Source: Okeania hirsuta (GTDB lineage Bacteria > Cyanobacteriota > Cyanobacteriia > Cyanobacteriales > Microcoleaceae). From it: a stretch of 39,030 bases of DNA. The translations under genes were made by a program, and so were the position numbers. The notes beneath the pieces are model-generated. The model worked only from the letters and a program-made list of their open reading frames with translations. It was not told the origin of the DNA and ran no database searches. The DNA is taken from positions 1 through 39,030 of the forward strand of contig NZ_RCBY01000054.1 of NCBI RefSeq assembly GCF_003838195.1, given 5' to 3'. The number at the start of each line of letters is the position of its first letter. Position 1 is the first letter of the stretch. This document shows positions 1 through 39,030 of this stretch, in pieces.

Positions 1-358
1 CAATTTCTTCAACAGTGACAGCTTCATCTGTGAATAGTACCTCAATTGCAGAACGAATCTTTAGTGCTTCCTCTCTCGATTCTACAACCTTAATCTTCAG
101 TGCTGCTAGATCGCTAAGTATTTGTACTGCTTGGGCAACAGCTTCTTCTTCCTCAGAGGCAATTTCCTTTGATTCTTTTGACTCTTTGACCTCAATAAAT
201 TGCTCCGGACTAAATCCATTTTCTAATTCTGTGAGTATTTCACCAGAGTCCATCATTTCCACAAGCTTATCCATAGCTTTCTGACGAGCTCGGGGTGACT
301 CTTTCCCCCTAACAGTTATAATCGTATCTGGATTTTGAGGCAAGGTATAACTAACCAT
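1..358 (-). CDS. Unknown conserved-type protein, 5' part (runs off left edge)
   Basis: Reading the minus strand from ATG 358-356 gives an uninterrupted frame to base 1, about 119 residues. It begins MVSYTLPQNPDTIITVRG, continues through KESPRARQKAMDKLVEMM and an acidic SKEIASEEEEA stretch, then a helical segment. There is no signal peptide or membrane segment in the visible part. The composition (acidic, helical, soluble, no repeats) looks like a real protein, whereas the plus-strand frame at 15-284 is Ser/Thr-rich low complexity typical of an antisense shadow. I do not recognise the family. The 3' end lies outside the window, so total length is unknown. Confidence 0.65.
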   Translation of the reverse strand, partial: MVSYTLPQNPDTIITVRGKESPRARQKAMDKLVEMMDSGEILTELENGFSPEQFIEVKESKESKEIASEEEEAVAQAVQILSDLAALKIKVVESREEALKIRSAIEVLFTDEAVTVEEI

Positions 359-359
359 A

Positions 360-687
360 ATTTGACTAACAATTTAGGTATAAATATAACTAATATACAG
401 TAAAAATAATCATACCATTTTAGACGGAGCTAGCTGTAAATAATTAATAATTTTTGCCTGCCCTAAATTATTGTTAATGACGAGTGAAAAAAAATTGTAG
501 TTAGCTCATATTTAACCTACTATAGCTATCCTAGATAGAATATGAACATTAGCTACATATCAAGAGAAGTCACTCTTAGTATTTAGATAACTAACATTTA
601 TTCAAAACTTATTTAGGACAGCTATATTACAATATTCTGATGTACGAAGTCTATGACTTAAATTATGAGGTTTCAATCTAATTAGCT
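360..687. other. Intergenic spacer between divergent genes
   Basis: This AT-rich spacer separates the minus-strand gene starting at 358 from the histidine kinase starting at 688, so it should hold promoters for both. I see no strong promoter match, no RNA gene and no open frame with protein-like composition. Confidence 0.4.
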
Positions 688-2670
688 ATGCGAAATGGAT
701 GGCTGAAAAAACTACAGAGACTATCCCCTATTGAGAAAATACTGAGCTATTTGGATAGTGCTAACCCTACTTCTGAAAATAGCAGAGACTTAACAAATGT
801 TTCATATCCACAGTGGCAACATCGTTTTTTGATTGCTCGACTAAATTTAACATTGTGGCTAGCTTTTTTCTTTTTCTTGAGTAGAAGTATACTCAGTTTA
901 ATCTTCTTCATACTAGATAAATACCCTCCTTTAGAAGAGTGGGAAATTGCCAGGATTTTAGTACATTTAACCTTACTTGGTTGTATATTTCTACTACGAA
1001 GTTCCTGGGGTAGTCGTCATCTTGGTCTAATATTTCTCTGCTTTTCTTGGTCTGTGACTATGATCGAGCAAATTTCAGATACAGTTACGAGAAATGTTAA
1101 TCCTGAGTTTTTTGTCTGGATGTTGACTTTCTTTTCTCAGGCAACTTTAATTCCGGTTAGATGGTTTTTACACCTAATATCTCAGATTACTGTATTAGGT
1201 TATTACTTTGGTGTCAATCAGATTCTTGGTTTGGATATAGCACCTTTAGATTGGAATTTTATGAAGATGCATCTTGGCATTTTCTGGGTATGTTTAATTT
1301 GTGATATTTCTGTATATTTATATGAATCTTTGCACAAAACTGAGTTTAATACTAGATTACAATTAGAAACAGCATATCAAGAACTAAATTCAACTGAGGC
1401 TAAATATCGTAACATTTTTGAGAATTCAGTTGAAGGTATTTTTCAGTCTACACCAGATGGGCATTACCTTTATGGTAATCCTACTTTAGCCGAGATATTT
1501 GGTTATGACTCGCCAGAGGACATGATGGCAAAAGTTACTGATATTGGCAAACAAATTTATGTTAATTCTAACTCTAGAGATGAATTTATTGATTTAATTA
1601 GCAGGGATGGAAGTGTATTAAAGTTTGAGTATCAAGCTTATCGTGCTGATGGGAGTATCATCTGGGTTTCTGAGAATGCCAGAGCAGTGCGTGACCCAGA
1701 AGGTAATTTAATTGCTTATGAAGGTGATATTGAAAATATTACAGAGCGCAAGTGGGCAGAAACTGAAATAAAGAAAGCACTAGAAATAGAAAAAGAATTG
1801 AATCAACTTAAATCTCAATTTATTTCCATGGCATCCCATGAATTCCGTACTCCTTTAACTACTATATTAGCTTCGGCAGAAGCATTAGAATACTATAGTC
1901 ATAAATGGAATGAAGAAAAAAAACTGACTTATTTGCGTCGTATACAAGCTACAGCTCAATATATGACAGGGTTACTTAATGATATATTAGTTATAGGCAA
2001 AAAAGAATCAGGTAATTTTGAATTTAACCCAGCACCATTAGATTTAGAAAATTTTTGTCGAGGTCTTATAGAAGATATTAAACTCAGTATTGGTAGTCAA
2101 TATTCCCTTCATTTTGTGCTTCAAGAAGCCAAGCAATTAACAACGAAAGATTCTGGCAAAGATGGGATTAATCTAAGTATTTTAAATTTCATTCAATCGG
2201 ATTCAATTCAGCAAGAACAAAAGCAAAATGATGCTATCTATAATGCTCCACCAGAATCACAAAATGAATCTAGGGCACAAATATTTGAATTGGTTTTCAT
2301 AGATGAAAAATTGTTGCGACATATTCTATCCAACTTACTTTGGAATGCAGTTAAATATTCGACCCAAGGTAGTCATATTTTTCTCAAACTTTCTTACTTA
2401 AATAACTATGCAATTTTTCAAATTCAAGATGAAGGTATGGGAATTCCAGCAGCAGAACAAAAATATTTATTTGACTCTTTCTACCGCGCTCAAAATGCTA
2501 TTAATATTTCTGGTACAGGGTTAGGACTTACTATTGTCAAAAATTGTGTAGATTTACATAGAGGTCAAATTTTTGTCGAAAGTGAAGTTGGGGTAGGAAC
2601 TACATTTACTGTCATCTTACCGTTAAATTTAGAAAAGGAAAATATAAATGAAAAAAATTCTAGTGATTGA
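688..2670 (+). CDS. Membrane PAS sensor histidine kinase
   Basis: 660-residue sensor kinase that should autophosphorylate on a histidine and pass the phosphate to a receiver. The N-terminus has about six hydrophobic helices (roughly residues 47-75, 88-104, 111-129, 140-158, 160-177 and 194-213), so the input region is membrane-embedded. A PAS domain follows (about 236-355, ending ENITERK). The HisKA H-box SMASHEFRTPL places the phosphoacceptor at His384. The HATPase domain has the N-box (LSNLLWNAVKYS, 547-558), G1 (DEGMGIP, 581-587), F-box (LFDSFYRA) and G2 (GTGLGL, 609-614). A polar insert of about 45 residues (485-530) separates HisKA from the HATPase core. The ATG at 688 gives the complete N-terminal helix set. 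The stop overlaps the next gene by 23 bp, so the two are probably translationally coupled. The signal sensed is unknown. Confidence 0.93.
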   Translation: MRNGWLKKLQRLSPIEKILSYLDSANPTSENSRDLTNVSYPQWQHRFLIARLNLTLWLAFFFFLSRSILSLIFFILDKYPPLEEWEIARILVHLTLLGCIFLLRSSWGSRHLGLIFLCFSWSVTMIEQISDTVTRNVNPEFFVWMLTFFSQATLIPVRWFLHLISQITVLGYYFGVNQILGLDIAPLDWNFMKMHLGIFWVCLICDISVYLYESLHKTEFNTRLQLETAYQELNSTEAKYRNIFENSVEGIFQSTPDGHYLYGNPTLAEIFGYDSPEDMMAKVTDIGKQIYVNSNSRDEFIDLISRDGSVLKFEYQAYRADGSIIWVSENARAVRDPEGNLIAYEGDIENITERKWAETEIKKALEIEKELNQLKSQFISMASHEFRTPLTTILASAEALEYYSHKWNEEKKLTYLRRIQATAQYMTGLLNDILVIGKKESGNFEFNPAPLDLENFCRGLIEDIKLSIGSQYSLHFVLQEAKQLTTKDSGKDGINLSILNFIQSDSIQQEQKQNDAIYNAPPESQNESRAQIFELVFIDEKLLRHILSNLLWNAVKYSTQGSHIFLKLSYLNNYAIFQIQDEGMGIPAAEQKYLFDSFYRAQNAINISGTGLGLTIVKNCVDLHRGQIFVESEVGVGTTFTVILPLNLEKENINEKNSSD

Positions 2671-3757
2671 AGATGAAAAAGTAATTTTAGAAATAATTAC
2701 AGATGTTTTAGAAGCAGAAAATTTTATAGCAATAGAGGCAGAAAATGGTAGAAGAGGAGTAGAAAAAGCTCTAGAAATTGTTCCAGATTTAATTATTTGT
2801 GATGTAATGATGCCAGAACTTGATGGTTATGAAGTATTAAAATTATTACGGAAAAATTTAGTAACAGAAACAATTCCATTTATTTTTCTGACTGCAAAAT
2901 CCACAAAAGCTGATTTAAGAGAAGCAATGGAATTAGGAGCTGACGATTACTTGACAAAACCTTTTACCAGAGATGAATTAATGAAAGCAATTAATACCAG
3001 ATTAGAAAAACAAGGAACTATTCAAAGAAAAACTCAAGAACAACTAGATGAATTAAGAAGTAGTATAACTTTATCTCTACCTCACGAACTACGCACTCCA
3101 CTCAATGGAATTATTGGTTCTGCCAATTTTATTATTGAAGAGTTTCAAGAATTAGAAAACGATGAAATTTTAGAAATGGTAGAAAATATTCACATTTCTG
3201 CGCACCGTTTATATAGACTAATCCAGAATTTTTTACTATATGCAGATTTAGAGCTATTATCACGGGAGCGAGATAGATTAAAATTATTTACAACAGGTTC
3301 TGTTAGTAATCCTAAGTCAATAATTAGAGAGGTTGCTCTAGAAAAAGCAAGAAGTTTTAATCGCTTAAAAGACTTAGAGATTGCATCAGAAAATACTCAT
3401 TTAAAAATTTCTGAGCCTAACTTTAGAAAAATTGTAGATGAATTATTAGACAATGCCTTTAAATTTTCTGATTTCGGCACAAAAGTTAAGGTAGTAGGTA
3501 GATTAGTTCATCATGTTTTTGCTGTTGATTTTATAGATTTTGGCAAAGGAATGAGTGTTAATGAAATTTCTAATATCGGAGCTTATAAACAATTTAATCG
3601 TAAAATATATGAGCAACAGGGATCGGGCTTAGGTCTCAGTATTGCTAAACAAATTACTGAATTACATAATGGGCAATTAAAAATCCAAAGTATTCCTTTA
3701 GAACAAACCACTGTAACTGTTTTTATCCCTACAAAGGTAACAGAAAAAGGCTGTTAA
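2648..3757 (+). CDS. Receiver-histidine kinase hybrid (response regulator N-terminal)
   Basis: 369-residue protein with a receiver domain first (about 1-120) and a kinase core second. Receiver residues are intact: Asp9 and Glu10 (VIEDEK), phosphoacceptor Asp52 (CDVMMPELDG), Thr82 and Lys104 (DDYLTKPF). The HisKA motif LPHELRTPLNG gives His146. The HATPase part has an N-box (DELLDNAFKFS), a G1 motif (DFGKGM) and a G2 motif (GSGLGLSI). It starts inside the 3' end of the upstream kinase with a good ribosome site (AAGGAAA). The likely role is to accept phosphate from that kinase at Asp52 and use its own kinase core to pass the signal on (inference). No DNA-binding output domain is present, so the final target must be another protein. 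Confidence 0.92.
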   Translation: MKKILVIEDEKVILEIITDVLEAENFIAIEAENGRRGVEKALEIVPDLIICDVMMPELDGYEVLKLLRKNLVTETIPFIFLTAKSTKADLREAMELGADDYLTKPFTRDELMKAINTRLEKQGTIQRKTQEQLDELRSSITLSLPHELRTPLNGIIGSANFIIEEFQELENDEILEMVENIHISAHRLYRLIQNFLLYADLELLSRERDRLKLFTTGSVSNPKSIIREVALEKARSFNRLKDLEIASENTHLKISEPNFRKIVDELLDNAFKFSDFGTKVKVVGRLVHHVFAVDFIDFGKGMSVNEISNIGAYKQFNRKIYEQQGSGLGLSIAKQITELHNGQLKIQSIPLEQTTVTVFIPTKVTEKGC

Positions 3758-4114
3758 ACTATGAGTTAATTTCTAACTGCTAATTTGATATTCATAGTTG
3801 ATAGTTAAAATGGATAAAACCAATTTGATCGAGCAATGTCATATTAGTAAAGAAAAGAAAAAAGGAAAAACTGAAGTTGGAATTCGTAATCAAGAACATA
3901 AAAAGGAAAAATAATAGAAATAAGTATATAATAGGATTGGATTAGTTCCTTTTTAGGAGTAAAATATTTATTTTTTTTTGTGGGATTTATACATAAAAAT
4001 TGGTATAATAGCTTAAAATAGATAACAAAAAATATAGATGAGTAAATATATAAATAATGTTACTTACCTAGTTATAGTATAATAACTTAAAATATTAATG
4101 GAAAATTACTAACA
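3758..4114. other. Intergenic spacer, AT-rich
   Basis: I see no protein-like frame longer than a 34-codon lysine-rich one at 3810-3914 (MDKTNLIEQCHISKEKKKG...), which I do not consider a gene. No terminator with a clear stem and T-run follows the kinase operon. Confidence 0.35.
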
Positions 4115-4357
4115 ATGAAAGAAAAATTACTCAACTGGTTAGATACATTTTTAGTAGCAGATGTATTTCTAGTAATAATTGGTTTTGCTTGGTTCGCGAT
4201 CGCTGTGATTGGTCGTTATTCTGGAGTGGCTTTAGGTCTGGATCTTTGGCATAGATTATGGGAACCAGTATTTACTCCAGCTATCGGAATTTTGATGGGA
4301 GGTGCAATTCTCAGTGGCATAATTAAACAAATTACCAAACGTTTAAATTCTAATTAA
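4115..4357 (+). CDS. Small two-helix membrane protein, unknown function
   Basis: 80-residue protein with two hydrophobic segments: about residues 13-33 (VADVFLVIIGFAWFAIAVIG) and about 51-68 (VFTPAIGILMGGAILSGI). It ends in a basic tail (KQITKRLNSN). The short loop contains an aromatic LWHRLWEP stretch. Protein-like composition, a HIP1 octamer inside the frame and a sensible ATG support a real gene. It is followed about 100 bp later by another small membrane protein on the same strand. Function unknown. Confidence 0.7.
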   Translation: MKEKLLNWLDTFLVADVFLVIIGFAWFAIAVIGRYSGVALGLDLWHRLWEPVFTPAIGILMGGAILSGIIKQITKRLNSN

Positions 4358-4463
4358 CATCAAATTTGGTTCATTACTAATAAAAAAACTTTCTCCTTGT
4401 TACTTTGTTACTTTCGGCAAGTTTATTTCACTTTTTGTATTCCTTATTCTTCGTTTATTATTT

Positions 4464-4685
4464 ATGAAAAATTCAATTGAACAAGAAAAGTTTAACCCTT
4501 GGAATTACAAACCTTGGTGGTGTCAACCTTGGTCAATACTTATGACAGGAATCACTATTATTAGTAGTAGTTGGTTAGTGTTTAAAATTGTTTGGTTAAC
4601 AGTTATTATCTCTATTCCTATATTAACTTGGATGGGATTTTTCCTGGTAGTTTGGCCTAAATTAATGGCAGAATCAAGAATGTGA
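4464..4685 (+). CDS. Small membrane protein with Trp-rich N-terminus (DUF6737-like?)
   Basis: 73-residue protein. The N-terminus is unusually Trp/Pro-rich (FNPWNYKPWWCQPWSI), followed by two closely spaced hydrophobic segments (about residues 26-45 and 47-66). The NPWNYKPWWCQPW signature resembles a family of small cyanobacterial membrane proteins that I recall as DUF6737; this is from memory and not checked. The minus-strand frame over the same bases is a shadow. It may be co-transcribed with the preceding 80-residue membrane protein. Function unknown. Confidence 0.7.
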   Translation: MKNSIEQEKFNPWNYKPWWCQPWSILMTGITIISSSWLVFKIVWLTVIISIPILTWMGFFLVVWPKLMAESRM

Positions 4686-4865
4686 TAAAAATTGATTTTA
4701 CAGCCATACATTCAGCATAATTAGGTCACAAAATCTATATTAAATAAAAATGAGATCTAACCATAAAAAAAGTAGAATTGCATCGGTTACAAACAGAGAT
4801 TAATATCACTGTTGCTGTTTCTAAACAAGTCTAAAATTGTATCAAAAATTTAGATTCAATTATAT

Positions 4866-5444
4866 ATGTTCAGTAACGCATATTTAATCAAGAATGGTTC
4901 TGGGTGGGAATTTGTCAGTGAAGAGATTTTAGAAGATTTTCTTGATGAAAACTTAGAAATTTTACTAGGTTTGAAGGTCTTAGACAGACAATATATCGTT
5001 AATATTCAAAGGTGCGATATTTTAGCTATTGATAGTCAGGAAAAATTAGTGGTGTTGGAGTTAAAAAATGTTGAGGATAGGGGAATTGTTCAACAGTTGA
5101 CTCGTTATTATGATGCTTTGTTAGATGAGAAACCTTTTAGTGACAAAGTTGATTATCAGCAACCTGTGAGATTAGTGGCAATTACTCCTAGTTTTCATCG
5201 GGATAATTTTACAGATCGAAAATATCACACTCTTGATTTTCAGTTTTTAGAGTTTTCTGTTATTTCAGATGGGAATAACTTTTATTTTTGTTTGAAAGAT
5301 ATTGATAATGGGGAGATTTCAAAGGCAATTATTCCCTATCAGGAGCTAGAAAATGATTTAGATTTACCTACCCCACCCACAGTACTTTTGAAAGTTGTAA
5401 ATAATTTAGATGTTCAACAGCAGGAGGAGGTATTGAGAGTTTGA
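4866..5444 (+). pseudogene. PD-(D/E)XK nuclease-like protein, N-terminal half, ended by in-frame TGA
   Basis: 192 codons. Residues about 45-75 show a restriction-endonuclease-like core: a hydrophobic strand, DILAID, then VVLELKN, matching the D...ExK arrangement of PD-(D/E)XK nucleases such as the NucS/DUF91 group. The helix after it (GIVQQLTRYYDALL) also fits that fold. The frame is stopped by a TGA at 5442-5444. The same frame then continues open, without a shift, to 5897. The simplest reading is one ancestral protein of about 343 residues carrying a single nonsense change. The nuclease core lies wholly in this half, so the shortened product could still fold. Specificity and function are unknown. 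Confidence 0.7.
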
Positions 5445-5897
5445 CAGAAAATTCTGAAGTTTGACAGTAGGATGCAAGAATTTTCTTCTGCTGGGAGTAT
5501 TAAATATGGAATTGGTAGTGGGAAAAGTTGTAAATTTTGTGCTGAATTTTTCCTGGATAAAGGCGAATTAATAATATTTCTCTGGATACCATATAAAGGA
5601 GGTGAAAGTTCGAGAATTGGCAGAGCTAGAATTTGGAAAGATTGGCAAGATCAAGCTTTGATTGAAGGTTATGTATCCAGTGGAGTAGGAACAGAAATAA
5701 ATCGGCATAAAAGGAGTATGCAAAAATTAATAGAAGCAATTGAAATAGGAGGTAATTATTCTCAGTTTTCTATCGATATTGGTAATCGTATATACTACTT
5801 TTCGTTACCGATAAGCAAAAATATGAGGGAAAAATATATTAAAGCAGTTCTTAGAATTATGAAATATCCCAAAAAAACCAAAACCTCTCACCTGTGA
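5445..5897 (+). pseudogene. C-terminal half of the nuclease-like gene after the in-frame TGA
   Basis: The frame directly after the TGA reads QKILKFDSRMQEFSSAGSIK and runs to the stop at 5895-5897. If re-initiated at ATG 5472 it gives 141 residues. Recognisable stretches include FLWIPYKGGESSRIGRARIW and KRSMQKLIEAIEIGGNYS. The upstream codons are protein-like and in the same frame as the preceding half, which argues for one split gene, not two. I see no strong ribosome site before ATG 5472, so independent translation is doubtful. Confidence 0.6.
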
Positions 5898-5901
5898 AGA
5901 T

Positions 5902-6167
5902 ATGGAGCTATTTAAACATTATAAAAAACTATGGGAAGCAAGAATAGGAGAAGAATTAAAAACAGAAATTTTAGATTGTTATAAATCTCTAGACTCATTA
6001 ATTGATTTGGGTGCATCTCACATTTGCAAAAATACTTTTTTCCTATATATTCCCTATTCCCTGTTACCTGTTGCCTGTTGCCTAAAAGCGATAAAATTTT
6101 GGCTTTATTCTTGCATTGAGATGCACCCATTGATTTAGCATTAGAAAAATGGCGTTCGAGACTTTAA
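5902..6167 (+). pseudogene. Small gene interrupted by a 120-bp inverted-repeat element
   Basis: The frame starts MELFKHYKKLWEARIGEELK and reads 35 native codons to ...SLDSLID before entering an inserted element at 6009. Removing bases 6009-6136 (element plus one copy of the 8-bp duplication) restores the frame LIDLALEKWRSRL followed by TAA at 6165-6167, about 45 residues. The original protein may have been longer: in another frame the next bases read RDFKYNLDKV, hinting at an additional indel. Function unknown. The 78-residue frame visible today is a chimera of gene and element. Confidence 0.55.
6009..6128. mobile_element. MITE-like element, 12-bp perfect TIRs, 8-bp target duplication
   Basis: The termini are GGGTGCATCTCA (6009-6020) and its exact reverse complement (6117-6128), with an imperfect match extending inward. 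The element is flanked on both sides by ATTGATTT (6001-6008 and 6129-6136), an 8-bp target duplication. It has no coding capacity. Its interior carries a heptameric repeat (CTGTTAC, CTGTTGC, CTGTTGC at 6061-6081). It interrupts the small gene starting at 5902. Confidence 0.85.
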
Positions 6168-6381
6168 ATATAATTTAGATAAAGTTCTATTTATCTTTTT
6201 CTTTATTGGTTTAATATCCTACCGTCTACAGAGTTTCTACAATTTGGTTAGGATTTGTAGACGCGGAGGGAATGCTTAAAAGTTGCCCCATCCACTTTTT
6301 TCTTCTTCCTTCTTCAATATTTGCTATAAAATTTCTGTAAAATTACCCCAAAATTAAATTATTGGCTGACGATAAAAAAAT

Positions 6382-6409
6382 TTGATACAATGTAGCTAAA
6401 ACTTAGCTA
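6382..6409 (+). promoter_or_regulatory. Candidate promoter and operator dyad before the glycosyltransferase gene
   Basis: A possible -35 (TTGGCT, 6362-6367) and -10 (TACAAT, 6386-6391) are 18 bp apart. Right after the -10 lies a perfect dyad, TAGCTAA-AAC-TTAGCTA (6393-6409), ending 12 bp before the ATG at 6422. A 7-bp dyad over the expected transcription start is a typical repressor-site position. Which protein binds, if any, is unknown. Confidence 0.35.
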
Positions 6410-6421
6410 ATATACATAAAA

Positions 6422-7375
6422 ATGACCCAGCCAATATTATCAATTGTAGTACCCACAAGAGAAGGTCTTCCTGAATATTGGATCGAAACCCTTTTAAAAA
6501 TCAATGGAGATGTAGAGTTAATTTTAGCCCACCCTCCAGGAATGGAAAAACTGCCAATTAGCGACCCCCGAATGCAACAAATAAATAGTTCATTTCGCGG
6601 AGAAATAATTCAAAGAATGACTGGGTTAGTAAATGCTTCGGGAAAATATATTTTAACAGTAAATTGTGATGAACTTTTGCATCCAGATATTGCAGAAATA
6701 ACTAGAAAATATTTTACTAAATATCCTGATAGTTGGGTTTTAAGGCTTAATAGAAAAGATGTAAAATATGGTGATGAGGCTAGTTTAAAATCTCCATGGG
6801 AATCAATATTTAATATTGATGAAATGAATACTTGTGGTGTAAGGACGGGAGACCAAAAATTACAAAATCAACCGAATTATATGGTGGAAATACCCATAGC
6901 TCCTTTGCATAATAAATTCAATCCCTTGTGTCTTTTAGGGAAAAGAAAAGATCATCAAGGATGGCATACAGAAAACTTTGATAAAAAGGTATGGAAAAAT
7001 GAAATAGTACAAGCAACTTTGGCAGATATTAGAGATGCGATGATTTTGTCAGGACCGTTTAAATATTTTCCTTTTTGGTGTTTGGATAGATTATTAGGAC
7101 TTTCTATTCAAGCAAAGTATTATGAGCAAGGAAAAATTATCGGTCATAAATTGCCTAAACCAGAACAAATTAGGATTGAAGATAATCCTCCTGAATACAA
7201 AAGAACCAAAAGATTTTATGTATTTGCCGAATTTTTATTACTGAAAAATAATCCTCAATATGGCTATCTCTGGAATTTGATTTTAGCTCAATTAACAGAG
7301 ATTCCTGTAAGAGCAGTTTCTTCTGTTAGTCGTCAGCTATCTAAGAATAAAATGCAGAAAATTACTGATGGATAA
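6422..7375 (+). CDS. Glycosyltransferase family 2-like protein
   Basis: 317 residues. The N-terminal strand-loop LSIVVPTREGLPEYWIETLL is the nucleotide-sugar-binding start of GT-A enzymes. Residues about 80-105 read GLVNASGKYILTVNCDELLHPD, where NCDE occupies the position of the usual DxD metal-binding motif. The remainder is aromatic and basic without obvious membrane helices. Donor and acceptor cannot be told from sequence. The neighbouring P450 is over 500 bp away behind repeats, so no operon is implied. The start is well placed behind the candidate promoter at 6362-6391. Confidence 0.75.
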   Translation: MTQPILSIVVPTREGLPEYWIETLLKINGDVELILAHPPGMEKLPISDPRMQQINSSFRGEIIQRMTGLVNASGKYILTVNCDELLHPDIAEITRKYFTKYPDSWVLRLNRKDVKYGDEASLKSPWESIFNIDEMNTCGVRTGDQKLQNQPNYMVEIPIAPLHNKFNPLCLLGKRKDHQGWHTENFDKKVWKNEIVQATLADIRDAMILSGPFKYFPFWCLDRLLGLSIQAKYYEQGKIIGHKLPKPEQIRIEDNPPEYKRTKRFYVFAEFLLLKNNPQYGYLWNLILAQLTEIPVRAVSSVSRQLSKNKMQKITDG

Positions 7376-7892
7376 TGTTCAAAAATTAATAATTAATAAT
7401 TACCTCTCCTTGAAAAGAAGAGGATTGACTAATCATGATTTTTTTTCTTTATTATCCCCTTGAAAAGGGAGGTTTTAAACCACAATTTTTCGGTAATTAG
7501 TAATTAGTAATGGGGAAATAAAAAAGCAAATCGCGAAAAGGTTTAATGCAATTATTTATAGCCTCAATTTGCAGGTATTCTCTAGTGATAGGGCGCTTGC
7601 CAACAAGGAAGTAAGTAGGGATGTTCTATGAAATGTCCCTAAAAAATTGTTATTATTAGGTGTTTGTAAATTGAGCTATGAATGATCGGGAACTGGAAAA
7701 TCTTTACTAATTAAAGATCATGGATCAGTAAACAAACAGAATACTTCAATAAAACTACCGACGTGTGAATAACACAAAGTTTAGTGCTGAAACGAGGTCA
7801 AGGCTGGATTAATCGAGTTAGAGAATCAATGCAGAATTAAATCGTAGGTTTTTGTTCAAATACTTCATCTGGTCTGTGTTGTTATTCCAGCA
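7376..7892. other. Non-coding spacer with a dispersed repeat copy
   Basis: Bases 7453-7496 hold a repeat (TTATCCCCTT...AAAGGGAGG...ACCACAATTTTTCGGTAA) also found at about 20991-21040 and, inverted, at 28627-28673. An imperfect short palindrome lies at 7618-7639 (GGGATGTTC...AAATGTCCC). The rest shows no protein-like frame. The end of this stretch must carry the promoter of the P450 gene, which I could not identify. Confidence 0.4.
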
Positions 7893-9273
7893 ATGGTAGA
7901 CTACTAATCATATCACACAAAAAACTATCAAAAGGCAAACTATTAAGAAGACAGAAGAAAATACTCATCCTTTACCCCCTGGTAGTTTTGGACTTCCATT
8001 AATTGGTGAAACCATTGATTTTCTAAGAGATCGTAATTTCGCTGATCGACGAGAAGAAAAATACGGTACTATCTTCAAAACTCATATATTAGGTCGTCCT
8101 ACAATTGTAATGATTGGCCCTGAAGCAAACCGTTTTATTCTCCAGACTCATTTTGACCATTTTTCCTGGCATGACGGTTGGCCGAAAAGTTTTCACGAAC
8201 TTTTAGGCAGATCTCTTTTCTTGCAAGAAGGGGAAGAACATCAAAGAAACCGTCGATTATTAATGCCTGCTTTTCATGGGCAAGCTTTAAGGAATTATTT
8301 TGCAACTATGGTTGATACTATCAATCGTTATTTGGTGAAATGGTCTGAGATGAAACATCTGACTTTACTACCAGAAATGAAACAGATGACCTTTGAAGTT
8401 GCGAGTATATTGCTTTTAGGTAGTAAACCAGGAACAAAAACTGCACTTTTGTCTCGAAAATTTAGCGAACTAACCGCAGGTTTATTTAGTTTTCCCATTA
8501 GGCTACCTTTTACTACTTATACCTCAGCGTTGAAGGCGAGAGATTTTTTACTGAAGCATATAGAAGCAGAAATCAGAGAAAGAGAAAAAAATCCGACTCA
8601 AGATGCACTAAGTTTATTAATCGAAACTAGAGATGAAGAAGGGAATAGTCTCAGTCTGGAAGAAATTAAAGTGCAGGCACTACTTATGCTATTTGCTGGA
8701 CATGAAACCACAACATCAATGCTTACCTCATTATGTATGGCATTAGCACAACATCCTGATATTTTGGCACAAGCAAAAGCGGAGCAAGAAAATTTAAAAC
8801 AGCAGGGAGAGTTGAGTAATGAGCAATTCAAACAAATGCCTTATTTAGAGCAAGTGCTCAAAGAAGTAGAAAGACTATATCCTCCTGTTGGTGGAGGTTT
8901 TCGAGGTGTGGTTAAACCTTTTACCTATAACGGTTACTATGTGCCTCAAGGTTGGCAGGTATTATATCGTATTGAAAAAACTCACCAAGATCGAAGAGTT
9001 TATACTAATCCTTCCGAATTCGATCCAGAGCGTTTTGATCGAGAAAGAGCTGAAGATAAGAAGATGGATTATAGCTTAGTTGGTTTTGGTGGAGGTTCCA
9101 GATTTTGTTTGGGTTATGCTTTTGCCCAAATGGAAATGAAAATTTTTAGTTCTCTACTATTGCGTAATTATCAGTGGAAATTAGAGCCAAATCAAGATTT
9201 ATCCCTTAGTTCTATTCCCAGTTTACATCCTCGTTCTGGTTTGAAAATACTAATGATGAAAAATTCAGGCTAG
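7893..9273 (+). CDS. Cytochrome P450, CYP120-like, N-terminus apparently frameshifted
   Basis: The continuous frame 7900-9273 encodes a full P450 body. It has the proline-rich hinge (HPLPPGSFGLPLIGE), the W/R helix-C region (EEHQRNRRLLMPAFHG), the I-helix AGHETTTS, the ExxR motif EVERLYPP and the haem loop FGGGSRFCLGYAFAQ with the cysteine ligand. The overall pattern resembles CYP120 enzymes; CYP120A1 of Synechocystis is a retinoic acid hydroxylase, so oxidation of an apocarotenoid or fatty-acid-like substrate is possible. The first in-frame ATG (8110) lies inside the fold, and upstream there is no ATG, GTG or TTG before the in-frame stop at 7897-7899. An ATG at 7893 in the neighbouring frame (MV, then one extra base) would supply a natural N-terminus for about 457 residues. 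Either one base was inserted near 7896-7905 or an unusual start codon is used. Confidence 0.85.
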
Positions 9274-9801
9274 TGCCACTATGCGGAAGTCAAAAGTCAA
9301 AAGTATTGATTGGTAAAGCTTTTAGGATTTTGTAACTGGTTAGTTATTTCTGCCATCCTACACTAGAACTTTACCAAAAAATTGGGTCTCTTCCCCTCAC
9401 CCATAAGCAGGCGACTTTTTGATTTATCAAGTAGAAAAAAATATTCTATGGTGTTATTGTCGCGGGTGGGCTAATAGACATCTCCTGAATAGTTATAATT
9501 AGGATTATAGATAGAAGAGATATCTCAAACCTCTGAGATTGCTTTCCTTACGGAATGCTACGCAAACCTTCCACTCCGTTCCAGTCGCAATGACTTTATT
9601 ATAAGTGATTATCCGAACATGATATAAGTCCTATAAAAATTAACTACCATTTGCAAACTGCTAATTCCCAATTACTAATTACTAAAATTTAACCGGAAGC
9701 GAGGGGGGAGAATTTGTAGCTAAATTCAGAGAGAAGGATATTGGAAATCTCCAAATTACCATCCTCTAATTCTGCTGAAATATTCATAGAGGAATTTAGC
9801 T
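9274..9801. repeat. Spacer with a diverged ATATCATGTCCGG-family element
   Basis: Bases about 9470-9623 look like a decayed copy of the dispersed element whose ends read ATATCATGTCCGG: the right end is TTATCCGAACATGATATAAG and the left end (CATCTCCTGAATAGTTATAA) is only recognisable by alignment to the copy at 29169. A heptamer repeat (AGTCAAA) lies at about 9288-9303. A GC-richer block (9545-9590) with GGAATGCTACGCAAACC resembles short repeats seen elsewhere. No gene is seen. Confidence 0.4.
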
Positions 9802-11994
9802 ATGCGAAATAGAAATGAAACTATTAGTGATATTATCGATAAGCGTCGTCCCCTTGTTCAGAAAATTGAACGCACAGAGACCAATCTTAGGGAACTTACC
9901 TCCGCGCTACACGCTCTCGAATCTCAACGCAATCAATTAATTACACAAATAGAAGACCGGAAAATTCAAGGTAGACTGGCGGAAATTGATTTTCTGGCGC
10001 TACATCTGAAAATTGCTACAGAGTTAGAAGCGTTGGCAAAACTGAAGGTGCGTTTTTCCCGCGATACATTGAATATTGGGGTAGTTGGTCGTGCTAGACA
10101 AGGAAAAAGTCGTCTTTTGCAAAGTTTAACGGGATTGACCACAACAGAAATTCCCGACGGCGATCGCCAACATTGTACGGGTGTTCGTAGCATGATTCGT
10201 CATAACCCTAATGTTACGACTTTCGGTGAGGTTTATTTTCATTCGGAGCGGTCGTTTATTGATGATGTCATTGCCCCCTATTATGAAAAGCTACATCTGG
10301 GTGCTAAACCTAATAATTTAGTCGAATTTGCTTCTAAACCTTTGCCACCATTGCCAGAAAATTTGCCTGGATATGCTGCACCGGGTGCGATGTATGAACA
10401 TTTGAATCGATATCATACTAATATTGATAAATATGTGGGATTATTAAATTCTCCACCCAAGCGTATTTCTAGTAATGAAATTCGGGAATATGTGGCTCAA
10501 GATACTGCTGATGGTCAACGGATATTTTTTAATTATTTAGCAGTTAAAGAAGTGAAAATTACCTGCCCTTTTCCTAATACTGATGTTGGGCAAATAGCTT
10601 TAGTTGATATGCCTGGATTAGGTGATACTGGTGTGGGAGATGAAACACGATTAATTCAGACATTAAGTCAGGATATTGATGCTGTTTTATTTGTGAGAAT
10701 GCCTAGCGCTAAAGGTGACTATTGGGCAGATGTTGATGTCCGACTTTATGACACAGCTAGGGCGGCAATTGTAGATTTGCCTTTGGATTTGTGGTCTTTT
10801 ATGATTCTCAATCAAACTAATGCTAATTCTGCTAATGGTGATAATTTGAATAATTGTCAAGACTTGGCTGACGATCTTGATAAAAAACATCTGAATTTAG
10901 TGGATTGTATTATTGCTAATTGTGCTGATGTGGAAGTAGCTAATCTGAAAATATTAGATACTGTTTTGAATTATTTAGCTACTAAAATTCAGAGCTTAGA
11001 TCGACAATATGCTGCTTCTTGTCAAGAGCGGATGGTGGAGTTACAAAAAATTGTAGAGGTGGAAATAGAAAAGGCGCGTCAGGCTTTAGCAAGTCCTACT
11101 GCAAATCAAAATGAAATGGGAGTTTTTCTACCTTTATATAATCAGTTGATGAGTAATTTATCGGTGGGTTTAATGGAATTGCTGGATAATTTTAAGCAGC
11201 AACGTTATCTGGTAGATGAAGATTTTTTTAAACCTCAAGTAGAGGTAGCAATTCAAAGTTGTAAGGAAGATCCGGGAATTCCTAGTTTACAAGAGATTAA
11301 GGTTAGACATCGGGAAAAAGGTTCTTGGGAAATTGTTTATGCTGAATATTTACATAAAATTCGGACTCATTTAACTCGACATTTTAATTCCTTAGATAAT
11401 GGGTTAAAACAATTAATTGATGATGCCAAGTATCAAATAACTCAAATATTAACCGAACAAGGAAAATTGGGAGGTTTAACTACTGCTAGGGGAGCCGATT
11501 TTTTGCAAGTTATTGCCCAGAATAAAGTGTCTGAGTTACAACCTAATTTACGCAGAGCTTTCCAAAATTTATGGAATTTTGAAATGTCTTATGAGGTAAA
11601 TTTTCATTACCGAATTAGACAACACTTAGATGACTTAACTCCTGACGATACTTCCCTCCGGTTATCTGCTAAACCCACCGCTGAAGAAGTGCTAGAAAAT
11701 TTAGAACAATTGCACCAAGAAACAGTTTATAAATGTCAAGAAGCCTTAACAGATTTATCATCAGAACCAAAATTAGCCGTATTTGCTGCAGTAGAAGAAT
11801 TTGTCGATCAAGTATTGCGTGGAGAAGAAATAAAAAATGAATGGCCTGTATTTTTATATGAGGTGCGATCGCCTGTTTGGCCTGCTTATTTTAAACCCAT
11901 GGGAGAGGGTTCAGATTCACTTAAAGAATGGCAAAGGTTAGTAGATATAGTTGGTAAGGCTAATCAATTAGAATTTCTACAATTTATTAATTAA
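9802..11994 (+). CDS. Large dynamin-like P-loop GTPase with N-terminal coiled coil
   Basis: 730 residues. Residues 1-85 are a predicted coiled coil (heptad-rich, KIERTETNLRELTSALHALE). The G1/P-loop is GRARQGKS (96-103), G3 is DMPGLGDTG (269-277), and a G4-like LNQTN (336-340) replaces the usual NKxD. The C-terminal half is long, helical and acidic, as in stalk regions of dynamin-like or septin-like GTPases. There is no signal peptide or clear membrane segment. It probably hydrolyses GTP in a conformational or scaffold role, not translation. The next two same-strand genes (12440, 14561) are a smaller GTPase-like protein and a membrane-anchored protein; together they may form a system. This is inference from proximity. 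Confidence 0.82.
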   Translation: MRNRNETISDIIDKRRPLVQKIERTETNLRELTSALHALESQRNQLITQIEDRKIQGRLAEIDFLALHLKIATELEALAKLKVRFSRDTLNIGVVGRARQGKSRLLQSLTGLTTTEIPDGDRQHCTGVRSMIRHNPNVTTFGEVYFHSERSFIDDVIAPYYEKLHLGAKPNNLVEFASKPLPPLPENLPGYAAPGAMYEHLNRYHTNIDKYVGLLNSPPKRISSNEIREYVAQDTADGQRIFFNYLAVKEVKITCPFPNTDVGQIALVDMPGLGDTGVGDETRLIQTLSQDIDAVLFVRMPSAKGDYWADVDVRLYDTARAAIVDLPLDLWSFMILNQTNANSANGDNLNNCQDLADDLDKKHLNLVDCIIANCADVEVANLKILDTVLNYLATKIQSLDRQYAASCQERMVELQKIVEVEIEKARQALASPTANQNEMGVFLPLYNQLMSNLSVGLMELLDNFKQQRYLVDEDFFKPQVEVAIQSCKEDPGIPSLQEIKVRHREKGSWEIVYAEYLHKIRTHLTRHFNSLDNGLKQLIDDAKYQITQILTEQGKLGGLTTARGADFLQVIAQNKVSELQPNLRRAFQNLWNFEMSYEVNFHYRIRQHLDDLTPDDTSLRLSAKPTAEEVLENLEQLHQETVYKCQEALTDLSSEPKLAVFAAVEEFVDQVLRGEEIKNEWPVFLYEVRSPVWPAYFKPMGEGSDSLKEWQRLVDIVGKANQLEFLQFIN

Positions 11995-12439
11995 TAGTTA
12001 GGGAATAGGAGATAGAAAGAGGTTTTGGGGGATATTATATAGGATTAATCTCAATATTTTATAGCAATGGCAGTGGGAGCATCTTGCTCCCGTAGGTAAG
12101 CGAGACGTTTACATTATCACTTATCTATTAAGTGTAAGTAGGCAGACTAATATTACAGCATATTCCATGATGAATATATCCATAGCGGTCAAGATGCCCA
12201 CACTACAAACATCCGATCATTAATATCTAGACACCTCCGATAATTAAAAATTAAATCAATTATTATCCATAAATTATCAATTACTCCCCTCCTGGGAGGG
12301 GGAGGGGCGAGGGGTGGGTTCCCTATTCCCTCTCCCCTCTTTTGAAGGATATGTCTTCTGTACTTCAGATACGAGCGAATTTGCTGTAACTTTTTGAACT
12401 ATTAACTACTCTTCAAATTGACAATAAAATCAAGGAATT
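11995..12439. repeat. Spacer with dispersed GC-rich hairpin repeats
   Basis: Contains GTGGGAGCATCTTGCTCCC near 12076-12094 and a related, oppositely oriented GCGGTCAAGATGCCCACAC near 12185-12203, which may bound one small element. A GC-rich block at 12286-12323 (CCCCTCCTGGGAGGGGGAGG...) is repeated almost exactly at 31921-31958. No protein-like frame is seen. The spacer separates the two GTPase genes and looks inserted. Confidence 0.45.
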
Positions 12440-13417
12440 ATGATTACTATGAATGAACTAAAAATCACACTTCTAGGTCCTAGCGCTGTTGGTAAAACTA
12501 GCCTATTAACTTCAATGTACGAACAATTTAAAAGAATAAGTTTTCAGGCTAACCTCCAACTAATTCCGGAAGCAGAAAGTCACGCTATTCTCAAAAAACG
12601 CCTCAAAGAATTAAAAAGTGTCACAGAAACTTTTAAAGTCCAACCAGGAGCAGGTATTCCCGGTTCTTCAGAAGTTCGTTCTTTTATATTTGACTTAGCT
12701 GAACAGGATAAAAAGCCATTTTTAAGACTGAATTTTTATGACTATCCAGGAGGTTATATTTCTGATAAAGCTAGTCCTAACGAGAGAAAATTTGTCAGGG
12801 AATTGATGAATGATGCTGCTGTAGTTGTAATTGCTATTGATACGCCAGCATTAATGATGTCTAAGGGAAAATTTAATGAATATGTGAATAAACCAAAGCA
12901 AATAACAGCCATGTTTAAAGAAGCTTATAAAGATATTCGAGAACCTCGCTTAGTCATATTTGCTCCAGTTAAATGCGAGATGGAAATGACAAAAGGAGAG
13001 AGAGCAGCCAAACAATTATTAGAAAGAATCAAAAAGGAATATGCCGACTTGCTTAATTTCTTATCCTCTCCACCATTAAATTCTCAAGTTGCCATTGCCA
13101 TTACTCCAGTACAAACTTTGGGTTGTGTAATTTGTACAACCATTGAAGAACCAAGAAATAATTATTTACCTACTTTTGGATTTAGAAAAATTAGTCGCAA
13201 TGCTGAATATAATCCCGTGGATAATGACCAACCTTTACGTTACTTATTACGGTTTTTGTTGAAAATGCACCATGAAGGGCGTACCCCTAAATTTTTACAA
13301 GCTGTTGTTAGTTGGATTGGTTTAGATGCTCATATTAAAAATGCTTTGACTCAGTTTTCTAAGGGCTGTAAAAATACTGCGGGTTTTGTCGTACTTCAGG
13401 GCAGAGATTTATTTTGA
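12440..13417 (+). CDS. P-loop GTPase-like protein (possible double-GTPase family)
   Basis: 325 residues. The P-loop is GPSAVGKTSLL (13-23) and the G3-like motif is DYPGG (101-105) after a hydrophobic strand (FLRLNFY). A strand AAVVVIAIDTPA (126-137) precedes a weak G4 region (LVIFAPVKCEM). The architecture recalls bacterial GTPases of the double-GTPase/conflict-system type described by the Aravind group (comparison from memory). A ribosome site (CAAGGA) precedes the ATG; a second ATG three codons on (12449) is an alternative. The absence of a canonical NKxD makes nucleotide specificity uncertain. It lies 445 bp behind the large GTPase on the same strand. Confidence 0.75.
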   Translation: MITMNELKITLLGPSAVGKTSLLTSMYEQFKRISFQANLQLIPEAESHAILKKRLKELKSVTETFKVQPGAGIPGSSEVRSFIFDLAEQDKKPFLRLNFYDYPGGYISDKASPNERKFVRELMNDAAVVVIAIDTPALMMSKGKFNEYVNKPKQITAMFKEAYKDIREPRLVIFAPVKCEMEMTKGERAAKQLLERIKKEYADLLNFLSSPPLNSQVAIAITPVQTLGCVICTTIEEPRNNYLPTFGFRKISRNAEYNPVDNDQPLRYLLRFLLKMHHEGRTPKFLQAVVSWIGLDAHIKNALTQFSKGCKNTAGFVVLQGRDLF

Positions 13418-13526
13418 AGAAGGAGACAGGAGACAGGAGGGAAATTACTTATGGATAGTCTTCGACAAGCCGCTCCGCGTCTACGCTCCCCCAAGTAATT
13501 TTGAACACCGTGTAGACGGTGGGGTA

Positions 13527-14067
13527 TTATACCAAGCGTGAAAAAAGAATGTTACGAACAGTAAGGGGAATAAAAATACAAATGCAAGATATGTCCTTTG
13601 ACAAAAAAATGATTTCCAACCTGAAAATGGTATTGAAGCAATTCATTCTGTCTCCTGTCTCCTGTCTCCTGACTCCTAAGAAATACCCTAACTATTTGTA
13701 GCAAACATTTATCAAATTGGTATTAAACCCATAAAGAAAATGATAACTTATAGTTGTTGATATTAGAGTGCTTTAAAAATTTAAGTTATTGATTTAGAAA
13801 TTTCATCAAATCCTATTAATACCATCGTGTATTACCTTTACTAATGCACCCTACTATCTAATACCAGTTTAATAAATCTTTGCTACAAATATTTAGGTTA
13901 TTGCTATTGAGTCAGGAGACAGGAGACAGGAGTCAAGAGGCATAATGAATAGCTTCCATACCATTTCTTAGTTCATAACTTATCTTATTAGTCAAAGGGA
14001 CATTTACTATAAATTCTTTTTATTGCCCAAATTAATTCGTAACATTCTTTTTTCACGCTTGGTATAA
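13527..14067. repeat. 541-bp foldback element (long imperfect palindrome)
   Basis: The outermost 32 bp (13527-13558, beginning TTATACCAAGCGTGAAAA) are exactly inverted at 14036-14067. The homology continues inward imperfectly: ATGTCCTTTGAC near 13589 pairs with the reverse complement of GTCAAAGGGACAT near 13993; a CTCCTGT heptamer tract (about 13651-13678) pairs with an AGGAGAC tract (about 13913-13935); and ATTTGTAGCAAACATTTAT pairs with its inverted counterpart near 13880-13900. The centre is a loop of roughly 100-150 bp. The short frame at 13519-13701 lies inside one arm and is not shared by the other, so I do not call it a gene. Confidence 0.85.
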
Positions 14068-14560
14068 GAAGAAAATGAGTGATTTATCAATCGAATTGTT
14101 TGTAGTGCTTGCTCCCTATCAAAGCAAAATTTATTACTTTAGAAGTGACAGATAATTGTAGTTACTTGATATGAATAAGTGGCGTATTAATTCATAATTT
14201 ATGGTCAAAAAATACCAGATTATGAGGAAAATTTAATCTAACAAACATACGATAACCAGTCCCAAATACAAATACCTATTTTATTCATTATTTTTATCTT
14301 TTTATTTTGGATTTAATATCCCACCGTCTACGCAGTTTTTATATCAAATTCTCTTAATTCGGTATAAAAAATTTTTCATCTTCAGCCAGAGCGAAAATCT
14401 TTCTAAATTCTCTTCTCTCCTGACTCCTAATAACTATCTAATTATGTCAATGCTACCGGATTTGATATTATTATTGGTTGGGTTTTGAGTCCCTATCCAC
14501 TTTTTCTTCCTTCTTCCTTCTTCCTTCTTCAAATTATCAAATTTAAAACAGGAGATTTAT
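14068..14560. repeat. Spacer with dispersed repeats and a pyrimidine heptamer tract
   Basis: Bases 14307-14340 (TTTAATATCCCACCGTCTAC) match 6207-6235, and both loci continue to a (CTTCTTC)n tract (14515-14530 here). A decayed repeat end reading ATGCTACCGGATTTGATAT lies near 14450, related to the ATATCATGTCCGG family. The final bases hold the ribosome site of the next gene (CAGGAGATTTAT before ATG 14561). No gene is seen. Confidence 0.4.
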
Positions 14561-15349
14561 ATGGAAATATATATTGAAAGTAGAGGCTTTTATCAAGATG
14601 ATGATTATCGTTGGCTAAAGGTTACTGAAGAGAGTAAAACTAGAATAGATAAACAAAATTTGCCTGCTATACTTCAGGAAGCAAATAAACTAATTGATAG
14701 TGAGTCTGCTTCAGTAGTTTTAAGTAGGAAAAATAATAACTTACTGTGTTTATTAACAGGTATCGAACCTACAGAGCGAGTTGATTTTGCCGACCGTCAA
14801 ATTCGGATTTCCATAGCTTGGGTAATTTCAGATTATCCAGATAATGAAAGAACTTTACGAATGTTGGCTGCTGCTGCTTTAAATACAGAAGAAAGACAAC
14901 ATTTCACAGTAGAAATTAGTCAAGCTGTAAGTTTAGGAGGAGAGCTTGGTTTTCAAGTTGATTTTCAGCATCTACAAAAATTAACTAATACTGAACAAGC
15001 TAAAAAAATACTCCAAGATAAGTTGCCAAATACCACTAATAAAATTGCCGAAACTTCACCCCAACGTCAACAGGAATTAGCTGTGGAATTGAAAGAATAT
15101 CGCTTGCCAACTCAACAGAGTTTAATTGTAGTTGTAACCGGAATAAAAAAAGAGCAAACTTTAATTGATGCTGATATTTGGCGTGGTTTATCTAGTTTAG
15201 TCTTATCTTCAGATTGGCAGATTGTTAACCGTACCTTGCCAGACAAAAATATTGCCAATAAATTATCAAAATACTTCAATAACTTGATGATTATTATTGG
15301 AGTTATTAGTGCAGTCTCTTTATTAGCTAAGACTTTACATTTTTTCTAA
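14561..15349 (+). CDS. Unknown protein with C-terminal membrane anchor, GTPase-cluster member
   Basis: 262 residues, with a strong ribosome site (AGGAG, 9 bp upstream). The main part is soluble alpha/beta (MEIYIESRGFYQDDDYRWLK...). A single hydrophobic segment at the C-terminus (about 243-260, LMIIIGVISAVSLLAKTLHF) should anchor it as a tail-anchored protein with the bulk in the cytoplasm. No enzymatic motif is recognised. It is on the same strand as the two GTPase-like genes upstream, although repeats now separate them. A role as the membrane-associated partner or effector of those GTPases is a guess from context. Confidence 0.7.
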   Translation: MEIYIESRGFYQDDDYRWLKVTEESKTRIDKQNLPAILQEANKLIDSESASVVLSRKNNNLLCLLTGIEPTERVDFADRQIRISIAWVISDYPDNERTLRMLAAAALNTEERQHFTVEISQAVSLGGELGFQVDFQHLQKLTNTEQAKKILQDKLPNTTNKIAETSPQRQQELAVELKEYRLPTQQSLIVVVTGIKKEQTLIDADIWRGLSSLVLSSDWQIVNRTLPDKNIANKLSKYFNNLMIIIGVISAVSLLAKTLHFF

Positions 15350-15353
15350 CTTA

Positions 15354-15516
15354 TATCATGTCCGGTAGCATCGGTATTGTAAGCGCGAAGGTAAGGAAGA
15401 CCGAAGTTGGAAGAGGGAAAAGGAAGGAAGGCTATTGAGCAAGAAAAAAACTTAAATCTGTAGATATTCACCCTTGGGTTTATACAAACGATTGCCTTCG
15501 GATATGAGGACATGAT
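15354..15516. mobile_element. Non-coding element with ATATCATGTCCGG-type ends
   Basis: The left end is ATATCATGTCCGGTAGCATC; the right end (CGGATATGAGGACATGATAT) is its imperfect inverted counterpart. The length is about 160 bp with no coding content. Related ends occur near 9623, 29169-29335 and 33848-33960, so this is a dispersed family. Confidence 0.6.
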
Positions 15517-15560
15517 ATTAATAGTAGACTTCGACCTGAGTTTCTCTAACTTTAATCATT

Positions 15561-15699
15561 AGAGTTGTTGGGAAATAAAAATTCAAAAGCCTCAAAAGTT
15601 TACTATATAAGCTTTTGAGCATTTGAGGCTTTAAAAACACTATAAACTTTGACTAATAAGGGTTTTAGCCATTTTTTTAGCTTAATTCCCAACAACTCT
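15561..15699. mobile_element. MITE with TIR GAGTTGTTGGGAA and TA duplication
   Basis: GAGTTGTTGGGAA on the left is exactly inverted as TTCCCAACAACTC on the right, and a TA dinucleotide flanks each end, as expected for IS630/Tc1-type insertion. The interior holds a second inverted pair (AAAAGCCTCAAAAG against CTTTTGAGCATTTGAGGCTTT), so the whole element can fold. It has no coding capacity. Confidence 0.75.
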
Positions 15700-15832
15700 A
15701 TTATTTAAAAAAGTATAGCAATACGTTTTTTTTAGTTATACCATCTCTGCTTCATAAAACTGATATAAAACGTCACATAGCGTGATATTTTAATGTTTAC
15801 TTCCTGCTTCTTGTGAGACCGTCGGCGGCTAC

Positions 15833-16598
15833 TCATCCACAGGCATCAACGGTCAAGCCGACCGCATCCCTCAAATTCATACTGGCATTCAGATCCCGGT
15901 CTATAGATATCCCACACTTCTTGCAATCATAAGTTCTCAGATGCAATGGCATATCTTGAACATGACCGCAGTAGGAGCAAGTCGAGCGAAGATGGAAAAA
16001 ATCTGTCAACTACTACCAGCTCGGAACCGTACCACTGAGTTTTATATTCTAGCTGTCTGCGAAACTCATAAAAGCACTGTCTGCTAATTGATTTAGCTAG
16101 CTTGTGGTTAGCTAACATACCGCTAACATTTAAATCTTCGCTTGAGCAACAACGCTGTGGTTTTTAGCTAGATATGTTGTCAATTTATGAAGTGCATCTT
16201 TGCGGATGTTAGCTACTCGTCTGTGCTGCGATCGCTAGCTTGATTACAGCTTTGTGCCAATTCTTTGAATCTTTGACTTTCCTGCTCAGTTGGCGTTGCA
16301 ATTTTGCTAGTTGATCTTGAGCTGTACGGTAAGGTTTAATGCTTGGGAAAACTTGACCAGTACTTAGTGTTGCTAGCGTTTTCACGCCTAAATCAACACC
16401 TACAACATCAGTAGTTTTTGGTGTGGGAGTTGCACGCTGATCAAACGCTAAACTTAAGTACCAATCCCCCGCTTGTCTACTAATGGTTATTTTTTGAGTA
16501 GTCGCCTCAATCCGAAAAGAGGATGCGGGTCTTGCGTGAAGTTTGCAGCATAGGGTCAGACCAGACCCTGTACTCTCCACCATCCCCACACTTCCCAC
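15833..16598 (-). pseudogene. TnpB (IS200/IS605 OrfB) pseudogene, multiply frameshifted
   Basis: The minus-strand pieces align in order to TnpB: VVGVDLGVKTLATLSTG (RuvC-I Asp), a helical middle, EDLNVSGMLANHKLAKSI (RuvC-II Glu), a zinc finger (TCSYCGH...YDCKKCG) and DRDLNASMNL (RuvC-III), ending VDACG and TGA at 15835-15833. At least three frame changes separate the pieces (near 16205-16210, near 16140 and near 15985). The N-terminal third is absent: the frame before about 16545 reads as unrelated sequence. It cannot make a working nuclease. Confidence 0.85.
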
Positions 16599-16644
16599 CC
16601 TCCCTCGCCTGTTTGGAGTTAGCGATCGCTACTGAGTAGTCCCA

Positions 16645-18018
16645 TCATACTGTATCAGCCACTTTTGCAAGAGCTCTACGATCTAATCTATCTAAAATTT
16701 CCAACATTTCCCGTTCAAAGGCCACACTAGCGCGATTAGTTTTACCCCCAATATAAACCCGCTCGCTTTCTTGCCAAGCCCAAATTTGCGAGTGAGAAAC
16801 ATAACTCATCAACACACTCAACATCAATAAACCAAAACCTAAATAAACAATAGGAATTCCAGGGTCAGCTTTTATTTGTAAACCCGTGCTACCTATAATC
16901 TTGTCAACAAATAGCGTTATCCCATTAACTTCTGTAGACATTCCTTCCCGCACACTAGCAACTAATTTACCAGTAGCATCGTAAATTAATACAGTTCCTT
17001 GTAAATCTCTTGCCAGTAGAGATACACCCTCACTCAAATCTGGTTTAGTCGGAATCCAAGTTCCCCAAATTCTGCCCCCTCCCGCCGTATTTAATTTGGC
17101 CATTGGTAACTCAAAAACAGGACTTCTATTAACTCTGACTTGAACTGCAGCGATCGCCCAATCTGCCTGATACATTGTCACCCCATGATATCTCATAGGT
17201 TGATTTACAAATATAGTTTTCCTATCGACTTCAGAGCCATTTTTATCTAATACTGATAGATCTGAATAAAACTGGTCAATTGCTCCTTCTGGAGTATAGT
17301 CAATCCAGAAACGATTTACCCGGACTAACCAATCTTGAGGAATTTGTGATTCGGCAAAAATTCCGGCATCCACAATATTTTTAATTTGAAAAGTTTCTCC
17401 ACTCGGCACTATTTCTTGACCGATAAATCCAGTCATTGAACCAACTATTGACCCTGCTAAAATAATCAACATACTAGCGTGAACTATTATCGGGCCAATT
17501 TTGCCAATAATTCCTTTTCGCCCATAAAGTTTATCTCCTTCTTGAAATACCTGATAACCACGTTGCTGTAATATTTTTTCTAGGGAATCTAGGGAAGCTT
17601 TTTCTATTTCTGTGCTTAATGCTAAGTTCTCAAATTGTTGTTTCTTATTATAGAATTTCCAGCGATTAGCAGACTTTAGAGCTGGCATTTGTCGCGTAAA
17701 AGTACAAGCTGTTAAACTTGCTCCAAACAAAACTAATATTGATAAAAACCACCAAGTACGATAGACATGGTCTAACTCTAATAACAAAATTACTTTCCAA
17801 GTCAAAAATCCAAATAATGCTGGTTTTTCTGGATAATTTTCCTGATAAAAATTTATTGATTCACCTTGCTCTATAACTGTCCCAGAAATACTGCTTATAG
17901 CAATTACTAATAGTAGAGCGATCGCTAACCGTAAATCAGCCAATAATGGCAATATTTCTCTTCTAAATATTTTGAGAGGATTGAACGTCCAGCCTAATCC
18001 TGAATCTTTAGCATCCAT
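16645..18018 (-). CDS. ccs1: System II cytochrome c biogenesis protein Ccs1/ResB
   Basis: 457 residues, the usual length for cyanobacterial Ccs1. Three hydrophobic helices lie near residues 31-48, 72-83 and 89-107 and a fourth near 176-197 ([15 protein letters not shown], with the conserved His180). A large lumenal domain (about 200-385) follows, then a last helix at about 388-406 ([19 protein letters not shown]). In System II, Ccs1 works with CcsA to deliver haem and attach it to c-type apocytochromes on the lumenal side of the thylakoid or plasma membrane. The thiol-transfer gene ccdA lies upstream on the same strand, 657 bp away, the gap being filled by repeats. ccsA is not in the window. 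Confidence 0.95.
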
Positions 18019-18230
18019 TAATTTAATTCCTATCAGATTTTATATTTTTTCATCGTAGTGTACCAATAGTAATATTCCCTCGAAAAAGTCAAGTGCAGCA
18101 ATCCTAAATCATTCGTCATAACGGTACTTTGAGATTTTTGATACCGAAAATGGCTTTAAATCCAGTATTAGCAAGGGAAATACCTGAAAAAGGTAAAAAT
18201 AGCTGTTTGTGTAGGATGACCGAGGAAAAC

Positions 18231-18342
18231 CTAGTAGCTCGTCCAGACTAAAATTGTGGGTAAATACAGGCCGATAATATTGAATTTACTGCCTTCTGCC
18301 GCAATTGCTTTACCCACATTTTAAAGCTAGACACGCTACTAG
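18231..18342. mobile_element. MITE-like element between ccdA and ccs1
   Basis: The ends CTAGTAGC (18231-18238) and GCTACTAG (18335-18342) are exact inverted repeats, and about 30 bp on each side match imperfectly (ATTGTGGGTAAA against TTTACCCACATT). The length is 112 bp and there is no coding content. It sits in the spacer that separates ccdA from ccs1. Confidence 0.65.
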
Positions 18343-18675
18343 ATATATCTAAAAAATAGTTTTTCAAGGTAAAACCATTACTGTATAAACTTTTGAGCAT
18401 ATTTTTCACCTATTTTGACTGTTTTTTATTCGTCGCCTCAACCATAAATTACTACTATCTATCAGACTACTTTTTTTAACTAGCTATCAGCTAGCCTCGG
18501 TAGGAGAAACTGCGTTAACAGCTTTTAGCAGCTCCGGGTAAAAATCCCCAGCTTCTTATCAGCCGGATGGCCCTCGGAGGATTTGAAATCTCCTTTCCAT
18601 TCCGGAATACTCCACAAACAAGGGGGTCTCAAAAAAAATCTGCTGATTGCTGATTGCTGACCGCTGACTGCTTCT
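18343..18675. repeat. Spacer with hairpin-rich segment and heptamer repeat
   Basis: Bases about 18480-18605 contain several short stems (CTGCGTTAACAGC...GCAG, GGAGGATTTGAAATCTCC) that I could not assign to a known riboswitch or RNA; a decayed insertion-sequence end is possible. Bases 18642-18671 are an imperfect GCTGATT heptamer tandem repeat directly after the stop of ccdA. No gene is seen. Confidence 0.35.
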
Positions 18676-19410
18676 TTAAGTAACTGGTACTATTCTAAAT
18701 AACAGTGAAAATACACCAAAACCAACTAATAAAATACCACTAGCAGGTGTAATCCAACTAGACCATTTTCGCAGTTCTAAAAATTTTTTAATATTAGCTA
18801 TAAAAGTACCTGCTAATATCAAAGGAGTTACATAACCAAGGGCATAAAATAACAATAAAATTCCTCCTAAAACCAAATCTCCAGTTGTAGAAACCCAAGC
18901 TAATAATGTTGCTAATACGGGAGTGCTGCAGGGAGATGCGACCAAACCAAATGTTAAACCTAATAAATATGAACGTATTCCTTTGGGTAAATCTTGAGAA
19001 ATCCATCCCATACTGTCAAAAGAAGGCATAGGTAATGGCAATGCTTCTAGTAAATTCAGACCCATTAAAATAGCAACTATACTAACAATAATTGGCAATC
19101 CTATACCTACTTGACCATATACTTTTCCCAGTAATGATGCTAGAATTCCCAAACCAGCAAGAGTTGTGGCTAATCCTAAAGAAAACCAAGTAGATTGAAC
19201 AGCAGCTTGGAGACGACTTTTAGCTTCATATCCGCCAATGTAGCCAATAGTTATTGGTAACATCGAAAGCATACAGGGTGTCAAACTGGTAAGTAAACCA
19301 GCTACAAATATAATGATCAAACTGACCCAACTTAGATGTATGAGCTGAGTCTTCACTATGGTATTTGCATATTGAGTAGTTTGGTAAAGTAAAGTCAGAA
19401 AGGTTTCCAT
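18676..19410 (-). CDS. ccdA: Cytochrome c biogenesis protein CcdA (DsbD transmembrane family)
   Basis: I choose ATG 19410 (METFLTLLYQTT...), giving 244 residues; the longer frame to 19500 starts with sequence unlike the family. Six hydrophobic helices are visible. The two conserved cysteine motifs are present: LTPCMLSMLP in the first helix and SPCSTPVLATLLA in the fourth. CcdA carries reducing equivalents across the membrane to keep apocytochrome c haem-binding cysteines reduced, which fits ccs1 downstream. A TnpB element begins only about 50 bp upstream of the start, so the native promoter region may have been displaced. Confidence 0.93.
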   Translation of the reverse strand: METFLTLLYQTTQYANTIVKTQLIHLSWVSLIIIFVAGLLTSLTPCMLSMLPITIGYIGGYEAKSRLQAAVQSTWFSLGLATTLAGLGILASLLGKVYGQVGIGLPIIVSIVAILMGLNLLEALPLPMPSFDSMGWISQDLPKGIRSYLLGLTFGLVASPCSTPVLATLLAWVSTTGDLVLGGILLLFYALGYVTPLILAGTFIANIKKFLELRKWSSWITPASGILLVGFGVFSLLFRIVPVT

Positions 19411-19460
19411 AGTTATGATTAAATTTAGTAGAAATAAAATATTTACTTCAGTGGCAGAAG

Positions 19461-20912
19461 TTATAGGATGGCAGAAACTGAAGGTTCTGTGATTAGACAC
19501 ATAGAATTTCTTGCCTTTTTGCCATGAAGGCTGGAATACTGGATATTTTCCACTTCCTGCAAGTGAAGTTCTCTCCCGTTAAATCGGAGATTATAACGGG
19601 AAGCTCGCAAGCAAAGATAATTGAACCCAAGTTTTAGAAGTTTTTTGCTTTGCTGGCGTAACGCTAGGCGAACACAGGCTGACAAACGTCTTACGCCTCC
19701 ACAAGCAGGCAAGATGATACCCATCTCGCTTAAAGCTTTATCCAATATGTTAATTGCTGCATTCTCGTCTCTGTCTAGTACCGTTCCACATTTATAACAA
19801 GAATGAGTTCTAACTGATAAAGTCTTAGGTACTTTTTGACCACAATTACTGCAATTAATCGATGTGTTATGAGGGCTAACTTTAACAACATGAACACCGC
19901 GTTTTACCGCTACTGCATTCAGTTTTTCAATAAAAGTTCCCCAGGCAACATCATAAATCGATTTTGATAGTTTAGTATTTTTAGCTAAACCTTTAAGATT
20001 AAGGTCTTCAACGGCAATTAAGTCATATTGTTTAACTAACTTATAAGCTGTTTTGTAGTGAAAATCTTCTCTTTGTCTAGCAATTTTTTGATATAATCTA
20101 GCTATTCTATTCTGTGCCTTTTTCCAGTTATTAGACCCGTTTTGTTTTCTGGGTACTTTACGCTGTTTTCTACCTAAATTAGATTCTACTTTTCTATATA
20201 AATTAGGCACAGAAACAGTCTCATCAGTATTAGTAGTTAAGATTTTTTTTAAGCCTACATCAATACCTATAGCAGTCTTAATATTATCTGTAGGAATTAA
20301 ACCCACCCCTTCAGTTCCCCTCCCTGGAAGGGTTAGGGGAGGGTTATCTTCCCAGCTAAAACTCACATAATAGCCGTCAGCTTTTTTGGTTATAGTTGCA
20401 GTTTTGATAACAAACCCATCTGGTATAGGTCTATGAACTATTACAGGAATAGTACCAAACTTACTAATAATGATTTGCTTGCTATCAAACTTAACTACTG
20501 CTCTAGGATGATTGACTCTACTGAAACAAAATGACCTTAACTTACCTGATTTTTTGAATCTAGGTCGCCCTCCACTTTTACCTTTCTTTTCAGATATTAA
20601 CCAACGTTTCCAACCTTTATCTAGTCTTTGCAAGTTAATTTGCTGGACTTCAGAATAGATTTCCTGATAATCTGGAAACAACTTTTTTATCTGTTTAAGT
20701 GCTGATTGCTGAAAATAATAATCTGGTAGCTGAGGAATCTCACCAATAGGACATGACACTATCGAACAACGGTCAATTTGAAATCTGGTTCTATTCAACC
20801 AGTCTAGCCTTTGACCTAGGGCGTAATTCCAATGCCTTCGCAGGTGTTCCAACCAATAATCAATTTTGGCTGACTGTTCAGCAGTGGGGTTGATTTTATA
20901 GCAATGAGTCAT
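19461..20912 (-). CDS. tnpB: TnpB (IS200/IS605-type RNA-guided nuclease), intact RuvC residues
   Basis: 483-residue OrfB/TnpB. The catalytic triad is intact: Asp218 (IGIDVGLKK), Glu302 (VEDLNLKG) and Asp382 (LDRDENAA). The zinc-finger cysteines are at about 354, 357, 372 and 375. The ORF is longer than the usual roughly 400 residues for two reasons. A repeat-derived stretch (residues about 190-209, PPLTLPGRGTEGVG...) is inserted in frame just before the RuvC-I strand. And about 80 residues after ...NILDKALSEMG are not typical and overlie hairpin-rich DNA. No tnpA lies nearby, so movement would need a transposase supplied in trans. It sits directly upstream of ccdA. Confidence 0.9.
   Translation of the reverse strand: MTHCYKINPTAEQSAKIDYWLEHLRRHWNYALGQRLDWLNRTRFQIDRCSIVSCPIGEIPQLPDYYFQQSALKQIKKLFPDYQEIYSEVQQINLQRLDKGWKRWLISEKKGKSGGRPRFKKSGKLRSFCFSRVNHPRAVVKFDSKQIIISKFGTIPVIVHRPIPDGFVIKTATITKKADGYYVSFSWEDNPPLTLPGRGTEGVGLIPTDNIKTAIGIDVGLKKILTTNTDETVSVPNLYRKVESNLGRKQRKVPRKQNGSNNWKKAQNRIARLYQKIARQREDFHYKTAYKLVKQYDLIAVEDLNLKGLAKNTKLSKSIYDVAWGTFIEKLNAVAVKRGVHVVKVSPHNTSINCSNCGQKVPKTLSVRTHSCYKCGTVLDRDENAAINILDKALSEMGIILPACGGVRRLSACVRLALRQQSKKLLKLGFNYLCLRASRYNLRFNGRELHLQEVENIQYSSLHGKKARNSMCLITEPSVSAIL
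19551..19600 (-). ncRNA. Candidate omega-RNA/right-end hairpins of the tnpB element
   Basis: Just inside the 3' end of the tnpB frame lie two stems, CACTT-cctgc-AAGTG (19551-19565) and CCCGTTA...TAACGGG (19575-19581 with 19594-19600). TnpB guide RNAs derive from this part of IS200/IS605 elements, so this is the expected place. The exact ends cannot be set from sequence alone. Confidence 0.35.
20286..20346. repeat. Dispersed GC-rich repeat inserted in frame within tnpB
   Basis: The bases include ACCCACCCCTTCAGTTCCCC and CTGGAAGGGTTAGGGGAGGG. They resemble the GC-rich repeats at 12286-12323, 29222-29251 and 31921-31958. In tnpB they encode a Pro/Gly-rich stretch with no counterpart in the family, so the repeat appears to have inserted without breaking the frame. 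Confidence 0.5.
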
Positions 20913-21552
20913 TTCAGTTATCAGTCATCAGTTATCAGTTATCAGTACCTCTGCAATAAGGAGGCTTGACCTTAGCGAATATGCTCTTTTTTATCCCCTT
21001 AAAAGGGGAGGCGCATACCCACAATTTTTCGGTAATTATCATAATTTTTATATTACACTTACCGCAACCCAAAAATTCAATTGAGTAAATTTATAGCTAA
21101 TCTCAAAACTGTTTCTAGCAGTTTGATCAGGAGAGACTTTGCTGATTACCTGGCAAGATTTTATCGGAAACCTGTACTGTAGAATGGTTCCTATTTTATT
21201 GCTAGTTGCGGTCGTGTAACTATTGAGCAATTAAAGTAATATGTCGAACATCAATCGACACCAGTTTAATTTACTGTCGGCAATTCCCCTCACCGTTAAG
21301 CTGTCACTATAATGGGAGACCCCTTGCCGAATCAAGCTGGATTAAGATTCAAACCCCAAGCAATTTTTCCTTCTGGCCTCTGCATTTTTCATTGTTAGAT
21401 TTTAGATTTTTCCCGAATTTAAGATTTTCTCTGGAATTATTTGAAACAAATTAACTCCAAATTAAATCTAGAATACTAGGATGATTTTGAGTTTCAGTAT
21501 CAGGAGGAGTTAAATGTCTCAATAAATTCAAGAGGTGAGACCTTTTTGAATA
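20913..21552. repeat. Spacer with heptamer repeat and dispersed repeat copy
   Basis: Bases 20915-20946 are a CAGTTAT heptamer tandem array just upstream of tnpB. Bases about 20991-21040 are a copy of the TTATCCCCTT...ACAATTTTTCGGTAA repeat also at 7453 and 28627. The remainder has no protein-like frame. Confidence 0.45.
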
Positions 21553-21556
21553 AGTA

Positions 21557-21585
21557 TTGACAGCAATATAACCTATGATTATACT
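21557..21585 (+). promoter_or_regulatory. Sigma-70-type promoter of the toxin-antitoxin pair
   Basis: TTGACA (21557-21562) and TATACT (21580-21585) are separated by exactly 17 bp and lie 25 bp before the antitoxin ATG at 21611. The half-sites AGTAT (21553-21557) and ATACT (21581-21585) flank the core as an inverted pair and could be an antitoxin operator (inference; such pairs usually self-repress). Confidence 0.65.
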
Positions 21586-21610
21586 AACATAAAAGTTAAA
21601 TTATAATTAT

Positions 21611-21865
21611 ATGGCCACTGTCAAAACTGCAATTTCATTACAAGAGTATCTGTTTGAACAAGCTGAAGCACTAGCAGCAGAAATGAAAATATCTAGAAGT
21701 CGTTTAATAGCGATCGCTCTAGAAGAGTTTATTCGTCGGCATCAAAATCGACTATTGCTAGAAAAAATAAATGCTGCTTATGAGGATGTTTCTGATACAG
21801 AAGTATCAACATCAATAAGTAGTATTAGTGGACATCATAGGAGTATAATAGAGGACGAGTGCTAA
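21611..21865 (+). CDS. Ribbon-helix-helix/MazE-type antitoxin
   Basis: 84 residues. The N-terminal part (KTAISLQEYLFEQAEALAAE and ISRSRLIAIALEEFIRRHQ) fits a ribbon-helix-helix DNA-binding fold: a beta strand with alternating residues followed by two helices. The Ser/Thr-rich, acidic C-terminus (SDTEVSTSISSISGHHRSII) is the likely flexible toxin-binding tail. The stop overlaps the toxin GTG start by 7 bp, the usual translational coupling. It should neutralise the toxin and repress the promoter at 21557-21585. Confidence 0.85.
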   Translation: MATVKTAISLQEYLFEQAEALAAEMKISRSRLIAIALEEFIRRHQNRLLLEKINAAYEDVSDTEVSTSISSISGHHRSIIEDEC

Positions 21866-22215
21866 TTAATCAAGGTGATATATTCTGGATTGAATTAGAT
21901 GAACCATCCGGTTCTCAAGCTACTTACAGACATCCTCATGTTGTAATTCAGAACAATGTTTTTAATTTTAGTTTGATTAAGACTGTGGTTGTTTGTAGTT
22001 TAAGTTCTAATCTCAAGCTTGCTGCTGTTCCTGGCAATATTGTTTTGGCAGTGGGTGAGGCAAATTTACCAGATAAAATAGTTGTGAATATATCCCAGAT
22101 TTTCACAGTAGAAAAAGCAAAATTGACAGATAAAATAGGTACTCTTTCACCGGAGAGAGTAGAAAAAATATTAGAGGGAGTGGAACTATTACTTAAACCA
22201 ACAGAAATGGAATAA
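21859..22215 (+). CDS. MazF/PemK-family endoribonuclease toxin
   Basis: 118 residues starting at GTG 21859. Family features include INQGDIFWIELDEPSGSQ at the N-terminus, RHPHVVIQNNVFN, VVVCSLSSNLKLAAVPGN, and a SQIFTVEKAKLTDKIGTLS segment before the C-terminal helix. MazF toxins cut mRNA at short sequences when the antitoxin is lost. The gene looks complete. No further member of the module follows. Confidence 0.9.
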   Translation: MLINQGDIFWIELDEPSGSQATYRHPHVVIQNNVFNFSLIKTVVVCSLSSNLKLAAVPGNIVLAVGEANLPDKIVVNISQIFTVEKAKLTDKIGTLSPERVEKILEGVELLLKPTEME

Positions 22216-22475
22216 CGATAAGATTTTTGCCTCTTTTGCTCCTCACCTTAACTTTCTAGTTCTAGAATCAATTATTTGCATCAAAAAATTTGAATTTTTA
22301 CTATATCTTTCTAAAAAGAAAGCTTAGTCTCCACTACACAATATTATAGTACGTGACATCCTCTATACAGCGAATCAAAGATGACGCTGCTCTTCCATGA
22401 TCGCAATTTAGAATCTTGCTCCCCAGGAAAGTTAAATCTCGACTATTTTTCTATATATTATATCCTCAAAAAAAA

Positions 22476-23059
22476 GGTTTTAGTGGAATGCTCAAAAAGC
22501 GGTGCGACCCCGCGACGACTATAGTCGCAAGGGAACGCGCACCAAGAGATCACAAATTAGCAAGTGCTATTGCTGATTGTGGATTTTATGAATTTAAGCG
22601 TCAGCTTATAGAACCCCTGAGCGTATCTTTGGACGCGGTATGTGCTTTTGGCTTCCGTCCTCAGCCTGAGGAAGTTGTGGAAATTCAGGAACGAGAATGG
22701 GGAAAAAGCGGATGAGACCCCGCGTCGCCCAATAGCAAACCTGGTAGCTTCCCTTGCAGGTAGAAAAATACTCTCATCTCCCCATCTCCCCATCTCCCCA
22801 TCTCCTTCTCTATTTTTAAATAGATCCGTTTAGGGGTTCTATATATAAATGTCAGTGGTACGGCGGCAGTGAATTAATTATAGCTGATAGATTTTATCCA
22901 AGTTCTCAAATATTTTCAAACTGTGGGCATCAACAGAAAATGCCGTTACACTTGAGAACTGATGAATGTAGTGAATGTGGTTTTTCCTACGTAATGCTTT
23001 GCAAACAAGCTGACAGAGATTTTAACCCACATTCCGCACTTCAATTTGAATTACGATAG
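22476..23059 (+). pseudogene. TnpB C-terminal remnant carrying two nested insertions
   Basis: The plus-strand pieces GFSGMLKK, HKLASAIADCGFYEFKRQL, YKCQWYGGSELIIADRF and CSECGF followed by QADRDFNPHSALQFELR match the second half of TnpB. The first join is broken by a roughly 47-bp GC-rich palindromic repeat (about 22500-22545, GGTGCGACCCCGCG...CGCGCACC). The second is broken by the 229-bp element at 22611-22839. The zinc finger is damaged and the first half of the gene is missing, so it cannot be functional. Confidence 0.75.
22611..22839. mobile_element. 229-bp element with GAACCCCT termini and TATA duplication
   Basis: The left end GAACCCCTGAGCGTAT matches the inverted right end GAACCCCTAAACGGAT at 13 of 16 positions, and TATA flanks both sides (22607-22610, 22840-22843). 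It splits the TnpB remnant between RQL and YKC. It contains an octamer array of CCCCATCT (22774-22806). It has no coding capacity. Confidence 0.7.
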
Positions 23060-23166
23060 GTTACAGAAAACCTTGATATTGAATTGAGTAGAATTACTTA
23101 TGGCGTTTACTAACTGCAAGTCAGATCATAAAGCTAATGATTGCGTTATTATTTAGTATAAAAAAA

Positions 23167-24136
23167 ATGTCTTTAATAGAAGAAATAACAGTTAAAAATG
23201 TAGACCACTTAGGAATAGTTGCAGGACTAATTGATGAGATAGGAATAGTGGAAATAATTAACCAAAAATTAGGAGTAGATAATCGAGAAAAAATTACTTC
23301 AGGGCAAGTAATAAAAGCTTTGATTCTCAATGGATTAGGAATGGTATCACGTCCTTGATATTTGTGAGCGTCAGTTCTTTGAAGACAAGGCGGTAGAAAA
23401 ATTATTAGGTACAGGTATAAAATGTGAATATTTAAACGATGATACTCTCGGTAGAGTTATGGATGATATCTATCAATTAGGATTAACAAATTTATTTATA
23501 GAAATAGGATTATTAGTTATCAAAAAGTTTAACATTGAGACTAAATATACTCACTTAGATTCAACATCGTTTCATCTTCATGGAGAATATGAGCATATTG
23601 AAACTACTGAAAATCATCAAAAAATACCAATATTAATGACAAAGGGATATTCCCGCGACCATCGACCAGATTTGAAACAATGTATACTAGTATACATTGT
23701 GAGTGGCCATAGCGGAATACCATTATTTATGAGAACTGCTGATGGTAATGAATCAGATCAAGCAGTATTTGGTCAAATTTTAGCCTGGGTGAAAAAACAA
23801 ATAAAACTAGATAGTATTATAGTCTGTGATAGTGCTTTATATAGCCAAAATAATATCCAATTAATCTCAAATTGAAAATGGATAACTCGAGTCCCAATGA
23901 CTTTAAAAAAAGCCAAAGAAGTAATTGAATTAGACCTTGAAGAAGTAACAATCCCCCCGGAAACAGATCCATAAATTCAAGAAATAACCAGGATTATTCA
24001 AGAAAAAGGATATAAATGGTTGGAGCAAAATGTAACTTATGCGGGTGTCAAACAAAGGTGGTTAATTGTAGAAAGTGAATCCCGGAAAAAAAGTGATATC
24101 CAGAAGTTAAAATTGAAATTAAATATCATAAATTAG
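23167..24136 (+). pseudogene. IS1634-type (DUF4277) transposase pseudogene
   Basis: The start is intact (MSLIEEITVKNVDHLGIVAG, typical of the DUF4277 N-terminus). A one-base frameshift near 23356 separates ILNGLGMVSR from LDICERQFFEDKAVE. The second frame carries THLDSTSFHLHGEY and VYIVSGHSGIPLFMRTADGN, stretches of the DDE transposase core. In-frame stops follow at 23873-23875 and about 23971-23973, with homologous sequence (KWITRVPMTLKKAKE) continuing between them. The end is truncated after LKLKLNIIN. About 320 codons remain of an expected 500 or more. Confidence 0.85.
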
Positions 24137-24362
24137 ACAAAATCTGGTTATTAAAGATATTTTATAGGATGTAAGATTCAACCCTCACCTCATTTCCCCT
24201 AAACCCTGTCTACATAAAAGGATGCTCTATAAACCGAATTTAGGATTATATTCTGAATCAGCTTATCTGGCCATGAAAAAAAATTGATTGTAACTAATTA
24301 TCTCAACTTGGTATCATAAATATGATTTAGATGAAAAACCCCGATTAAAAGAAAACTCGAAA

Positions 24363-24752
24363 ATGACAAAAGAAACTATCGAAACATTAGTCAATTCTTA
24401 TTTTACAAATATGGCAGCGATGAATGCCGAAGCATGGGTAGAAAACTTTGCTGAAGACGGTGTTATCTATGACCCTGTGGGTAAACCACCTAGCAATGTA
24501 CAGTCAGATTATCAGAAATTCTTTGGGCTATTATCAATGATTTTTGCTCAACTAGAATTGACACCAAACAATATATTTATTGTAGATAATGGAGCAGCAG
24601 TTAAATGGACGATGCAAGGAGTGGGAAAAAATGGTAATCAGGGAGTTGCAGAGGGAATTAGTATATTTGAAATTAATGAAAATGGCAAAATTAAACAAGT
24701 ATCTTCTTATTGGGATGATGCAGCAATGATGGCTCAAATCAAAGGTGAGTAA
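24363..24752 (+). CDS. NTF2-like/SnoaL-type protein
   Basis: 129 residues. It shows the cone-fold pattern of the NTF2/SnoaL/ketosteroid-isomerase-like superfamily: N-terminal helices (TIETLVNSYFTNMAAMNAEAWVENF), FAEDGVIYDPVGKPP, then strands ending ISIFEINENGKIKQVSSYWD. It is complete, uninterrupted and soluble. Members are diverse (isomerases, cyclases, binding proteins), so the substrate cannot be named. It stands alone between a decayed transposase and a small repeat element. Confidence 0.85.
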   Translation: MTKETIETLVNSYFTNMAAMNAEAWVENFAEDGVIYDPVGKPPSNVQSDYQKFFGLLSMIFAQLELTPNNIFIVDNGAAVKWTMQGVGKNGNQGVAEGISIFEINENGKIKQVSSYWDDAAMMAQIKGE

Positions 24753-24850
24753 GAAGGTGTTAGGTTTTAGGTAGTTATTTAAGTGACAAGAAAAATTTTT
24801 GATTTTTCCCCTTCACAAATTTAGTGGTAAGTAGGTAAGTATAAATAAAG

Positions 24851-24952
24851 GGCATTGGTGAATGCGTAATGCTTTTGTCTCAAATATCTATGAAAAAAAC
24901 TATACTTGTACCGTTCATAAATATTTAATGGCATTACCTAATCACCAACCCC
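24851..24952. mobile_element. 102-bp MITE with 8-bp target duplication
   Basis: The ends GGCATTGGTGAATGCGTAAT and, inverted, GGGGTTGGTGATTAGGTAAT agree at about 15 of 20 positions. AAATAAAG flanks both sides (24843-24850 and 24953-24960). There is no coding content. Confidence 0.75.
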
Positions 24953-25627
24953 AAATAAAGAGGTGTTGGTAAATTAGGATTTTCATCTTTATCTATTATG
25001 CCTTTTGTTTTTTACCTTCTTTCAAATACCAACCTGTCTTATCAAAAAATTTTTCTTCCTTAAAGGTGAAATGCTTGTTGAGCAGCTTTAATATTTTCTG
25101 GTGTTTCAGAAATGGGAACAGTTACAGAAATATTATCAACTAAACAAATCAAACAAGGTGTGGGGGAGGCCGCACGAATAGCTTGAATAGCCAACCCGTA
25201 GGCCAGTAAAGCATGATGGGAAGTTTGCCAGACTTCTTTATTGGTATTAACCAGAGTACCTGGAGCGTGGGAAAGGTCAGAATTGACGGCATAACCGAGA
25301 TGCGTAAAACAAGTAATTTCATTGATAGTTATCCAGTTAGTGATGCGATCGCCCAACCGACTTAGCACAGCAGTTACATAGTCTGCAAAATCTTTTGCCA
25401 TTTCCCGACTACGCCAAGACCGATATAAGTCTTCCAAGGTTTGAGGACTATCCCAATGAAATAGAGTTGCATGGGGAGTAATATTGTGTTGATGCAGACA
25501 GTCTACTAAACGGCGATAAAAATCTATCCCTGCTTCATTGACTATACCCCGACCATCAGGAATAATGCGTGGCCAAGCAATACTAAAGCGATAATGTTTG
25601 ACACCAAGTTGCGCCATTAGTTTAATA

Positions 25628-25760
25628 GAGTTGTCGCTAAATAAAGGAAAAAATCACTCTAACCTAGACAGAGCAATAATTCCCAGCATGTTTACAGCCA
25701 ATAGCTACAATCCTTACAGAACAAGGTTTTTGGGATTTTTTTAAGGAATTAAAGCGACAA
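25628..25760. mobile_element. MITE copy 1 inside the GH1 pseudogene
   Basis: 133 bp bounded by TTGTCGCT (25631) and AGCGACAA (to 25760). The left flank is GTTTAATA (25620-25627, a one-base variant of the duplicated target) and the right flank is GTCTAATA (25761-25768). It is nearly identical to the copy at 25769-25903. It has no coding content. Confidence 0.8.
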
Positions 25761-25768
25761 GTCTAATA

Positions 25769-25903
25769 GAGTTGTCGCTAAATAAGGGAAAAAAATCACT
25801 CTAACCTAGACAGAGCAATAATTCCCAGCATTTTTGCTATCCCATAGCTACAATTCTTACAGAACAAGGTTTTTGGGATTTTTTTAAGGAATTAAAGCGA
25901 CAA
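25769..25903. mobile_element. MITE copy 2 inside the GH1 pseudogene
   Basis: 135 bp with the same ends and orientation as copy 1, differing mainly near 25831-25845. It is flanked by GTCTAATA on both sides (25761-25768 and 25904-25911). The arrangement target-copy-target-copy-target points to tandem insertion or to unequal exchange between target duplications. Confidence 0.8.
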
Positions 25904-26102
25904 GTCTAATATCTGTTTCGTAACGATGATAGTGGTCGCAAGCTATTGCACCTGTATCGCCATGTAACACTTTTCCTGGAGTTTGGCTAAAGGTATCCCA
26001 GACGCTAGGTTTGCGACCTGCTTCTGTGGCGGCACCTTCTATTTGATAGGAAGCGGTAGCTACTCCCCACATAAAATCGTCTGGAAATTTATAACTATTC
26101 AT

Positions 26103-26461
26103 ATATTCAATTTTTTTCAAAGGAAACAGGGAACAGGGAATATACAGCGCTTTCTGTTGTTATGAGGTACACCCCGAAGCGGACAAGATGCCCGCACTAC
26201 AATATTTTCATCATTTACCCTGTACCTCATTTGCCCGAAATATGCTGTAGAATCTAAATGATTTTTAGCTGATCACAAGGACATTATGTTTACTACTCCT
26301 TCATCTCCCCATCTCCCCATCTCCCCATCTCCCCATCTCTCCCGCTCAAGAAAACCTCGATCAAAAATGAGGAACTGATTTTCTCAGTTCCCCATCCGTT
26401 ATTTCCATTTGAATCTATAATTTGCAAAGTATTCCCAAAAAGTTGAATAAATCAATTATTT
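26103..26461. repeat. Spacer with GC hairpin repeat and octamer array
   Basis: Bases about 26173-26199 carry AGCGGACAAGATGCCCGCAC, a common dispersed repeat related to those near 12076 and 12185. Bases 26302-26339 are a CCCCATCT octamer tandem array like the one at 22774-22806. No gene is seen. Confidence 0.45.
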
Positions 26462-26830
26462 CTAAATTCCTAATTTTAGTTTGAATCCTTCTTCTCGTTT
26501 ATCCCCTTCTAGGGTATTTTCTAGAGGATTTTCTGATTTAGGCAGATCTGAGTTTACAGGAATCGAGACTCCTGGTATCACTTCTACGTTTTGTTGTTGA
26601 CGACGCAGTTCATAAGGTTTAATTCCATTTGTAGGAGAGCTACTAGATTTTGGGTCATCAGTATATGTGCTGTAATTATCTTTATTAATGGATCTGCCTT
26701 CTACTGTCTTCAGAGAGTCTCCAGAAAGAGTTGTTTCTCCAATTTGAGGATTATTTGATTGTGCTCTAGTAGTAGGAGTATAAGATAGCAAGATTGCACC
26801 AATACCTAAGATAGTAATGATTGTCTTCAT
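26462..26830 (-). CDS. Small secreted protein of unknown function
   Basis: I choose ATG 26830 (MKTIITILGIGAILLSYTPTTRAQ), giving 122 residues; the frame also extends two codons to a TTG. The first 22-24 residues form a signal peptide with a likely cut after TRA or RAQ. The mature part is hydrophilic, Ser/Asn/Pro-rich, without cysteines, with segments such as IPGVSIPVNSDLPKSENPLE. No known family is recognised. It lies downstream of the HlyD-type gene on the same strand, but 650 bp away. Confidence 0.65.
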   Translation of the reverse strand: MKTIITILGIGAILLSYTPTTRAQSNNPQIGETTLSGDSLKTVEGRSINKDNYSTYTDDPKSSSSPTNGIKPYELRRQQQNVEVIPGVSIPVNSDLPKSENPLENTLEGDKREEGFKLKLGI

Positions 26831-27481
26831 TATCAATTTTCTTTTATTGTTGTGTAGGGTTTATATCCTTTATTGTACTATCTAATTATTGAAAATGCTA
26901 GGAAAACTTTTTCTAAATGTAGAAATAATACTTCAGTATAACTACTAAATTTATTTTAATTTTAATGTAAAAAAACAATCTAAGCACAAATGCTGATAGT
27001 TCTTTACAAATACTATTTTTCGTCAAAAAAAGTATATTTTTTTAGATAAATTAGTCACTTATTACTTTCTTCAGTAAAAACATTAAATTAAACTTAAAAT
27101 ATTCAACAAAAACAACTGTTGAAGTTGCAACTTTAGTGTGTACTATACCTAATGATTATTTCAGGAATCGGAGATACTAATTATAGTAAAGAGTTTAAAT
27201 TTCAATCCAGATAAAAAAATATTTGTCAAGTTACTTCTGAACTTTACTGATAAATTTTTCAAACATAAACATAAATGTAAAAAAATAGTAGGTGTTAGAG
27301 AGGTATTTTCAACAATTCTTTATGGAAAAAAGTAGGAAAAGGTGTAAAATAGTATCTTAGCAATTAATCTATAAAATTATTAGAAAAATTGATATTAATT
27401 ATACCAAATTTTTTCAGATTATTCGCTAGTAATATTTTTGACTCCTCATCCTCCTCTGCCCAACACAAAGGAAATAAAAAC
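26831..27481. other. AT-rich non-coding spacer
   Basis: Strongly AT-rich (many A and T runs) with no protein-like frame, no clear element ends and no terminator with a stem plus T-run after the HlyD gene. It may contain the promoter of the secreted-protein gene on the minus strand. Confidence 0.35.
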
Positions 27482-28561
27482 TTAAAAATCACTTAATAGC
27501 CTAATCTTTCTGAGAACAAAAGTTAACACGGTTTCTTGGGAAGAAATTATATCAGCTCGACCTTCCATTCCTGGTTGGATTAGATATTGACGACCGCTCC
27601 TAACTAAGTAAGGTTTTTCAGGTTCTATAGTCACTTCATAATAAGCTTCACGAAGTGCTTCTGAGGTGATAGCATCTGGAGAAATTGAATTGACAGTTCC
27701 TTTGAGAATACCATAGTCCGGAAAAGGATACGCTGAAATCCTCATTTGCACAGGTAGGCCGACTTTTACCCTAGCAATATCTGCTGCTGTTACTCTGCCT
27801 TTAAATACTAAAGGTGCATTACTAGGAACAATCTGAGCGATCGCTGCTCCTGACTTTACAGTTTGCCCAGGATTACGCAAAGATAGTTTAAAGATAGTAC
27901 CATCTACAGGGACTCGAATTACACTATTATCAAGTTTAATATCTACTTTTTCTAGTTCTCTGGTACCTGCAGTCAAATCTTTAATTAATTTTGTCCGCTT
28001 CACAATTAGGTCTCGTCGATCCTTAGCAAATTGTTGCGCAACTGTAGGTAAAGATTGAGATAAATCTAAAATGGCTGATTCAACAGATGCATTATCTATT
28101 TTATTGTTTGCTGTTGTACTCGATCTAGATTTCTGAAAAGTCTGAGGTTTCGCGGTAGCTAAAATTTGAACTTCTACAGCAGAAATTTGTTGATTTATCT
28201 GTTCTAGTTCTACCTCACACTGTTTTATTTTTTCCTGTAGTTGATTTTTTTGGCGATTAAGTGCAGATTCATCTATGCGTGCGATGGTCTCTCCCATCTC
28301 AACAGTTTGATTTTCACTTACTTCTACACTTTCAACTTTACCTTCTGTAAGTGCCTGAACAATTCTTACGTCTCCTGTTGGTCGAGCAATTGCTTCAGTT
28401 CTTACAGTAGGGTTGTACTTTACTACACTCATTAGAGCAATAGCGACACCAAATGTTCCTACTAAAAACATTCCTCCTATTTTGCTCCAAGGACTTAGAG
28501 GAGGGAGAAATTCATCACTTTCTAGAGGTTGTAGTTCTACATAATCAGAATTATTTAACAT
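27482..28561 (-). CDS. HlyD-family export adaptor (membrane fusion protein)
   Basis: 359 residues. A cytoplasmic N-terminus of about 26 residues is followed by one membrane helix (about 27-48, IGGMFLVGTFGVAIALMSVV). Two lipoyl half-motifs (VEVSENQTVEMGETIARID and IRVPVDGTIFKLSLRNPGQT) flank a coiled-coil hairpin (about 100-205). A beta-barrel domain completes the fold. Such adaptors join an inner-membrane ABC transporter, often one with a C39 peptidase that cuts double-glycine leaders, to export peptides or proteins. No ABC transporter gene is in the window. Three double-glycine peptide genes lie about 2.8 kb away in the opposite direction, beyond an IS66-type insertion, and are plausible cargo. 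Confidence 0.9.
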   Translation of the reverse strand: MLNNSDYVELQPLESDEFLPPLSPWSKIGGMFLVGTFGVAIALMSVVKYNPTVRTEAIARPTGDVRIVQALTEGKVESVEVSENQTVEMGETIARIDESALNRQKNQLQEKIKQCEVELEQINQQISAVEVQILATAKPQTFQKSRSSTTANNKIDNASVESAILDLSQSLPTVAQQFAKDRRDLIVKRTKLIKDLTAGTRELEKVDIKLDNSVIRVPVDGTIFKLSLRNPGQTVKSGAAIAQIVPSNAPLVFKGRVTAADIARVKVGLPVQMRISAYPFPDYGILKGTVNSISPDAITSEALREAYYEVTIEPEKPYLVRSGRQYLIQPGMEGRADIISSQETVLTFVLRKIRLLSDF

Positions 28562-29168
28562 AATTGATATTCACTTATTAAATTGAAGAAGGTGGTAGGT
28601 TTTAGGTGGTAGGTTTTAGGTGAAAAAGCTTACCGAAAAATTTGGGTAGTTACGCCTCCTCTTTTAAGAGGATAAAAAGCAGTCGATCTTCGGAGCTTCC
28701 CGTAGGGTGGGATGGCGATCTTCGGAGCGGGTCTGTAAGAACAGGTCTCTTCGCCATATCCATGAGACCAAGAGAAAAGAAAATTCCGTATTTTCGTAGC
28801 CTCCTGATTGCAGAGGTACTGAAGTCCGCAGTTCCTCCGGAGGAGGCGTGCCTGATAACTGAAATGACCGCACCACCTACATACCTAATACGCAAGGGAA
28901 GTCTAGGGATAATAGTTATTTTACTAATTTCTTACAAATTATTTAGAGAGTTGCTATATCAACTTAGAGTAATGAGCGGTAAGAGTGTTGTATACGAACC
29001 CTCTACAATATAATGTAGATAGTATTGTTTTTTGAATTTGGTATGACAAATTATTGATAACTGCTGTATTTAATTTATACTCTAATAATTTTTGCAGATT
29101 TGTTTCAACTTAATCCGGATAGAATGAAAACTTGAAGAAATTAGGATTAAAGTCAACAATTAACAATA
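28562..29168. repeat. Repeat-filled spacer upstream of the HlyD gene
   Basis: Bases 28594-28621 are a tandem GGTAGGTTTTAGGT 14-mer. Bases 28627-28673 are an inverted copy of the repeat found at 7453 and 20991. Bases about 28684-28745 carry two copies of GATCTTCGGAGC. A short dyad TCTACA...TGTAGA lies near 29003-29020. Frames seen on either strand here run through repeats and are not convincing genes. Confidence 0.45.
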
Positions 29169-29335
29169 ATATCATGTCCGGTTGAACAGTTATAAATAAA
29201 CGACGGAGTCCTCAGGAGTCAACCCACCCCTAACCCCTCCCAGGAGGGGAAGTCAGGAGTCAGGAGAAAAAAAGAGGGAAGAAGAAGGAAAAAAAGGAGA
29301 AAGTTTTTTCATCACTAATTATCCGGACATGATAT
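29169..29335. mobile_element. Element with ATATCATGTCCGG inverted ends
   Basis: ATATCATGTCCGG at the left and CCGGACATGATAT at the right are exact 13-bp inverted repeats about 165 bp apart. The interior is a GC-rich repeat (AACCCACCCCTAACCCCTCC near 29221) followed by a purine-rich tract. It is non-coding. The same family occurs near 9470-9623, 15354-15516 and 33848-33960. Confidence 0.75.
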
Positions 29336-29468
29336 AACCCGATCGTCGAAGTATACAAAACTCCGGACACTGCAGATTATTTTGGAATTATCAAGTACAA
29401 TTCGTATCCGCTCAGTAAATTGGGGTAATAAAGAGAAAAAGTAGAGCTAGTGTTGTAGAATATGACCC

Positions 29469-31154
29469 ATGACGCAAAAACTATCATCAGAGAAATTAGT
29501 GGCCACATTACTGCAATCAATTGACCCAGGTTTGATTGCAGATGAAGGAGTGCGTCAAACAGTAGAACTATTACTGAATCTGGTAGAACAACTCAACTCA
29601 AAAGTTATACAATTAGAAGAACAAAACCAAAAGCTGCGGGACGAAAACAACCGTCTCAAAGGTGAACTTGGCAAACCAGACATCAAAGCTAGCAAAAAGA
29701 GAGAATCTCAGAAAAACCACTCGTCAGAGAAAGAACGAAAAACTCCAAGAGAACATAGTAAAACCAGTAAAAAGGAGACAATAAAAGTAGACCGAGAAGA
29801 AATAGTATTCTATTCTACGGAAGAGCTACCAGCAGATGCAGAGTTTAAAGGTTACGAAGAAGTAATTGTTCAAGACATTTTACTAAAAACAGATAACGTA
29901 TTGTTTCCCAAGGAAAAATACTACTCACCTCAAAACCAAAAAACTTTTTTGGCAGAATTACCACAAGGTTACGAAGGAGAATTTGGTCCAGGAATTAAAA
30001 CCTTAATCATTAGTTTGTACTATGGGGGAAATATGACCCAAGGCAAACTGTTAGAGTTTTTAGAGGATATGGGCATCTCCATTTCAGCAGGGCATTTGTC
30101 TAATTTATTAATCAAAAACCAGGCTTTTTTTGAGAGAGAAAAAAGCGAAATCTATGAAGCAGGACTCCAAAGTAGTCCATGGCAGCACTTTGACCAAACG
30201 GGAGCCAGAGTGGGAGGAGTAAACTATACCACGAATGTAGTGTGTAACCCTCTTTATACGGTTTACTTTACCACTGCCAACAAAGATAGATTAAGTGTGC
30301 TTCAAGGTTTACTGGACGGACGAGAACTAGAGTTCCGACTCAATCCCCTGACTTTTTCACTGTTGGAGACCTTGCAATTACCAGATAAATGGAAGAAGTT
30401 TCTCGAATTGTTGCCCCAAGAAACTGTATTGAATTCCACAGAGTTTAATGAGCTACTAGATAGGTATTTACCATTATTAGGAGATCTCCAACGTAAACGT
30501 ATTTTAGAAGCAGCAGCAATCGCTTTTTACCATCACCAAACTGACTGGCCAGTCATACAAACTCTCGTAAGTGATGATGCACCTCAATTCAAGTTACTAA
30601 CAGAGAATTTGGCTTTGTGTTGGGTACATGAGGGACGACATTATAAAAAGTTAACTCCCCTAGTTGATGATCATCAAAAACTCCTAGAGCAATTCTTGGA
30701 TGATTTTTGGGATTACTATGGAGATTTACTGGCTTATAGAGATGCTCCTACACTTTCAACTGCTAACAGATTACGCTCTGAATTTTCTCGACTTTTCACT
30801 ACTGAGAGTGGTGATCAGCAGTTGGATGAACGAAAACAATTAACTGCGGCCAAAATTTGGGAATTGTTGCTGGTGTTAGACCATCCGGAATTACCATTGC
30901 ATAATAACCCGGCAGAGTTAGCTGCTAGGACGATGGTTCAACGACGCAATATCAGTTATGGAACTCAGACGGCTGAGGGGACTGCATCTTGGGATACTTT
31001 TATGTCCCTGGTTGCTACTACTCGTAAACTGGGATTGAGCTTTTTTGAATATGTACGCGATCGCATTACCCAGACTAGGAATATTCCCCCTCTGGCAACT
31101 ATTATTTACGATCGCTCTTCTGTGATTTCTTTTGGTTGGTCTTGGCAGCTATAA
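29469..31154 (+). CDS. IS66-type transposase, apparently intact
   Basis: 561 residues. The N-terminal leucine-zipper/coiled-coil (LNLVEQLNSKVIQLEEQNQK) and lysine-rich linker are typical of IS66-family TnpC proteins. Candidate catalytic residues are the Asp in QHFDQTGARV (about 242), an Asp in LVSDDAPQF (about 369) and the Glu in HNNPAELAAR (about 481). The frame has no stop or shift. The accessory genes tnpA and tnpB of IS66 are not seen, so this is a single-gene variant. Element ends were not identified with confidence. It sits between the HlyD gene and the peptide genes. Confidence 0.9.
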   Translation: MTQKLSSEKLVATLLQSIDPGLIADEGVRQTVELLLNLVEQLNSKVIQLEEQNQKLRDENNRLKGELGKPDIKASKKRESQKNHSSEKERKTPREHSKTSKKETIKVDREEIVFYSTEELPADAEFKGYEEVIVQDILLKTDNVLFPKEKYYSPQNQKTFLAELPQGYEGEFGPGIKTLIISLYYGGNMTQGKLLEFLEDMGISISAGHLSNLLIKNQAFFEREKSEIYEAGLQSSPWQHFDQTGARVGGVNYTTNVVCNPLYTVYFTTANKDRLSVLQGLLDGRELEFRLNPLTFSLLETLQLPDKWKKFLELLPQETVLNSTEFNELLDRYLPLLGDLQRKRILEAAAIAFYHHQTDWPVIQTLVSDDAPQFKLLTENLALCWVHEGRHYKKLTPLVDDHQKLLEQFLDDFWDYYGDLLAYRDAPTLSTANRLRSEFSRLFTTESGDQQLDERKQLTAAKIWELLLVLDHPELPLHNNPAELAARTMVQRRNISYGTQTAEGTASWDTFMSLVATTRKLGLSFFEYVRDRITQTRNIPPLATIIYDRSSVISFGWSWQL

Positions 31155-31241
31155 ATCATTGCCTACCCCATTATATTGAATGGATACTACAATTCCTTCA
31201 TAAATTCAAGAACTCAGCTAAAGATTACTACTATTTAATTC

Positions 31242-31358
31242 AGGACTTACGCATGAGGTACGAAGAACTAGGATTTGAGATGGCTTTCCGTTCCGGACTG
31301 CTGCGCAAACCCTGTGGATTGCTTCGGACGAAAATTAGGTTGCAGGTGCGTAAGTCCT
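31242..31358. mobile_element. 117-bp MITE with AGGACTTACGCA ends
   Basis: AGGACTTACGCA (31242-31253) and its exact inverse TGCGTAAGTCCT (31347-31358) bound the element. These ends are common among small cyanobacterial insertion elements (from memory). No clear target duplication is seen. The 76-codon frame at 31136-31366 runs through it and is not a gene. It lies 34 bp upstream of the first peptide gene and may affect its expression. Confidence 0.8.
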
Positions 31359-31392
31359 ATAATTAAAATTATTAACCATGAGGAAGTTAATT

Positions 31393-31608
31393 ATGCAAGA
31401 ACTTCAAAAAAAGCAACTTTTTACAAAACTTAATCCTAAAGAATCTACCTACATAAATGGTGGTTACAATGAAAATTATCAAAATCGCCGTAATTTTTTA
31501 GGTTTTCAACTTTGTCCTCGCAGTTATTATGGTGATAACCGCTATTATTCTGACTACCAACCTTATAATTCTAATTACTATAAAGGGAATATAAAAGGCT
31601 ACTACTAA
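31393..31608 (+). CDS. Double-glycine-leader peptide 1, Tyr-rich core
   Basis: 71 residues from ATG 31393, with GAGG 9 bp upstream; an upstream ATG at 31378 overlaps that ribosome site and is less likely. The leader MQELQKKQLFTKLNPKESTY plus INGG is exactly 24 residues and ends in Gly-Gly, the cleavage signal for C39-peptidase ABC exporters. The 47-residue core begins YNENYQNRRNFLGF and has 12 tyrosines and one cysteine (LCP). It is less arginine-rich than peptides 2 and 3. The function of the mature peptide is unknown: bacteriocin-like, structural or adhesive roles are all possible. Confidence 0.8.
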   Translation: MQELQKKQLFTKLNPKESTYINGGYNENYQNRRNFLGFQLCPRSYYGDNRYYSDYQPYNSNYYKGNIKGYY

Positions 31609-32498
31609 AGTATTTTTTGTGTTTATACTTCTATTGATTAAAGCACAATTAATTGTAATTTTATAGTAGCGATATAGTAGCGATCTAGTAGTGAAGTACT
31701 ATTATATAGTGCTGATTATTGTGCTACAAAAAAATATTTATCTCCAATACCTCCATTGCAATTTTAAATATATATAACCCTGATGGGAGATCTTATACAA
31801 ATTCCCATGGATTAATGCTATGCTTAGGTAGCACTTCAGTTATCAAGTAATTAACACAGGTTGAATAACTTTTTTGCTAATTAGTAGCTCAGTTAATGTT
31901 AATAATTATTATCTTTACTTCCCCTCCTGGGAGGGGGAGGGGCGAGGGGTGGGTTCCCTCCCTGTACAGACCTTACAGACAAGGTCTTGTAGGGGCAAAC
32001 GGCCGTTTGCTCCTACTCTCCTACCCCCGGCTCAAGAAAATGTAGAAAAGTTTTTGATAAATGGTATTAGGTATCTCTAGAAAAGAGGAATTAGGAGTAA
32101 ATAATTGATGTGTATAGTGCAATAATTGATTTGATTTTTGATTATTGGAAATGTCTATTCATGTACTTAAATATAGGGAGATAGAGAGATGGTAAATATG
32201 GGGGGGATTTTCACCTTTTTCCCCTATTCTATTTCTCGATATCCTGACTTCTGTACGTCGTCCTACCGATGGCTCCCCTACCTGAGTCCTTTGCCAAAAA
32301 TTCGTACCTTTACAAAGATACCAAATGGCCTCTATATAGCATTTTTAATATTTGCTTAGTGATTTTTGATGTGAAATCACCACAATATAAATAGTTATCC
32401 GGATTTTACCCACTTATGAAGAATACTTAAATATAATTCCTACTATATATAGGGATTATTACACATTACTAATCTCATCAAACTTGAGGAAAATCTTC
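31609..32498. repeat. Spacer with GC-rich repeats and palindromes between peptide genes
   Basis: Bases 31921-31958 are a near-exact copy of the GC-rich block at 12286. A hairpin AGACCTT-acagac-AAGGTCT lies at 31968-31987 and a 28-bp near-perfect palindrome centred on AAACGGCCGTTT at 31989-32016. Bases about 31664-31690 hold repeated TAGTAGCGAT units. No gene is seen; the frame at 31874-32080 runs through the repeats. Confidence 0.5.
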
Positions 32499-32687
32499 AT
32501 GCAAGAAACAAAAAATAATCAACTCTTTACTGAAATTTCTTCAGAAGAGTCTGCCACTATTAATGGTGGTCATGGCTATTATGGTCGTCGGTATTATAGT
32601 TATGGCTATCGTAGTTATTACCGTAGTCACCCTGTACGTTACTACTCCCGTCGTCGCTACTATGGCTATAGGTCTAACTGCTACTAA
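32499..32687 (+). CDS. Double-glycine-leader peptide 2, Tyr/Arg-rich core
   Basis: 62 residues from ATG 32499, with GAGGA 8 bp upstream; the in-frame TTG at 32484 overlaps that site. The leader MQETKNNQLFTEISSEESAT plus INGG is 24 residues. The 38-residue core (HGYYGRRYYSYGYRSYYRSH... to ...GYRSNCY) contains 14 Tyr and 9 Arg and ends in Cys-Tyr. It has no hydrophobic segment. The composition is extreme compared with ordinary class II bacteriocins. Leader identity with peptides 1 and 3 shows a common exporter. Confidence 0.85.
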   Translation: MQETKNNQLFTEISSEESATINGGHGYYGRRYYSYGYRSYYRSHPVRYYSRRRYYGYRSNCY

Positions 32688-32882
32688 TTTAAACTTATTA
32701 GTTGAATTCCAAAGCACTTTTAAAGAGCTTTTTAGCAACCTCTAAAGAATCGCTAATCAAAAAAAATTCTCCGGATTCTGGAATTCACCAAGGAAAAATA
32801 CATTAGAAATAGCAAGATAGTTAAATAAATATCGATAATTTTTAACCATCTTGTAAACACAATTAATCAAGAGGATAATCTT

Positions 32883-33086
32883 ATGCAAGAAACTCAAAAC
32901 ACTGAATTATTTTCTGAGCTTTCTACCGAAGAATCTGCCACTATTAATGGTGGTCATCATTTCGATGATTGTTACGATTATGGTCGTTTTCGACGTTATT
33001 CTCGTCGCCCTGTGAGTTATCACTACCATAGTTATCGCTATAGTCGTCCTGTACGTTACAGCTATAGACGTTACGATTGCTACTAA
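32883..33086 (+). CDS. Double-glycine-leader peptide 3, Tyr/Arg/His-rich core
   Basis: 67 residues from ATG 32883, with AAGAGG 8 bp upstream. The leader MQETQNTELFSELSTEESAT plus INGG is 24 residues. The 43-residue core starts HHFDDCYDYGRF and ends RRYDCY; it has 11 Tyr, 10 Arg, 4 His and 2 Cys. The motif RPVRY is shared in similar form with peptide 2 (HPVRY), so the two cores are paralogous. A strong terminator follows at 33142. Confidence 0.87.
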   Translation: MQETQNTELFSELSTEESATINGGHHFDDCYDYGRFRRYSRRPVSYHYHSYRYSRPVRYSYRRYDCY

Positions 33087-33141
33087 AAATTGGCTATATA
33101 ATTACAACTTTTTAAGTTGAATTTATAGTTGAATTAAATTT

Positions 33142-33170
33142 AGCACCTATAGTTTTATAGGTGCTTTTTT
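33142..33170 (+). terminator. Rho-independent terminator after peptide 3
   Basis: A 9-bp perfect stem, AGCACCTAT (33142-33150) with ATAGGTGCT (33157-33165), has a 6-nt loop and is followed by a T-run. It lies 55 bp past the stop of peptide 3 on the same strand. Confidence 0.88.
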
Positions 33171-33431
33171 ATAACAATTGAATTCTGAGTACTGGAATTT
33201 AGACTAAATAGTTGAACAGATTTTCAAAGAAAAGAGGTACAAAGTTTTATTGCTCTAGGGAACACCGGATCTGGGAACAGGCAACAGGAAATACAGGAAT
33301 AAATAGTCTTATAACTGTACCTCACTATCTTTAAAAGTGCTGTAAGCTGCTTGGCAACTGCTATACCTACTTCCCCTCTTGATTGCGAATATCGCACATT
33401 TCATTTTCTCAAGCATCAACCAAAATTATCA

Positions 33432-33841
33432 GGTGTGTGGAGGGAAAATATCTACTATCGCAATAGTCATTTACCAAAATTATCAGGTGTGTGGAGGAAA
33501 AATATCTACTTCCTCTCTTTGTTGCGAATGTCGCAATAGTCATTTCATTTCGTTAAGCACCATTGATCAGGTGTGTGGAGAGAAAATATCTACTTCCCCT
33601 CTCTGTTGCGAATGTCGCAATAGTCATTTCATTTTATCAAGCACCATTGATCAGGTGTGTGGAGGAAAAATATCTACTTCCCCTTTCTGTTGCGGATGTC
33701 GCAATAGTCATTTCATTTTATCAAGCACCATTGATCAGGTGTGTGGAGGAAAAATATCTACTTCCCCTTTCTGTTGCGGATGTCGCAATAGTCATTTCAT
33801 TTTATCAAGCACCATTGATCAGGTGTGTGGAGGGGACATGA
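33432..33841. repeat. Tandem array of 84-bp units
   Basis: Units begin GGTGTGTGGAGG at 33432 (a shortened 54-bp unit), 33486, 33570, 33654, 33738 and 33822 (partial). The period is exactly 84 bp for the full units, which differ at only a few bases. Most units contain a dyad TTGCGA-ATG-TCGCAA or a one-base variant. Because 84 is a multiple of 3, several frames stay open; the longest (33379-33846, 155 codons) encodes a 28-residue cysteine-rich repeat (VCGGKISTSPFCCGCRNSHF). Whether it is translated is unclear: no ribosome site precedes its ATG. Confidence 0.85.
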
Positions 33842-33847
33842 TGTAAT

Positions 33848-33960
33848 ATCATTTCCGCTTGAATACTTATTCTTTGGTAGAAGGAAGACAGAAGGCAGAA
33901 GATTTTCTTCCCATTGTGATGTAATTTTATACACAAACGATGCTACCGGACATGATATAA
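33848..33960. mobile_element. Diverged ATATCATGTCCGG-family element
   Basis: The left end reads ATATCATTTCCGCTTGAATA and the right end GATGCTACCGGACATGATAT, an imperfect inverted pair about 113 bp apart. The interior has a purine tract (GAAGGAAGACAGAAGGCAGA). It lies between the 84-bp array and glgP. An inverted pair GATATAACAAACC (33954-33966) and GGTTTGTTATATC (33994-34006) follows glgP on its strand but has no T-run. Confidence 0.5.
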
Positions 33961-34017
33961 CAAACCCATACTGACACTTATGTTTTCAATCTAGGTTTGT
34001 TATATCTATTGAAGACG

Positions 34018-36576
34018 TTAAATTTGACAATAACGTTGTAAACCTGCTGTTTCCTGACTATATGCTTCCATATCAATTTTCACAGGTTCGACATTCCAAA
34101 TTTCCTGACAATATTCATTAATAGTACGGTCAGCTGAAAATTTACCCATATTAATAGAGTTAATAATCGACATCCGAGTCCAATATTCGGGGTTACGATA
34201 AGCCTGATTAACTCTTTCCTGACAATCAATATAAGTCTGATAATCAGCAAACAACATATATTCATCTTTTCTTAGTAAAGATTCTACAATTGGATGGAAT
34301 AAATGTGGTTTGCCAGGTGAGAAATAACCAGAAACAATACGGTCAATAACCTGCCGTAATTCTTGGTTATAAGTATAGTATTGCTCCGGATTATATCCTT
34401 GATATTTTAATGCTTTAGCCTCTTCAACATTCAATCCAAATAGGAAGAAATTTTCAGCACCAACAGCTTCGCGAATCTCAATATTTGCCCCATCAAGAGT
34501 ACCAATAGTTAAAGCACCATTTAGGGAAAATTTCATATTGCCAGTACCAGAAGCTTCCTTTCCAGCAGTAGAAATTTGCTCAGAAAGGTCGGCAGCAGGA
34601 TAAATTCGCTGACCGATAGATACAGAGAAATTAGGTATAAAAACTACCTTGAGGCGATCGCGTACATCTGGGTCATTATTTACTATTTCCCCTACAGCAT
34701 TAATTAATTTAATGATTAATTTTGCCATATAATAACCTGGTGCAGCCTTCGCGCCAAAAATGAAAGTGCGGTGCAAAATATCTACATCTGGATTCTGTTT
34801 AATTCGATTATAAAGGGTAATAATATGCAGCACATTCAACAGTTGACGCTTATATTCATGGAGTCGTTTTACCTGAATATCAAACAGAGAGTTAGGATTA
34901 ACTACAATTCCTATTTTTTGCTGAATATAAGCAGCTAAATCTTGCTTATTTTCATGTTTAATCTGACTCCAATTATGACGAAATTCAGGGTCATCAATAA
35001 ACCTCTCAAGCTGCTTAATTTCCTCTAAATTTTTAATCCAATTTTTGCCAATTTTATCCGTAATTAGTAATGCCAACTTCGGGTTACTAATTAATAACCA
35101 ACGACGAGGAGTAATACCATTAGTTTTATTCGTAAATTTATCAGGCCAAAATTCGTAGAAATCTCTCAAAACATCTGTTTTCAACAGTTGAGTATGCAAT
35201 GCTGCCACACCATTGATAGCATGAGCGCCAGTACAGGCTAAATGAGCCATCCGCACGCGTTTTTCAGGAAATTCTTCGATCAGAGACATCCGTGCCAACC
35301 GCCCATCATCTCCTGGATAACGTTTCTTAACTTTTTCTAGGAAACGGAAATTAATTTCGTAAATAATTTCAAGATGTCGTGGTAGCAGAGTTGCGAACAT
35401 ACTGACTGGCCAACGTTCTAGAGCTTCTGATAGTAGTGTATGGTTAGTATAGCCAAAGGTGTTTTGAGTAATATTCCAAGCTTTTTCCCACTCCATATCA
35501 TGTTCATCTACTAACAGGCGCATTAATTCAGCGACCCCTATAGAGGGGTGAGTATCATTGAGCTGAATGGCTGCTTTTTCGTGAAAGTTATCTAAATTGG
35601 GATTCCGTGACAAGTGAGTACGAATGATATCTTGCAAGGAACAACTGATGAAGAAATACTGTTGCTCTAAGCGCAACATTTTGCCTTGAAATATATTATC
35701 GTTGGGATAGAGAACTTTAGAAATATTTTCAGAGGAAGTTTTGTCTTCAACGGCGCGGTGATAGTCACCGGAGTCAAAAACTTGCAGGTCAAATTCATTA
35801 CTTGCTTTAGCGCTCCACAGGCGTAGAGTATTTACTGTGTTGGTATTGTACCCAGGCACAAGAGTATCGTAGGGCATTCCAATGACTGTAAGTTCGGGTA
35901 TCCATCTGACCCGATAGTTGCCTTGTTTGTCTGGGTATGCTTCTGTGTAACCACCGAATTTTATTTGTACTTGGTCTTCATGGCGAGGAATTTCCCAAGG
36001 GTTGCCCAGACTTAACCATTTATCTGGCTGTTCAACTTGATAGCCATTTTGAATTTGTTGTTTGAAAATGCCAAATTCATAACGAATGCCGTAGCCTACT
36101 GCGGGAATTTCTAGGGTAGCGAGGGAGTCTAGAAAACAAGCAGCTAGACGACCTAAACCACCATTGCCTAAACCGGGTTCTGGTTCTTTTTCGATTAAGT
36201 CATCAAGTTTAAGACATGATTCTTCGAGAGCTTGACGCGCAACTTCCCAACAACCTACATTGACTAGGTTTTTAGCTAGTTGGCGACCCATCAGAAATTC
36301 GGCTGAGAGATAGTATACTGTTTTGACGTTTTGATGGAAGTATGTTTTTGTGGTTTTGAGCCAACGGTGTAACAAACGGTCGCGAACTGTATATGCTAAC
36401 GCCATATAATAATTATAGGTGGTAGCAAATTCTATATCTTTCCCCTGTAAATAATATAAGTTATCGGCGATCGCTCGTTTGATGGTATCGAGGCTAGTTC
36501 CTGTGCGATCGTCTTCTACTTGAATTTTTACTTTTTCTGTGTACGATGCACTCTGTTCTTGATGTACTTCTTGCAT
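34018..36576 (-). CDS. glgP: Glycogen/alpha-glucan phosphorylase
   Basis: 852 residues, the normal length of the family. It catalyses phosphorolysis of alpha-1,4-glucan to glucose 1-phosphate, mobilising stored glycogen in the cytoplasm. Landmarks in order are [51 protein letters not shown], and the pyridoxal-phosphate lysine region [20 protein letters not shown] (about residue 680). No break is seen. It is transcribed alone; the upstream side is a 766-bp AT-rich spacer. Substrate length preference (glycogen or maltodextrin) cannot be told from sequence here. Confidence 0.97.
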
Positions 36577-37342
36577 AATTCTATAATTTGGTAATCTGAC
36601 GATTTATTGACAACATTCAAAGCAAATTTACAGGGCTTTTTAAGAATTAGTTCAGTCCCCATATTCTGGTGAAAAGCTATATTTTTAGTTAACTTTTCAT
36701 TTAGTATCAGGATTACTTCAGCTTGTATCTGGTAGTTTTTTTATGTTTTAATAATACACCCATTTGATTACCTTTCATAGAGATTAAGTTTCGTTATTTT
36801 AATTTCTTTTTATATTAAATCAAAAATATTTTAGTATAATGTAATAATTTTTCCAAAAAATTAATTGATTTTCTGATTTAATTTATTGACAAATTTTTAA
36901 TTGTGGTAAATTTTAAAGAAAAAATAAAATTTTAGATAAATTTAAAGATATAGAGTATATTGTAGCGGTTTTAAATTAAAAAAAAGAAAACAGAGAATCA
37001 AAAATAGAATAACTGAATAGTTAATACCTTTAAATTAATATGATATTAAATGAACTAGACAGTAGCGCACATAATTAATATTAGATACAAAAATTGCTTC
37101 TAGTGGAATTTTTTTGTTACCTTTTAATTGATGAGTTTTAAAATAGTTTAGGAGTGAATTGCATTGATAGTATCACCGATTTAATATTAGAGAATAAAGG
37201 AGTACAATTTATTATTACTAGCCATTATCAATAATATCGGAACTAAAAATTGGAAAATAGTCACTCGTTAAGGTAACCTAGTATAGGTTAAAATGATCGT
37301 GTCTTCGTTTATCTAAAATCTAAAAACCCCAACGTTGTACTT
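36577..37342. other. AT-rich spacer between divergent glgP and HTH gene
   Basis: It should hold promoters for both divergent genes. A TTGACA at 36886-36891 (plus strand) has only a weak -10 (TAAATT, 36908-36913). No protein-like frame, element ends or RNA gene were recognised. Confidence 0.35.
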
Positions 37343-37912
37343 ATGACTCAATCTTTTGCTACTACTACACAAGCTGCTTTTTTGCTCAATATCTCCACTG
37401 GTAGATTGCGGGAGCTACTGAATCAAGGTCGTGTTAGAGATGCTCGTAAAGTCGGAAGACTTTGGATGATTCCCCTTAATTCTAGGGGAATGCCAGAAAT
37501 TAAACCAGGTCGTCGTGGTCCGGAAGGTACTTGGAACAAGAATCGACGCTCCGGCAATACTTTTGTTCATGTTCTACGAAAGACTATTGACTATAACCGA
37601 GACAATGGAACTTCTTATCCAGTAGTTGCGGTAAAAGTGGGAGATAAAAAGGATTATTGCCACGCCCTGAAAATAAAAGGACCTTGCCAAATCGTTTATC
37701 AACCCCATGATCCCAATAAAAGTCAAGCGGGAGGAGCGCGTCTGTGGATAGAAGTAGAACCAGAACATATAGTAGAGCGAGTATATTTCAGTAATGGAGA
37801 TTATGGTCCGCCACCAGAGGTGACTGAGCAGAGAGCGAAACTTAAAAAGAAAAAGTCAAAACAAAAAAAGCCAAAACAAAAAAAGTCAAAAATAAAAGGA
37901 AAAAAGAAATAA
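37343..37912 (+). CDS. Helix-turn-helix protein with lysine-rich tail, unknown function
   Basis: 189 residues. Residues 1-45 (FATTTQAAFLLNISTGRLRELLNQGRV...ARKVGRLWMIP) resemble the winged-helix/excisionase-type DNA-binding domain of the MerR superfamily: helix-turn-helix followed by a short beta wing. A basic linker (KPGRRGPEGTWNKNRRSGN) leads to a central alpha/beta domain (about 75-150; HVLRKTIDYNR and IWIEVEPE-like strands). The last 25 residues are almost only Lys, Gln, Pro and Ser (KKKKSKQKKPKQKK), likely a nucleic-acid-binding tail. No catalytic motif is seen. It could be an accessory DNA-binding or mobile-element protein; uncertain. Confidence 0.75.
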   Translation: MTQSFATTTQAAFLLNISTGRLRELLNQGRVRDARKVGRLWMIPLNSRGMPEIKPGRRGPEGTWNKNRRSGNTFVHVLRKTIDYNRDNGTSYPVVAVKVGDKKDYCHALKIKGPCQIVYQPHDPNKSQAGGARLWIEVEPEHIVERVYFSNGDYGPPPEVTEQRAKLKKKKSKQKKPKQKKSKIKGKKK

Positions 37913-38026
37913 CATAGTCATTTAGATAAATAGTTAGCTGGGAAAAGAGAATTTATGAGCAGTGGATGTCTTCTGTTATGTTTTGTGATGTCTCTAAATA
38001 AATAGAATTATCTTGCGTAACTAATT

Positions 38027-38308
38027 CTACGCATATTTAGTGGTAGAAAAGTTTAAAGGATTATCATTAGGATGTGCTTCAAACCATAAAGCTTAACTCA
38101 GAAAAATCTATTCCTCCATCCCACTCAATATATCTACCACCCTCTCCTAATTTTACTTGTGAAAAAAAATTGGATCGGATAAAGGGGGAAACGCTCCACC
38201 TTGGTTAATAATAGGTTTAAAATTTACAATAATCTAACTACCACCAGAATAAATAAGACGCAGTTTGTAGTTAGATTCAGCAGTTAAGCTGGTAATAATA
38301 TAAGGCAT
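38027..38308 (-). pseudogene. DUF2442-family pseudogene
   Basis: From ATG 38308 the minus strand reads MPYIITSLTAESNYKLRLIY, then SGGS-stop-IIVNFKPIINQGG, FPPLSDPIFF, then after a frame change VKLGEGGRYIEWDGGIDFSE, and after a second change LWFEAHPNDNPLNFS to a stop at 38027. The order and content match DUF2442 proteins (about 80-95 residues), small proteins often found beside DUF4160 genes in toxin-antitoxin-like settings (from memory). One nonsense codon and two indels make it non-functional. No DUF4160 partner is seen here. Confidence 0.75.
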
Positions 38309-38344
38309 AATTAACTGCTATTTTAAGAATTAAAAGTATAGTAC

Positions 38345-38448
38345 TATAGCAGTCGAAGTATAGTCCTAAACGTCAGTCAGAAGTTAGAAGTAATCTCTGA
38401 TAAATTTCAGCATTTAGGGTTGTCCTAATCTTGGCTTCGACTGCTATA
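38345..38448. mobile_element. 104-bp MITE with TATAGCAGTCGAAG ends
   Basis: TATAGCAGTCGAAG (38345-38358) is exactly inverted as CTTCGACTGCTATA (38435-38448). The short interior is non-coding. It lies between the DUF2442 remnant and the last gene. Confidence 0.8.
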
Positions 38449-38475
38449 AATTAGGACAATAAACCTCCTACAATT

Positions 38476-39030
38476 TTAATCAGAGGGTAAATCGCGCAAC
38501 TTACTTTGCCGTAATTTTTCTAGCAAAGAGGAGGGGTCAATTCCTGCATCTTGGTAAGCTTGAATAGCACGTTTACGCCAGTCAAGATTTTCTTCTCCTG
38601 GAAAGCTTCGCCTTAATTCTCTAACTGTAGATACTGCATTAGTTGCCCACTTCTTGAAGTCTTCTAAATTCCAGTAACATACGTCTGCTGTATAAGGTTT
38701 AGCATCAGGTTCTATTTTTGCACAAGGTGTAATGAGGACTGGAATAATATCTGCGGATTGAGATAAAGAGGTATCTTTATTTTCTCTAATCCATTTTGGG
38801 TGCGATGCTGCCTCTCTAACTTTGACAGACCCGAGGGTAGTTTCTGTATTGCCTTCTGAGTGGTCTTCAAATACTATGCACAAGTCATCTCCAGCAATCC
38901 ACCAAGGGTCTGGAGCGCTATGGGTTGTGGAGTTACCTGAGTCATAACCCAATAGTTTTCCTAATCTTTCATGGCCGTCCTCAAATTTTTTACTTAGCTT
39001 GTTACGCCCCTCATCTGTCAGATTTTGCCG
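38476..39030 (-). CDS. Unknown protein, C-terminal part (runs off right edge)
   Basis: The minus-strand frame is open from 39030 to the stop at 38476, so 185 residues are visible and the start lies outside the window; TTG 38952 is internal. The visible part begins RQNLTDEGRNKLSKKFEDGH. A segment LLGYDSGNSTTHSAPDPWW, followed by DDLCIVFEDHS and SVKVREAASHPKWI, has the order Asp, Glu-x-Asp, Lys that could be a PD-(D/E)XK nuclease-like core such as those fused to helicases or restriction proteins (weak inference). The C-terminal helical part (DWRKRAIQAYQDAGIDPSSL) shows no motif. Identity unknown. Confidence 0.65.
   Translation of the reverse strand, partial: RQNLTDEGRNKLSKKFEDGHERLGKLLGYDSGNSTTHSAPDPWWIAGDDLCIVFEDHSEGNTETTLGSVKVREAASHPKWIRENKDTSLSQSADIIPVLITPCAKIEPDAKPYTADVCYWNLEDFKKWATNAVSTVRELRRSFPGEENLDWRKRAIQAYQDAGIDPSSLLEKLRQSKLRDLPSD

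What the first reader, a model, noticed from the sequence alone, without database searches (positions are those of the whole stretch)
31393..33086. Three Tyr/Arg-rich peptides with 24-residue double-glycine leaders
Seen: three small genes share a 24-residue leader ending INGG, each with a strong ribosome site, and cores with 11-14 (peptide 1: 12) tyrosines in 38-47 residues; peptides 2 and 3 also have 9-10 arginines each and end in Cys-Tyr. Known: double-glycine leaders are cut by C39-peptidase ABC exporters, and cyanobacteria have many such precursor genes. Inference: cores this rich in Tyr and Arg do not look like ordinary pore-forming bacteriocins; they could be adhesive, cross-linking, metal-binding or surface-matrix peptides.
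Basis: partly seen in the sequence, partly recalled or inferred. Interest (0 to 1): 0.82.

Follow-up and report, generated by a model that had tools for sequence, protein, structure and literature searches.

The report
Exported tyrosine/arginine-rich peptides in filamentous cyanobacteria
A filamentous marine cyanobacterium carries a set of small genes for probably exported peptides very rich in tyrosine and arginine, found in its relatives beside a dedicated cut-and-export pump, which look more like sticky surface or mat-building material than like ordinary antibiotics.

Summary
In detail: three small + strand genes with 24-residue INGG leaders and Tyr-rich cores, two also Arg-rich. They belong to a conserved cassette: divergent hlyD, up to four such peptides (A-D), then a 736-residue peptidase-containing ABC exporter (PCAT). 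It is contiguous in Trichodesmium-type and Microcoleaceae genomes. In the window's genus (5 of 5 genomes searched) D and the PCAT lie on another contig; here an IS66 element also separates hlyD from A.

Of 80 loci fetched by PCAT match, 58 have upstream double-glycine peptides; 21 are Tyr/Arg-rich (18 in the window's family, 3 in f32). In f33 0 of 32 are; peptides there are mostly CTB-like (NCBIfam CTB model: 26 of 31 tested, against 0 of 55 Tyr/Arg peptides).

Arg is used rather than Lys (935:30 in 109 cores) and Tyr rather than Phe; no fold is predicted; composition is kept while sequence drifts, with core pN/pS not clearly below 1 in close relatives. Best reading: C39-processed, secreted, multivalent matrix or adhesive peptides, parallel to EbfG of Synechococcus elongatus. 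Export is well supported by anatomy, not shown; the matrix function is inference.

The parts
31393..31608 (+). peptide A (finding's peptide 1): 24-residue leader ending INGG + 47-residue core (12 Tyr, 4 Arg, 1 Cys)
   Evidence: orthologues in L006-L012, L017, L063-L066
32499..32687 (+). peptide B (peptide 2): leader + 38-residue core (14 Tyr, 9 Arg, only 9 kinds of residue)
32883..33086 (+). peptide C (peptide 3): leader + 43-residue core (11 Tyr, 10 Arg, 2 Cys)
27482..28561 (-). hlyD: membrane-fusion (adaptor) protein of the exporter, divergent from the peptides; 77-97% identical in the cassettes of Okeania, Trichodesmium-type and Microcoleaceae relatives
   Evidence: (TIGR01843, 160 bits, below its cut-off of 208.65; PF13437, 70.6 bits, over its cut-off of 22.2)
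29469..31154 (+). IS66-family transposase gene of an inserted element between hlyD and peptide A; not part of the system, absent from the relatives' cassettes that were fetched
33142..33165 (+). terminator-like hairpin followed by a T run, 55 bases after peptide C
   Evidence: 3 terminator-like sites found in the region, mean 1.1 in shuffles; two of the three are this hairpin on either strand
31380..31392 (+). ribosome-binding site region of peptide A (GAGGA 8 bases before ATG)
   Evidence: read
32486..32498 (+). ribosome-binding site region of peptide B (GAGGA 8 bases before ATG)
   Evidence: read
32871..32882 (+). ribosome-binding site region of peptide C (GAGGA 7 bases before ATG)
   Evidence: read

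Best explanation
The three genes are precursors of a family of exported, low-complexity, cationic Tyr/Arg-rich peptides. The leader (consensus LF..xS.EESATINGG) is recognised and cut after Gly-Gly by a peptidase-containing ABC exporter (PCAT), encoded on another contig of this genome beside a fourth precursor. The HlyD protein of the window links the PCAT to the outer membrane, and the 38-54-residue cores are released outside. There they most likely act not as folded toxins but as disordered multivalent sticky peptides: Tyr and Arg side chains attract each other and acidic sheath polysaccharide, and Cys (and perhaps oxidised Tyr) may lock them, so that they form or glue the sheath, mat or colony matrix. 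Shown here: genes, conservation, linkage to HlyD/PCAT, an intact C39 domain by sequence, composition. Inferred: cleavage, export, disorder outside, cohesion, matrix role.
For: Linkage: hlyD | A-B-C-D | PCAT contiguous in L010, L012/L062 (one locus) and L065; without C in L017; without B in L063 and L064, where the PCAT runs to the contig end. In the window genome D lies 431 bases upstream of the PCAT on C129, and D's leader is 20 of 24 identical to peptide C's (by eye). The PCAT has C39, ABC membrane and ATPase domains over Pfam cut-offs and aligns over residues 23-728 with the solved PCAT 4ry2, the DCGAACL stretch included. The Tyr/Arg class follows the PCAT lineage: 39 rows need 6 changes against 31.4 for shuffled labels (near-copies help such clustering). 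Composition of 109 distinct cores: Tyr 26.6%, Arg 19.8%, Lys 0.6%, Phe 1.4%; 107 of 109 have Cys; 108 of 109 positive at pH 8.1; the 90 f33 sister cores: Tyr 3.2%, Arg 4.0%, Cys in 4, positive in 34. Arg over Lys and Tyr over Phe suits cohesive disordered proteins: in yeast Lge1 1-80, changing Arg to Lys raised the saturation concentration about 10-fold and Tyr to Ala strongly impaired condensation (PMC10406433, passages); Tyr is reported a stronger sticker than Phe in condensates (PMC12677899, abstract). AlphaFold2 on the peptide C precursor finds no fold (mean pLDDT 51.2). Precedent: EbfG1-4, small double-glycine proteins whose efficient secretion needs the C39 protein PteB, are involved in S. 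elongatus biofilm; EbfG1-3 form amyloid, EbfG4 is at the cell surface and in the matrix (PMC4997328; PMC9981879; passages). Three haem-peroxidase homologues in the genome could oxidise Tyr.
Against: No expression, secretion or phenotype data. The window's cores lack the EbfG amyloid motif. Core pN/pS is not clearly below 1 in close relatives. Arg columns are not constrained, and the Tyr signal is not clearly above that in control proteins. No gene linkage to a Tyr-oxidising enzyme was seen; the peroxidases are on other contigs. In this genus hlyD and the PCAT are on different contigs, so that they work together is inferred from relatives. Arg/Tyr-rich cationic peptides could also be antimicrobial. 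22 of 80 loci fetched by PCAT match show no peptide in the stretch fetched, so adjacency is not universal.
Confidence: 0.5

Rival explanations
1. Antimicrobial peptides: the cassette is a bacteriocin (microcin-like) system, and the cationic Tyr/Arg cores disrupt membranes of competitors.
For: Same exporter type as class II bacteriocins/microcins; the general class was catalogued as bacteriocin clusters by Wang et al. 2011 (PMC3140520, passages); 108 of 109 cores positively charged; cores diversify. Peptide C has weak leader matches, all under their cut-offs, to CTB bacteriocin (E 0.017), BlpC (0.17), ComC (0.038) and Bacteriocin_IIc (0.1).
Against: Few aliphatic residues (1-3 of 38-47 in the window's cores); 0 of 55 peptides match a bacteriocin family at E 0.01; no immunity gene was recognised, though the search was limited to ATG ORFs of 25 or more residues at window 31160-33900 and short minus-strand ORFs there (32757-32849, 33309-33416) have partial matches in 7 and 3 of 8 relatives.
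Confidence: 0.22
2. Metal- or mineral-binding peptides (iron, dust particles) through Tyr, His, Asp and Cys.
For: Asp/His/Cys residues right after the cleavage site of peptide C, and a His/Tyr-rich relative with a run of eight His in L069; 107 of 109 cores have Cys.
Against: Arg, the second main residue, is not a usual metal ligand (recalled); peptide B of the window has one Cys and no Asp or Glu; Cys and His number varies.
Confidence: 0.1
3. RiPP natural products: Tyr side chains are cross-linked or modified by an enzyme before export, the cassette being one part of a pathway.
For: Leader-core anatomy; a cytochrome P450-like gene lies in the window (8110-9273; name recalled from its sequence, not searched), and P450s cross-link Tyr in some RiPPs (recalled).
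Against: No modifying enzyme stood out in the ORF lists of the four loci read (L010, L011, L017, L018). The P450 is 18 kb from hlyD and has no match in the 158 fetched loci, but most of these do not reach so far upstream, so that is weak. Core lengths and sequences drift.
Confidence: 0.1
4. Signalling peptides read by neighbouring cells.
For: C39 exporters also export signals; HetC is proposed to (PMC10986499, passages).
Against: Up to four parallel variants, drifting sequence, no receptor gene recognised in the cassette.
Confidence: 0.05

Closest known systems
EbfG1-4 / PteB of Synechococcus elongatus PCC 7942 (biofilm-enabling double-glycine proteins)
   Same: Four small double-glycine proteins encoded together near a C39 peptidase transporter in a cyanobacterium; secreted; proposed matrix proteins (PMC4997328, PMC9981879; passages).
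   Different: The EbfG amyloid hotspot motif (Ala-hydrophobic-Asn-Ile-small) cannot occur in the window's cores, which hold no Ala; 'tyrosine' has 0 occurrences in the main text of either paper. Direct sequence comparison was not made.
CTB family bacteriocin precursors (NCBIfam NF038167)
   Same: Sister peptides: LF-type leaders, located upstream of PCATs 63-68% identical to the query PCAT.
   Different: Their cores are poor in Tyr, Arg and Cys; the model matches 26 of the 31 tested (of 90 distinct f33 cores) at E <= 0.01, not all over its cut-off, and 0 of the 55 tested Tyr/Arg peptides (of 109).
Group III cyanobacterial bacteriocin gene clusters (Wang, Fewer, Sivonen 2011)
   Same: HlyD plus short-type C39 ABC transporter plus several precursors; Trichodesmium erythraeum IMS101 is listed with one group III cluster.
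   Different: The main text does not mention tyrosine (0 occurrences); its precursor tables were not readable here, so the peptides may be listed there.
Disordered Tyr/Arg sticker proteins (yeast Lge1 1-80, FUS family)
   Same: Tyr/Arg-rich low complexity, Arg doing better than Lys (PMC10406433, passages).
   Different: Intracellular and eukaryotic; analogy of physics, not homology.

Membership tests
Double-glycine precursors exported by C39 PCAT/HlyD systems | leader of about 20-25 residues ending in Gly-Gly with conserved hydrophobic/acidic positions | tested here: met
   window peptides score 40.3-57.3 on the leader profile, 6,207 shuffled ORFs at most 3.8 (the profile was built in part from such leaders)
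Double-glycine precursors exported by C39 PCAT/HlyD systems | cognate PCAT and HlyD genes | tested here: met
   contiguous in relatives, split in the window genome
Double-glycine precursors exported by C39 PCAT/HlyD systems | cleavage after Gly-Gly and export | not testable with these tools
   needs biochemistry or mass spectrometry
CTB family bacteriocin (NF038167) | score over the curated cut-off of 32 bits | tested here: not met
   peptide C 15.3 bits, E 0.017; 0 of 55 members at E <= 0.01; positive control 26 of 31 sisters at E <= 0.01, best E 2.5e-26 (the first of them is itself under the cut-off, 21.4 bits)
NHLP and Nif11-type (N11P) precursors | match to an NCBIfam model of those leaders (that the library holds such models is recalled) | tested here: not met
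   no such match in 55 members at E <= 0.01
Wang group III bacteriocin cluster | HlyD and short-type PCAT (C39, TM, ATPase; no N-terminal nucleotide-binding CAP_ED domain) | tested here: met
   (three PCATs scanned); definition
Wang group III bacteriocin cluster | no LanM, SurA or extra ABC transporter in the cluster; position in the group III clade | tested here: inconclusive
   none recognised on reading the ORF lists of four loci, but no family search of the flanks and no reference clade in the tree
Antimicrobial class II bacteriocin / microcin | killing activity | not testable with these tools
   needs an assay
Antimicrobial class II bacteriocin / microcin | adjacent immunity gene | tested here: inconclusive
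   besides the peptides and a frame overlapping peptide B, only short ORFs (30-56 residues) have matches, partial or in some relatives only; ATG starts and window 31160-33900 only, D-PCAT stretch not tested
EbfG | amyloid hotspot motif Ala-(Phe/Ile)-Asn-Ile-(Gly/Ser) | tested here: not met
   no Ala in the three window cores; motif
EbfG | required for biofilm | not testable with these tools
   needs mutants

The most novel reading that the evidence does not exclude
A bacterial lineage secretes purpose-built Tyr/Arg sticker peptides that condense outside the cell, alone or with acidic polysaccharide, into an adhesive or sheath phase, later hardened by Cys or Tyr oxidation: an extracellular peptide condensate glue, delivered by a bacteriocin-type exporter, that holds mats and colonies of Trichodesmium and its kin together.
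Probability: 0.27. Interest if true: 0.83.

Novelty: new variant of a known kind. Interest (0 to 1): 0.55.

Why it matters
The export system is known, but its cargo here is of a kind for which no Pfam or NCBIfam model was found. One exporter lineage carries mostly CTB-like peptides in one cyanobacterial family and Tyr/Arg-rich chains in another, so that 'bacteriocin cluster' may be a wrong label for many of these loci. If the matrix reading holds, it gives a gene-level handle on how Trichodesmium and mat-forming Microcoleaceae build colonies, sheaths and mats, and a natural source of short adhesive or condensate-forming peptides.

Tried and rejected
Chance or non-coding ORFs: rejected by conservation across genera and the compositional odds.

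Regular Tyr periodicity (repeat protein): Y-Y spacings resemble shuffled cores. Some dipeptides are over-represented (PV 6.3-fold, RP 3.0, GY 1.65, RR 1.55; same call), from motifs such as RPV.

Selection on Tyr positions: with classes set by the majority residue, Tyr columns change less (p 0.005 and 0.0002). With classes set by an outgroup residue, this holds in Trichodesmium-type genomes (p 0.0004) but not in Okeania (p 0.18), and Tyr is also better kept than average in PCAT+HlyD (p 0.0002 and 0.027). I do not claim it as specific. Arg columns show no excess constraint in any of these tests.

Folded toxin: AlphaFold2 on the peptide C precursor with a 55-row alignment gave mean pLDDT 51.2, pTM 0.16; no fold search was run on so poor a model.

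Local tailoring enzyme: see the RiPP rival. Tyrosinase PF00264: no match, but the control genomes were silent too, so no conclusion. PF03098 haem peroxidase: 3 matches, all on other contigs.

Literature: eight searches (only the listings and openings of abstracts seen except for the papers named) showed no paper that describes Tyr/Arg-rich double-glycine peptides of cyanobacteria. Okeania multi-omics paper PMC7825088: passages only, counts bacteriocin clusters without sequences. Supplements (Wang 2011 precursor tables) could not be opened here.

Dropped rows and limits: L062 (same locus as L012) was left out but is. L015 was left out and of the alignments. PCAT matches under 600 residues were left out of the tree. 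In some searches peptides with leader score under 20, cores under 12 or over 140 residues, other strand or downstream of the PCAT were dropped; identical cores were counted once. Label: Y+R of at least 30%, at least 28%. L006 peptide B has no start Met in the expected frame; it is in the dN/dS sets, where it inflates the leader value of peptide B. The L010 HlyD row carried its stop codon (flagged by the script; removed). The 80 PCAT loci were picked by hand from the list (not all that were listed, itself cut); places already fetched for their peptides were mostly left out. One row labelled 'none' (L096) has peptides and hlyD of the same genome about 16 kb away (L074). In one search at most 15 candidates a genome were scored, so 79 of 388 may be low.
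Full report
1. What is there. The window (39,030 bases, the whole of contig C490 of an 8.79-Mb genome in 716 contigs) holds three small + strand genes at 31393-31608, 32499-32687 and 32883-33086. Each has GAGGA 7-8 bases before its ATG, a 24-residue leader ending INGG, and a Tyr-rich core: 12 Tyr and 4 Arg in 47 residues, 14 and 9 in 38, 11 and 10 in 43. Against nine long window proteins the odds for so much Tyr+Arg are about 1e-6, 1e-15 and 7e-12. A terminator-like hairpin lies 55 bases after the third gene.

2. Who else has it. A scan of one genome per species (84,980 species; short patterns, so close relatives only) with peptide 3 gave 12 loci: 10 titled Okeania, 1 Trichodesmium erythraeum, 1 Microcoleaceae. 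Four orthologous kinds can be told apart: A, B and C (the window's three) and D, whose core has a Cys-x-Cys motif near its start. The window's genome has one each of A, B, C and D (4 matches at E <= 10). A profile search of 388 genomes of the order (drawn evenly from a larger group, the window's own included) matched 79, among them all 5 genomes with the window's genus code, each with 4 or 5 matches (at most 15 candidates a genome scored).

3. The cassette. In L010, in L012/L062 (one T. erythraeum locus) and in L065 the order is hlyD (divergent), A, B, C, D, PCAT. L017 has hlyD, A, B, D, PCAT. L063 and L064 have hlyD, A, C, D and a PCAT that runs to the contig end. L066, a 3.5-kb contig, has A, B, a D-like peptide and the start of a PCAT. 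L011 has hlyD and A-D and ends before any PCAT. In the window's genome hlyD is at 27482-28561 (-), then comes an IS66-type element (transposase 29469-31154), then A, B and C; D and the PCAT lie on contig C129, 431 bases apart. The other four genomes of the genus code are split in the same way: A-B-C and D-PCAT matches lie on different contigs, in one case on contigs of 528,760 and 668,626 bases, so this is hardly an assembly gap. The IS66 transposase matches, among the 158 fetched loci, only those from the window's own contig; the relatives' DNA aligns on both sides of it. A relative of it at 74% DNA identity lies on a Dolichospermum plasmid. The gene at 26462-26836 and the phosphorylase gene at 34018-36576, which flank the cassette, have matches in L007, L008 and L009.

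4. The exporter looks intact. The 736-residue PCAT has Peptidase_C39, ABC membrane and ABC ATPase domains over Pfam's cut-offs and aligns over residues 23-728 with the solved PCAT 4ry2, the DCGAACL stretch that holds the catalytic Cys included (that this Cys is the catalytic one is recalled). It is strongly constrained (pN/pS 0.05 within the genus). The genome has four other C39 matches; in the 7-10-kb stretches fetched around them no peptide of this leader type was seen, and the whole-genome profile search found no further copy.

5. The cargo class follows the exporter lineage. I searched the same 388 genomes with the PCAT (214 match at E <= 1e-180), picked 80 places by hand from that list by their PCAT match, and read the double-glycine peptides upstream of each. 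58 of 80 have at least one in the stretch; 22 have none. 21 of 58 are Tyr/Arg-rich: 18 in the window's family f1 (1 more with peptides there is not; 4 have none) and 3 in f32 (3 more there are not). 0 of 32 are in f33 (2 more have none), 0 of 1 in f17 (2 more have none); the 14 loci of the other families have none. With the loci first found by peptide search, f1 has 42 loci with a PCAT match, 38 with peptides, 36 with a peptide of at least 30% Tyr+Arg (L012 and L062 counted twice). On a tree of 100 exporters and two paralogues the 39 Tyr/Arg rows need 6 changes, against 31.4 for shuffled labels (0 of 500 as low; near-copies favour this); 33 of them lie in one supported group of 38 rows. Tyr/Arg-rich relatives also occur in f14, f9 and f28, in f14 and in one of two f9 loci without a PCAT in the stretch; L057 (f14) has five identical copies.

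6. What the cargo is like. 109 distinct Tyr/Arg cores (4,718 residues) are 26.6% Tyr and 19.8% Arg, with 0.6% Lys and 1.4% Phe; 935 Arg to 30 Lys. 107 of 109 have Cys, 45 of 109 at the last or last but one place; 108 of 109 are positive at pH 8.1. The 90 f33 cores have 3.2% Tyr, 4.0% Arg, and Cys in 4 of 90. The class is defined by Tyr+Arg content, so that content is circular; the choice of Arg over Lys and Tyr over Phe is partly so, the Cys is not. Of the sisters I gave 31 (of 90) to NCBIfam and 26 match its CTB model at E <= 0.01; of the Tyr/Arg peptides I gave 55 (of 109) and none does (one unrelated chance match at E 0.009). Pfam gives one chance match in the same 55. Peptide C alone has weak leader matches under the cut-offs, CTB at E 0.017 among them. 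AlphaFold2 finds no fold. Tyr spacing is as in shuffled cores.

7. Selection. Pooled over genera, dN/dS of the cores is 0.17-0.45, though single close pairs exceed 1 (peptides B and D) on few changes. Within the genus pooled core pN/pS is 0.58 (0.36-1.06), in the Trichodesmium-type group 0.78 (0.59-1.12); by core it runs from 0.20 (A, Okeania) to 2.07 (B, Trichodesmium type, 0.87-9.68). Cores are therefore far looser than HlyD or PCAT (0.19 and 0.05 within the genus). Tyr columns change less than the rest, but a stricter version with outgroup-defined columns holds in only one of the two groups, and control proteins keep Tyr too. At columns whose commonest residue is Tyr or Arg, 0 of 36 Arg changes are to Lys and 2 of 42 Tyr changes are to Phe (counted); Arg to Lys needs two base changes from most Arg codons, so the first is weak. 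The picture is composition kept and sequence drifting; it is a description, not a proof of selection on composition.

8. Mechanism. Shown: genes, leaders, exporter, linkage, composition. Inferred from known families: Gly-Gly cleavage by C39 and export through PCAT-HlyD and an outer-membrane channel (not searched for here). Inferred by analogy: a sticky, disordered matrix peptide. Two supports. First, in S. elongatus the small double-glycine proteins EbfG1-4 and the C39 protein PteB serve biofilm formation, and EbfG1-3 form amyloid (PMC4997328, PMC9981879; passages read). Second, a Tyr/Arg-rich disordered chain condenses, with Tyr critical and Arg better than Lys (PMC10406433; passages read; Tyr over Phe: PMC12677899, abstract). 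The window's cores cannot form the EbfG amyloid motif (no Ala), so if they build matrix it is by different chemistry. Three haem-peroxidase homologues make Tyr oxidation possible, no more.

9. Known or new. By anatomy the locus fits a group III 'bacteriocin' cluster in the sense of Wang et al. 2011 (PMC3140520; passages), who list one such cluster for T. erythraeum IMS101; their precursor tables could not be opened, so the peptides themselves may be listed there. 'Tyrosine' does not occur in that paper's main text. Eight literature searches showed no description of a Tyr/Arg-rich class. I file it as a new variant of a known kind: known export, uncatalogued cargo.

10. Names. The f and g codes are the tool's. 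The window's genus is taken to be Okeania because the positions of the named loci L006-L009 coincide with matches in genomes coded g1. Two genomes titled Okeania (L011, L017) coincide with genomes coded g5, as does the T. erythraeum one; I call g5 'Trichodesmium type'. Family names for f32, f33 and others are given by no call.

Noticed in passing
L157:2150-2369 and L158:2170-2389: In two genomes of the genus (G311, G323) a further copy elsewhere has a peptide-B-like leader on a peptide-C-like core whose second half continues in another frame: it looks like a broken duplicate.
   Followed up: partly
L060:7207-7434; also L061, L073, L074, L078 and other loci of genus code g2: The first peptide after hlyD there is not Tyr/Arg-rich but Ser/Asn-rich with a conserved tail (LFF.P..QLYLYDP...RPYKT..V), so these cassettes carry two kinds of core. 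Peptide A, first after hlyD in Okeania, is likewise the least Arg-rich of the window's three.
   Followed up: partly
L069:7024-7227: A relative's cassette has a single peptide rich in His and Tyr with a run of eight His: possibly metal-binding.
   Followed up: no
L156:1755-1934 and L140:3705-7190: Other ORFs near related PCATs with low-scoring double-glycine-like leaders (15.9 and 17.0) have a core of Arg-Thr repeats (L156) or Gly-rich cores with GGRGGRGG repeats in four copies (L140).
   Followed up: no
window 33482-33833: Tandem array of an 84-base unit, 4.2 copies, 95% matches, shortly after peptide C.
   Followed up: partly
window 19461-20912, 23459-23875, 25060-25617, 29469-31154: Mobile-element and broken genes are dense here: a TnpB-like ORF (recalled from its sequence), a DDE transposase piece, a glycosyl hydrolase family 1 fragment and an IS66 transposase.
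   Followed up: partly
G000:C334:80447-80830: The window genome also has a C39 match in an open frame of 1817 residues, which would fit the fused transporter of Wang's group VII.
   Followed up: no
L006:9601-9801: Peptide B of Okeania SIO3B5 has no Met at the expected start (leader begins with other residues), perhaps a changed start or a sequence error.
   Followed up: no
L096 and L074 (one genome, G281): PCAT and the hlyD-peptide part are on one contig but about 16 kb apart, a second, independent-looking split of the cassette.
   Followed up: no
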